This document shows positions 1 to 64,000 of a stretch of DNA of 64,000 nucleotides, piece by piece. The translations under genes and the position numbers were made by a program. The stretch is from Rhynochetos jubatus. Its lineage: Eukaryota > Chordata > Aves > Eurypygiformes > Rhynochetidae. The notes under the pieces were generated by a model. That model saw nothing but the letters and a program-made list of their open reading frames with translations, had not been told where the DNA came from and made no database searches. Location of the stretch: contig CM050666.1 of NCBI GenBank assembly GCA_027574665.1, positions 1,488,001 through 1,552,000 of the forward strand. The letters run 5' to 3'. Numbering within the stretch: the stretch's first letter is position 1; each line of letters opens with the position of its first letter.

Positions 1-16
1 ACCAGGGAGGTGAGCT
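1..16 (-). CDS. Ubiquitin-like gene, start of exon 5 (partial)
   Basis: A pyrimidine-rich acceptor (CCTCCTATCTGCAG) ends at 17 and leaves an 80-bp intron, which is short but normal for birds. The phase-2 join reads RAHLPG before the window ends. Tentative because only 16 bases are visible. Confidence 0.4.
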
Positions 17-3000
17 CTGCAGATAGGAGGGATGACAGGCTTATGCCACCTGAGATGAGGCTTTTGGAAGCTCCCGCTTCACCTGACAGCTCTTACCGGT
101 ATACAGTACACTTCAGAGAGTCTTGGGTTATCTCTGGCGTCACTTCTGGAATATCCTGCAACACAAGTGTGGCCAGTTTGTGGCTGAATGGGGTGTTGTG
201 CACTAGGTGCTGCTTGCAGGAGGTGTGCTGGGATTTAGAGTGAAGCATGATGCAGCTTGGCATGAGAGCTTGGAGCCTCGCAAGCAGTAGCAGGGGATCA
301 GCAGCTGCTGCCTGGTGCCCAGAAACACTCATCACTCTCATCAGTGAAGAGGCCAGAAAAATCATTGACTGGCAATTCCTCTGCCCTAGGATCTGAAACA
401 AGCACGTCCGAGGCTCACGACCCCTTTAATGCAGACACCTGCAGCATTGTCCAAAAGAAATTCTGCACACAGGCACAGCATGGAGGACTGAACATAGCCC
501 CATTTGGGTAGATGCCACTGGGATGGGGAAGACATTGGTTAGTCCATGCGTCTCCCATGCATCAGGAGGAAAGATGGTGGAGATGCAGGACAGCTCCTGG
601 CACTCCAAACTATGTGTTTCACCCACTGATTTTTAGGTTGTATTTTGCAAATGGGAATTCCAGATAGGAAAGTTGCTGTTTCCTCTGAGAGAAAATGTTG
701 TTGGCTGCTGACTTTCTTGTGAGTAAAGCCTGAGCTGTTCCCTCTCTGCCATAGTGTATCAGCAGAGAGGGCAGTGGCCACAGGCAGATGAAATGTTTAG
801 CAGCAAGAACAAATCTAGGATACAAACAAGTGCAATTTGTCTTCCCACAAACTTGAAAACTGGGGCAGCGTGTGCTGAGTTAGTGTAGCAAAAGGGACCA
901 GACTCTTCTGGAGGATGAAGAATTGCTGTGAATAACAGGGTTTGAAGGCACACCCAACCTCCCAGGGTCAGTCCCAGGCTCCCTGCTGTGCCATTTCTTT
1001 TGGGTGCGACAGTGGGCTGCCAAGCCTGGCAAAGCCCTTACCTCCTTCATGCAATGCCAGCAGCTTTGCGGCAGCTCAGAGTCCAGTTTCAGCCAGTGAT
1101 CACTCTCCTGCAGAGGGCAACATGGGAAATTGCACTGTTATTTCTCCCCTCCAGCCTTGCTTGCCTGCTAGAGGCAGGAGGAGAGGTCTTCTGTCAACAT
1201 GAGCAACACCCGCAGTGTCAGTTGTAGTGCTTGCCTGGCTCCTCACTCCTGCAGGGAGGAAACAGGCTGGTGTGGGAGCTGTGCCTGCCTGGCCTGCCGC
1301 AGGGTGAGGTCTCTCTCCTGGGACCAAGGGCAGCACCCAACAGCTCTTGCCACCCAGCACAGTGCTGCAGTGGTGATGGGCAGCACCGGACCCCCCCATC
1401 TGCAGGGCCGTCTGTGAGCCCGTACACTGCAGCCGTGCCTTCCTCTCCAGCCCTGCAGTGTTCCTCACTCAGGCACCCCAGCCACAGGTATCATGTCCCA
1501 TGAGACCTCACCTCTGCACTCCCCAAGGCTTCATCTGTCAGAGATTTGCTGGGGCCTGCCACCAGCTTCCTTAAGGCTAAGTCTGTGACTGGAACAACAG
1601 AAAGACATTATCATTTTTGCCTCAGGTTTAGGAGAAGAAGACATCCTCAAGCATCCTTCACCCAACCTTCCCAATCCCATTAGCTGCACTGTTCCACTCG
1701 TGTACCACTGTATGCTCCCACATCGACCACAACTTCCACATCCTCCTCCATGAACAGTGGCAGGGACATGCTCACCACCGTGCAGCAAGGTCCTACACTC
1801 ACCACCGTGCAGCTCCACCAGCCCTGCTGCACCAGGTTGTCAGTGGGGACCAGGGCATGACCTTACCTGAAAATTCAGGTTCAACAGCTACACCACCACC
1901 TCGCACTGCAACAGCAACAGAAAGCAGAGGAGAGCTCAGGAGCCAGGTCATGTCCAGAGGAGTATCCCATCCTCTGCCCATCCTTTCCCTCTTCTTCACA
2001 CCTTAGCTATGAAACCTCTTCCTGACAGTTTGTGCCTGTGTGGTTTAACCCCAGCTGGCAACTGAGCTCCACACAGCTGCTGCCTGGGGACTGGCTGGGC
2101 ATTGGTCAGTGGGTGGTGAGCAATTGCATTGTGCATCACTTGTTTTGTATATTTTTGTATCATTATTATTATTATTACTACATTATTTTATTTCAATTCT
2201 TAAGCTCTTCTTATCTCAACCCACGATTTTTCTCACTTTTACCCTTCCAATTCTCTCCCCCATCCTATCATAGAGAGGAGTGAATGAGCAGCTGTGTGGT
2301 ACTCAGTTGTCCACTGGGGCTAAACCACAATGGTGCCCATTCACATACCAAGCTGTCTGTCACCAGGAATCCCACACAGCTGCCTTTCCCGGCAGGGCAG
2401 CACACTGCAGGGCTGAGAACACACTCCTAGGCTTCACTTCTCCATCCCTCCCTGCTGCCATGCAAAGAGCAGATTTCTTGCTCAGCTTCGGGAAGCAGAG
2501 TCCTTCCTCACCCTCTTGCCTTCCTCCTGCATAAGTACATCCCTGGGCCCTCACCTTCCTCCCACCTTCCCGTGCAAGCATGCTTAAGCAGCTCCCTGGT
2601 GCACACAGCCCCAGTCGCCTTGCCCCTTCCCTCCTGCCTTCGGTCCTGGCCACCGTCCCTCCTCAGGAAACACCCTGACCTGCACCCACTCCGCCTCTCC
2701 CACTCCAGACAGATCCACACTCACCTCCCCCAGGCCACCCTGCACTTACATATTGCTGTATGGTACAAAAAGGAGTTGGGTGTGACTTCATAGTGTTGTA
2801 GGGTCAGGTCATCCTCCATCTGCCTGCCGTTGTAGTGCAGCATTCCTGCTTCAGGGCTCAGGGAGGAGTCCTGTGCATTCAGCTTGGCCTTGAGCTCCCG
2901 CACGCTATCATCCAGAGACACTGGCACTGCAAGCGTTTTGCCCCTCACCGTCTTGATGAAGATGCAGAACTTGCTGGGGCTGTGGGCTGCAGGCTGCGAC

Positions 3001-3023
3001 TCTGCCATGGCTCTTTCAGCCAT
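1..3023 (-). CDS. Ubiquitin-like domain gene, probably interferon-inducible (5' part; runs off the left edge)
   Basis: Spliced host gene read right to left: exons 2750-3023, 1867-1905, 1512-1588, 97-155 and the start of another at 1-16. All junctions are GT-AG and the phases agree (1, 1, 0, 2). Residues 19-95 form a ubiquitin fold: CIFIKTVRGKTL matches the first strand of ubiquitin, GRQMEDDLTLQHY matches the segment GKQLEDGRTLSDY, and the fold ends in LRGG, as ubiquitin does. An extension follows, starting GVAVEPEFS and continuing through TDLALRKLVAGPSKS and DIPEVTPEITQDSLKCTVYR, in which I recognise no domain. A GAAANNGAAA element lies 37 bp upstream of the ATG, which suggests control by interferon regulatory factors. 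Known: free LRGG tails are conjugated to targets, and LRGG inside a chain can be cut by deubiquitinases. Inferred: a modifier precursor or a protein with a fixed N-terminal ubiquitin-like domain. The full identity is unknown because the 3' end lies outside the window. Confidence 0.75.
97..155 (-). CDS. Ubiquitin-like gene, exon 4
   Basis: A 59-bp exon with acceptor TGTGTTGCAG and donor CCG|GTAAGA. Phase 0 in follows exon 3 and the reading is DIPEVTPEITQDSLKCTVY, ending in phase 2. Not recognised as a known domain. Confidence 0.6.
156..1511. other. Intron 3 of the ubiquitin-like gene
   Basis: About 1.36 kb of unique-looking, moderately GC-rich sequence. No convincing exon, repeat or RNA gene was seen. 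The open frames on both strands lack paired splice sites. Confidence 0.5.
1512..1588 (-). CDS. Ubiquitin-like gene, exon 3
   Basis: A 77-bp open exon with acceptor TTGTTCCAG and donor GAG|GTGAGG, entered in phase 1 and left in phase 0. It encodes 26 residues starting VTDLALRKLVAGPSKS. No domain is recognised. The phase fit with both neighbours is the evidence. Confidence 0.6.
1771..1812. repeat. Two-copy tandem repeat
   Basis: The 15-mer CTCACCACCGTGCAG occurs at 1771 and again at 1799 (last base differs in spacing only), a 28-bp period. It lies in the intron between exons 2 and 3 of the ubiquitin-like gene. No function seen. Confidence 0.6.
1867..1905 (-). CDS. Ubiquitin-like gene, exon 2 (LRGG tail)
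   Basis: A 39-bp exon between a pyrimidine-rich acceptor (TGTTGCAG) and the donor CAG|GTAAGG, phase 1 in and out. Joined to exon 1 it completes a Leu codon and reads LRGGGVAVEPEFS, so the ubiquitin C-terminal motif straddles the splice junction exactly where the fold should end. That match is the main support for such a small exon. Confidence 0.75.
2037..2330 (+). mobile_element. ERVL-type LTR fragment with fold-back ends (fossil)
   Basis: The middle and right parts match the 3' half of the avian ERVL-type LTR family as I remember it: the CATTGTGCATCACTTG stretch, an ATT-rich run and the TTATCTCAACCCACGA block, ending in TAAACCACAA. The left arm (about 2037-2082) is an inverted, slightly diverged copy of the right arm (about 2285-2330), so the ends could pair as a hairpin. 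It lies in intron 1 of the ubiquitin-like gene. An old non-coding fossil. Confidence 0.7.
2750..3023 (-). CDS. Ubiquitin-like gene, coding exon 1
   Basis: Encodes 91 residues plus one base (phase 1) and ends at a strong donor (T|GTAAGT). The start at 3023 has a purine at -3 and G at +4. A second in-frame ATG at 3008 sits in an even better context (GCCATGG) and would drop only five residues, so either start gives the whole ubiquitin fold, which begins at about residue 19. Confidence 0.8.
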
Positions 3024-3059
3024 CACAGGAAGTCAGGCTTTGGCTCCGTCACTTCCCAA

Positions 3060-3071
3060 GAAACTGAAAGT
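3060..3071 (-). promoter_or_regulatory. Interferon-stimulated response element upstream of the ubiquitin-like gene
   Basis: On the + strand this reads GAAACTGAAAGT, matching the IRF/ISRE consensus GAAANNGAAA. It lies 37 bp before the ATG at 3023, the distance seen in classical interferon-stimulated genes. ETS-like GGAAGTGA and ACTTCCTG motifs lie between it and the ATG. Binding is inferred from sequence only. Confidence 0.6.
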
Positions 3072-5149
3072 GTCAGGTGACATCAGGGCTGACCCGCTGC
3101 CAAAGCACCTTCGCACCCCAGCTGAACCCTCCTTCTTCTGCCTGCACCCGGCTTCCTTCCCTGCCTCCCACCCTGCTCTCTCCCTGGGCTCTTCCATCCT
3201 CACAACCTCTCTCCCTTGTTACCTTCCCTTTCCTCTTCTTCCCCACCTGGCTCCTCTTACAGGATTTCCTTCCCCGGGGAAGGCAAGGCAGGACTGTGCA
3301 GGCAAGGGGAGAGCTTTTACACTAGGGAACAGTGCAGCAGAGGCTTGGATCCCACCTGGAAAGCAGGTCTGGGGGTGCCAGAGGGTCCCCTACTAGGTTA
3401 TGGGGTCACCTGCCCTCCACCCTTTCCCTGGCACATCCTTGCCCTCCTTTTCCTGCCAGCCCAGCGTGTGCCCGCACTGGACAGGATGAGGCTCTGCCTG
3501 CCCAGGCTGCATGGGGGACCAGCCCGTCCCTGTCCCTGCTGCAGTGGTGTGTGTGGGAGGGTTAATTTGGGGGTGGTGGGATGTGCAGGGCTGCAGGTTG
3601 TTGTCTCCCTGACTCCTGCAGAGCTGGCAGGGAGTCGAGGGTAGGCAGCATGGTGGGCAGCTGCCTGGCACTGCTGGCATGGCCCCGTCAGCCCTGCAGT
3701 GTGGCACCACTAGTCCACCTTGGGGCAGACTTGTAGACCCTGCCCCACAGCACCCACCGTCCCCAGCAGCAGCCCCAGGATGGCTGAGCACCCTGTCAAG
3801 CACTCCAGGGTGCCAGGAGGAGCAGGATCTGCCAGCAACATTCAGGGACCCCTCTGCCAGAGCAAAGGGGGAACAAGGACATTTCAGTGAGTGACCCCGT
3901 GGTCCAGGCTGTGTCCAACGTGGGAGTGGCATTAGGGTGATGGAGTCAGTGCCCAGAGCCCAAGGGTACACTCCAAGAGACAGTGATGAAGGGGGCATGC
4001 ACTGCCCAGGAACTCTGGGGTATTTATGGGGAAGGGAGGACCCACTGCCATCCTTCAGTGCTGGGGCTGCCTGCACACCCTGCTGTGACTGGTCCTTGCC
4101 CCCTACTCCTAGCAGAACTGCATTTCCTGTGTTCCTGGAGCAGCACGGTCCCACAGTGCCTCTAGTGTGTCGCCGCCCCTTCCCTGGAGTGATGTGCTGG
4201 GGCCCACAAGGTGCAGTGAAACAGCCCCAAATCTTGCATGCTTGTAGTGTCAGCCAAGCCTGACTGCCCATGGCCCATCGACAGAGACTACTGTTAGGAT
4301 AATTCCCTGGAAAGGGATTTATGGACTCCTTTCAAGGCCCAATCCTTGCTGTTTGCTTGGCAGCTGTGTGGGAGCAGTTTTCCACACCAGAGGTCAAAAT
4401 TCCTGGGTGCTGGGTAGGTAAATGGAGGTGGTCGTCGGCTGTCATGGGTCTCCCACCGCCAGCAGTACTGTGTCCTGTGGGATGAGCTCTGCACCATTCC
4501 CCACCAGGCACAGCACCACATGCAGGGATGCTCATTCTCCAATGCCTGCAAACATATCCAGTGGACCTGGTGGCAGTTCTCCTGGCTTAAAACTGAGACA
4601 GCTCCTTGAGGATCCACAACCCTTCTTGCAGGGCTGTGGAGACATGTGGCTCCCTGGAGCTCCTGCACCTGCAGATTCCATCCATGGGCAGGTTTTCTTC
4701 ATAGCAGTGCAAACCGCAGCTGGACAGCACAGTTAAGCCCCTCGTCTCATTAGGAGCAGGGAGCAAGGAACTAAAGGCGCGCCATCAGAGGGCAGTGAAC
4801 CACGTGGACAGCCTCAGGAAGTCAGATAATCAGGGTGTAATACAGCAGCGACCCAAGGCAATGTGTATCCGGGGGAGACAAAAACCTTCCTCTGCATGCA
4901 GGGTGGTCTCAAAAGTCATGGAGGTGAAGTGAAGGACATATTTGGGGCATGCAATAAGAAAAGGCACACAGAGATGCTGACACTGCCAAACAGGGTATGA
5001 TGGAAGAGGAAAGTAGTTCACTGTGGAGAACAGAAACGTGCCAGGCTGGCCGGGGGGGTGGGAGGGGCGGGGAGAGATCCTGTCTCCAAGGGGAGCGCAG
5101 AGAAACGTGAATCCAGAAGAAAAATGTAAAACAGGTGACCTGGGAAAGG
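3072..5149. other. Intergenic region between the two divergent host genes
   Basis: About 2 kb of GC-rich, pyrimidine-biased sequence. A 292-codon open frame on the - strand (3393-4271) has no family resemblance and looks like chance in sequence poor in stop codons. No repeat was identified. Confidence 0.5.
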
Positions 5150-5900
5150 ACGGGAAGCGGTTGTTTCCAAGAGGGCGGGTTGCGGCCGCAATGCCCAGCC
5201 TTGCGTGGCCTCTTTGCGTGGCCAGCCACGCCACGTGTGCCCTGGGAATGGGAAGGACCGGCGGGAACCCCAGCGCTCCGCTCCCCGCTGCTGGTGCCGC
5301 GTCCCGGGCGGACGGACGCCCCGCCCCGCCCGAGGGCGGCCGCTCTCCCGCCCACCGCCCCGGCACCCGCCGTTGCTTCCCAGGTAAGCGCGGCGGGCAG
5401 CGGGCAGCGGGCCCCGGGGGGGTCATTCCGGGGCTGGTGGAGCCGGGAGGAGGGCTGTTCCCGGTGCGGAGCCGCTGTCCGCGGCCTGCTCAGGATCGCA
5501 TCCGCGCCTCCGGTTGGGTGAATCGGGTGGCGGGAGCCGCCGCTACCCCTCAGGCACGGGGATACGGGTGGCGCGGAGGCGGCGGAGGAACACGGGACTC
5601 GGAGGCTCCCCTGCAGCGGGAGCTGCCGGCAAGGCCGGGTCAGCGGAGCGGCGGCCGGAGCAGTGCGGGAGCGCCGCTTGTTTTCGCATCTCTATTGAGA
5701 TGCAGCAACTGCTTGAAAAATCACAGCAGCACAAACCGGGCTGCGATTGCTGGCGGGCAAAACCCGCGCTTCTCCCGGACGCCCGGTTTTGGGTCCCTGT
5801 CGTGTTCCCCTCCCGCCTTAGCGTGACCTCCAAGTTAGTTCGTCCCTGTTTTGGGGGACTGTAGTCCCACCAGGGCAACCGGCCCCGGTGTGGCGGAGCG
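5150..5900. promoter_or_regulatory. AIFM3: CpG island, candidate AIFM3 promoter
   Basis: Dense CpG, with runs such as GGGGCGGGG just upstream and many CGG/GCG steps, contrasting with the CpG-poor flanks. It contains a good donor on the + strand at 5383/5384 (CAG|GTAAGC). The next complete + strand gene is AIFM3, so I infer that a non-coding first exon starts here. It could also serve the divergent - strand side or an unseen non-coding transcript. Confidence 0.55.
5300..5383 (+). other. AIFM3: Possible non-coding first exon of AIFM3 (3' boundary only)
   Basis: The donor TTCCCAG|GTAAGCGCGG sits inside the CpG island and is the best + strand donor there. The 5' end is not visible, so 5300 is arbitrary. 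Splicing to 18891 would make a 13.5-kb first intron. Confidence 0.35.
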
Positions 5901-8218
5901 GCAGCTGGAGACCGGCACAACGCAGGCAGCCCAAGCCAGACTCGCAGGTGCAGATTTGCCTGAGCGTATTAGCAAACGTGTGGGTAACTGCACGGTCTCC
6001 TTCGAGAGGGAACATCCACTGCCATACGCAGTGTGTGGAAGGTGAAATTTGGTGGTGGTGTGCTTTAGCTGTCAGTCTTGGGAAACATTGCAGTGATAGA
6101 CTCCTTTTGCACTGCTCACAGCTTCTGCAGGGAACATGGTTTTCTCCTGTGCAGTCTGAACTGACAGCGATAGCACGAGAAGGACTTGGCTGCCTGTAAT
6201 AGCATGACTGAGAATTAAACCTCTTTTGTGTTGTGAAATGTTTTGATTTTAGCATCAAGCAGCCTGCACTGGGAAGAATTTTCAGCATTTGTGCTTTTTA
6301 TTGGCATACCTTTGAGATCTGAGCCAAATCTCATGTTTAATAATTCACTTCAGAATATTTCTAATCCAGCTTGTAGAGGATGTGTTTGGAGGGGTGGCAG
6401 TGACAGCGCTATGGAATGAGCCTTTAACCTGGAGCCTATAAATTTCTGAAGCAGCAGCCAGTAAAACAGTTGTGGGTAATTGTAGTCTGAAACTGTTCTT
6501 GCTGTGTTTCAGGAGCCGGCAGGGCAGGTTAAATGGTAGCTTTGTAACTCTGCTGCGCTGACACAAACTCCTGGTGACAAGGTGAAGTGAACCAGGGCTT
6601 GTCTCTCCCTGTCCTCTGTGAGACGGGGCCATTGGTGGGGCTGTGAGCTGCTCTTGGCATTTTGCTGCCAGAGTTTTGCTTCTGTTTCTTGAGGCCATCC
6701 CAAGTGAAGTATGTGGCAAAGCCAAACCCACTGTTTGCTCCAGGTGGGTGCAAAGCAAATCTCGATCTTCCCCAGGAAGCAGCTGAAGAGGTAAAGGTTT
6801 GGCAGGGAGGGGTGTACTGAGGAGTGGGCATGGGTTGGGAGGTCCTGGGGAGGCAAGGTGGTGGAAGGAGCAGGAGAGGAAGGAGGGGACCAGTGGGGCT
6901 CTTACAGTGTCAGTAGTCAGGGGAGCCCCGCAGTGGGGGCCAGGCAGGAGGGTCAGGTTGGGTATGTAAGCGGCAGGAAACTGGAAGCAGGACGGTTGGG
7001 CAGGTGAGGGGAACCATCTGAGAGCTGCCTGGGGAAAAAAGGGTGTGAGGTGCTGAAGAGGTAAAGGGAATATTCGGGTGCCATTGAGAGGAGAGAAGGG
7101 GGTTCCTGTGCGCCAGCTCCCTTGACTCTGGCTCTTCTGTTGTGTGGGCAGGGGATGGGCAGTGGTACACAGTATGTCCCTGTGAGCATCGTGATGGTGT
7201 GGCGGGTGCAGCATCCTCACAGTGGAAGGTTGGGTGGCAGTTAACACTAATGAGGGCATTTTTACCCCAGTTGGGCGCCCTGTGCTGGGAGCCAGGGTTG
7301 GGGGAATTGTGGGAGCCGCGTGTGCAGCCTTTGTGGTGCAATTCCTGAAAAAAATGATAGCTTCAGGATGGAGACACATCTATATTCACTCACAATTTGT
7401 TAAAAAAATACAAGTTCTCCCTGCCCTAAAAATGTCGTCCCCTGCTGTCCCCCCCTTTGTGTGACTTGGTTGTTTTCCCACTGGCTCTTTCTAGGTCTTT
7501 CTTGTGGTGAGTGAACCCCTTGCACCCCCATGGGGTCAGAGCAGGGCTGCTGCGTGTTGCCTTGATAACATAGAGCACACAGCGCGGTCCGTGAGGGTGG
7601 GGAAGAGCCTTGGGAACCCCCGATGCTCCAGCCACGCCTGGGCTGTGTTCAGAGTCTTAGGTCCAGAGGAGAGACTTGCTTTCTTTGGCAGCAGAGCCAG
7701 CTTATCCTGCAGGTGAGCCAGACCTTGCAGAGAACTGAGCGCCTGACACTGAGCTGGCAGGGTTGTCCTTGTGGCCACGGGCTGTGGCAGCTTGGTTGTG
7801 CCCAGTGTGGTGAAGTGGATGGAGGATTGACCCTTGGGTGTGGAGAGAGGGAGGCTGTGGGCAGCTCGAGGTATCAGCAGGACTTCGTGCCATCAGCTGC
7901 CTTGGTTTTCGGTGGAGTTGCTCTCTGCAGGGCAGAGGAGATGGCAGGAAGGTGCTTGTGGGCTGCTGTGGGTGCAGCTGTGCTTGGACAACAACCACAG
8001 CCTGAATTCTGTCTCACCACCACTCGCTCTGTGCCATGGGGAGCACGGCTTGTGCACAGCAGGATCTGTGCTGGCTCCTGCTCTGCCAGACTGTGGATGG
8101 ACAGGGACTGCTCCACACTGATGGCCCATGGAGACTGGCTACGTTTGGGGAGAGAAGGAGGCCAAATGCAGGAGGGAATCACTGAGTGCTGTTGGGCTTC
8201 TGGGTTGGTGCCTGGTCC

Positions 8219-8262
8219 ATGCCAGGGCTCCTGGAGGTCATGCCAGGGCTCCTGGGGGTCAG
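8219..8262. repeat. Two-copy tandem repeat of about 21 bp
   Basis: CATGCCAGGGCTCCTGG is repeated in direct order with one or two differences. No coding role is evident. Confidence 0.6.
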
Positions 8263-10449
8263 GATAGTACTGGAGCAGAGGCAGGCATGCTGGTCGGCAG
8301 GCTGCAAGGAATCCTGCAATCCACTTTATATATTTTTATTAATGGCCTCTACCCACGAAGAAGCAGATGCTGCTGAAACTTGCTGAGACAGTGGCGGTAA
8401 GAAGCATTGCCAGTGGCTGGAGTTACCCCACCAAGCAGAGGCAGAGGAGAAGTTGGGCACGAGGCTGTACGTGGTGGGATGAAGAGTGAAAAAGGAGCTG
8501 GTCATCAGGATATGATGGAGGAAGACAGCTTGGGTGTACTCACTGGTGGATGCGGAGTCACCACCCATTGCTGTGCCAGGCATGGAGGATCTGGTGGAGG
8601 GTGGTGGCCCAGAGCTCTGTCAGACCCCATAGGAATCAAAATACAGCAAGTCCCCAGAAGAGTGAGATAAATGGGCAGCCCCTGTCTTAGGCAGACACCA
8701 GGAGTGAGAGTCTGGTGCATGGGAGCTGGAAGTGGGTCAGGGTGGGTGTGTGCCTGGCTGGGATGGAGCTGCGTGGGGCAATGTGTGGCATGACGGTGAG
8801 GATGGGAAAGAGGGTCCACTGCTGGGTGCCATCACATGGAATGAGGAGGTGGGTGGGAAATGAGGGCTTTGTATCCTGGTGAAGTTCAGGACTTAGTGGG
8901 CAGGGAAGGTGCCCTGCGCCCAAGAGCTGAAGTCGTGGGATGGGCTGTGCTTTGCGGGACACACTGGAGAGGCTGCAGTGAGGTCTGTGCTTTGTTTTGT
9001 TTGTAGGGTGTGTCTGAAATGGGTCTGCTGCTGGGACTCCTCCACAGTTCCTGCTGCGCCTTGTGTTAAAGACAATATTGTGCATGTACGAAAAATTGGC
9101 AAGGAGGCAGCTCTGCGGTAGAGTACGATTTGGGATCAAGGGTTGTTTTTTTCCACAGCAGGGGCCAGAGTCAGAACCAGCTCTTCCCTGCAAGTATGGA
9201 AAGTGCCACCAGATGCTATGAACCTCCTCCAGCCGCCTCCTCCTCTCATGCTCCTGCTTGGTGGGCGTAGCCAGATCTCACTGGCTAGAAAGAGCACGTG
9301 GCCCTCCTTGCTCTGCAGGGCAGGCAAGGCCGTCTGCATACGGGCAAGTCTTCAGGGGACATGGAGCTGCCGTGCATCCTAAGTTCCCTGGCGTGGCTGG
9401 TGCTGCATGCTGTTAAGTGAGGAACCAAGGAGCACAGGGTAGTGTGTATCCAGGCTTATAGATACAAAGTTTTGTTTTCATGTTTTTGAAGATTGATTCT
9501 GTCCAGAATAAAGAGTTCAGATGGAAAACCAGCTGTGTGCAACAACCACCCAGAATCTCTCACTTGAACTGTGGTATAAAAAAGCCATTACTGACAGACA
9601 TCAGGGACCGTCCTAAATCTCCAGGTGTCTGTTGGGACAGTATCCCCAAATATAGGTGCCTCCATTGACTTTCTTCTGGCCATAGAGCCTTCTCTCAGAC
9701 CTGCGTGTGCTGTAGCAGTCAGTGAGATCTAACTGTGCAGAGCTTAAGGGTGTTAGTGAGACTCCTACTAAGTGTCCTTGTACTGATCAGGAAAGAAATT
9801 ACTCTGGCATGCTCTGACATGGACTCTTCAGACATATCCACAAAGGATGTCCTGAGAACAAAGTGCTGAGCATTTCGAATGGTGATAACATCGCTGTGAG
9901 TCCAAAAATTATCTGCAGTAACTGATAATGTTTCCGAAGGACAAAGTTCTTGCGACAGAAATAGGCATATGTTTGCACACAACAGAACCGAGATACAATA
10001 AAAAGAAAATTTTATTGTATGCAGGGGCAGTTAAAAAACAGCAGCTCCTGTTGAGCATGGAGCTGTAGAACATTGCCTTAGAAGACCTGTGCTATAAATG
10101 ACTGAAAACTAGAAAAAGAAAACTGCCTCAGGGAACAAACATGGAGAGATCAAGGGCACAGTTGGACTCCTGGTCCTGCAACAGAATCACTGGCCAGACA
10201 TAGGCCTGATGAGCCCTGGCAAGGGGCTGTGTTCAGTGCTGCGGAGGAAGGTGAAAAAACCCGGGGGACCTGTGGCAATCTGCCCAGGGAATAAACTCCT
10301 TCCTGACCCCAGAACTAGTGATTGGCTGTTTCCTGAGCATGTGAGCAAGACTTGCCATCTGGCCCCCTCAGGATTTGCATGGCTTCAGGGGACACCAGCA
10401 CTGCCCAACCCCTTCCCTCCATCCCCTGGAAGCATTTCAGGGGCTTCTA

Positions 10450-10659
10450 AGCCTGGAAAAATACTCCAGAAGTGATAGGCCCGGGAGAAAATATGTCATT
10501 CCTATTCCCTGAGACCACTGTATGCTCCAAAGTGTTGAGAGAGTGAACATCTTCGAATATCTCCACTTCCCACTTCTGGCAATGGAAGAAGTGTAGAAAG
10601 GGAACTCTGAGGTGGTCTCCCACTGCCAAGAATAGATTTTCTTGTTCTTTGTAGACCAC
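10450..10659 (-). other. Coding-like open stretch, unrecognised
   Basis: An open frame of about 70 codons with protein-like composition (for example LFLAVGDHLRVPFLHFF and WEVEIFEDVHSLNTLEHTV) ending at a stop. The alternative frame on the same strand is also open, which weakens the case. No recognised homologue and no clear splice partner. Confidence 0.15.
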
Positions 10660-10799
10660 TGAGTCTCAGTCTTTTCCACTGGTACCTGTCTGAAAAGGCC
10701 TGGTACCCTTGGGGAACCCTTGGTGTTAGTGGGTCTTCTCACATCACAAATGGCATTGGGTACATTCTTCAAAGTTTGAAGCAGGTTTATGGTTAGATC

Positions 10800-10880
10800 C
10801 AGGTTGGTATCTTGCCCTGCTCGGAGCTGGAGTTGGATCAGATGACCACCAGAGACCTATTCCAGCCTAAGTTCTTCCAT
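10800..10880 (+). mobile_element. Short CR1-like 3' end
   Basis: The stretch GATCAGATGACCACCAGAG followed by TTCCAGCC resembles the conserved 3' end of CR1 LINEs (GATGATCTCCAGAGGTCC, then TTCCAACC). Only about 80 bp is visible and it is diverged, so an old, heavily truncated copy is likely. Confidence 0.45.
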
Positions 10881-11543
10881 ATCCAGTGGTTACACAATGG
10901 CCCTTCAATGTGGTGCTCTCAGGCGCGGGATTCAACCTGTTGCTTACAAGGCTGCAATGCAGCCCGTGATGCTTGTTATTAACAGCTGCAGGACCTCCTG
11001 CCACAGGCACATGAGGCTGCCATCAGCCTCCCAACCTCTCCCAGCTGTCTTGGTGCCCTTGGGGTGAATGCTGCACATGCAGTGTGCATGTCAAGGAGGA
11101 GATGTTTAAATGACAGAGGAGTGACATGGGGCTGCCTGGGCAGAAGGTGCAGAGCAAGAGGTGCCAGCCTGATGGGAGATGAAAGCTAGCATGGTCACAA
11201 CCACAACTGCATTGGGGTTGCCATGTTTCCCTCCCTGCATTAAAAGCTGCCAAGTGGTGTCACATCTCTTTGGTAGGCCCTTTATCCCATTCTCCTTGGA
11301 AAACAGGCATCTCAGGGGCACACACTGCCTGCCTTTTCCATTGTGATTTTCTTTTGTCCTCCAAACTGAGAAGTTACTCCTTGACCTTGGGGAAGCTCTC
11401 TGCTTCATCCCGAGGGAATGGCTGACCGTAGGAGGTATCTGTTGCTGACCTCTGCTTTGAGATCCTGGTGTGTGTCCTAAAAGAGAACTTCTTCATCCTC
11501 ACTCATGCGGACCTTGGTTTTCCATGAACATGCAGCCCTTTTC

Positions 11544-11709
11544 CTACAGACTGGTGATGTCAATGAAGAGGCAAAAGTCATCTCCTTGGGAACAGAGCAG
11601 GTTCCAGATGTCCCACTTGGTCACAGTGAATTTCAGTGGCTCCTCAGAAACCTCGTCAAAGATCTTCCATGTGCTTTCCCAGGTTTCCTCCAGAGCCTCC
11701 TGCAGAGCA
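11544..11709 (-). other. Candidate orphan terminal exon, unrecognised
   Basis: After a good acceptor (TGATTTCTTTGCAG) the - strand stays open for 54 codons to a TAG. It reads ALQEALEETWESTWKIFDEV near the start and LLCSQGDDFCLFIDI near the end, a composition more like a globular protein than chance. No upstream exon was found and no family is recognised. It could be a decayed exon of a lost gene or coincidence. Confidence 0.2.
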
Positions 11710-12319
11710 CTGCAAAGAAATCAGAATTCAGCTGGGGTGGAAATCTGGGTGGAAAGGACAAACCTGCTGACCCCTGCCACCATGCAGGCCTTGGAGCCTG
11801 GTTTGCTGGACCCGTGACGGAGAACATGCAGGCATTTCCAACTGTGGGAGGGAGCAAGTCCAGGCAGTGGTACCTGGTGAACCTATCCCCTGCAGAAATC
11901 AAGAGAGGAGGAAGGCTGGCTGAGCACAAGATCCTGAACTGCCTGGGAGACCAGAGGTCCATTGCCAGTGGTAGCAGGATGCTCCCATTCTTGTCTGGTT
12001 ACCTTGGACTGATGGTCATATTCTTAAGCCTTTAGACCTTGGGAATGTGAACACCCCCAGGTCTGGCTTGAGTCTGGCCTAAGAGGAGGTTGGGGCAGTG
12101 AAGGAGGTGCAGCTGTGGGAGAACATGCAGGGAGGGGAGGCAGGACGTGGGGCCAGAGCTTGAGAAGAAGGGTTCAGTGGGGTGGGGAGAGGATGGAGCT
12201 GCCCTGGGAGGTAGCAGGATCCCTCTGTCAAGAGAGTCTGGCTGGGGGGCAGCAGGGGACAGCAATGGATCAGGGGTGGGGACTTGTGCTGGGCAAGTGA
12301 GAAGGAGATGAGAAGCATG

Positions 12320-12595
12320 TATTGACTCCAACAAGTATTGGAGTTCCAGCATGTCCAGCACAGCAGCGCTCAGTGGTGGTGTCACTTCATTCAGGCCGCG
12401 GTAGCCCACCGTCAATCTCCATTCCTCATTAGACTTATGCACTGGCCAGATGGGGCTGTTAAAGGATGAGCGGGTTTTGCTGTGTCACCCCTTGGCTTTC
12501 CAGCTGAAGAATCAGCTTCTGGATGGGAAGCAAAGAGTGTCTGTTAGTATGATACTGTTGCCAGTGCACTGTGTAGTGGCAATTGACACATGGCC
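12320..12595 (-). mobile_element. ERVL-type pol fragment (fossil)
   Basis: Parallels the reverse-transcriptase start region of the larger ERVL fossil at about 40390-40650 on the same strand, sharing the [18 protein letters not shown] block. No LTR was identified on either side. A broken, old remnant. Confidence 0.75.
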
Positions 12596-13283
12596 AGGAC
12601 CAGCAGGCAAGGGGCAACTTGGGTCAGGATGATGTTCCATGAATGGTGTCCTGAGTGTGTCTGTGCTCAGTGCTCCACATGGAGAGGACCCCAGCTGGCA
12701 TCCCCAGCCCAAGCTAGCTTGGATTACAAACCAGTATGTCTGGGAGATGCTCATGTCACTGGACATGGCTCAGCTCTCGGAGATGTGCTGGATTTCTAGG
12801 CAGGCAATACAGAATTAGTCACTGCAGTAAAATAGATACTGACTGTGAATGTTGCAGCTGGATATGATGGACCTTGGTGGGCCAGGTGATAACAATGTTG
12901 CAATAACCACAGACTGATTCTCAGGGGGAAAAATACTAATTATGCCTGCAACATACTATATACTTCTATACTTACCACATTATCACTTGCAAAAGATTTT
13001 GAACTCACAGCAGAGTATTCAATTAAAATTGAGCCTGGGTCTCAGCAGTAAGCAGAGGTAAATACAGCACTAATAATAGCACTGTCAGTATTGCACTGTC
13101 TCTCAAAAATGGTGCAACCACATGTGCATGGGTTGCCCAAACCTGGCTGAAAATGTGGGCTGAAGTTTCAGAGTATGTCTGTCTTGTCCTGACCTTCTGC
13201 CCATGGCACATTAAGTGCTGCTGGCCACTGCCAGAGAGATGGTCATGTGAGTAAGCTGCACAGTCCTTCTTCTGGTTTTATAT

Positions 13284-15558
13284 CATCGAATCATAGAATG
13301 GTTTGGGTTGGAAGGGACCTTAAAAATCATCTAGTTCCAACCCCCCTGCCATGGGCAGGGACACCTTCCACTAGACTAGGTTGCTGCAAGCCTCATCCAG
13401 CCTGGCCTTGGACACTTCCAGGGATGGGGCACCCACAGCTTCTCTAGGCAACCTGTCCCAGTGCCTCTCCACCCTCTCTCTGAAGAACTTCTTCCTGATA
13501 TCTAATCTAAATCTTCCTGCTTTCAATTTAAACCCATTACCTCTTGTCCTGTCACTACAGGCCCTTGTAAAAAGCCCTCCCCCAAGCTTCCTTGTAGGCC
13601 CCAGCCCCCTTCAGGTACTGGAAGGCTGCAATAAGGTCCCCCCGGAGCTGTCTCTTGTCCAGACTGAACAAGCCCAATTCTCTCAGCCTTTCTTTGTAGG
13701 AGAGGTGCTACAGCCCTCTGATCAGCTTTGTGGCCTCCTCTGGACTTCCTCCAACCGGTAGATATCCTTCTTATGTTGAGGGCTCCGGAGCTGGACACAG
13801 TACTCCAGGTGGAGTCCCATGAGAGCAGAGCAGAGGGGGAGAATCCCCTTCCTTGACCTGCTGGCCACGCTTCTCCTGGTAGCCCAGGATATGGTTGGCT
13901 TTCTGGGCTGTGAACTCACATTGCCAGCTCATGTCCAATTTTTCACTGACCAGTTCCCCCAAGTCCTTCTCCTCAGGGTTGCTCTCAATCCGTTCTCCAC
14001 CCAGCCTGTACTTGTGCTTGGGATTGCCCCAATCCATGTGCAGGACCTTGCACTTGGCCTCCATGAGGTTGGCACAGGTCCACCTCTCCAGCCTGTCCAG
14101 GTCCTTCGGGATGGCATCCCTTCCCTCCAGCGTGTCAACCACACCACACAGCTTGGTGTCATTGGCAGACTTGCTGAGGGTGCACTCCATCCCACGGTCC
14201 ATGTTGCTGACAAAGACGTTAAACAGCACTGGTCCCAATCCTGATCCCTGAGGAACGCTGCTTGTCACTGTTTTCTACTCAGAAGTCAAGCAGTTGACCG
14301 TAGCTCTCTCAGTATGACCATCAGGACAGTTCCTTATCCGCCAAACAGCCCATCCATCAAATCCATGCCTCTCCCATTTAGAGACAAGGATGTCGTGCAG
14401 GACAGTGTCGAACGCTTTGCACATGTCCAGGCAGATGACATTGTTGCTCTTTCTTCACCCACCAAGGTCGTGACCCCGTCGTAGAAGCCACCAGATTCGT
14501 CAGGCACGACCTGCCCCTGGTGAAGCCATGTTGGCTGTCACCAATCACCCCCCGTTTTCCATGTGCCTTTGCATGGTTTCCAGGAGACCTGCTCCATGAC
14601 CTTGCCAGGCACAGAGGTGACACTGACTGGCCTGGAGTTCCCTGGATCCTCCTTTTTTCCCTTTTTAACGATGGGGAACATGTTTCCCCTTTTCCAGTCA
14701 GCGGGAACTTCCCCAGACTGCCACGGCTTCTCAAATGTGATGGATAGCGGTTTCGCAACCCCAGCCGCCAGTTCTTTCAGGACCCACGGATGTCTCCCAT
14801 CAGGTCCCATGGACTTATGCACCTTCAGGTTCCTCAGATGTTCCCAAACCTGATCCTCTCTAACCATGGGTGGCTCTCCACCCACTGGGTGGCTTCTCCC
14901 AGTCCCTGCCCTTGCCTTCTGCAACTCCGGGGGGTATGGCTTGCACCCTTGCCAGGGAAGACCGAGGAAAGAAATCATTGAGCACCTCGACCTTCTCCAT
15001 ATCCTGGGAAACAAGCTGTTCCATTTCCTTCCGCAGAGGGCCCACATTTTCCCTGCTCTTCCTTTTATCCCCTGTGTACCCACAGAAGCCCTTCTTGTTA
15101 CCCTGGGTGTCCCTGGCCAGGTGTAATTCTGTCAGAGCTTTCACTTTCCTAACCTGATCCCTGACTTCTCTGACAACTTCCCTGTAATCCCCCCAGGGAC
15201 AGGGAGTCCCTGCTTCCATCCACTGTAGGCCTCCTTCTTCTGTCTCAGTTTGTCCAGGAGCTGCTTGTTCATCCACACAGGCCTCCTGGCATTTTTACCC
15301 ACCTTCCTCTTCATTGGGATGCATCGCTCCTGAGCTTGGAGGAGAAGATCCTTGGATACTCCCCAGCTTTCTTGGGCCCCTCTTCCCTCCAGGGCTTCAT
15401 CCCATGGAACTCTGCCAATCAGTTCCCTGAAGAGGCCAAAGTCTGCTCTCCTGCAGCCCAGGGCAGCGAGCTTGCCGCGCACCCTCCTCACCTCCGTAAG
15501 GATCTCAAAATCCACAATTTCATGGTCACGGCAGCCCTTACCTGCAGTGAAAACTTGA
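13284..15558 (-). mobile_element. CR1 LINE, 5'-truncated, 2.3 kb
   Basis: The 3' end at 13284 carries the CR1 hallmark (on the - strand, CCTTCCAACCCAAACCATTC and then ATTCTATGATTCGATG). Moving right, the - strand encodes pieces of CR1 ORF2: the linker after the endonuclease (GRVPWDEALEGRGAQESWG, RPVWMNKQLLDKLRQKKEAY), reverse transcriptase (PVSVTSVPGKVMEQ, SVPQGSGLGPVLFNVFV) and the C-terminal domain. The endonuclease and ORF1 are missing. The catalytic FADD-type motif reads SANDTKL and the frame is interrupted several times, so it cannot be active. It belongs to one of the mid-length CR1 subfamilies; I cannot name which. Confidence 0.93.
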
Positions 15559-15859
15559 TGTTGCAATGTTGCAGTTTTACTGCTGTGCGGTGGAAGTGCT
15601 TGGTCTTAGTAGCGCTGGAGTGTTTTCTACATTACTCCCGTTGGATTATTTTCCATGTTTCTTCTGTTTTAGAGCGGGGTGGTTTCTCTGGTGGCATGCT
15701 CTTGGGCAGTGCTCTCAGTGGGTGACACTGAAGTCCTGTTTCAGACAACCTGCTGCAGGGCTCACTTCCATTCACAACAGTATTTAGAGGTGAGGTGGTA
15801 TGTTCCTCAGCACCACAAATGGTTGCCTCTGTACGAAAAACCACATTACCAGGAGTCAG

Positions 15860-16336
15860 TGTTCACAAAGGAGACAGAGGAGTCCTGTAAAAAAATAATA
15901 GTAAAACTTTATTTGAATAAAGGGAGAGTCCACGGGACATATTCCTGTGGGGTGTCTCAATGTACAGGGGGACGCAGCCCCCTTTTATCCTACTTTCCCA
16001 ACCGCAAGAGACCCTCCTCATTTCCCCATTGGCCGAGTGTACAGACTTCCCGATCCGCCTAAGATATTCAAGAAAAGTTCATTTGACACATTCAAGATAT
16101 TCCTGTAATTTAGATATTCCAGATATTCAGGTGGTTTACCATATTCAAGGGATTATGTAGTTTCGATAGTCTCTTAAGTCTGAGTTCACACAGGCTCCTT
16201 TTGTTCCTTGTCTTGAGCCTGGGTGTGCACAGACTTCTTTCGTAAAGACACAAAACTGGTGTTCCTATCACCTCATATTTTGATAACCCACTCCTTGATA
16301 CTGTCTTTAAGCAGATGCTGAAGGTGTTCCTGTACA
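15860..16336 (-). mobile_element. Probable solo LTR, class II-like (fossil)
   Basis: Read on the - strand, the piece begins TGTACAGG, carries a TATA-like GATAAAAGG (15980s) and about 70 bp later an AATAAA (15909-15914) followed by a T-rich tract, and ends at CA. That order and spacing are typical of an LTR with a short R region. No internal retroviral sequence adjoins it and I could not find a clear target-site duplication, so the ends are approximate. Confidence 0.55.
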
Positions 16337-16999
16337 GCTGTGAAGCAAAGAGCATTGTTTTGTTCAGGCAATAGATTATGAACTGGTTTACTGAGGCATG
16401 GACATCATGTGCTTGATCTTGTGGGTTACCCTTCTAAGAGCCAGCACGGTTTTACAGATGGTCCTGGGTTCAGTTATATTGTGTTGTATATGAGCTTATT
16501 TCCCTTTCCTAACAGGAGATTTTGGCTGTGACTCCTGCAGGACTCTGTCATGCCAGCTCTGGACTAGTACCTCTGGATGCTGCTAGTAGTGATATTATCC
16601 TGTTCTGTTTCACGAGTGGGTCTGGCAGAACAGGTTGGTGACTTTCTGCAACAGCTGTGTCTCAGGTGACCTTCTGAAACATCTCCATGTTCTTGGTGGG
16701 ACTCAGGCTGTGGGCAGCCAGGCAGCTCTGGCAGTGTCAGCTGCAATCATACCAAGAACCATTTTGCTTTTGCCTGGTTAACTCCAGGAGTGGAGGAGAG
16801 ATGCCCAAAAAGTGCAACTGTGCCCTGCTCTGAGCTGCTCAGAGGTTGTGGGTAGCTCAGCCTGTTTCCGAAGTGTGGGGGAGGACCATTAGGGGGGAGA
16901 TTAGGAGATGTGAAGTGGGCCTGAAGGGATGGCTTCCGATTGCCATCTTTAAGGCCCAAACGAAGCAGAGGCATCTCAGACAATGGCTTGATACTCAGG

Positions 17000-17260
17000 G
17001 ACAGGAGTTCTGACATCCTCCTGCCCCGCCCCACCCCTCCCCCCACCCGGCAGTCTGGGCATCTGCATCTCTGGAGGGTTTGGGAAGATGGAGACATCCT
17101 CCGGTGAGGCACGTTCAGAAGCCACTCTCCTGCACCCCCGGCCGCCCGAGTGGCTGAGGCCCCGCTGCGCTCCCTCTGCGTGCAGCATCTCGAGGGCTTG
17201 CTGGAGCACCGCCTGCCTGGAGCGTAGCCTTGTCCTGCCGGCATGACATCCATCTTCTGC
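17000..17260. other. Small GC-rich cluster
   Basis: A C-rich run (CCCCGCCCCACCCCTCCCCC) and a local rise in CpG against a CpG-poor background. It could be an intronic regulatory element or alternative promoter. No further support. Confidence 0.3.
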
Positions 17261-18890
17261 GGCAGGCAAGTCGGCTGCTCCAGGTTAGCGGAGGGCTTGG
17301 TTGCTCGGGAATCGGCTATCACAGACTAAAGCCATTTCCCCTTTCTTCCTCTGAGTCTTGGCAAAGGGTTGTACAGCAGTTACTGCATGTGGCTTCTCCG
17401 CTGCGTTTTTTCCGGGCGTTCCCAAACCTTTCTTTGCACTTGTGCACCTTCTTACGTGGCGTTTCTTTGCATTTGCTCTTGCAAACGTAATGTTTGCGTG
17501 TGTTGCTTTCCTTGGATGCTCTTGTGAGAAGAGGTCCTGGCTCCTCCCTGCTCCATTCAATGTTCCCCCTTGGCTAATGAGCTTGTTCTGCGGCTGCACA
17601 CATCTGTGGATCTTCGTTGTAGTCTTCAGGGAAGTTCGTGTGGGTTTTGTCCTGTTATTAGTCTGTCCCAGACTGGTGCCCCTCTGATTCGATTTGCACC
17701 ACGTGCAAAGCACCGGTCCCTTTTCCTCTGTAGGCTGAATTACTTATTGAACGTGCTTCAGACCTTGAAGGTGCTCCTGCAACGCACCTGAGACTTGATG
17801 GAGGTCATGCCATACATGGCAGAAGGGGAGTTTGAGGGTGCATGGGAAGGAGTGTGCCTGTTTTGGAGGAATATGGCTGAAAACAGAGGGATACATCCGG
17901 ATACTTTGAGTTGGTGCTTAAGTGAAGGGGAGAAATTGCAGTGCGTGGCATCTCTCCTGGCACTTCTGTGTTTTCTTCTCATCAGCAAGATTTTGAGGCA
18001 CTTTCCTAAGCTGCAGAAAAGCCTACTTTGCTAAAATAGCCTTTGGAAATGGTTTTACCTTCCTGCCCAGATCCGAAGGCTTTGTAAAAAATGTATGGCA
18101 AAACTATAGTAAATCAGTTCAAGTACAGGTATGAATGGTTAAAATTAAGCTTTCTGTATGATTCCCCATTGTGTTCTATGAATCTTTGCTGTTTTCAGTC
18201 AAAAAAATATAACAGAAAAGGTTTGTCTTAATTCTTTGCACCAAATCTGAGAGCACCATCAGTCCAAGCTTATGAGGTAAATACAATTTGAAGTGGACTC
18301 TTTGTCCGCTGAAGCATAAAAAACCCCCCTTTGACTTAATAGTGTAAAAAAAAAGGGGTTTGGTGCAAAATGGTCTGAATATTGAAAACCCTTTCACAAC
18401 TAAATAAATGCTCCAAGCAAATGGGATTTCTGCAGGAATGAGTGTTACTGGAAAGAGGGAACTTGCAGGACCAGCCAGTAAATATTTTTTTCCCCATCTC
18501 ATAGTAGTGAAAGAAAAAAACTTGCCTGCAATGTATTCACGGTTTAATCATTGTATTTGGGCTGCGACCTACGTGCTCAGAGATTTAATTCCCAAAGGCA
18601 GGGCTTTGGAAAGTTATGAAAGTCTGAACATAAGTGACAGGAGGGTTTCTGTAATTTTAAACTTCGGAAGGATGATTGCACTTATAAACTTCAAAACTGA
18701 ATTTACCGGTGACTCAGCGTCACGGTTTCCCCTTGTCACTCGGGTCACCGGGGGGCGTGGGGCGACTTGCGGTGCCCGTTGCTGCCCAGCTCCCGCCTCC
18801 AGCTGCTGGCGCAGGCAGCAGCGCTGCTCACCGGCTTTCCTCCCATCCCTGCCGGGACCGGTTCTCACGGAGCTTTTCTGCCCAACGCAG

Positions 18891-19011
18891 GTCCTGAACG
18901 ACGCCCGGGACCTGGGACGGCGCGTGCGGGCGGTTTGTCACGCGAGGATGTGCCTGCGCCCTCGCTGACCCGCGTCCCGTCCCCGTCCCCGCTGCCTGTC
19001 CCGCCGGCGCC
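18891..19011 (+). other. AIFM3: AIFM3 5' untranslated part of the first coding exon
   Basis: The segment from the acceptor TTTTCTGCCCAACGCAG (ends 18890) to the ATG is CpG-rich. The ATG at 19012 has context GCGCCATGG, a near-perfect Kozak. Alternatively transcription starts inside the surrounding GC-rich stretch (18740-19100) and no upstream exon exists. Confidence 0.45.
18948..18968 (+). promoter_or_regulatory. Upstream ORF in the AIFM3 leader
   Basis: ATG followed by five codons and a stop (MCLRPR), ending 43 nt before the AIFM3 start. It has a purine at -3 (AGG before ATG). If the leader covers this segment, it could dampen translation of AIFM3. Confidence 0.4.
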
Positions 19012-19042
19012 ATGGGAGGATGCTTCTCCAAGCCCAAACCAG
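19012..19042 (+). CDS. AIFM3: AIFM3 coding exon 1
   Basis: Encodes [10 protein letters not shown] plus one base and ends at CCAG|GTGACT. Gly2 with Ser6 fits the N-myristoylation pattern and Cys4 is a possible palmitoylation site. Confidence 0.95.
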
Positions 19043-22000
19043 GTGACTGCCCTCCAACGCCGTGCCCCCATCCCGCCGGCCCCGTGGGGAGAAGTAGGTC
19101 AGTGGTCATGAATGCTGGCCCGGGGAATGTTAATTCCCGGCTCCCGCGAGGAGGATTACCGGCCTGTTAATCCCCCCAAACTCCTCGGCTCTCACTATCG
19201 GGCAGGGAGCTGTGCAGGGTCTGCAGCGGTGCCGGGGGTGGGGGGTGGTGGTGGTGGGGGGTGGGCAGTAAGAGAGCTCAGCCCGCACCCTGCAACCCCA
19301 TCCAAACCCGCTGCCACCTCTTCCCTGTCCTGTCTCCTCATACCCCCTCCATACTCCCTGCTGCCTTCTCGAAGTGCCTGGGAGCAGAACTGGCCCCTCG
19401 TGTGCCGGGGTGGGTTTGTGTGACAGCCATCCCCGTACAGACGTGCAGCTCCAGCGCCTTCCTTGCTGCTGTGGCTTCATCACTCGCTGGCCAGCCCTTA
19501 ATTTTGTCCAGGCTGGAAGGGAGGAACCAGAGAAGGAGCAGGACCCCCTTAATTTCTTGCTGCTTTCTCAGTGTCACCACTCAGGCCAGGTCCTGGGGGA
19601 TGCTCTGCTATCTGGATTTTATTTTCTCGGCAGAGCTTGTCCATGCATGCTGCCTTCAGTAGGGAAAGCAGCTGTAAGCATCAAGGATGTTGCCCTTGCC
19701 CTGCACACCCCCTCCGCAGCTGAGCCAGCTCCCTGCCCTTTGTGTTTTGGCAAAGGTGGGCATAGGTAGGAGAGGAAGTGGCTGCGGTGCAGGCTGTGTG
19801 GGGCACACTGACTGGTGAAGGGAGGTCTGGTTGGAAGTGTCAATGTTAAGCCTTGTCCTGAGCCCCTGCCTGCACCGTGTGGTCACCCAGGGTCATCATA
19901 CCCAGTAGCACCCACTCCAACCCAATGCCTGGTCCCCAGGGACGGATGTTGGTGCATGGGGGCTGGTGCGATGGGTGTTGGAGAGCTCCCATCCTGCAGC
20001 TTGTTTCGGCCACCTAACAAGGAGCTGAAGGACGACCACGCCCTTGTTACCTGCTCATGCCCAGGGGCAAGGAGAGTCAGATAGTTATGCTGATCTGTCA
20101 GATCAGTCGTCCACATGTAGCCTTTGTGGGTGGAAAAATGTCTTTTGGGGACCTTTTATTTGCAATTTGTCTTCATTGCCTCAGGCAGTGGGGATATCAG
20201 GTTGAAGGAATCAAAAAGTCAGAGGGGCAATAAAAGTCTTCGACCCACTGAGCATCCACTGGCTGTGGCCCTCTGCCTTTGCTTTGCAAGGCAAAAGGAG
20301 AAAATGAAGGTGGTTTTCTGCCCTTGACCTGTACTGTGATTATTTTATGGGTCACTGCAGTGCCAAGGTAATATGGCATTGGACGCTGTGGTCAAATACC
20401 TACCTTCACCTTCGCTGCTGAACTGTAAGTTTTCTTTGGTGGAGTACCCACACTGTTTATATCCTCCCTTGAAATGCTTTAAGGAGTGAAAATGCACCGG
20501 GAATAAATGCCTTTGTTGACTAGACTTGTAACAAACTCTGCTGGCAGTTCTACTTTAGTTTGTACACCATCAGCAAAATTGTGTTTAATCTTGGACTGGT
20601 GCAGGAATGAAAGTGCTCTGCAGGCATATTTCTTGAACTGCAGATTTTTGTGTAGAGCTGTGTTTGCATAGCAGGGCCAAATGACTGAAAATACCATCCT
20701 CACAACACACACTCTGTAGCTCTGGTTTTGATTAGCAGTCTTCAAAGGCTCTTGACAAGCCTTTCCCCAGCCCCTGGTTAGCACATCACTGACTGCAGTG
20801 CTTCATCTCGGTGGTTATAAAACCTGCAAATGCAGTGAGGTGAACAGATGCATTTGCTGATACCGACTGTTCTGGAAAAGATGTTTCACAGCCTTCTTAT
20901 GATATTTGTCATTCCCCTTTCTCATGGGAACTGTGCATCACCAAAGCTTGACTGTGGATTTCCCTACTTCTAAAAATCCACCTATCTCCTGTATGAATGA
21001 GAAGCAAACCATGCAGGGACAGGGCAGGTCTCCATCAGTGCTATTTCGATACGAGGGGAATATTTCAAATGCAGCCTGAAGTCAACTGAATTTATTTAGA
21101 CACTTTTGAAAGGTGTGTAGGAGGTTATCTGCTCCATCTTATATTGGAGTGAGACCCTCAGCCCCCCTGAACACTCTCAGCATTTCTCAACATAACCTTG
21201 GTGTTTCACACACATTGCTGTGTGCCAGGAAACCCTTTGATGAGTGGATCACTGGTACAAGAGCTTTGGGGAGTGGGGTCCAGCAGCAGTAAATAACCGT
21301 GCTGGCTGTACCAGAGGGCAGCCCTTAACGTCTGCATGTTGCTGCAGTGCCCGACTCCATCCTGATATTTAAGCATTTAATTAAAAGCTTATTTGGAAGC
21401 AGCAAAGTAATCTTCTGTTACCTCTAGTGCTGCAATCCCATGATGTTGGATCCTCTTCTGAAGCCCCAGTTTTCAATCTCTGCATAATTTTTTCTCCGTT
21501 CTTGCTTGGGTGCGTGATGCAAAGGTGATGAGCTGCCAGCAGTCAGTCTGCGTGGGATCCCAGCACCCGCCTGGGAGAGGCAGCCAGGTCAGGACGGCTG
21601 GTAAAGGGAACCATTGTGCGCCATTGATGGCTTTGGTGTGAGCTGCAGCAGCACTGTCTCTGTGCCAGACGTGGGGGAGCGGATTACAAAACCTATAAAG
21701 TTGTGATTATTTTCCTTTGCTCAGCGCTTGATGGTGGGGCGGGGCAGCAGCTCCGGCACAGGACAGCGTGTCTGCAGCTGAGCTTTGCCCTCACACAGAG
21801 AATGCATTTGGCTCCGAGCAGGGAATGTGTCCCCTTCACAGGGATGCTGCACACTGCTGGGATGGGGTGCCATGGGCTCTGGGTCCTTCTGAGCTTGGCT
21901 CCGCCACTGCCACTAGGGTTTGATTGGCAAGTCCTACCTCCTGGTGTTTGGGAGCGTGGCTTTTGCTGAACAGGACATCTGGAGAAGGAGGGTAGAGCCA

Positions 22001-25000
22001 GGGGCATGTTTGATGGGATGGTTTTGTTGTTAGCTCTGCCATTTTCAGTAGATATGGTTTGGAGTCTCTTTGAGACCACCTATAGGAGTAGTCATTGAGG
22101 TTTGCAGTTAAAGAGACAGCACAGGCAAGCCCAGGGAATGCCTGGAGAGTGCAGCTCTGGCAGGGCAGAACTAGACTCCAAACATGTCCCACCGCGGTGG
22201 ATTTACTCCATGCTGGCTGCAGGAAAATAAGCCCTGTTGGGGTAAGCCAGGCTTTCTGGCTGTGCCCACTGTACCCTACTGGTCCCTCCATCACCACTGC
22301 ACCTGATGCTTTTCTGGTTTCTACTTCTCTGGGAGCTGTGTGTAGCATACAGCCAGTACATGGCTGTTCCCTGTCCTCAGTGCCTGCAGCCCCTAGGCAG
22401 CAAACCCTGAGGAATCACAGGGTTTTGTTGTTGCGGAAGGGAGATACTGAACTCTCCCCTCCACTGCCCATCTCTTCCATCCCCTATGGCCAGGCATCAT
22501 CATCTTACCCATACTCTTCCACATTCCAGCCAAATCTTGGCTCATGCCAATTGTCTTTTCCCCTGATTTGCCATATTAACTTCATTTTTTCCTTTCTACC
22601 TTATTGAGTATGATACTTTGAACAGCCTGATGCCCATAGTTAAAATTTAGCCTCCAGAAGGTCACTGAGCTGTACTGGGAACCTGATCCAGTGATAAAGA
22701 AGTCTTGGGTCAATTAGTTGCCTTAATTTTTTAAAATAATGACCATGGCCCTACACTGCAGCCCAGCCACCCTCCACCTGCCAGCACCCTGTCCAGGGGT
22801 CGATGCCAGTGTTTCCAGCCCCGTGTCTCAGGTACCTGCCTAAAAGTGGGCAGAGGTTCTGACTTGTCCCACAAGGTTGTGTATAGTGATGGAGAAGGAA
22901 TAAGTGTGGGGGAGGTGTAATGGGAGATTAATGACTGACTGCCAGGTGTTAATGACATGAGGCAAAGTATAAGAGCATCCTGGCCAGAGTGTGGGAGAAA
23001 AATACACCACTGATCCCACTGTGATAAATGGGGTTGGGGCACAGTTCCTGGGTGTGCACACAAGTGTCCTGGCTGTGCTCCTATGGAAAGGCTGGAAACC
23101 TGGGAACAACAACAACAAAAAAAAAAGGTAAAAATTTATAGTCTTGACAAGAGCCTGTATTTTAAGAAATTCTGATTTTTGGGGAGCTGACTCGGGATTT
23201 TTGAATACCAGTGCTGGAGTGTGCGTAGATGTGCAGTATAAGCCCCTGGTCTGCTGCATTGTCCTTTATATATCTGTGTGTATATATATAGATTAAAAAT
23301 ACATATATATTAAAAATGTACATGGGCACACAAAACCACATACATACACGTACATCTGGGTATATAAGGCATGATGGTGCAGGGCAGGCAGGTATATCTC
23401 TATCTCTGCCTCTGTCTATCACTCTCTCTGTGTCCAGCTGCCCTGGGAGCTACAGCTGTCACCCTTGTTCCCCAAAGCTGTGGCTGGGGCAGTGCTGCTC
23501 TGTGACCGTGGTGGCCTTAACCAGTCCTGTAGGAGTCAACCATTGCACAGATTTGTAGGCACGTGCATGAAGCTTTCCAAATAGTTTGCTTTAAGCCCAG
23601 CAATTTCTAGCAGTTGGAGAAAAAGACTGTCAAAGGGATGGAGCGTGCTTGACACAGCTGCACTGCGCCAGTCAGATTTTAGAATTTATATTTGTTGGTT
23701 TTATAAATATTTCATTTAAATGTCATTTTTCCTGACTGCAATTGAAGCAGTTTGCTGGATCAGCTCAGGTGCCACTGAGCCCCAGATTCCTGGAGGGATC
23801 ATCCCTCAGGAATGCAAGTCTCTAGCCAGAGGGCCACCCTGTGCGGGTCTGGGGGGGAATGAGGAGAAGGTGAAGTGGGATAAAGGGTCAGGGAGAAGTG
23901 AGTGGGAGTTGATCCCCATGGAGGCAAGTGGTGATATGTGTGGGTTGAAATAGGATGGGGGAAAACTTTATACCTCTTTTTCTTTTCCTCGGGACATTTG
24001 CCCAGCAGAGTTGGTGATTGCTGAGCAGGGTTGGCTGGGAACACTGGCATGTACTGGTGCCAGACACCTGCTGCTTTTGGTGTATATTTTTCTGACCAAG
24101 AAAGAAGTGAAGAGCTCAGAGCTGAATTTCCATCTTCATCCTCACAGGTTCATACACCCACGGATCCGTGGGTGCTCTGGGTGCTCACCTGACCCAAATG
24201 GCTGAATTCACCAGTATCAACATCACCTTTAGGGCTTGGAGCTGCTGGATTTGCCAGTGCCATCCCAGTCTCATCGTGCACCATGGTTGCCAGTAGCTGT
24301 CTGGCTCCAGGGTCTGGCCTCAGGATGCACAGCCACACTCTCTCCAGATAAATGACTGATCGACTGTGTAACTGTATGAAATGATCTTCCTGTTTCTTTG
24401 ACTGATAGTCCAGGGACTGGCATAAATGGATGTTTGTTATATTTCCTAACTCTGTCCTGTAAAATCCATGTCTGCTTTTCCAAACAACATGGGAAAAAAG
24501 TGCTTATGGAAAGCAGCCTCTTTGCTGGGTGCCTGTATTGAGCTGGGCTGCTTCTGTAGAGCTCCAGGAACAAATTTGCTCATAGCAACATTTTTTTTTT
24601 AACTGCATGGTGTTGAGCCTGTCACTTTACAGTAGCTTCTGCAGCTGCAATAATGCAACAGTTCACATTTTCTGTTGGTTCAGTGTGGATACACAGAAAA
24701 ATGCTTTACTGGATCTGTCCATCACAGTGCCGAGTGCATCCTGTCCCTGATGAGTGTGGGGATTTGGCACTGTGGCCAAAAGCCACCCTATCCCTGCCCT
24801 GCTGGGCTGGCACAAAAAGCAGAAATGTGCAGGTCTCTTGAAACAACCACCTGCTTCCAGTGCCTGGACAGCCATGGCCACTTGCTTTTCTCCTATCCTA
24901 AATGAGTGACTTTCCCCTGACGTTTTCTTCCATCATCCTCTCAATGGACTTGCAATAAATGGTGTGGGGCAACAAATGAATCTGGGGAGACCCAGCACCC

Positions 25001-28000
25001 TTCTCTTGTTGCAGGGCTCATCCCACTCTTCTGGGGCACATTGTTCTGCTCTCTTTGCCTTTCCTTAACCTGTTTCAGTCATGTGTTTTAATTTCTCTTC
25101 TGCACAGCTTTTCCTGTTCATGACATCTACAAAGTGGGGAAAGCTCAGCAATCTCCTGTTTGCTTGGGACACCTCTTCAGTCTCCAGCACTTACCCACCA
25201 GCTCATTATAGAACTCCCCCGGGATTTATTATAAATATTAATGGATTTAGTTTTATGAAGTCCCTAGGAGCTAAAGTGGTGTTTTTCACTTTATGATGTG
25301 AGAGCTCATCACTGGCTTCCTCTGATGCTTCTGTGACCAGCTTGCCTCCCCTGGGCATGGGGCGGCAGGTGGATGTGCGGTGAGGTGGGTGAGGACTGCC
25401 CTTCAGGAGGCTCAGAGGCACATCAGCATGTCTTCACCTGGGTGGCTGAGGAGAGCCCCTGTGCTCCCCTTCCATCCCTGTGTGGGGAGGACCAGGAGCA
25501 CATCCTGGCTGAGGGAAAGGGAGGGCAGGGGGGGATGGAGGGGCAGTGCCATGCCAGGGCTTGTCTTGCTCCATCACTACCCCATGCCAGCACCTATGAT
25601 GGCAGTGGGGCTGAGGGGACTCGCTGGCTCCAGTGCCTCCTCTGAGGATGAGGTGATGTGCTGCATTGGCACTAGCAGCTCCTGTGTGTTCTGGTCCCCT
25701 GGTCCCCAGGCCAGGCATGCTTTTATTGTCAAACCTGTTCAGTGGTGTACACCTAAGTAAAACGAACAATCCTTGTTTTTCCCACTTCATGCTGAAGGTT
25801 CACTCTGCACTGAAAACCTTGTGCAGAAATAATTTTGGATGCTTCTAGTTCCTTATTAATTGGTCTTCACCTAATGAAGCAACTTTATACACCATGCAGT
25901 GCTGGCTTTCTTTTTCAGTTAATGTCTTCTACCAACAATTAAAGGGTTTTTTGAAGTCTGTCTGAGCCCTAGGGTCCTTGGCATGCCTCACATTTAGGTG
26001 ACTGAAGCTGTTTTCCACTTAAATGGGACAGGAACTATGGCACTGCTGACTAACACCTGCTGGCAAGAATATGTACTTTGTGCATGCAAAGGTGCCTGAT
26101 GGAGAAAGAACAGTGGAATAGTGGGCTCAGGTAATCAAGCTGAGTTTGAATTAAATGTTTTATTTTCCCAAGGAAACCAACAAAAATAGTCTGTTCTGAT
26201 GACATCTTTCAGCCCACTTCAAGGTCCAGGGAAGGAGGGAAAGGAAGAAAGTCAGCAAAAACTCTGGCTTCATCTTAATGAAAATTTCTGGGTTTTCCTG
26301 CAGTTGAAGTGAAAATTGAAGTTGTGATACCCGAGAAGGAGAGAAGCAAGGAGGAGATGTCACCCAATGGGAAAGCCAGTCCCTTGATCTACAAAGTCAA
26401 TGGGACTGCCCGGCATTATCATCTTGAGGAACATCCCATTGCGAGCAATCACTATCACAACCCAAAGGATGTGGTGGAAGCAAACGTGTGCCATGTGAAG
26501 GACCTGGAGAATGGACAGTAAGTGAATGAAATCTTTGCAGGTAAAACTTGAGGGACCTTATACCCCAAACCAAACCGCCTATCTTCTGCTTTACAGTTTC
26601 TGGAGATTATAATTTATCTTGGTAATACATGGGTTTTTTCCTTCTCTTAAAAAAATGACATCACAGAGAAGTGACAACTGTTTTTTACTGGAAGGTCTGC
26701 TGTTCCCTGCTCTACCCACCCTGGGACTTGTCTTAGAAAGATGTGATGTTTGGTAGCAGAACTTCTCAACAGGCTCTGCTCAGCTTGTACTAGATAACCC
26801 TGACAACTTTTTTAAGTTTATAGCTTTAGTAGTTTTACAAAGCATCATGAGTAGCACATGGGTGGAGCTGATGGGGCAGATCATGTGCTCCACCACTTCC
26901 GCAGTGCATTGCTCTTCTAGCTGATCTCATCTCATCTCTTTCAATTTGCTCTTTCCCCTAGGATGCAGTTTTCCAAATCTTTTGCTAATGTCAACACACT
27001 TCAGCTGTGTGTAGTTTCATTACTCAAGTTTAAGAGTTTTCTGAACTCTAAAAGATGTCTGTCCCGGTCACTGTGCGTTACAGGCTGGCGTTTCTTTTCT
27101 GGGGTAGATGTGCTTTTTCTGCAGCGTGTTCTGTTAGTCTGATGACCAACATGCTTTTATTCTCGCGAGGGGTGTTGTCAGGTGAGTGGGGCACAGCAGG
27201 AGTCCGGCAGCTATTTGCTTTAAATTCAACTGTTACTTGTGATAATATTCTAGAACAGTCCATGTAATACAAGCTTGTGCTAAGCTTAAGAGGCTTCATA
27301 GGCTATAAATTCTTCTTGTTAGGTAAGTTCATCTAGGAATAAACTGGGGTTTTTCATGGTGATGGGAATTTATGTATTAGACTTCTACAAAGTGATGCAC
27401 TCTGTTGGTTTAAATCTTCACATGATGAGGTATGGCTGACTCTGCAGGCTCTGCTGCAGCTCAGAGAAATGTGGGAGGACAATCAGGAGCTGGAGGCAAA
27501 TGGCCTCTTCTGCTGAGAGGTGGGGGTGAGGACTCAGTAGAGATGCACTGGCAAGCACAGTGGGTGCAGGGCTGCTTCCAGGAGATAATGGGCAACCTGC
27601 TTCCTCCTGCACAGGTGAGCAGCAACAGAAAGGTTGGGGCAGAGGAGACCTGGGGTAGAGCATAGGCAGTGACTGGGATTGCCTGGAAGTTGGACTGAAG
27701 CAAAAAGGGGAGACTGTTCTGGGAAATACTGGATGCACAAGGAGGGTCCTGTCCCAGTGTCAAGATGTAGCCTAATAGCTGAACACCAAGTGATCATGGA
27801 GGTGGCTTCTGCTGACTTCATGGTTAGGGTGTTGCTAAGAGTGTGCTCTGCTTTGGTGCCCCATTGCAAGAAGGACGTTGGGAAATTAGGGCTTCAATAG
27901 ATACGTTGACTGGAAACCATGCAGTATAGGAGAAGGAAAGATTTGAAGAGCTCTGCTGGTCATGGGGAAGGTGAGGAGGGAGCTGTCTGCAGCCCCTGAG

Positions 28001-31000
28001 AACATAGCTGGCTGCAGGTGGCTGTAGCAGGGAGCACCTAAGCTAAAGTCCGGGCTAGAAACTGGCATTGGTCTGGAAACTGGGCTCACACTTCACACGT
28101 GTGCATTCAGCTACTGAAACATGCTACCAGGTATGGCAGTGGATTTGCACTACTGGGCTTTTAAAATTGAGAATAGCCTTTTCCTAGCAGACTAGGTCTA
28201 GCTCAAAAGAGAGGTGCTGTGAGAAGGTCCCACAGCTCATGTAAGCAAAGGGCCAGACCAAAGGAGTCCCTTCTTGCCCTAATATCTAGAGTGATTTTCT
28301 GGGATGCTTCTCTCGAGTACTGCGCTGCGCAGTGGTGTGCGTGGGCACAGCAGTAGGTGCAGGGCACTGGCACAAGGGTTCAGGCACTTCTTCAGCTGTG
28401 TAGGTGGCATCTGCAAGCACAAGATACTCTTTCTACCAACCCTTTCTACCTTTCTGGCGTCAAGGTGGTCTCAACAGAACCAGTAAAAGATACTGGAGGA
28501 TAAACCCCAGTGCTGCTGTACCCAGCTAGCCTCGCAGCAGACTAACTGGGGGAGGTCAGTATGCTGCAGACAGAACACAGCCCCCAGTGCTCCCTCAGTT
28601 TCTGAGCAAAGATTCTTTGCAGGCCAGAGCTTAGTTTTAGCTGGTGCTTCTGAAGTGGGGAGTGGAGTAGGGCAACAGGACAAATTCCCAACTGAGCTAA
28701 TAGCTCAACAGGGAGCAGTGCCACTTAAATCATCCTCTTGCTCATTTTTGAGTGCTTTGCAGGTGGGTGTGTGCTGTCTTGGAGACACCAGGTCTTGTTT
28801 TTGACTCTCAGGTCCTACAGTTCGTTGGGCAAGTTGTAAAGTCTTTCACTTATCTTCCCGTAGACTTACGGTTGTCATTTAACGAGGACTGAAGGTTTTA
28901 TGTGAAGTACTGCATAGCTGAGAAATGCAGTAGGACTTGTACTGCTCTATTCCCCTTGTGCAGAAGGAAGGACCTCCAAGTGCCAAGTGTCCTACATGGG
29001 GAGGGAGCAGAGCTGCATCCCTTGGGAGTGGGGCTGCCGATTTACTGGGACAGGATGTCTCCCAAGGGCAAGCGTGATGAGCTCTGCTGCTGGTTTTGCC
29101 AGAGGTGGCAAGGAAGTGGAATATTTGCCATTAGTCTAGTGGTACAGTTGATGCAGGTAGAGCAGGCATCTGCGCGAAGCCTTGTCCAAGGTGGGTTTGA
29201 AGATGTGACAGAGTTGCTGGTGGACTGAGCCCTGGTCTCATCTCCATGTCTGTGAGGCAGAGTGGGACAAGTGTCTCTGTAGCCTGGGTGCAAGTGACAG
29301 GCTAGAGTTGAGATGTTACCCAAAGAGGAATGAGCATGCAAAGTGAGTCCTATTCATCCAAGACCCAGGGACCCAACGTGCCTGAACGGCATTTATGGAT
29401 CACACATGGCCAATAGCTTTCCTGAGCACAAGGGGTTTGCTGTGTGCACAGAGGTGTATACAGTATGCCAAATGCATCCCAGATGTGCCAGGCTTGCTGT
29501 AGAGGTCCACTTCACACAATGGGAACAACCAGGATTTCCAGATAAACATCAGGGTGTGTGGGGACAGGCTATCTGGCTGGAAGACAGGCTGTGCCCAGGG
29601 AACAGCAGGTCTGCACTAGCTCTACATCCAGCTCTCTGCAAAGGGAGGGCTCACTTCTTGTCTCTCCGCTTTCCTCCACGGTTAGCTGGAAGGCCTTGCT
29701 GTAGGAAAGCAGCTGGTGATAATTGGTAAGAGGTTCAGTGCCTTACACAGGGCCATGGTTTGCACAGGGTGTACTGGGGCTGTTGTTTATAAAGGGATTA
29801 CCTGAGCAGTGAGAAGGACATGAGGACAGGACATGTTGGGATGAAAATCTGGTGGAGACATAGTGAGAGAGCAGAGAGTAAACATGCAGGACAGTTTGGA
29901 CAACAAACTGACTTGTTGTCAGTGCAGGACAACATCAGTCTCACTCAACGAGCAGCCTGCACTGCCCTTATGGCTGGAAAGCTGCAGAAATCCCTTTGGC
30001 AAAGATCTGGGCAGATGGATGAGTGAAGGTCTCAGTGCTGGAGCCTCCTGCATCCCAAACTTCAGACCCTGCAATGAGGAGCAGTGGACAGCCTGCTGGA
30101 AATGATGAATGGTTGAAAGACTCATATTTCAGTGAGTAGTGCCACTACCCAGTGTAATGCAACTGCCTAAATGCAGCCCAGTTGTGTGTATGGTCTGCAG
30201 GGCTTGGAAACTCTTCCAAATAAAAGGACATGTTGCAGCTGCATTGCAAAACCTGTGCCTGGCCAGCCTGCAGCAAGCAGAACGAGGTGGCATGGCTGGC
30301 TGGGGAGGAGGCATGCCATTCCTAGGGAGGCCTGGGCAGCCGGTTGCAGTGGGCAAAGGCACCCGCTCTTTGGGGATGCTGCACCCATGCTGCAGCTGGT
30401 GCAGAGGTCTGTATTGCTCAGCACAGCCCTGCTGAGATGTGGACAACATGCAAAAGAGATGGTTTTGGCCAGGACAGGGGTGGCTGCTGCCTCAGCCAGT
30501 CAAGGACCAGGTGACTTACCCTGGAGCTGGGGAGGCTAAAAATTGCAAAGAAAGGATTCCGGATGTGTTAATGATGCTTTTGTCCAGGGTACCACACAAG
30601 CAACATTGATCTTTCAAAGAGAACATTAATTGCTCTGGGGGAATGGCTTGAGGGTTAGTTGGCTGCGAAGCAAATGAGGGGCCGAGTGCCAGTAGCACCA
30701 GGGAGGCAAAGCAGGGAAGATGCAGAGCTGGGGCCAGCAGTCCAGAGTAGGCAGGCAGGTCACTGGGTGAGCTTTACTGTGCAAAAACAGCTGAGGGAAA
30801 CAGCACAAGGTCACACATAGGTGTCTGCCGTCCTGAAGGTTTTATCAAGAGAAGGTGACCCACGGTGTTGACCCTGCGATGTGGCCAGGACCAGGGCATG
30901 ACCCCCTGGGACGCAAGGAGACAGACCCCAAGGCCGAATACACAAAGGGTCAGAGTTGCCTCTCCTAGTTTTCAGATCTCAGCAATGTGTTTGCTTTGAA

Positions 31001-34000
31001 TGAGTGAACACAAGCCTGGCAGGGACCTGCTGAGCTGCTGGGGCCAGAAGGCAATGTAATGCCGCAGTAAAACCAGTTTGGTTTCTTGTTCCCACTACTG
31101 CTGCGAAGATTTATTCTGACCTTCTGGACTTGAGTGAGCTTCTCGGGCAGCTGGGGAGGTGCTTTGGGTACAGTCATGGATGAAGAAGCTGCCACTCAAT
31201 GGCCCAGCTTGGATCTGGACCAGGTTGGGAGCAGCAGAGCCACCTCCAAAGCTGGCTCAGGGTCAGCAGTGACCCACACCTGTAAGTCACCTGGAGACGG
31301 TGGTGAGCAAGTTGAAGGAGGGGGGTAATCTGGTGGGACCAGGGCTGGGGCGCAACGTGAGGGTATGGTGTCTGCTGCCAGAAAAATGCTCTGCCATGTG
31401 CCTTCTGTGCTCCTCCTCCTCAGGATGCGGGAAGTGGACCTGGGCTGTGGAAAGGCTCTGCTCATCAAGGAAAGCGGTGAGTTCCACGCCGTGGGACACA
31501 AGTGCCCCCATTATGGGGCCCCCCTTGTCAAAGGTCAGTCTGCGTCACTTCCTAAGAGACTAACCAAGGACATCAGAGTGTTGGCAAAAGGCAGCTTGAT
31601 GCTGTCCAGCTGCGCTGCCCAGACACGGGGCAGTGCCATGCTGCAGGCTCAGCATCATCCCAGCATCTTCTTGCTGGGGGAATGCATGAGCAGAAAGCTG
31701 GGGTTGCCCAAAACTACTGGGAGCATGGTGCCACAGGTCTGGTTTTCTGGTGACCCCAACTTGCCACTGCTGATCACAGGGCTGGGGATTCTTTGAAGAA
31801 CAAAACAGCACAGGCACCATTAAATTCGGCTTCTGCTTCATTCTTCAGCTGGAGCTGAATCTCTGTGGGATGGTATGAAACAGCTACATCTCACTGTCCC
31901 CATGCAAACACTGGTTTTATGGGGCTTCTCATGTTGTTCTGTTTATTGGTTCCCAGCCACTGAGGAGTTAAAAAAAGTCATAAAGAGAAAAAAAAATATC
32001 TTATGATTTTTCAGACCACTCAGTCTTAAAAAACCCCACAAAACCACAGCTTCCTGTAAACAAAAATCTTGGGCTGATGGGATTCTTGCAGTAGCAAAAA
32101 GAGACATTGCTGGAATTACTGATTGAAGTGGGATGAGGTACAGTGGTTTCCCATTTTGGCACTTAAAAAGACACATCCTGGAATTTTCTCAGCATGAGCT
32201 TCAGGCAAGTCCCTAACCAGAGTCTGAGTAATGGCACCAGGCAGGGCTAGCCCTGCTGTGTGCCTCAACCAAACTTGGCAGGAGGGGGGCACTTAGCTGT
32301 AGGTGGGATCCTGGGGAAGCCAGCAGAGCATCCTGCTGCATGCTCTCCGGGCACTGTTGGCCCAGCAGCAGTGCTTGGGGCAGGCAGCCATGCTCTAAGC
32401 CCTTTGCCTGAGGCTAGCAGACCGCTGAGCAGGGCAGGAGCCCCACACTGCTCCATGGCCAGTGCGGGGGAGAGCCCACCTGCCTTTCAGAGACCTGTGG
32501 GCATGTCCCTTAGACTGGCCACTTGCACAAGGATCTTGCCAGGGAATACAGGAGCTGTTGTGGAAGTAAGTGCAGGGGCTGCCCCTGCGTCCCCCTACGT
32601 GGTGGGTGACAAGACATGGTACTGCTGTGCCTCAGCAAGCAAAGGCACATGCTCAGGACCAGTACAAATGGCCAGATTGTAGCTGTTTGCTCTGCCCCAG
32701 CATTGTGACCCAGCTCTTTCAGGCAAGGAAGCCAAAGTCCAATAAAGCAGCCTCTGTGCAAACACTTGTGAGGAGTGAACTCATGGCTTTGGGCATGCCC
32801 CCTGCTCTCCTGGTGGTGTGCAGACTCCTTGCTATGTCAGGATCTGTTCTGAAACACACTTGCTTTCAGTAAGTGATGCTCTGCTTGAGGCACTGCTTGC
32901 TCCAGGTGCTACCGGGGCTTGCAGGTGTGACTACGAGGCCCTAGAGACTGCAGCCCCAGACTCTGCCAGAGAGTGAGATTGTATTCCAGGCAGAGCAGAC
33001 ACGTTTGGAGCTGTGCTCAGAGGTGCTGGAAGGGCATTGTCAGCAAGGGCATTTTAGATGGGATCCCTCATACAGGATCCCAGTTGGTAACTGTATTCAC
33101 TCTCTACCTCAAATGGCTGGACCAGTCCCATGTGCAAGTTAAGAGCCACATCAAGTAGCCAAGGTGCTGCTGACCATCCAGGTCCACAACAACTGCCATG
33201 TGTCCTGTAGAAGAGGTGACACATCTGGGTAAAGAAGGAGTATCACAGGTACATGTTTGCAGAGTCTGGGGTTTGAAGCTGCTCGGTGTGGAGCAGCACC
33301 GCTCCTGCCACTGCAGGAGGCCCTGGGCAGCAACCTTCAGCCTTCAGGAGGTCAGCCTCACTCAGCAGTGGCGTTCACAGTGTGAAGAAGCTGAGGAGTC
33401 CACCATCACTGGGATAGCAGGAGGGAGACCTGCCATCCCTGCGCTGGCCAGACCACAGCAGCTTGATCTCAGTGGCCTGCAGGCAGGGACAGAGACAGCT
33501 GCAGGGCAGCATCAACTCTGTTCTGCTGTGTTTTGTGCAGGGGTTTTGTCCAAAGGAAGAGTTCGCTGTCCCTGGCATGGAGCTTGCTTCAGCATTGGCA
33601 CAGGAGACATAGAGGACTTTCCTGGCTTGGACAGCTTACCCAGGTTCCAGGTGAGACCCTTGTTTTGCAGGAGAGGAAATCACAGAATGTTTTGGCTTAG
33701 AAGAGACATTTACAGATCTAGTCCAATCCCCTGTCATGGGCAGGGACACCTTCCACTAGACCAGGTTGCTCAAAGCCCTGTCCAACCCGACTTTGAACAC
33801 TTCACAGATGGGACATCCACAACTTCTCTGGGCAACCTGCTCCAAGGTCTCACCGCCCTCATTGTAAAACATTTCTTCCTTATGTCTGATCTGTGTCTTC
33901 CCTCTTTCAGTTTAAAGACATTGCCACTTGTCTTGTCACTACAAACCATCATTGAAAGTCTCCTGCATCTTTCTTACAAGTCCCCATTAAGTACTGAAAG

Positions 34001-37000
34001 CCTGCAATAAGGTGTCCCCAGAGCCTGCTCTTCTCCAAGCTGAACAACCCCAACTCTCATAGGTTTTCCTCATAGGAGAGGTGCTCCACCCCCTGACCAT
34101 TTTCATGTCCCTCCTCTGGACTCCCTCCAACGGGTACATGTCTTCTTGTGCTGAGGACTCTTGAGCTGGACACAGCAGGTGGGGTCTCACCGGGCAGAGC
34201 AGAGGCGTAAAATCCCCTCCCTTGACCTGCTGGCCATGCTGCCTGTGATGCAGCCCAGGATACGGTTGGCTTTCTGGGCTGTGAGTGCACATTGCCAGCT
34301 CATGTCCAATTTTTCACTCACCAGTTCCCCCAAGTCCTTCTCCTCAGGGCTGCTTTCCATCCATCCCCCAGCCTGTATTGGTACTGGGGGTTGCCCCGAC
34401 CCATGTGCAGGACCTTGCACTTGGCCTTGTTGAACTCCATGCGGTTGGCACAGGCCCAACTCTCCAGCCTGTCCAGGTCCCTCTGGATGGCATCCCTACC
34501 ATCAGGTGTGTCATCTCCACCACTCAGCTTAGTGTCATCCACAAAAGGGCTGTTTGCATTGGATAAGCATGTTTCTTGAAGGTGTGCAGCAAACATTTTC
34601 CAAGGACATGCTGGGGTGGCCAGTGGAGAGCAGTACCTCAGCTAGCTCTTCTTCCTCCTTGCAGCTCCCCTTGCATCCACCCACAGGCATCAGACAGTTC
34701 CTGGGAACCTGAGGGTGGACATGCACAGTTTGGGAGGTCTCTAGAGCAGGAGTGGGATGGGACTGAGAAACCAGCTGTAAGCCTGAGATAGAAATCAGGT
34801 TTTACACTGACCATTGGTGCATGGTTGACAAGAAATAGAAAACATCCCACAACCTTCAGCTGGGGCGAGCCCTGCCATGGCCTGAGCCGCTCTCGCAGGA
34901 GATCTGGTGAGGTTGCTGCTCTGCTCATTAACTATTGCACAAGAGGGAGTAATTGACCTCTTCATGCTAGAGGTGCTCACTGTCCTGCAAACCGCTGCTC
35001 TTCTGTCATCTGCAGGTGAAGATTGAGAAGGAGAAGGTGTACATCCGAGCAAGCAAGCAGGTGAGGGGCCACTAGCATCCCAGAATCCAGGTTCATGCTT
35101 TTGCTTTTTGCTCCGTGGGCATGGGGGGGAAATGCTTTTCTTTGCACTCTCTGGCAGGGTAAGCAGTGTCTGAACAGAAGGATGCGTGAGCATTCAACAT
35201 AGATAAACCAAAGGTCCACCTAGCCCCGTCGTGTCTCAAGCAACAGCCCCAAGTTTGTATGAGGCACGAGTAGAGCAGGGCAGAAGTGTCATGTGCTCGC
35301 AGTCCTGCCTGCAGCTGCCGGACACCTGAGATGTGGAGTCCATAGATTCATGAGGTCTTTCCTGATGTTTGTCTGAACTTGTCCTGTGTTTCCTTAAGTT
35401 CAAAGCAACTTTTAGTTTTGTTGGCCCACGGAAACAGGCCTTTTCCATCAGCCTTGTGGCCTCGCCTGCTGGATCTGAATGCGGCATGGTGATGACAGAG
35501 GTCATCTGCTCCTCTTGAACCCAAACATCATCTCCTTTTGCTGGAGAGGAACCTGGTGTGTGGGCAGGGAGGGCTCTCAACCCCCCAGATATAATGCAGA
35601 ATGAAGCCCATTCAGGCCACTAACATCTTTCTTTCCATGAAAAGCCTTCTGATTCATATCAGAAGTATGCATGTGTGAATCTCACAGTGCAGAACCAAAC
35701 GGACCCTTACAGCATTTGGATTAGATCCAGAGACATCACCTGAATAGCAGCACTTCTATTCCAACTGATATGGGTGGAATGTGATGAGGAGGGTTGAGCC
35801 TATTTGCTCTCCCATAAACATCTGATCTCCCAGAACAGATGGCATCTGATGTCTGGCAGTGTGGGTGCTGTGCAGCGTAGGACAGCAGGGCTACACTGGG
35901 ATAGAGCCTTGAGTGTGCTCTGGTAGGTGGGACAAGTCCATCAGCTTCTTTGGATATCAGAGGTACATGAGCCCTGCTCAAGTGCAGGATAAATAAAGTT
36001 CCTGATAGGACTTCTGCATCTCCATCTCAGCTGTTAGCTGCAGAATTGCATAATGTCACACCTGGCTGCTTTTCCTCAATTTTTTCCTAGCTCTGTGTAT
36101 CTGGATTAATTTGCAGAAGATGATGGATTTATTTTTCTTTCGTCCCTTGGAAGGAGGTAGTGCACTGGATGGTAGAGAGGTATTTGGATGAGCATGGGCG
36201 TGGAGTCCTTGTTGGACAAGGGTGCAGTTGTCTCTATCCAAGCTGTTTCATGACAACACTGTAGTTGCCCCATTCCTGGTTACCCTTTAACCTGGCTACC
36301 AGGTTAAAGCTGAGAAAGGATAATGACTTTTGTTCTCATTGTTGGTGTCATAGGCTCTTCAGGCACAGAGGAGGACAAAGGTGATGGCGAAGTGCATCTC
36401 CTTGAGCAACTATAACCTGAGCAGTACCAACGTTCTGATCATCGGTGCAGGTATCGGGTGGCATGTGCTGGGACTACTGCATGTGTCCTCTCCCAGGTGG
36501 GTGTGGGGAGAGCGGGGTATCTCTGCTGTGCACCTTCTGTCACCCCACCTGCATCCCTCCCTGTGCAGAGGATGAGACCGGAGTGTCTTACTGGGCCTTT
36601 TTGACCTAGACGTAAGGTCCAGAGGTGCTCTGTGCCTCTCGTCTCTGTCACAGTCCTCTGTAGCAGGTGCTCTGAACCCTCTTCCCTCTACACCCTGCCT
36701 AGATACATCACTAACCCCTGATTTCCATAACTGGTAAGTTTGAAGTCCTCTTAGGTGTTCCTTTAATGTGGACACATCTTTTCCTCTTGGAGCCTGCACT
36801 TCTCTGTCTAATCTTATTGCAGCTGCCTGCGGCTCCAAAGCTCTCACCTCAAGGTGCTTCTCCGACGATAATTTCTTTCATCTTCCCAGAAAATATAAAA
36901 TCCCTTCATGAAAACTGGCAAGCTATCTTTTCTTACCTCTTGTCCCAGATCCATTTATGTAACGCAATTTTTGTAAAAAGCCTGGTGGAGTGAATCCCAT

Positions 37001-40000
37001 CTTCCGAGTTTGCCTATTTCTGGAACTTGTTGGACACTAGGCTGGACCCTGTCATGGGGAAATGGAGGGTAGGAAGAGAACACAAGCTGTCCTATATTGG
37101 AGCTGGAGTTGGGAGGGAACAGCTGCTCCCTGCACGTGGGATGTTCTCCCTTGATTACAGCCCCCAGGTCAGCAGATCCAGTCTGGGGAAATGAGGAGCA
37201 CACTGCAATCTCCCTCTCCTGAAGTCTAACTTGTGGATTGTAGCCTGAGCAGAGGGGAAAACCAGCCTGGCTGACTTTTCCCTTGCTGCTGGGCAACATT
37301 TTTCCCTTCGCTGTGCCCCTGCTGTTTGTTGACTGAAAGCTGGGGTGTGACGCAGCTGCTCTCCGAGCTCAGCTGGGCTGTCCTGGTGTACAGCAGGGCT
37401 GGAGAGTCATCAGTATCCTCAGCAAAGTCACTCAGCAGGCAGCATTAGCTGTTCCTGAAGGAGCTTTCTCAGGCTTGACCAGCTAAATTTACCGGTCTGT
37501 TAAAGACCAAGGTCTGTTCTGGTGGATAGGAAAGGAGATTTCAAAGCTGGGGGTGTGAGGAAGGAGTGTTGGGAAGAGACTACCCATCCAGTCCTGCGTT
37601 GAGGACCAATATCTAGCCATGCCCAGCAGAGCTGAGGCAAGCGACCATGGTCCCCTGCTTTGTCTTGCCCAGGGCTACCCACTGCTGTGCTGCCCTGCTT
37701 GGCTCCCCATTGTCCTTGTGGAAATCCTTGTAGATTTGGATGAATCTTTACTATCAAAAATTGAATTTGCAAGGAGGGCTCATGTGAGGATCAACTTGGC
37801 ATCAGTGTAGCGTCAGTCCTGGCTCAGCGTGCTCCAGGCAGTGTGGAGGACAGCCTCCCTGCTCTCTCTTCTACCGTCCCCTGCCTCCTTCAACAGGAGC
37901 ATTTTGTTGTTAAACTAAACCATGACACTGTCCAGGTCCATCTTCTTTCATTGGTATTACAGAAACTCTGGCCCTTACAACACTCATCACTGAGCAAGGC
38001 TTCCTTGGTTGAGAAGAGACTCAGGACTTCTCACCTGAGCTCTCCATTCCCACCAGTTTCTCCAGGGAAGAAGGAATGTGCCCACCAAGCCATCAAGCTG
38101 CCTGCCTGCAGGGGACAGCACACTCCGAGTCAGCTTTTTGTTTGATTTAGGCTTTTTTCCTGTGTTTAAAATCAAGCAAACAAAAAAGCCTCAAAGAAAT
38201 TACATGGAGAATCCTCTACAGTGAATCGTGCAATCGCACTTCAGCTGTGAAGGGAGAACTCCCTGCCCTCCATGTTGAGCTGTAAATTCACCGAGACCTG
38301 AGTGAGGAGAGGGGAAGATGCAAGGCACTTCCCAGACTAGGGGAGTTCAAGGGTCCCTGAGCTTGTGAGAGGTCTGTTAGCATTGGCAGCACTCCTCAGC
38401 TTGGTTGGTGTGTGTCATGGTTTAGCCTTATCTGGCAATTAAGTACCACACAGTCGCTTGATCATCTCCCTTCCCCCCTTCCCCAGTGAGGGGAGTCAGA
38501 GGAAAAAACAAGGAAATCTCGTAAAATTCAGCTAAGATATATTTAATAATATAAATGAAAATTATAACTATACTAAAAATACTACTACTACTAAGTAATT
38601 AAAACAATAGGAAATAGAACATACAATACAGTAGCTCACCACGTGCTGACTGACACACAGCCAGGTCCCAAAGCAGCGAACAGTCCCCGAGTGCGACAGC
38701 TCCAGAGCGGGGAGAAAACCTCAAGTCCACCCCTTGATCACAAGCCCACCTGTATGTGGCATCTCTCCCCTGGTGGCACGAGGTGTCATGGGCCCACCTA
38801 GCCATGAACAGCTCACCTTTATGTTGCCAGTTCAGATCCACCTGAGCCACTGCAGTCTTAGCAGCCTGGTCTACCTGCTGATTGTGTTGGTGTTCTTCAG
38901 TGGGTCAGCTTTTGGGCACATGGGCATCAATGTGACGCACTTTGACAACCAAGTTTTCTAGCCAGAAAGCAGTATCTTGCCGTAATGTGGCAGCCCAGAT
39001 GGATTTGCCTCAGCGCTGCCAGTTGCTCTGTTTCCACTGCTGTAGCCATCCCCACAGTGCATTTGCCACCATCCACGAGTCAGTGTAGAGGTAAAGCACT
39101 GGCCATTTCTCTCGTTTAGCAATGTCCAAAGCCAGCTGGATGGCCTTTACCTCTGCAAACTGACTCGATTCCCCTTGGCCTTCTGCAGTCTCTGCAACTT
39201 GTTGTGTGGGACCCCACACGGCAGCTTTCCACCTCTGATGTTTCTCTACAATGTGGCAGGACCCATCAGTAAACAGGGCATATTGCTTCTCGTCTTCTGG
39301 CAACTGGTTGTACAAAGGGGCTTCTTCAGCCCGTGTCACCTCCTCCTCTGGTGACATTCCAAAGTCTTTACCTTCCGGCCAGTCCATGATCACTTCTAGG
39401 ATTCCTGAGTGACTGGGATTCCCTATGCGGGATCGTTGTGTGATCAGGGCAACCCACTTACTCCATGTAGCATCGGTGGCATGGTGAGTGGAGGAGACTC
39501 TGCCTTTGAACATCCAACCCAGCACTGGCAGTCGAGGTGCCAGGAGGAGCTGTGCTTCAGTTCCAACCACTTCTGAGGCAGATCGAATTCCCTCATAAGC
39601 TGCCAGTATCTCTTTTTTGGTTGGCATATAGTGGACCTCAGATCCTCTATATCCCCGGCTCCAAAATCCAAGGGGTCGACCTCGGGTGTCCCCTGGTTCT
39701 TTCTGCCAGAGACTCCAGGTAGGGCCATTCTCCCCGGCTGCGGTGTAGAGCACATTCTTTACCTCTGGCCCTGTCTGGACTGGTCCAAGGGCTACTGCAT
39801 GCACAATCTCCTGCTTGATCTGTTCAAAGGCTTGTTGCTGCTCAGGGCCCCATTTGAAAATGTTTTTCTTCTGGGTCACTGCATAGAGAGGGCTGACAAT
39901 TTGGCTGTAACCCACAACATCTAGGAAAGCTTGAGTTTCCTTTTTGCTTGTTGGTGGGGACATAGCTGTTTTTTTGTTGATCATGTCCATTGTGATCTGG

Positions 40001-43000
40001 CAACGTCCATCTTGCCACTTTATTCCTAAGAACTGGATCTCCTGTGCAGGTCCCTTGACCTTACTTAGTTTTATGCAAAACCGTCTTTCAGAAGGATTTG
40101 GATGATGTTCTTCCCCTTCTCAAAATCTTTGTCAACTCTGTTGCCCCATACAATGATGTCATCAATGTACTGTAGATGTTTGGGAGCTGCACCCTGTTCC
40201 AGTGCAGCCTGGATCAGTCCTTGGCAGATGGTAGGACTGTGCTTCCACCCCTGGGGCAGCCAATTCCAGGTGTATTGGATGCCCCTCCAGTTGAAAGCAA
40301 ACTGTGGCCTACACTCTGGTGCCAAAGGAATGGAGAAAAAGGCATTAGCAATGTCAGTCGTGGCGTACCACTTGGCTGCCTTTGACTCCAGCTCGTATTG
40401 GAGTTTCAGCATGTCCAGCACGGCAGCACTCAGTGGTGGCGTGACCTCATTCAGGCCACGATAGTCCACTGTCAGTCTCCATTCTCCATCAGACTTACGC
40501 ACTGGGCAGATGCGGCTGTTAAAGGGTGAGCGGGTTTTGCTGATAACCCCTTGGCTCTTCAGCTGACGAATCAGCTTCTGGATGGGAAGCAAAGAGTCTC
40601 TGTTAGTGCTATACTGTCGCCGGTGCACTATTGTGGTGGCAATTGGCACCTGTTGGTTTGCAACCTTTAGCAGTCCCACAACAGAAGGGTCCTGTGAGAG
40701 ACCAGGCAAGACGGACAGCTGCTCAATTTCCTCAGTCTCTACAGCAGCTATCCCAAAAGCCCACCGGTACCCTTTCAGGTCCTTAAAGTACCCGCTCTTG
40801 AGATAGTCTGTGCAAGGATGTACGGGGCATCTGAGCCAGTCACAATGGGGTGCTTTTGCCACTCCTTCCCAGTCAGGCTTATTTCAGCCTCCAGCATAGT
40901 CAATTGTTGAGAGCCCCCAGTCACACCAGAAATGCTGATGGGTTGTACCCCCCTATAGCTTGATGGCATGAGGATACACTGTGCACCCATGTCCACTAGA
41001 GCCTTATAATCCTGTGGCTCTGATGTGCCAGGCCATTAAATCCATACAGTCCAGTAAACACAGTTGTCCCTTTCCTCCACCTGGCTGGAGGCAGGGCTCC
41101 TCTAAAAGTGAGCTGATTCACAGTCACTCATGTCTTGGAGGAATGGATTATGGGTCAAGTCAGATCCTCCATCCTGTTTGGATATGGGAGCAGTGATTTT
41201 TCTGGAACAATCCCCACTGGTGAATTTTTCCCCTTTCAATTCACTTACTTGTTCCTCTAGAAGAGAGGTAGGTTTTCCCTCCCATCTCCTCATGTCCTCT
41301 CTGTGGTCTTGCAGGTGAAACCACAGGGTACTCCATGATGGATACCTTTTGTATTCCCTTCTGCGAGCAGAGGAATGCTTACTCCTAACAGCCAAGATAC
41401 TGGCTTATGCAGGTGGTGGAACATCTCTCTGAATTGCTTAAATTTCTGGGACACTCTCTCTACAGCTGAGACACAAGCCTGTGTGGGGGAAGAGAGACTT
41501 TCCTCATATTCTGGAAACAGCAGATCAGCTCACCTACTGTCAGAGCCTCATCCTCTTTCCAAGTTATTATTGCAAGCACACTGGCATATGAGGGTGGCGC
41601 ACTCTGCATTAACTTCTGCCACATGGGTCGTGTGTGCTGAACTTCATCTGGATGGGTGGGTGGTCATGTGTTGTTCAGGTCACAGTGAACAGAACACCTC
41701 TACTGCGAAGAAAGGCTGAGATAATTGGGATTGTCCAGCCTGGAGAAGAGAAAGCTCTAGGGAGACCTTATAGCACCTTCCAGTACTTGAAGGGGACCTA
41801 CAATAAAGCTGGGGGGGTGGGAGTGGGGATTTTTACCAGGGCCTGTAAATGGGTTTAAATTGAAAGCAGGGAGATTTAGATTGGATATCAGGAAGAAGTT
41901 CTTCATGGAGAGGATGGTGAGGCACTGGGACAGGTTGCCCAGAGAAGCTGTGGGTGCCCCATCCCTGGAAGTGTCCAAGGCCAGGCTGGATGAGGCTTTG
42001 AGCAACCTGGTCTAGTGGACGATGTCCCTGCCCGTGGCAGGGGGGTTGGAACTAGATGATCTTTAAGGTCCCTTCCAACCCAAACCGTTCTGTGATTCTA
42101 TGATCTCCAGCACTGCTTGTTCCCTCAGGTACTGTATACCTTTCTCAATGGTGGTCCATTCGCATGGCTGAAGTGGCACACTTTAATGGAAGTGGAGCCA
42201 CTGGGGGAAGTGGAGTTGCTGCAGTGGGAGGTGGACTTGCTGTGGTGGGAGGTGGCATGACCGCAGTTGCAGGTGATGTGGTTGTGGTGGGAGGTGATGT
42301 AGCCACTCTTGCAGCCACACAGGCTTGGAGTACTGCCCTGTACACTGCACAGGTCTGCCCCACCCCCCTTTGCACTAGGGCGACTCCAGTGTCCGCACAG
42401 AGCCTTCATCTGCCCTGAGCACTGGTGGTGGATGGGGCAGCATTCCCAAGCATTTCCTTAACTTTAAACAAAATCACTAGAACATTTACAAGGAAGCTGA
42501 TCCCTGACCATAGGTCACCCCAATCCCATGAAAAATTTCCAAAATACTCATATGCCTTTGCCATTGGCCCGAGAAGAAGGGAAAAATTGTAATAATTTCT
42601 CCACGTCCATCCCATCACCAAATAATCTCTCCTTTATAGGCTGAGTTCCTGAGGAGAAAAAGGGAAAGGTGTAATTATTGAAAGCTTCCAGGAGATAGTT
42701 CACAAAGTACCAGGGGGCCGACAGTATTGAATACAGATACAGACAGAGGATTCCTCCCAACACCAGCAATACACTGGACAGTCTAACCAAACCCCTCAGC
42801 CCAGTTCAAGCATATAAGATCAGGATAATAAGGAATACGTAAGGCAGTACGATGACACCGTTCTGTTAGCAACTTAAGAAGCCCTGAACTCAGCATCTGG
42901 ATCAGACACCACCACATTGCTATAAAGAATACTTATCATACACTAATCAGATCTATTCTTATCACACACTAATCAGATCTGTTCTTATCTCAACTGTCTC

Positions 43001-46000
43001 AAGCCCCATGTTGGGTGCCAAAAATAACTGTTATGGTTTAGCCTTATCTGGCAATTAAGTTGGTCACTCAGTTGGTCACTCGCCTCCCACAGTGGAGGGG
43101 AGTTGGAGGAAAAGACAAGGAAAGCTCATAAAATTGAGGTAAGAAATATTTAATAATATCAATGAAAATTATAGTGATACTAACAATGCTACTACTACTA
43201 AGTAATTAAAACAATATAAAATAGAACATATGATACAGTAGCTCACCATGTGCTCAGGTGAGCTCACACAGCCAGGTCCCAAAGCAGCAAACAGTTCCCT
43301 GAGCCTGACAGCTCCAGAAGTGGGGAGAAAACCTCACACACACACATACACACACACCCCCAACCCACTAGCAATAGAACGGCTCCCTCCCTAACAACCA
43401 GCTAACAGAAGGAGCTAAGGACCCAGCTATCAAGCTAGCCAAAAGCCTTAATAATCCTCCCCCCAGGCAACTTCCCGCCTCAGAACTGCGCATGTGCACA
43501 CCCAGCCTGACCACGGAACCTGACTTACCATGGAATGGAACAAAATCCCTCGGCTGCTCTATCATGCTGCCATACTTCACAGAGGGTCCTTCCTCCTGCC
43601 TGGTGCACCTATCCTGATTGACTTCTCATGCACCTGTTTGACCTGGGATGGCTGTGAAGGAAGGCCAGGGCTAGTGGAGGTGGAGTCAGACCCAGTGCAA
43701 TTTAGGAACAAATACTCACGGTGCCACCGGTCTTCCTTCTCCTTTAGGGGCAGCTGGACTCGTCTGTGCAGAGACCTTGCGCCAGGAGGGTTTCTCGGAC
43801 AGGATTGTGATGTGCACGATGGACAGACACTTGCCCTATGACAGGCCAAAGCTCAGTAAGGTTTGTATTGCCTTGGGTATGTCACAATCCTCCTGAGTTT
43901 TAAAATTTGGCGTAGGGCCTTTCCCTGCCATTATTCATTGCATCAGTGTGTTTCTTCTTCCTTATTTGTCCTGTCTCTGTTTTCCACTGAATTCTGTTTT
44001 CTGGTTTTTGTGACTCAAATATGAAGCAGAGAAGAGGACTTGTACAAACCCTGTACTCCAGCACAGAAAAAGGGGACTTTTTCCACAGACCTACTAATAG
44101 CTGTCTTGGCCAGATGGATCTTCTTGCTATGTTTCTGGATCAAAATCTTTAGGACAATGGAATGGGGCGTATGAAAAAACTGTGTTGTCTGCCAGTTTTT
44201 TTATTAGTGCATGGTTCTTACTGTCCAGTGATGCTCTTTGTCATAATTATGATGCTCATCGATCATCATCATAACTTGATAGCGTATAGATCACTTTTCT
44301 TGGCACAAATCCCATTTTGCCTTCCAGCTGTAGGCACAGAATGATCTTCTAATCACGTTTTTTATTATGATACCTGGGCCTTACTTGGTATCAGACAGCA
44401 ACTCAGGTTGGACAGCAGCATTTGCTCCCGAAGCTTAGAGATAACATTAGAACAGACAGTATATGTATTCCCCATATGTCAGGCATGCTTCTCTGTGTGG
44501 GCTGGACTTCTACAATCACATCCAACTCTGCTTCCAACCCCAAGGCAAAGTGACTTTCAAAGGAAGCAAATACGCATGTGGCTTTTTGAGAGCATTGAAA
44601 CCACCCCAGTGCTTGGGCAAGACCTGCTTGGGGTGAGGAGCAGCTGGCTGAAACCTGCATCCAGGAGTTGCCACAGAGGTTGTGCTGGGGAGCTGAGAGA
44701 AGCTCGCAGTCCCTGTCCCAGCCAGGCTCTTATGCTCACTGTGTGAGTTTTGATTGCCTTTTCTACTCTCCTTTAATAGCCAGAACATCTCACTTGCCAG
44801 AGATGGTATGCATGGTTCTCCACTGAACGCCTCTGACTGTAGTTGCTTTTGGGAAGTGCACAAAGCCCCTGGAAGAGCAGGCAGAATTTTCAGGAACAGG
44901 CTAGAAAAATTTTTTTCTTGTGCATGGGACTAACCCTGGAAAGAGTCACTAGAGGAGGAGCACATACAGCTGTAAGCAGCAAACTTCTTGCCTTCTGAAA
45001 CTGCAGCATTGCCCATTCTCTGCCATGCTGAATGCCTGTTACCAGTCTGTCCCGAGGCTTTGCTGGACTGTTCCTCTGTCCCCTTTGGACTATGACCTGC
45101 TCCCTAGTGTGCTGCAACATCTCCGTCACTGTCTCTGAAGCACTGAGCGGCAGCACAACTGGTAGAGTCTATGCACTGCTCTGTGCTGCCTGCCCTGGAC
45201 ACCAGCATGGGGGCCACTGCTCCTGAACTGTGGTGTCAGACATTCCTCTCTGTAAACGTTGGGTGTTTAAAGAATTTGCAGTAAACCCCATATTACCCAG
45301 CACCTGCCTCAAGTCCTGAGATACGTTATCTGAAATCACAGTAAAGGAATGTCCTGCAGGGCCCATCCCAGCCCCTGACTGAGCCACTTCCACGGAGAAG
45401 GATGTTATACATCCGTCCCTGGTGAAGCCCTTGATTCCTGCATCCCTTGTCCCTCTTGGTCAAGCCCAAACCTCATGCCTGTGTGGCATGGGTAGATGCT
45501 GCTGCTGCTCAACACGGTGTGATGTGTTGCAGGACTTGACCCTGGCACATGTGTGGCCGTGCCTGTCCTCTCCATGCTGCTGATAGGGTAGGATGCTCTG
45601 AAGCACAGAGCATTCTTCATGCAGGTCACTTGGCTCAGCTTGTCCTCAGCCTATGTCTGAACTTGTGTCCACATTGCTGGGAGGACAGATGAACTTGGGC
45701 TTAAATATGAGTTCAACCCTGTGTGTAAAGATGACATAGGTCTCACCCAGGGAAGGCTGGGAAGAGAAAGAACCTTCGCCTTGCCGCTAAAGACTGCTGC
45801 AGATATGTGCCACATGCCCCTGCTTGGGTTTAGGGGGAACTTGTGCTGCATAACTTGGGTGCTTTTGAAAGTGTAGCCCTTGCAGTGATAATGCTCTTTC
45901 AGCTTCCATTTCCCCTGGCAGCTGGTTGTTTTGCAAATAATGGAGCTTTTCTTATGTTTCTCTGAACTTGTACATGTTACAAGGAGCTGCATTCAGGGTT

Positions 46001-49000
46001 GCTTTACAGACAGAAGCACTCGCTGCGGTCCTGCCTTAGCAGATCAGTGCCACCTGCATGCTGAGCAGGCCAAGAAGGAACCAGAGCCCAGTCCAGCATC
46101 TTGTGATGACTTCACTTGGGCAGTCTTTGATTCCAGCCCCTATAGAGCAACTCTCTTAACCCATGCCATGAAGACTGACTTCAGACTATCGCTGACTTTG
46201 TGTTGATAAGAGGCATTTCTCCATTCGCCTGTTCAACCCATAGCACTTGACAGAAAAATGCCTTTTTTTGCAGTCAATGGATTCCCACCCAGAGCAGATT
46301 GCCCTTCGCCCCAAGGAGTTCTTCCGCACCTATGACATTGAAGTCCTGACTGAAATGCAGGTAAGGAGAGTCCTGCACGTGCCTGCAGGCTGTCTTCTGC
46401 AAGTGCTGATATGCAAAGGCTTTGTTTAGGAAATGTGGGAGCTGTCTCTGTTCTTAACTCACTGGCTGCCATGCAGAAACGCTGGGTCTCCCCCAGCTTC
46501 CCTGTTTTATGCACCAGAGCACAGGCTGCCTGTCGTCGCTCACACAATTAATTCAATTCCTCCCGTGGCAGGAGGGACACCCTGTGCAAACTCTGGTGAC
46601 CATCATTTACCTGCCATTTGCAAGCATGTGGCTCTGGGATGACCAACTGTTTTCTGATCAGGCTAATCAGCCTGCAAGCAGTGCAGACAGTGATGGTGTA
46701 AACATTTCTCCCTATTATTTTATTTATAGTGAGACCTTCAAGGATCTGTGAAAAGGCAATTAGGAATATTTAAGGTTAGGGTTGGCTAAGCTGTGGACAG
46801 GAGCCCAGGGGACTAAAACCTAACCGACAAGTTGGTTGGGCTGGGAACTCAGCGATCGTCTGTGATTTCAACCCTTAACATTATTTAGGAATGATTTCAG
46901 GTTGCGGCTGTGGATATCAAGAACAAGACAGCTGTGTTCAAGGATGGGTTTAAGATGGAATACAACAAGCTGCTGATAGCGACTGGAAACACGTAAGCTA
47001 TGAACGTTTTAAAGATGAAAAGAAACTGTTTTATCTGAGAATGTGAGGAGCTTGTGCTTGGGGCTATGGGGTCAAATATGGCAGTTGAATTCGGACACTG
47101 AATTTGTTTGCAAGAGTGTTTGCAGAAAAGGCAAGGGACACCTATTGGATATGCCTGTATATACTTATATCTGTATATCTATATCATCTGTATCTTTATA
47201 AAGCTGTGCTGGGTATATCTACTCAGCCAAAGCTCAAAAGCCCCTGTGTCACCCAAGTGTCACCCAGAAAGCAGGTAACCACCATGGGGGCTGGTGGGAT
47301 GGCTGTGGGGTTTGCTGCCTGGGGTGTTTCATGATCAGTGTGAAGGTCGAAAGGATGTTAACAAAAAGTACTCACTGAAGCAGTCAGGTGCATGAGTTGT
47401 CTGATACTAAAGAAACTGGTAGAAAACTGAGATTTGAAAAGGTGAGGGAGTTCGCCAGCAGCACTCTAACACTGTGCTGTTCGCTGGGGCTGGCTCGAGA
47501 GTGTATTGGAGCGACTCAGGAAATTCCCACTGAGTTCACCATCTTAGAACATTAAAATGAATGTCCAGGATCTTGAATACATTTTCTTTAACAGAAGACC
47601 ACAAAATGGAAGTGTCCTGATTTGTTTTTAAAAGGTAATTTTTGCCACATTGCTTTTTTCTTGATCCCTTGATAATACTCAACCTTGACAATCAGGTTGA
47701 GTTGACATTCATCTGAATTTCCAGCTTTCATTTTCTGCCAACCTTTATGATCCTTCTTGACTGTGAAAGCTGTTGCCCCCCTTTGCGAGCCTTGTCTCTA
47801 GGAGGGAAGTTTTCAAGACTGAAACCTGGTCCATCTGGGAAAGGCAGAAGTGATGCACCTGTCCTGCTGTGCACCACTGCTGCTGGGGCACTGAGCATCG
47901 CCCAAGACCAGCATTAGCCCTCGTGCCCTGCAGTAGTGGGACAGTTTGTTTTCATTAGAGGGTTTGTCAAAACTGACACTTTAAGATGAAAATGAGGCAT
48001 CCTGGCTCCCTTTCCTTGTGCTTCTAACACCAAGGCACAAAACGAAGTAGGAGAAATGCAGCTGCTGCAAAATTTATTGTCCATGGAAGGGATGCTGTAG
48101 AACAGCCAGAGCAGGGACTCCCACTGCAACCCTGTGTGCCACCAGTAACAGCAACAGCCTCACTGAGTGCTGATGGCTGGTGCTGGGCTGTGCAGTGCCG
48201 CAGCCAAAATGCTATCTGCACCAGCCTCCTAATTACATTCAAAAGAGGATTAAGCCTTTGGCAATAATTTCAAAATCCTTATGCACAAGCTCCAGGTACA
48301 ACGGGTAAATGCTTTTAAGGTACCTAAATTATTTAGGATCATCTGTCCCATTTCTAGATGGGAGTCAGATATTTAAAAATACATAGGTTCCAGTAAGTGC
48401 ATGGGCAAGACAAGATCAAACTGCTACAGCATCAGCAGCATGTCCTTAGGAACAGATAGTGGAACCTGTATCTGCAGAGGCTTATGAAACTTTCAGTATC
48501 TGGCTCCAGAGTGTCTGCTGGAGGACAGAGTGAGTTTTCTGTGTCCCATTAAGCTTCCGAAAATTTTACCACATGCCAGCAGTTGAGCACAAGCTTGCAA
48601 AGCAGTACCCATCCAATATGTCTCCAGCCCAGAGAAAGGTGAAAAAAGGAAAGGCTGAGATACTGTTGTAGCCCCCAAAAAGGGTTCTGCAGCCCTGACT
48701 GCCACCACACAGTCAGGAAAAGCACCTATCACCTCAATGTGTGTTTTCAGGCCCAAATCTCTTAGCTGCAAAGGCAAGGAGGTGGAAAATGTTTTCAACA
48801 TCCGGACGCCTGAAGATGCCACCCGTGTCGTGAAGCTGGCCACAAGCAAGAATGTGGTTATCGTGGGAGCATCCTTCCTGGGTGAGCACTCGCTCTGTGG
48901 GTGGCCACATCTCAGTCATCCACATCTTCCTGCAGACTGTCCCAGTCCCTCATCCAGTTTGTTGCTGCGCAGTTAGAAGTAAACCCCACCAAACTGGACC

Positions 49001-52000
49001 TCGGGGCAGTCCAACCTCCAGTTCCAGGCAGGTGGTAAGGACATCTCCTTCCTGAAAAGATTGATTTTACTGGAGAGGCTGGGCCATTTCGTTTTCATGA
49101 ACACCGGTATTGTTGTCTTAGTCTGAAAAGCATATGATGTACTGGAAAACATACTCACTGGTACTGAAAAGACAGTGCTCACTGGTACAGAAAAGTACAG
49201 TGCTTGCATGGTTTCAAATATGATAGGCAGAGGAGGTTTGGCTTCAGTCAGGAGAGTCTTGTTGGTAGGTGAAAGCCTGTGGGTTTATTTCTCTTTCATT
49301 TCTCTTTTATTTTTTATCAGTTGTGAATTTTTAAAATACATGGGAAAAATCTTATTGTTTCCTTGATGGTTATTCTTTTGTTTGATATGGTTATAAAAAG
49401 ATATTGTTGGTCCTGCAAGCTTTAAGCATAAGTGCTTATTAGTCAATGAATTTATTATAAAACATTTGGTATTTGGTTTTCTTCTTTCTTTAAAAAAAAA
49501 TGCTGTTTTAAAGGTTCAATCAATCCCATCTACAGAAAAGCATGTGGTTTGGTTTCCCTCGTCTGAGGACCAAGTCCTACAGCTACAGGTTCCCGGTGCG
49601 CTTTGGGACTTCAGCGGAGCCAGTTCCTCCCTTCAGTCGTTGAAACCTTCCTATGGCTTCTGTGTCTAAGAACCAGCTGCCATAAGTCATAATTGTCACC
49701 TGAAATGGTGCAGCCCCTTGTAACCGCCATGTCTGATGGCACGCCAGATCCCCCAGTAGGACAGCTCCAACCCCCCAGCCAGGAGCGGGCAAGGGTGCTC
49801 CTCCACTGCAGCTGGCACGGGAGACATGGGGCAGTGCTGGGGACAGTGCCACAACCATTCAGACCTGCTCTGTTTCCAGGGATGGAGGTGGCTGCCTACC
49901 TTACAGAGAGGGCCCACTCGGTGTCCCTGGTAGAGCTGGAGGAAGTCCCCTTCAAGAAGTTCTTTGGGGAGAGAGTTGGCCGTGCTGTCATGAAGGTGAC
50001 CTCGCTTTCCTGTCTGGGAGGCGGAGAGGGGGGCGGTTTTGGTGACAGAGTGGGTTCTGCTTGTTTCACTTACTGCACTTGTTGATTAAGATGTGATGTT
50101 AGCAGTCTTTAGAAAGAACAGGCTATGTCCTCCCTCTCATGGTCCACTTGCTGTTCTTTGGGACCTGTGTGGGGTCAGAGGAGGTGCCAACCCCATTTGC
50201 CGTGTGGGTCGAGACGAGCCCAGGGGTGGGCAGGGTGGTGCAGGGACACAGGGACACCAGGAGCAGGGGTGGTTTGGGGTCCTGGTGTTCCCTGCTCTGT
50301 CCCTTATTGCCCCTCCAGATGTTCGAGAGCAACAGGGTGAAGTTCTACATGCAGACGGAAGTGTCAGAGCTGCGGGAGCAGGAGGGCAAGGTATGGTGTG
50401 GACAGGGGCTCCCCTTCACCTCTGGGGTTCTGCCCTCTGCTCTTTCCTAGCCCCTGAAACTCATATTCCTAGGTTTAAGCTCCCAGGAGCAAATGTGCTC
50501 CCACCCTTCTGCTGCCACTGTAAGGAATTGTGGTCAACTTGCATGTCAGAAATTAATCAAGTTGTCAGATTGGTTTGCTGCTCTACAGGGGTGTTCTTGT
50601 CCCTGAAATAACTGTAATGTCCCCCTGTGTCTGATGCAGCTGAAGGAGGTTGTGCTGAAGAGCGGGAAGGTCCTACGTGCTGACGTCTGTGTCGTCGGTG
50701 TTGGTAAGGGGCTGTCGAGGTGGTGGGATGGCTGTGCTTTGCTCGGCACAGGTGAAACTGAAGGGGATGTGGCAGCAACAGTTCTAGAGCCTCCACCCCA
50801 AAATGCAATGGAAAATCTATTTGGAGAATAGTAATGGTTTGTTTTTTTCCAGAAAAAACCCAAACATTCAAACCAATTTCATCCTCCCAAATGGTTTTTT
50901 TTTAAAAGTCTCCCCAAACTGACCTTGTTGTTCAGGCCACTGCCATAGAAGAGGGTATTTTATCCTTTACTCTTGGTGGAGGGAAATCCTTTCTCACCCT
51001 ATAAACTTTGCAGAAGTTGCAGACTGGAAGTATCACAGAATAAAGTTTAATTCTCCTTTTGTTGTTTTATTGACTCTTCTGTTTTGTGAAGGCTGGAGAG
51101 AAAAAAAAAGATAAAAAAAGGAATCTGAAAGCTGAAGAAAAGGTACAGATTGTGGGGACAGCAGAGGAGCCCTTTCTTTGGAAGACTTGAGGATCCCTTT
51201 TACATATGTTTTTTTCAAAATATCTATAAAAGAGAAGTGGATTGAAAATTGTCTTCAAGCATTAGAAAATGTGCCAAGGGCAGTTTAGTTTGGATATTAA
51301 GAAGCATTTCTTTACTGTAAGGATCCTTAGGCATTGGAACAGGCTGCCCAGGGTGGTGGTGGAGTCCCCATCCCTGGAGGTTTTTTAAAGGCATGTAGAT
51401 GTAGGGCTCAGGGACATGGTTTAGTGGGAGGCTTATCAGCGCTAGGTCAGTGATTGGGCTAGATGATCTCACAGGTCTGTTCCAGTCTAGGCAATTCTAT
51501 GATTCTATGAAAAAGGTGGTGGGCAGGTTACAGTGGTGCACTGATGGCTTGGAGAGCAATAGGGTCACTGGGGATGCGGAAGGGGATGTAGCAGTGGATT
51601 AGGGGCTCTGCTCCCCACTCCTAGAGCAGCAGCCCACTGCCTTTCCCTTGGGACAGATGGGTTGTCCAGGCAGGGGGGAGATCTGATGGCCTGGGGGTCA
51701 ACTCCTCGGGGCTGCGGGGATGCCTGGCTACCGCACCAGCAGCCCTTGCCTTCTCCTACAGGTGCAGTCCCAGCGACGGGCTTTCTCAAGCAGAGTGGCA
51801 TCAACATCGATTCCAAAGGCTTCATCGTGGTCAACAAGGTGAGCCTGGGGGGCAGGGGAGAGGAGAAGGTGCTGAGTCTGTTGCATGGGCTTGTCCAAGC
51901 TGAGCTTCCCTGGGGCTTCAAACTGCAGTTGCAGGGATGGTTCATCTGCTGGGATGCTGGGAGCATCACACTGGAGCATGTGGGACCCCCTGCAAGTGAG

Positions 52001-55000
52001 GAGTTTGCAAATCCCCCTGGATGCTGTGGCTTAGGTCCATCTCTGAGCCATCCTGGAATGGTGTGGATATTTTGGGGGGAAAGAAATGGAGAAAGATCCA
52101 CCTTTTCAAGGATCCTAAAGGATCTCATCTTTCCACCACCAGTGACTCTGATGGGAGCAGTGTTGGTGCTGATGGGTAGTGTGTGCTGTGAGCATGGAGC
52201 AAGTCGGGGGGTTGCCTCTGCTCCAGGAGCTCACTTCCACCCACCCCTGTGCTTGTTGCTCATGCTAGGCTCTGCTTGCAAGCACCACCAGACCCCAGTC
52301 TTCTAAGAGGGACTCTGGGACACCAGTCTGTGTCTCCTTTTACTGGGTAACCCTCTGGCAGAGGGATACTTTAGGTTCCTGCCTGCATAGTCCACTTTGA
52401 AAGTGAAGAACGCTAAATTGAATCCTGCTCAGGGGTCCCCGAGTCACGCAGAGGTTGTCCATGTGTGCCAGGGGACAATAACAGCTCTCAGGCAGGTCCC
52501 AGTTTGCTGAAGGTGCAAACCCCACCAGCGCTCACTTCTGCTTCCCCCCTGCAGATGATGCAAACCAACATCCCCGGAGTCTTCGCAGCTGGTGATGCTG
52601 TCATGTTCCCACTAGCCTTGAGGAATAATAAGAAAGTGAATGTCCCTCACTGGCAAATGGCACATATGCATGGTACGTGCTTTTCAGTCCTTTCACTTCA
52701 CAACAACAAATTGCTTATGGAAAAGAGCCTTTTCCAGACCTCAGGAAACTTCTAAGCCCTCTAGCAAGAGAATGAGACAACTGCCAGCAGGGAAACTGGG
52801 AAGTTGTATTTTAATACAAAATAAGTTTGAAGCATGTGTACTTTATCCAGTCTAATACAACTTGATTTGTCATCCTTCTTGATGAGCATTGACTAATGAT
52901 GCCTCATTAAAACACAGGTGCCCAGGGACAGACTTTCCCATATGCCATGTGCATCTGTAGTTGCTGCAGGAGCCTGATCTTCCCCTTGCCCCAGGACTCT
53001 TGGGAGCTTACATCCTAATGTTAGCTTGGGCTCACATCCCTCGCTTGGCTGCCTGTGATGCTGGGCTGGCCAAAGAGCATGCTGCAGAACGGAGACCTTT
53101 CTCCCCTTCATGCCAGCAAGCCTGGAAACCCTGGCATGATGGGCTGCCCTAGAGCTTTCCAAGACCACAACACCGTGGGCAGGTTGACCTCTGGGTGGGT
53201 ACCCTGGGTGAGGTTTTGGAACCACACCTCCGCAGTTAGCCTTTGGACACAGCCTCCTTTAATGCTGGTCCAGCCATGCCTCCATGGCAGGGACTGCAGC
53301 ATAACAGTCTTCATGACCTCAGGTGGTTTATCCATCCCATCCCCTTTTGCATTGGAAGCTGAGCAAGCTCTCAGTCCTGTCACCATTGCAGAATCTGGCT
53401 TGAAACAGGCTCATGAGCACGTCACTCATGCTGCTGGAGGATGAGTCAGTAAGAGCTGCACTGCTGGGGAGGAATTCAAGCCTAGCCGTGGAGGATACGA
53501 TGTGTTTCCTTGTTGGTGCTTGCTGCTGAATGGATTTTTATTAAGCTTAAGCGGAAGGTCTTGGTTTCCCTGTGCTCTGGGACTAGAGATACCTATGCCG
53601 TGCTGCAACCTGAGGGCAGACCACAATGCTTGCTCTGGTGCAGAGCTTCCATGCTTATTCTGCTGCATCTTTCTTCCAGGTCGTATAGCCGCACTGAACA
53701 TGCTGGCCCATGGCATGGATATCAGCACAGTCCCGTATTTGTGGACTGCTATGTTCGGGAAGAGCATCCGATATGCAGGTATGGGATTCCCCAAGGCTGC
53801 TGCAGAGTTTGTGCTGGTGGAGGTGTCCTGGGATAGAGAAGCTACAGCCACCTTCCTTGCTGTGGACCAACCTCTGCCTTGGGTCTGCTTCCCTTCCTGG
53901 CTCTGGAGGGTTTTGGTATCTCTGCTGCTCATGGCCATCGGGTGCAGGGCTGTGGGATGGCTGTGGTCATGAGGGATGGCCCAGTGCAAACAGTCTCCCT
54001 GCACTTGCACTTCTCTGAAGGAAGGGGTGCTCCTTTGGTGCCTTCATCTTCTGGTGCTGGTTTTTTGGTGATTGCAGGATGCTCTTCATGTAGCTCTGGA
54101 TTGAAACACTCTTTCGTAGGGACTACAGCTGGATCCAGGGGAATTGTTGCTGAATTCACTTCTCTGCCTTCCAGGCCACGGGGAAGGGTTCGATGATGTC
54201 ATCATTCAGGGAGATTTAGATGAACTGAAGTTTGTGGCATTTTATACCAAGTAAGTGTTTCTCTTCTCCACATGCCTACACAGGCATTCATCTAAGCTTG
54301 CCCTGCTGGGCTGGAAAATATTTTTGCCAGAGCTTCTGTCAGTTTTTTTACTTTCTGGACACTGAGGTTGCAGAACATTAATAATAGAATCATATAATAA
54401 TAATGAAAGGCCCTAGAGAAATTATGTGCTAAGCATAAAGCATATTAAACTGGTCTTTGGACCATCTCCACCAGATGTAAGTGATTTGCCTGTTCACATA
54501 GTATCTGAGAGCAGACAATGGCTTTTATTAATTCGTTGCTGGCAATCTTCACCAAAGATTTCCTTCCTGTCTCATGACTATGTTATTGATTTGTGACCAG
54601 GGCTGGACTGGGAACTCAGACAGCACTGTTTCTGCTTCTGGTTGCACAAATTAAACTTAAAAGACTCTTCCATCTCTTAACAAGCTGTGAAGGTTAGCAA
54701 GAGTTCAGGAGCTTTTGTTACGCCTGTAGTGAAACACAAGTCTCCCCAAGGTGGGAAGCCTATCTGGGAATATTTTCCTGAGATGTGTTGACAGCCAGGA
54801 TGCATTGTCTCTGCTGTTCTTGAGCCCTGCTGGCTGTTCAGGCTGGGAAGGCCATGCACCATAAATTTATACCCGAAATATTTGCTCCTGTTGCCTTTGT
54901 CCCATCCCAGTCTGAACTCAATGTCTACGGTGCCTTCACATGCCTAGAGATGGAGGGGATTGGAGAGGCGAGGGGCTGGCCTTGTCACCCCACAGCACAA

Positions 55001-58000
55001 GCTAGCCAGCTCCCCAGTGCTCACCCTCCTTCTCCTGGTGCTTGTGAACCTCTGATCAAACCTGCTGAAGGTCACGGGGCTCCAGCATCTGCTGCACCCA
55101 GGGCCCTTTGCATGAGCTTGCCGGCACCTTGGCCAAAATTGCCTAAAAGGGAGGGTATGTGCCAAGCACCCCTGTGCTGGGGAGAGCTGCTGCAAGGGGA
55201 CATGCCCCTTCTCTGGCCACAGCCATGGGGCTGTCACTCCCCACCCCCTGACATTTTGAAGTGCATTGAAGTCACATCATTGCCAATGCAAAATGCACAG
55301 TTTGCTCAGTGAGCATGAGCCAGGGTAAGGTTAAACCACTTTTTTTGCAGTGGTTTGCAGAGCTGGGTGTACTTGTGTCACTGCATTCCCTGCAAAACCA
55401 CTCCATGGCCATTGTGTTGTCCTGCCTTGGGTCTCATTGGCATTCCCCTGCATGCAGCAAATGCAGCATTATGTGGCCAGGTATCCATGAGCCACACTGA
55501 CACACATTTCTTTCCAGCATACAATTTCCTTTGAAACCTGTGTTCCTCCTTTCCATACCAGAGCATTTAGCCATTTATCCCAACCTTAATTAGAATGGAA
55601 ATGTCAGATTGCTTTAACTAAACATCTGTAGAGCCCATTCAAAAGGAAAGCCCTGAACAAGGCGCATAGTCCCTGCTCTGTGCAGTGGATGCATGCTGCA
55701 CCTGGTGTTCAGCGTGGTGCCGATGGCTGCTAGGGAATGAGGGCTGCCTGGGCAGACCTGCCAACACACAGAATGCCAGGCTCGGTGGGCAGCAGCTCCC
55801 CAGCAGACCCACAGCAGGGGTCTGCTGCTCAGTGCTGTGCTGTTCTGCGACCCAGGAGGTGTTCCCGGAGACGGCTTTTCAGTACCAGGACAGCATGCCA
55901 CGCCAAGAGCCAGAGTTACTAGGGAAGCACTGGCTGGCAGGGGGCCAGACAGTGCATCGCCTGCTGCTTTGCTCAGCTGTAATTGAGTCCTCATCTCTGT
56001 TTCTGTGAGGGGCCACCGGGAGTGTTTCTTCTTCTTTTTCTTGTTTGGTGATAGTTGTTCTTGTTGGTGCTAATGCTTTTTGACTGAGGACGCTGTCCCA
56101 GATTAGCCAACCCCCCTTCTTTGTGCTGCTGTGCCCGCCTGATGGTTTGATCTCTTCTCCTGGTGCACACTGTCTTGGCTGTTGCATGAACTGTTGGTGA
56201 TTCTCAGTTCTGGAGCCTGTCCTCAGCATCAACATCCGTAATAAGGCTCTTTTTTACCCCAGAATTTGAAAAAGAAGGTTGTTCACTTACTCCCCATCAG
56301 AGTGTGTGTGAGCTGTGGAGGGGTCAGCATGAGGCCCTGTGCTCAAAGGGTGTTGGGGACGGTGCTCTGCAGACGTCCCCATGGGACACTGTGCTACCAC
56401 AGCATCTCAGCCAGAATAGACCCATGTCATGCCACCCCTAAGGTCTTGGAACTGTCTTCTTCATGGTTCCCCATTTCCTTGCGTTGAACCCTGCAGAGGA
56501 GGGGAAGACCATGTAGACACAGTGCTCATCCACAGTGCTTCATCTTCCTTCAGCCTTTACTTCTGATTGCCCAAAATTCCAGGTTCAGGAAGGGCACTCA
56601 TGTTACCCATAAAGACCTTTTAAAAAAGAGGATTCCTCCTTGCTTCCCATTCTGTAAGCTCCAGCGCCAGCACACCAGCATCCTGTGAGTTATTTCACAC
56701 ATGAATCAGCTGCCCTGGGTCTTGCTGATGGAAATGTCTGGTCTGCATCCACCTTCCAAGCTGCTTGTATCAGGCAGTGGTTGGGCTCGAGGCTGAGTCA
56801 GTGGGCAGCTGGTGTGATTACATCTTCCTTTTCTCTCCCTTGCACACCTTGAGTCTTTCTTCCCTGGTTTTGATGGATAGGTCTCCAACCACTTTGTTTC
56901 TCAGCTGGGAGCTGGCTGTGCTCAGGAAACCAAATGTAGAGGAAACCACTGAAGCTTCAAGACCATGTGGTGTGATGTGGAGGTGGTGCAGAGCCTCCTA
57001 GGAGTCCTGAAGCCTCAGCCCCTGTTGGGTGCTGAGCACCAGAGGCATCAAGCAGTGATGAAGTATCCAAGGCTGTATCCTTGTATCCAAGGATACAAGT
57101 ATCCAAGGTTTCTTACATAGGGCCTCAACAACCCTTACCCAACAACCTCTTGTAGGGTTTCCCCAGGCTGTGGTTCATGGTGGTTTTTATGGTATTTCTG
57201 AACTTGGTGTTCAGGAGAAGAGGGAATCTGGACTTCAGTGCCATCAGGTACTGCTGCAAGTGTCTTGGGAGGAGGCTGGCTGTCTTCTGTAAAGAAAAGT
57301 CAGGAGTCCATGAACATATAATTGGAGTTGAATCCCTAGGGAAGACTGTCCTGTCCTGGGGTGTGTGCAGGACCTTGTTTACATCAGGCGGGACATCAAG
57401 CATCACAGCAGAGAAGATGCAGGCTCCGAAAGCAAAGAGCTCTTCTAAATCACAGCAGTGGCCCTCAGACATGACAGCCCAGCAAGCAGTTCAGCTGAAC
57501 ACACTTGTAATCTTCTCAGATGGTTAATTATCCTCACTGCCTGCTGCAGACACCTGTTTTCTGATGTGAATGTATTGCTCATCAACGTCTGTCCATGCTC
57601 ACCTTGACTGCTGGTGGGAAGAGCTGCAGGCTGTCGGAAATCCCCTCTGCTCTAAGTATCCATCTCAGCAGTGAGCTGAGGAGGCTTGGGATGGGATTTC
57701 CAAAGGCATCCAAGTCTTGCTCTACAGCTCCTGGTAACCTGGTGGCTCTCTCTTCCTGCTGCCATTCCCATGGACCAGCACCCTGTCCTGGAGCCTGGCC
57801 CGTGTCAGTGTTGGTCCATCTCTGGGTCTGGCTGATGTGGACTAAGCTGTGGACAAGCTCCAGTGGCTCCAGAGAAGATTCAGGGTTCCTGGTCTGCTCT
57901 GCACACCTGTGCGTGAGTGTGGAATGGGGAAGCCAGACTGCTGCTGTTTCTGACTTGCTGTCCCTTATTTGTAGTGAGCTTATTCAGGAATCATAGCCTC

Positions 58001-60783
58001 CTGAAAGAGATAGTTTTCTGTGATGGCGCTTTGTGGGTATCTCATAGCTATCCCCATGGCTTTGTGAGATGGCTACGAGAGGTGACTTCAACTCCCATGG
58101 CTTCATGGAGACGAAGTTTCCTCTGAAACATGGTTTCTGACCTCCTCCTCTCAGGAATCAGGCACATGTTTCCCCCTCTGTGTGGCTCTGCTTTGCTCTT
58201 TTGGTCACAGAACTCTGGCAGCAGATAGAAGATCAGATCTTGATTTGTCGGGTGCTTCCACTCATCACTTTGCTCAACACTATCACCAGTCTTATCCACA
58301 CACCTCTGATCTTTACATTGTTTTTCTGTTCAGTTACCTATTTAGGAGTTCAGTCTTTGAAGATTAAGCTCAGGTTGACCTCTGCAAACCTCAAAGCACA
58401 AGAACCCTTCTTGTCTGCCTTGTGACCTTTAGCCAAACCTCCTCCAGCATTTTTACATACGCTTTACATTCTGCTTCATTTGTTTCCCATTCAGCCTTTG
58501 AGGCTGTGTTGTGCCACCAGCATTGGCATCCTGGTGTGTGATGGTCAGCTGGACTAGGACATGCTGGACATCCTAAATAGACAGGGCTTTCATCACTGGG
58601 GCTGGTGGGACCCTGGCGTTGGCCACCGCAGCTGTCACAGTGCTTTGGGGGGAGCATGCTTCGGGAGGAGTGTGCCTGTGGAGCGGCTCAAAGGCAGGCA
58701 CTCTGCCAGCTTGGACGTGGGGATCAGGAAGGGGATGTAGAGAAGCACAACCGAGTGTCCCACAGGGAAATCCCAACCTGCTTCTCCACTCCCTTGGCAC
58801 AGGTCAGCAGGCAGGGATCACCTGCCGGTTCAGCAGCAGCCACTGGGCATCCTTGCTGAGTTCCAAGTTTTTATACACCTTTGCTGGTGGCAAGGTGCCA
58901 GAGTACCCAGAGCTGTCTCCATCCCGTGGGCATGCTAGTGATGCTGACCATGCCAGCATGTGAGCATCCGTGAGACTACAGCAGGGCCAGCCCGGAGCAC
59001 CAGCTCCGAGCGCTCTCCTGTTCCTTGTCCCACACTGCTCGCACAGTCCCTGTGATGCTCACGCCTTGGGATGGGTCCTGACCCTGGAGCAGTGGGTGTT
59101 TCTCTTTACTTCCCACTTCTCTCCAGCATGTTGCTTTTTGGGTGATAGAGCTGTGGCCACCTTGGGATGCCCTAACCACTCTGCTCTGCCTGGCCCTAGG
59201 AGTGATGAGGTGGTGGCTGTGGCCAGCATGAACTATGACCCGATTGTGTCCAAGGTGGCTGAGGTCCTGGCTGCCAGCAGGACCATCCGAAAGCGTGATG
59301 TGGAGTAAGTAGGCATGCTGTGGGAACCAGCGGTGCCGGGTCAGGGGCTGAGCACAGCTGTGGGGTGGAGGGCAGGGCTGAGCACCTGGACACAGGAGCC
59401 CGCTGAGCAGTTCTTTCCCCCTGCTCCCCACACTGTGCCCTTCTCACATCTCCCTTCCTGCCCCTCTCACTCTATCCTCCCCATGCTACCTCCCAGCTGC
59501 CTCCAGGTCTGGCATCCCGTACACGGGGTTTGTCTGAAACACGTGTAGCTCATAGGCAAAGTGTGATTTTCTCCGTTCACCTTGTTCTTAAAACTTTGCC
59601 AAGCAAAGAGTATACCCCTGTGTGGAGAGGGTGGGTGCAGAGCATACTGTGCTGGAAGGGGTTGTAACAGCAGGGAAAGAGTGGGAATCAGAACAGAGGG
59701 GAACATGGGTCTCTGTCCTTGGGGTGTTTCAACAAGTTAAAATATTTCTGTTCCACATCTGGAATAAAAGCAGAGCTTTTCAAAAGTCTGGGAGAAGCAC
59801 TCCCAGCCCTGGCTGCCCCAAGCCAGCTGAGACACCCTGGGCACCCGTGGGGCAGGGAGCACACCGAGGGTCCACCCAGCCACCGGTGACTGGGCAGGGC
59901 TGTGCCCATCACCTCCAGTACATCGGGAAATGGTTGTTGGCAACCCAGTTTGTGGCTGGAAGGGAGGTGGCATCTTGTGGGCACCGTAGTGGCAGGGGGA
60001 GTTGCCGGTCCCCATGGCAGGGCTCAGTGAGACGGAGGAAGGCAGACAGCCTAACCCTGAATGTCTTTTCTCTCTCTGTCTTCTGCTGCTTGCACATCTT
60101 TTAGGCTGTTTGTCCGTCATGGCAAGTACGTTCGGTTTGGGGTCCTGGGTGCGCTGGGTATGAGGGACTGGCTGGAGGGACAATCAGCCCTCTGCTTGGG
60201 TGTCCCAAATTCCTGTGTGGGGACACCGGTTACAGCTGTGCGCTTGTTTTGCAGCCCCCCCCCCGCGGGGGGAGGCAACACTGCCGAGCTGCTGTTGGGG
60301 CTGGGGGTGGCAGGAGCCATGGTGGGGGTGGGCGGGCACGGCTGCTACGGGCCCTTTGCGGTGTGCTGGTGCACAGATATGCCGGGAATGCGCTGGGACC
60401 CCGCTGGGCTGGGGAGACGCCTGCCATCTGGTGGCTTCCCCTGAATCCTCAGCTGAATGCCAGAAGGGTTTGTTCTAAGTTAAAAAACAGCGTTTTAACT
60501 CAGTTCCACATGGAGTTGAGGATCTGCACATGAGTTTTTGGACAGTTTTAGTGACATGTGAGTGAGGGGGGAGGAGGGGGCTGGCTCTTGCCCAGGCTGG
60601 CTGTGCCTCTGCACAGAGCAGCACAGATGCCTGGTGGGGACCAGTGACCAAGCTAGCACCAAGGGCAGCACCCAGGCACACCAAGCACATTTGCTTGTGC
60701 ACTTTGGGAAATGTCTCACGCTGCGGTTCTTTCTCTTTTTTAGAACTGGAGATATGTCCTGGCTAACTGGGAAAGGCTCCTAA
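19012..60783 (+). CDS. AIFM3: Apoptosis-inducing factor, mitochondria-associated 3 (20 coding exons)
   Basis: Full coding sequence in exons 19012-19042, 26304-26517, 31424-31533, 33541-33650, 35016-35060, 36354-36450, 43748-43860, 46274-46360, 46901-46992, 48751-48881, 49880-49995, 50319-50390, 50640-50703, 51762-51838, 52555-52672, 53680-53778, 54175-54250, 59200-59304, 60105-60125, 60744-60783: 605 residues, the length I remember for human AIFM3. Residues 1-10 carry a myristoylation-type MGGCFS start. The Rieske [2Fe-2S] domain (about 70-170) has ligands C109, H111, C128, H131. The FAD motif GAGAAG is at 201-206, the second dinucleotide motif GASFLG at 339-344 and the FAD-contacting GD at 466-467. 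The C-terminal AIF domain spans about 495-605. The family is a flavin oxidoreductase linked to mitochondria, and overexpression is reported to trigger caspase-dependent apoptosis. The exons are intact. Confidence 0.97.
19043..26303. other. AIFM3 intron after coding exon 1 (7.3 kb)
   Basis: Mostly unique sequence. A short AT-rich microsatellite-like patch (TATATATATA and variants) lies at about 23275-23365. No LINE, LTR, RNA gene or extra exon was recognised. Confidence 0.5.
23275..23365. repeat. AT-rich microsatellite-like tract
   Basis: Interrupted TA and CA/TG steps (GTATATATATAG, ACATATATATTAAAA, CATACATACACGTACA). Low-complexity intronic sequence. Confidence 0.65.
26304..26517 (+). CDS. 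AIFM3: AIFM3 coding exon 2
   Basis: Encodes the N-terminal linker from [14 protein letters not shown] to [10 protein letters not shown], leading into the Rieske domain. Acceptor TTTTCCTGCAG, donor ACA|GTAAGT, leaving in phase 2. Confidence 0.97.
26518..31423. other. AIFM3 intron after exon 2 (4.9 kb)
   Basis: No recognised repeat or RNA gene. Short open frames on both strands lack splice support. Confidence 0.5.
31424..31533 (+). CDS. AIFM3: AIFM3 coding exon 3 (first Rieske ligands)
   Basis: Encodes [20 protein letters not shown] and then [15 protein letters not shown], with Rieske ligands C109 and H111. The donor is AAAG|GTCAGT. A stronger-looking donor (GCG|GTGAGT) lies inside the exon at 31476/31477, and its use would remove 19 codons in frame. 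Confidence 0.97.
31534..33540. other. AIFM3 intron after exon 3 (2 kb)
   Basis: Nothing recognisable; no repeat family identified. Confidence 0.5.
33541..33650 (+). CDS. AIFM3: AIFM3 coding exon 4 (second Rieske ligands)
   Basis: Encodes [20 protein letters not shown] through DSLPRFQ, with ligands C128 and H131 in CPWH. The spacing CxH-x16-CxxH matches the Rieske pattern. Acceptor TTTTGTGCAG, donor CAG|GTGAGA. Confidence 0.97.
33674..34556 (-). mobile_element. CR1 LINE 3' part, 0.9 kb, in AIFM3 intron 4
   Basis: On the - strand it encodes the end of CR1 reverse transcriptase ([45 protein letters not shown]) and the following C-terminal region, and ends at about 33674 in a diverged CR1 3' tail. 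5'-truncated, frame interrupted, antisense to AIFM3. Confidence 0.92.
35016..35060 (+). CDS. AIFM3: AIFM3 coding exon 5
   Basis: A 45-bp exon encoding [15 protein letters not shown], the end of the Rieske domain. Acceptor CATCTGCAG, donor CAG|GTGAGG, phase 0 at both ends. Confidence 0.96.
35061..36353. other. AIFM3 intron after exon 5 (1.3 kb), with a possible ancient repeat
   Basis: Around 35195-35230 the stretch AAACCAAAGGTCCACCTAGCCC resembles, from memory, an old CR1-related element common in reptiles (ACCAAAGGTCCATCTAGCCC). Too short to be sure. Confidence 0.3.
36354..36450 (+). CDS. AIFM3: AIFM3 coding exon 6 (start of FAD-binding domain)
   Basis: Encodes [20 protein letters not shown] and then [13 protein letters not shown]. 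The final residues are the first half of the FAD-binding GxGxxG motif (G201, G203), split by the next intron. Donor CAG|GTATCG. Confidence 0.96.
38413..38726 (-). repeat. Left LTR of the ERVL fossil
   Basis: Aligns over about 310 bp with the LTR at 43029 onwards (shared blocks GGTTTAGCCTTATCTGGCAA, TACTACTACTAAGTAATTAA and CAGCCAGGTCCCAAAGCAGC). Its outer end is TG/CA in the expected orientation. Confidence 0.85.
41688..42103 (+). mobile_element. CR1 LINE 3' end nested in the ERVL fossil
   Basis: A 0.4-kb CR1 3' end in + orientation. It contains GATTGTCCAGCCTGGAGAAG, the untranslated tail and a terminal CCTTCCAACCCAAACCGTTC with TGTGATTCTATGAT. It lies inside - strand retroviral sequence, so it arrived after the provirus. 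Confidence 0.9.
42178..42330. repeat. GTG/GGA-rich irregular short repeats
   Basis: Imperfect repeats of GTGGGAGGTG-like units inside the ERVL fossil. They make an artificially open Val/Gly-rich + strand frame that is not a gene. Confidence 0.6.
43029..43540 (-). repeat. Right LTR of the ERVL fossil
   Basis: Starts immediately outside the primer-binding site and contains a CA-rich microsatellite (about 43336-43362). The outer end is uncertain; about 43530-43540 is an estimate from where similarity to the LTR family fades. Confidence 0.75.
43336..43362. repeat. CA microsatellite
   Basis: A short interrupted (CA)n tract (ACACACACACATACACACAC) inside the right LTR. Confidence 0.75.
43748..43860 (+). 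CDS. AIFM3: AIFM3 coding exon 7
   Basis: Completes the FAD motif ([19 protein letters not shown]) and continues to [12 protein letters not shown]. Acceptor CTCCTTTAG. The donor AAG|GTTTGT is the weakest in the gene, but phase and homology are clear. Confidence 0.96.
43861..46273. other. AIFM3 intron after exon 7 (2.4 kb)
   Basis: No recognised repeat, RNA gene or exon. Confidence 0.5.
46274..46360 (+). CDS. AIFM3: AIFM3 coding exon 8
   Basis: Encodes [20 protein letters not shown] to EVLTEMQ in phase 0. Acceptor TTTTTTTGCAG, donor CAG|GTAAGG. Confidence 0.96.
46901..46992 (+). CDS. AIFM3: AIFM3 coding exon 9
   Basis: Encodes [20 protein letters not shown] and then [11 protein letters not shown]. 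The ATG(N)T segment is the conserved strand before the second dinucleotide-binding fold. Donor CAC|GTAAGC, phase 2. Confidence 0.96.
46993..48750. other. AIFM3 intron after exon 9 (1.8 kb)
   Basis: No recognised repeat or gene. Confidence 0.5.
48751..48881 (+). CDS. AIFM3: AIFM3 coding exon 10 (NAD-binding motif, first part)
   Basis: Encodes [20 protein letters not shown] to [12 protein letters not shown]. The dinucleotide motif here reads GxSxxG (G339, S341, G344) where I remember GxGxxG in human. Donor CTGG|GTGAGC. Confidence 0.96.
48882..49879. other. AIFM3 intron after exon 10 (1 kb), with a short irregular repeat
   Basis: Around 49138-49202 the unit ACTGGTAC-(A/T)GAAAAG recurs about three times with differences. 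Otherwise nothing recognised. Confidence 0.5.
49880..49995 (+). CDS. AIFM3: AIFM3 coding exon 11
   Basis: Encodes [20 protein letters not shown] to [10 protein letters not shown], the helix and acidic strand end of the NAD-binding fold. Acceptor CTGTTTCCAG, donor AAG|GTGACC. Confidence 0.96.
50319..50390 (+). CDS. AIFM3: AIFM3 coding exon 12
   Basis: Encodes [20 protein letters not shown] and then QEGK. Acceptor TTGCCCCTCCAG, donor AAG|GTATGG, phase 0 at both ends. Confidence 0.96.
50640..50703 (+). CDS. AIFM3: AIFM3 coding exon 13
   Basis: Encodes [20 protein letters not shown] and V, leaving in phase 1. Acceptor GTCTGATGCAG, donor TTG|GTAAGG. Confidence 0.96.
50704..51761. other. AIFM3 intron after exon 13 (1.1 kb)
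   Basis: Contains the CR1 3' end at 51270-51510; the rest is unique-looking and AT-rich near 51060-51230. Confidence 0.6.
51270..51510 (+). mobile_element. CR1 LINE 3' end, 0.24 kb
   Basis: Contains CR1 tail sequence (GGATATTAAGAAGCATTTCT, AACAGGCTGCCCAGGGTGGT) and ends in the octamer repeat ATTCTATGATTCTATGA. Same strand as AIFM3; non-coding, severely 5'-truncated. Confidence 0.9.
51762..51838 (+). CDS. AIFM3: AIFM3 coding exon 14
   Basis: Encodes [20 protein letters not shown] and FIVVNK. Acceptor CTTCTCCTACAG, donor AAG|GTGAGC. Confidence 0.96.
51839..52554. other. AIFM3 intron after exon 14
   Basis: 0.7 kb, nothing recognised. Confidence 0.5.
52555..52672 (+). CDS. AIFM3: AIFM3 coding exon 15 (FAD-contacting GD motif)
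   Basis: Encodes [20 protein letters not shown] to [10 protein letters not shown]. The GVFAAGD segment (D467) is the conserved flavin-contact motif of this reductase fold. Donor ATG|GTACGT. Confidence 0.97.
52673..53679. other. AIFM3 intron after exon 15 (1 kb)
   Basis: Nothing recognised. Confidence 0.5.
53680..53778 (+). CDS. AIFM3: AIFM3 coding exon 16
   Basis: Encodes [20 protein letters not shown] to GKSIRYAG, entering and leaving in phase 1. Start of the AIF-type C-terminal domain. Confidence 0.96.
53779..54174. other. AIFM3 intron after exon 16
   Basis: 0.4 kb, nothing recognised. Confidence 0.5.
54175..54250 (+). CDS. AIFM3: AIFM3 coding exon 17
   Basis: Encodes [20 protein letters not shown] and AFYTK. 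Acceptor CTGCCTTCCAG, donor CAA|GTAAGT, phase 2. Confidence 0.96.
54251..59199. other. AIFM3 intron after exon 17 (4.9 kb)
   Basis: Mostly unique-looking. A small inverted/direct repeat cluster lies at 57063-57107. No LINE, LTR or exon was recognised. Confidence 0.5.
57063..57107. repeat. TATCCAAGG direct repeats around an 8-bp inverted repeat
   Basis: GTATCCAAGG occurs three times, and TTGTATCC-AA-GGATACAA (57081-57098) can pair as a short hairpin. Probably a local duplication product. Confidence 0.6.
59200..59304 (+). CDS. AIFM3: AIFM3 coding exon 18
   Basis: Encodes [20 protein letters not shown] to RTIRKRDVE. Acceptor TCTGCCTGGCCCTAG, donor GGA|GTAAGT, phase 2. Confidence 0.97.
59305..60104. 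other. AIFM3 intron after exon 18
   Basis: 0.8 kb, nothing recognised. Confidence 0.5.
60105..60125 (+). CDS. AIFM3: AIFM3 coding exon 19 (21-bp microexon)
   Basis: Encodes LFVRHG and the first two bases of a Lys codon. Phase 2 at both ends, acceptor CACATCTTTTAG, donor CAA|GTACGT. It matches the LFVLHSK segment I remember in human AIFM3. Skipping it would keep the frame and lose seven residues. Confidence 0.92.
60126..60743. other. AIFM3 last intron (0.6 kb) with a C/G homopolymer block
   Basis: At about 60255-60276 a run of C is followed by CGCGGGGGGA, a block that could form G-quadruplex or hairpin structure. Otherwise G-rich unique sequence. Confidence 0.5.
60744..60783 (+). CDS. AIFM3: AIFM3 coding exon 20 and stop
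   Basis: Encodes [12 protein letters not shown] and TAA, identical to the human C-terminus as I remember it. Acceptor TTTCTCTTTTTTAG. Confidence 0.97.
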
Positions 60784-62070
60784 TGCTGCAGGTGGCTGCA
60801 CCCTGCTGATGCTGTGCTCACTGTGGGGAGATGGGATGGCAGCTCCACAGACAAGTGGGAATACCGCAGCTGAATCATTTCCTTTTGAGACTTGGATGAA
60901 CCCGGCACCTGTCGCTGCACTTACCTTCCCAGCAAACCAATGCCCCAGTTTCTACCGTGCTGGGGCTCTGCTGCTGCAGTTCCCATGCCATGCTGGAAAA
61001 GCAGCCCACAGAGCAAGTGGGGTTTAGCACTGGCAGTAGACACGTGTGCTGCATGGCTGCAGATGCTGCTGATGGGCTGGGGGTGTCCCCAGGTGGATCT
61101 GCCCCAAGCACATTCCTTGCACCCCTAAATAGTGCGAGTGCCTTTTGTTGCTCCCTGTGCTTTCGAGCACATTACCCCTTCCCAAATCATCTTCACTCCT
61201 GGCAGAGTTCTGATGCATATCCCTGCACAGCCTAACATCTGCTCCCTCTCTGCATGGCTGCAGCACTTGCCATGGCGCTCACATGCCCACCCACCCACCC
61301 CAGGGAGCACTTGGGGGACCAGGGAGATGAGGTCATGCCAACTGGTCTCTGTACAGCCTGTGTTTGTTCCTTCTCCGGGCTGGTTGCCCCATCCAGCTCC
61401 CCAGCAGAGATGGGGCCCTCCCCAAGCCAAAGGCTCTGGAGCTTATTGGTCCCCATCCCAGCACCCACAGCATCTCCCTGTCCCAGAGTAGGCAAGGGGC
61501 TGGAGTGCTGCTCCCTGTCTCTCAGGGCTCGGTTTGGCTTGGGCACTGACAGCTCTCGGTCAGTCCCTCGCATTGTGGAGCGGGGGCTCCCTGGAGAGGT
61601 GTGACAGCTGGACTGCAGCCATGAGGCTTGGTGGCCATCCTTCCAGCCAGCCTTGTGATGTGTCTCTCCCTAACAATTATTGCAAGATTAGTGCTGCTGC
61701 TAAGATGTTCCTCAAGGAAAAGTAGCTGGAGGAGTATTTCTGGCTGTCTTCCAGCCTTTGTCACTCATTCCTCCGGTCACCTAGTGACAAGGCTGCATTT
61801 CTCATCTTGGCTTTCTATGTTGGTGCTCTGCTGGTGTGTTTTCTGACCCCTGCTGGAAGAAGAGCATTACCTCCAGCTCAGGAGTGGACCTGGCCACCCC
61901 ACAGCACCATGTCCATCAGTCCAGCAGAGCCAAGGGGTGAGACCCCCACCAGTGCTCTGTCCTGGGGGAGGTTTCTTCCCCAGCAGTCAGTGTTATACCC
62001 TGAACCCAAAGCAAGAGGATTTATATTTTTGGTTTGAATCGCACCCTATGAATTAAAACAGTACTTTTCT
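60784..62070 (+). other. AIFM3: Probable AIFM3 3' untranslated region
   Basis: No intron signal is needed after the stop. The first plausible polyadenylation signal I found is ATTAAA at 62052-62057. The cleavage site is inferred only. Confidence 0.35.
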
Positions 62071-64000
62071 TGGGATCTGGATCATCTCTGATGCCTTCCA
62101 AGGCCTCTGCAGGTTGGCTGGGTGGTGCAAGCACCACTTCTGTGGAGGCTTCCCACTTGCGTCCAGCTCACCTGTATTTAATGCCAGACTTCCTGATCTT
62201 TGCTGGGTAGAAACATCACCAGTCATCTGCCACATCTCCAGCTGGCCTCTTCTGGTGTCACTGCAGTTTTTCCCAGGTGCTGTGACTGGAGGGGACAGTA
62301 GGCAGGGACATGCAGGCTCCAGCATGCAACGATGAACAGAGTTCTTTTCTTGGACTGTTACATGTCTGCTGGATCCACAAAGAGGTGTAAACTTGCAAGG
62401 CTCATCCTAGGTCCCAAAAGGCAAATGGTGATGACCCCATCCCCAGTGCAGTGCGGGGCAGGGCTTTCTCTGAGGGCAGAGGTGGCTGGGGCTGCTCAGC
62501 TCCTAGTGCCCCAGGTAGGGCCCTTGCAGAGGGGCTGGGGCTGTGCATGCTGCCCGGGCAGAGGCAGCTGGCCTGGTTCTGTACTTGCTGCGTAGCTACA
62601 GCTCTGTGTCCTGTGTCTTGCTGGTCAGGCTCTGCTTCTGTGGCTCCCCAGGGGACTCATGGTGGCACCTGTGGAGCTGTGTGGTTTGGTGTTCCAGGCT
62701 GTGGTTGAACACCCTCCCCAATGCAGTGGAGACTGTCTTCTCACCCATGGCATCTTCAGAGGTAAAGGAGGCTCAGGAGAGACCTTATTGCTTTCTACAA
62801 CTCCCTGACCGGAGGTTGTAGAGAGGTGGGGGTTGGTGTCTCAAGTTACAAGCAATAGGACCAGAGGAAGTGGCCTCGAGTTGTGCCAGAGGAGGTTCAG
62901 ATTGGATATTAGGAAAAACTTCTTCCTGGAAAGGGCTGTCAGGCACTGGAACAGGCTGCCCAGGGAGGTGGTGGAGTCACCATCCCTGGAGGGATTTAAG
63001 AGATGAGTTGATGTAGTGCTTTGGGACATGGTTTAGGGTAGACTTGGCAGCACTGGGTTGATGGTTGGACTCAATGACCTTTAAGCTCTTTTCCAACCAA
63101 AACAATTCCCTGATTCGATGATGTCTTGTCCAGGCATGGCCGAATAGACCAGAAGGACCACATGGGCCTTTGTGCTCATTCATTGTCCTCCCTTAGCTCA
63201 GTGTCCTTATCTAATAACAGGCCAATGCTTATAGCAGGGTGTATTTTTTCCACACGTGGTTAGATTTTCTGAGAAATCCACTTTGAAGAAGTTTATTATT
63301 TTTAGCAGTAATGTAAGATGGGGAATCAGCTGCCCTGAGCCAGGCAGTGGGGTCACAGCTGCTCATAAGAGCTGGAGAAAGGACATATACCCTGGGCTGT
63401 GCTCACAGCATGGACCTGCCCCAGGAGAATGGGTCCTTGTGTGTGGAAGCCTGTGGTGGACTTCAGCTGGCCATTGCATTGGTCTAACCACACTTTCGGC
63501 CCCAAGTGGGGTTTTTTTTGGAAGCGTATGGCAATGAGCTCTGCAGCTTCCTTTTGGCTTTATGAAGCAGAAGAATCCTCTTTTTGTTTGGTCTCTCGTG
63601 TCCCTTGCCAGTGCCTGGCCATTCAGGACCACATTTACAGTACTGTCCCGATATTTGCAGCAGCTGCTCTGATACATCTTCTGGGATGGGGCAGAGGCTG
63701 AAGATCATGAGATGAGACCGTGCCCATTGGGTAGGACTAACCATGAAGGCCACAAAGCAACATTCCCTTTCCCTGCCATTCAACTCTGGCTCAACCACCC
63801 TCTTGCACACACCATCCCCCACTGGGCCCCCCCCGGAGTCCTGAGGCTGGATGAGGCTTGCGGATGCTGAGCAAGGTGAAGACCCATGGACACAGCCCAT
63901 TTAGCAGGGCACCTCACAGTGATCGGCAAAATATTCCATGAGTCTGGAGGCTTTGAAGAGGCATTTCTGGCAAAGAGCACCATCCCCTCCTCAGGCATCC
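62071..64000. other. Downstream intergenic region
   Basis: Contains the CR1 3' end at 62765-63122. No exon of LZTR1 (next gene in human) or any other gene was recognised. Confidence 0.5.
62765..63122 (+). mobile_element. CR1 LINE 3' end, 0.36 kb
   Basis: Contains GGAGAGACCTTATTGCTTTC, GATTGGATATTAGGAAAAAC and AACAGGCTGCCCAGGGAGGT and ends TTCCAACCAAAACAATTCCC with TGATTCGATGATG. 5'-truncated and non-coding. Confidence 0.92.

Follow-up and report, generated by a model that had tools for sequence, protein, structure and literature searches.

The gene described here is best compared with CARD8 and NLRP1, a family for which activation by functional degradation has been described (PMC12945228; PMC7483925). 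Human CARD8 and NLRP1 are reported to detect viral proteases via disordered tripwires (PMC12945228); CARD8 recruits caspase-1 without ASC, and its N-terminus in human is described as unstructured (PMC12945228; PMC7483925 for both). In human NLRP1, cleavage by the rhinovirus 3C protease creates a Gly/N-degron that is read by ZYG11B/ZER1 (PMC13379236), and in birds caspase-1 is reported to cleave gasdermin A (GSDMA), causing pyroptosis (PMC10948149). One paper reports that CARD8 is present in mammals and uses neither the word bird nor the word reptile (PMC10249858).

Two proteins with ubiquitin-like (UBL) domains provide further points of comparison. OASL combines an OAS fold with two UBLs. In birds, its UBL has an RGG-type end that is cut by some viral OTU and papain-like (PLpro) enzymes: such proteases cleave at LRLRGG ends, and chicken OASL was cut to some degree by 7 of 14 OTUs and by half of the PLpros tested (PMC8764230). 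ISG15 consists of two UBLs (PMC8228270) and, according to the same study of OASL, is lacking in birds (PMC8764230).

The window, that is, the whole 64-kb stretch of DNA analysed (C21:1488001-1552000 of the 1.33-Gb genome of the kagu, Rhynochetos jubatus), contains the 5′ part of a minus-strand gene which extends 7.6 kb beyond the left window edge. We read the left part of the gene from the adjoining 10 kb of sequence, in which the frame goes on, and set the final UPA-CARD linker and the join of exons 9-11 by comparison with homologues. The assembled gene has 11 coding exons separated by ten GT-AG introns with consistent phases, and encodes a chain of 518 aa from the ATG at 3008, or 523 aa from the ATG at 3023. 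Its features are the following:

3060..3071, GAAACTGAAAGT on the plus strand (gene on the minus strand): IRF-type (ISRE/PRDI-like) element upstream of the ATGs
2750..3023, minus strand: exon 1, encoding the beta-grasp UBL domain except for its tail (Pfam ubiquitin, 3.9e-13), with two in-frame ATGs, at 3023 and 3008
1867..1905, minus strand: exon 2 (39 bp); the splice completes the LRGG tail, after which comes GVAVEPEFS
1512..1588, minus strand: exon 3 (77 bp); linker, for which the matching stretch of the Grus model has pLDDT <50
1042..1107, minus strand: exon 4 (66 bp, phase 0/0), ESDHWLKLDSELPQSCWHCMKE; counterpart in Grus P0009
97..155, minus strand: exon 5 (59 bp); end of the linker and start of ZU5 (FIIND)
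1..16, minus strand: start of exon 6; ZU5/FIIND, continuing past the left edge to -204 (C21:1487796)
Within C21:1480374-1486505 (to -7626), left of the window, minus strand: exons 7-11; rest of FIIND, UPA, CARD and stop

A sequence-only reading of the window had named five exons and four junctions, all of which are present with GT-AG sites and matching phases, including the exon 1/2 splice that makes the LRGG tail; the element that it had placed 37 bp before the ATG likewise stands there, as GAAACTGAAAGT at 3060-3071. The further phase-matched exons that it listed are all present, but the 66-bp phase-0 exon at 1107-1042, the one with a counterpart in Grus P0009, was overlooked. Similarly, the exon starting at 16 is real, but it runs to -204 and is followed by five more coding exons beyond the window, to -7626. 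A deposited fragment of kagu CARD8 is identical to the assembled chain at 341 of 354 positions, with the differences located at gene-model junctions.

In the assembled chain, Pfam recognises ubiquitin (4.1e-13), FIIND (8.8e-46), UPA-FIIND (9.2e-29) and CARD (6.9e-17), giving the order UBL, linker, FIIND (ZU5 + UPA), CARD. At E up to 0.001 Pfam returned nothing besides these four, and no PYD, NACHT or LRR. Ubiquitin chains of the PDB align with residues 16-90 of the predicted chain, whereas the best PDB sequence match of the FIIND-CARD part is human CARD8 (8.8e-71), with human NLRP1 at 1.3e-70; among CARD-only PDB chains the values are 1.1e-12 for CARD8 and 9.1e-4 for NLRP1. The kagu residues corresponding to the autocleavage site, H252 and the F278/S279 pair (518-aa numbering), align with H270/F296/S297 of CARD8 and H1186/F1212/S1213 of NLRP1, as counted from the PDB alignments, and the histidine and the F/S pair are kept in 52 out of 52 rows (kagu and 51 UBL-bearing rows, isoforms included). 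On sequence grounds, the kagu gene belongs to the CARD8/NLRP1 family of FIIND-CARD sensors. It is the only FIIND-CARD locus found by a FIIND search of the kagu assembly; in the second FIIND match, a locus on C12 surveyed through its open frames, a Death domain follows.

The ubiquitin fold seen in the sequence-only reading is far above chance (Pfam, 3.9e-13, and the aligned PDB chains), and its picture of a spliced, poorly described UBL gene of birds stands, whereas the kinship to ISG15 and OASL that it proposed comes down to the ubiquitin fold only. Its statement that the C-terminal extension matches no family has to be replaced: this is the FIIND-UPA-CARD part of CARD8/NLRP1, recognised by both Pfam and PDB searches. 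The same searches were uninformative when given only the part of the extension that lies in the window, since the latter stops partway through FIIND. The leftward extension of the assembly that the reading had suggested exposed the rest of FIIND, UPA, CARD and the stop, and the protein search that it had also suggested, with the predicted chain, found CARD8/NLRP1-type relatives.

The kagu chain shares with human CARD8 the FIIND (ZU5 + UPA)-CARD order, the F/S site with its histidine, a CARD8-type CARD and the lack of NACHT and LRR. Since the N-terminus of human CARD8 is described as unstructured (PMC12945228; PMC7483925), the UBL with which the kagu chain opens, ending in RGG, is a different front end. 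NLRP1 of human, rodents and marsupials is homologous to it end to end over FIIND-UPA-CARD; in contrast to NLRP1, the kagu chain has no PYD, NACHT or LRR. What it has in common with ISG15 is a UBL with an LRGG end and, possibly, interferon control, but membership was rejected, one UBL with FIIND-CARD being found instead of two tandem UBLs alone. Avian OASL resembles it in a UBL with an RGG-type end, but the kagu protein lacks the OAS nucleotidyltransferase domain and has a single, N-terminal UBL (Pfam), and OASL membership was rejected as well.

Phylogenetic analysis groups the UBL-bearing proteins of birds and turtles. In the first tree, UBL rows group together with support of 100/99, with one UBL-less owl row (Bubo P0155) nevertheless placed within the bird group, whereas Oxyura P0181, a duck FIIND-CARD row without UBL, forms a long branch that does not fall within the clade. 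The second tree, from which six rows with long branches or patchy matches were dropped, including these two, places 16 UBL rows (11 bird, 5 turtle) on one side of a branch with support of 100/100. NLRP1-type and PYD-bearing rows are outside the UBL clade. Human and elephant CARD8 stand beside mammalian NLRP1 in the best tree; their grouping with the UBL clade instead is not rejected (p-AU 0.303).

A homologue search with a 498-aa query, the chain without part of the UPA-CARD linker, scored 7990 candidates, of which 228 were relatives at E <= 1e-5. Among the best 120 of these 228, 51 carry Pfam ubiquitin (PF00240) together with FIIND and 69 have no ubiquitin domain. The UBL-FIIND rows among these matches span ostrich, rhea, fowl, cranes, eagles, owls and falcons, plus one row from a turtle. 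Many of the UBL-less rows among the same matches are labelled partial; we scanned ten that are not (eight of them from the 120), and a ubiquitin domain was found in none of the ten, even at E up to 1. Loss of the UBL in some birds is therefore possible: it may be missing in the parrot, emu, kiwi and condor rows, although annotation may also have overlooked it there. A second search, based on turtle sequence, found 256 matches; the 120 listed include further turtles with the UBL architecture as well as FIIND proteins of turtles, squamates and marsupials whose N-termini are of other kinds. Turtles possess both the UBL type and NLRP1-type/PYD-bearing rows; no crocodilian was among the matches listed in the homologue searches. 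The proteins are present in databases, mostly under the name CARD8-like. In some birds, the first exons are deposited as polyubiquitin or RL40.

An AlphaFold2 model of the Grus homologue is weak overall (mean pLDDT 62, pTM 0.36). The UBL and the CARD are modelled with confidence, and residues 94-152, the linker, have pLDDT <50, as does UPA; the linker is thus predicted to be disordered in this crane homologue. Foldseek searches with the model ranked rat NLRP1 and human CARD8 on top, at low TM values of 0.28-0.29 over the query, and ubiquitin next.

Because the FIIND-CARD half has the sequence features of a family that acts by functional degradation, we consider that the gene probably encodes a UBL-FIIND-CARD inflammasome sensor acting by this mechanism (probability of about 0.8). 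By analogy with its relatives, the protein would cut itself after F278, and the halves would remain associated; upon delivery of the N-terminal half to the proteasome, UPA-CARD would be freed, oligomerise and recruit caspase-1 directly, without ASC. Avian caspase-1 would then cut gasdermin A, leading to pyroptosis; gasdermin matches are present on three kagu contigs. The part of variable sensing end, played in human CARD8 by an unstructured tripwire, would fall here to the UBL and the linker.

How the UBL is conserved bears on what this end might do. Mean pairwise identity among 28 hand-picked birds is 0.50 for the UBL, 0.28 for the linker, 0.69 for ZU5, 0.76 for UPA and 0.70 for CARD, and the UBL diverges faster than ZU5, UPA and CARD. 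The hand-picked set, to which 9 turtles were added for the column ranks given below, omitted UBL rows of Buteo, Accipiter, Aquila, Falco naumanni and Chroicocephalus, as well as Larus, Rissa, Columba livia, Charadrius, Phasianus and one further source; for Mauremys reevesii it took P0138 and not the better-ranked P0136, which is without the tail. RGG is present in 19/28 birds and 8/9 turtles of this set. When each species is represented by its best-ranked UBL row, the tail is found in 24/39 birds and 7/9 turtles, with the next residue being Gly in 19 birds and 7 turtles and Ser in 5 birds; four of the 39 birds have RAGG, and 11/39 birds and 2/9 turtles have neither. Accepting any row per species gives 25/39 birds and 8/9 turtles, and counting by rows gives 29/51 for birds and 11/13 for turtles. 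Mispredicted gene models near the 39-bp exon 2 may account for some of these gaps. Among the 77 UBL columns of the 37 hand-picked rows, G76 ranks 9th in conservation, R74 12th, the next Gly 16th, G75 19th and L73 20th; by these ranks, the RGG tail is moderately well kept, among the better but not the best conserved parts of the UBL. A strictly invariant tail is ruled out by the species recount and the column ranks. At other positions of interest, the kagu UBL has Ile for R72 and His for I44 of ubiquitin, whereas among the UBL rows 27 out of 29 have an I44-type residue (I, V or L), 26/29 have K29 and only 2/29 have Lys at K48.

The role that we tentatively judge likeliest for the UBL is that its RGG tail is cut by viral or cellular deubiquitinases or Ubl proteases, and that the new N-terminus, often Gly, would serve as a degron. 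A more specific and rather doubtful version, drawn by analogy, is that of a decoy-ubiquitin inflammasome of birds and turtles, in which the RGG-G tail would bait viral deubiquitinases and deISGylases of the papain-like and OTU types, and the cut would expose an N-terminal Gly, upon which the N-terminal half would be destroyed via the Gly/N-degron and UPA-CARD released. Given that viral OTU and papain-like proteases cut LRLRGG ends and that a Gly/N-degron exposed by 3C is known in NLRP1, it would make sense for a FIIND-CARD protein to bait such enzymes with an RGG-G junction near its front end. The Ser-bearing, RAGG and tail-less species argue against the strict Gly-degron version, and the recount of the tail over all species slightly lowered our estimate for the decoy.

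Rows without RGG are compatible with a different explanation, under which the UBL acts as an intrinsic signal for proteasome docking or ubiquitin-fusion degradation, controlling basal turnover and the threshold of UPA-CARD release, with the tail uncut. K29 in 26/29 rows and an I44-type residue in 27/29 point in this direction, and N-terminal degradation is the known trigger of the CARD8/NLRP1 family; we nevertheless regard it as somewhat unlikely, as such a signal has no need for a kept RGG tail, the kagu UBL lacks the I44 residue and Lys at K48 is found in just 2/29 rows. Still less probable is that the gene encodes the precursor of a free modifier, in which host deubiquitinases would cut after LRGG, co- or post-translationally, as in ubiquitin-ribosomal fusions, to yield a conjugatable UBL, a stand-in for ISG15, and the FIIND-CARD protein. 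The LRGG end followed by Gly, with R74, G75 and G76 ranking 12th, 19th and 9th, would suit such a precursor, as would the lack of ISG15 in birds and the conjugates made by chicken OASL (PMC8764230 for both). However, a modifier is made unlikely by the kagu substitutions at R72 (Ile) and I44 (His, against I, V or L in 27/29 rows), by the 11/39 birds without RGG and by the 4/39 with RAGG, and a UBL that diverges so fast is more in keeping with a bait than with a modifier in need of its own E1/E2. An interferon effector of the ISG15 or OASL type, to which a UBL combined with an IRF-type element might point, is highly improbable, since the UBL is accompanied by FIIND-UPA-CARD and neither by another UBL nor by an OAS domain.

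The near edge of the element itself is 37 positions from the ATG at 3023 (36 bases between) and 52 from that at 3008. Its GAAANNGAAA core occurs once in the 392 nt upstream of the ATG at 3008 and 9 times in the 64-kb window, which gives a stretch of 60-100 bp a chance of ~1% of containing one. For the stricter ASTTTCNNTTTC, one occurrence in the window stands against 0.26 expected, and 20 of 100 shuffles contain at least one; the exact 12-mer is present 605 times in the genome versus 495 for a reversed control. By itself, the IRF-type element is weak to modest evidence; it suggests the gene as a candidate for virus or interferon induction. As indirect support, a study of chicken embryo tissue lists CARD8 among genes whose level at 36 h was greater with a virulent Newcastle disease virus than with an avirulent one (PMC9145607, Table 1), and we infer that the chicken gene of that study is the orthologue of the kagu gene.

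The family is known already, and the UBL head is apparently undescribed in the open-access literature searched: we found no description of a UBL head on FIIND-CARD in open-access PubMed Central, and in one paper FIIND and Ubl come up in other contexts (PMC8195603). Even if the bait fails, birds and turtles have an inflammasome-type gene with a UBL that is absent from the open-access papers searched. If, as proposed for the UBL-FIIND-CARD sensor, the UBL with its protease-type tail is the sensing end, it would represent a tripwire of a new class, directed against a different group of viral enzymes. Should the bait be true, a virus removing ubiquitin-like tags in order to suppress immunity would set off a pyroptotic alarm, and birds, which are without ISG15, would gain a candidate sensor of viral deubiquitinases.

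On its left side, the UBL gene, which runs on past the window edge and encodes a UBL-FIIND-CARD protein of the CARD8/NLRP1 family, has as the next gene found POLE, the DNA polymerase epsilon catalytic subunit. To its right, a domain search recovered pieces of Rieske and pyridine-nucleotide oxidoreductase domains on the plus strand (window 31329-59308), which we take to belong to an AIFM3-like gene. The window also carries apparent traces of mobile elements: by eye, the pol-like frames are probably an endogenous retrovirus, and the reverse-transcriptase frames look like a CR1-type LINE.

Neighbouring gene and probable mobile elements
Some 10 kb beyond the left end of the window (loci L009/L010), minus strand: POLE, PDB match 1e-80
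Window 13771-15131, minus strand: broken reverse-transcriptase frames, read by eye
Window 39010-40119 and 40071-40883, minus strand: long retroviral pol-like open frames, read by eye

Besides the UBL gene, the FIIND search of the kagu assembly found a single FIIND locus, on contig C12 (2558669-2559121), where FIIND is followed by a Death domain. Among database proteins of birds, the UBL first exons of UBL-FIIND-CARD genes are entered under the names polyubiquitin (UBIQP) and ribosomal RL40 (P0002-P0007), in entries devoid of the FIIND-CARD part of the gene. No UBL was seen in several avian CARD8-like models from condor, parrots, kiwi and emu (P0034, P0048, P0056, P0079, P0099 and others), reflecting either real loss or truncated models. 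The FIIND-CARD protein of the duck Oxyura (P0181), also devoid of UBL, forms a long branch outside the bird/turtle UBL clade in the tree and possibly represents a second avian FIIND-CARD lineage.

Among the best 120 of 256 matches to a turtle-based protein search, the FIIND proteins of turtles and squamates show a diverse set of additional Pfam domains, including PYD, zinc fingers, PF03000 and PF25597. Some of these proteins may be gene-model fusions; the variety is as though the sensing end were frequently exchanged.
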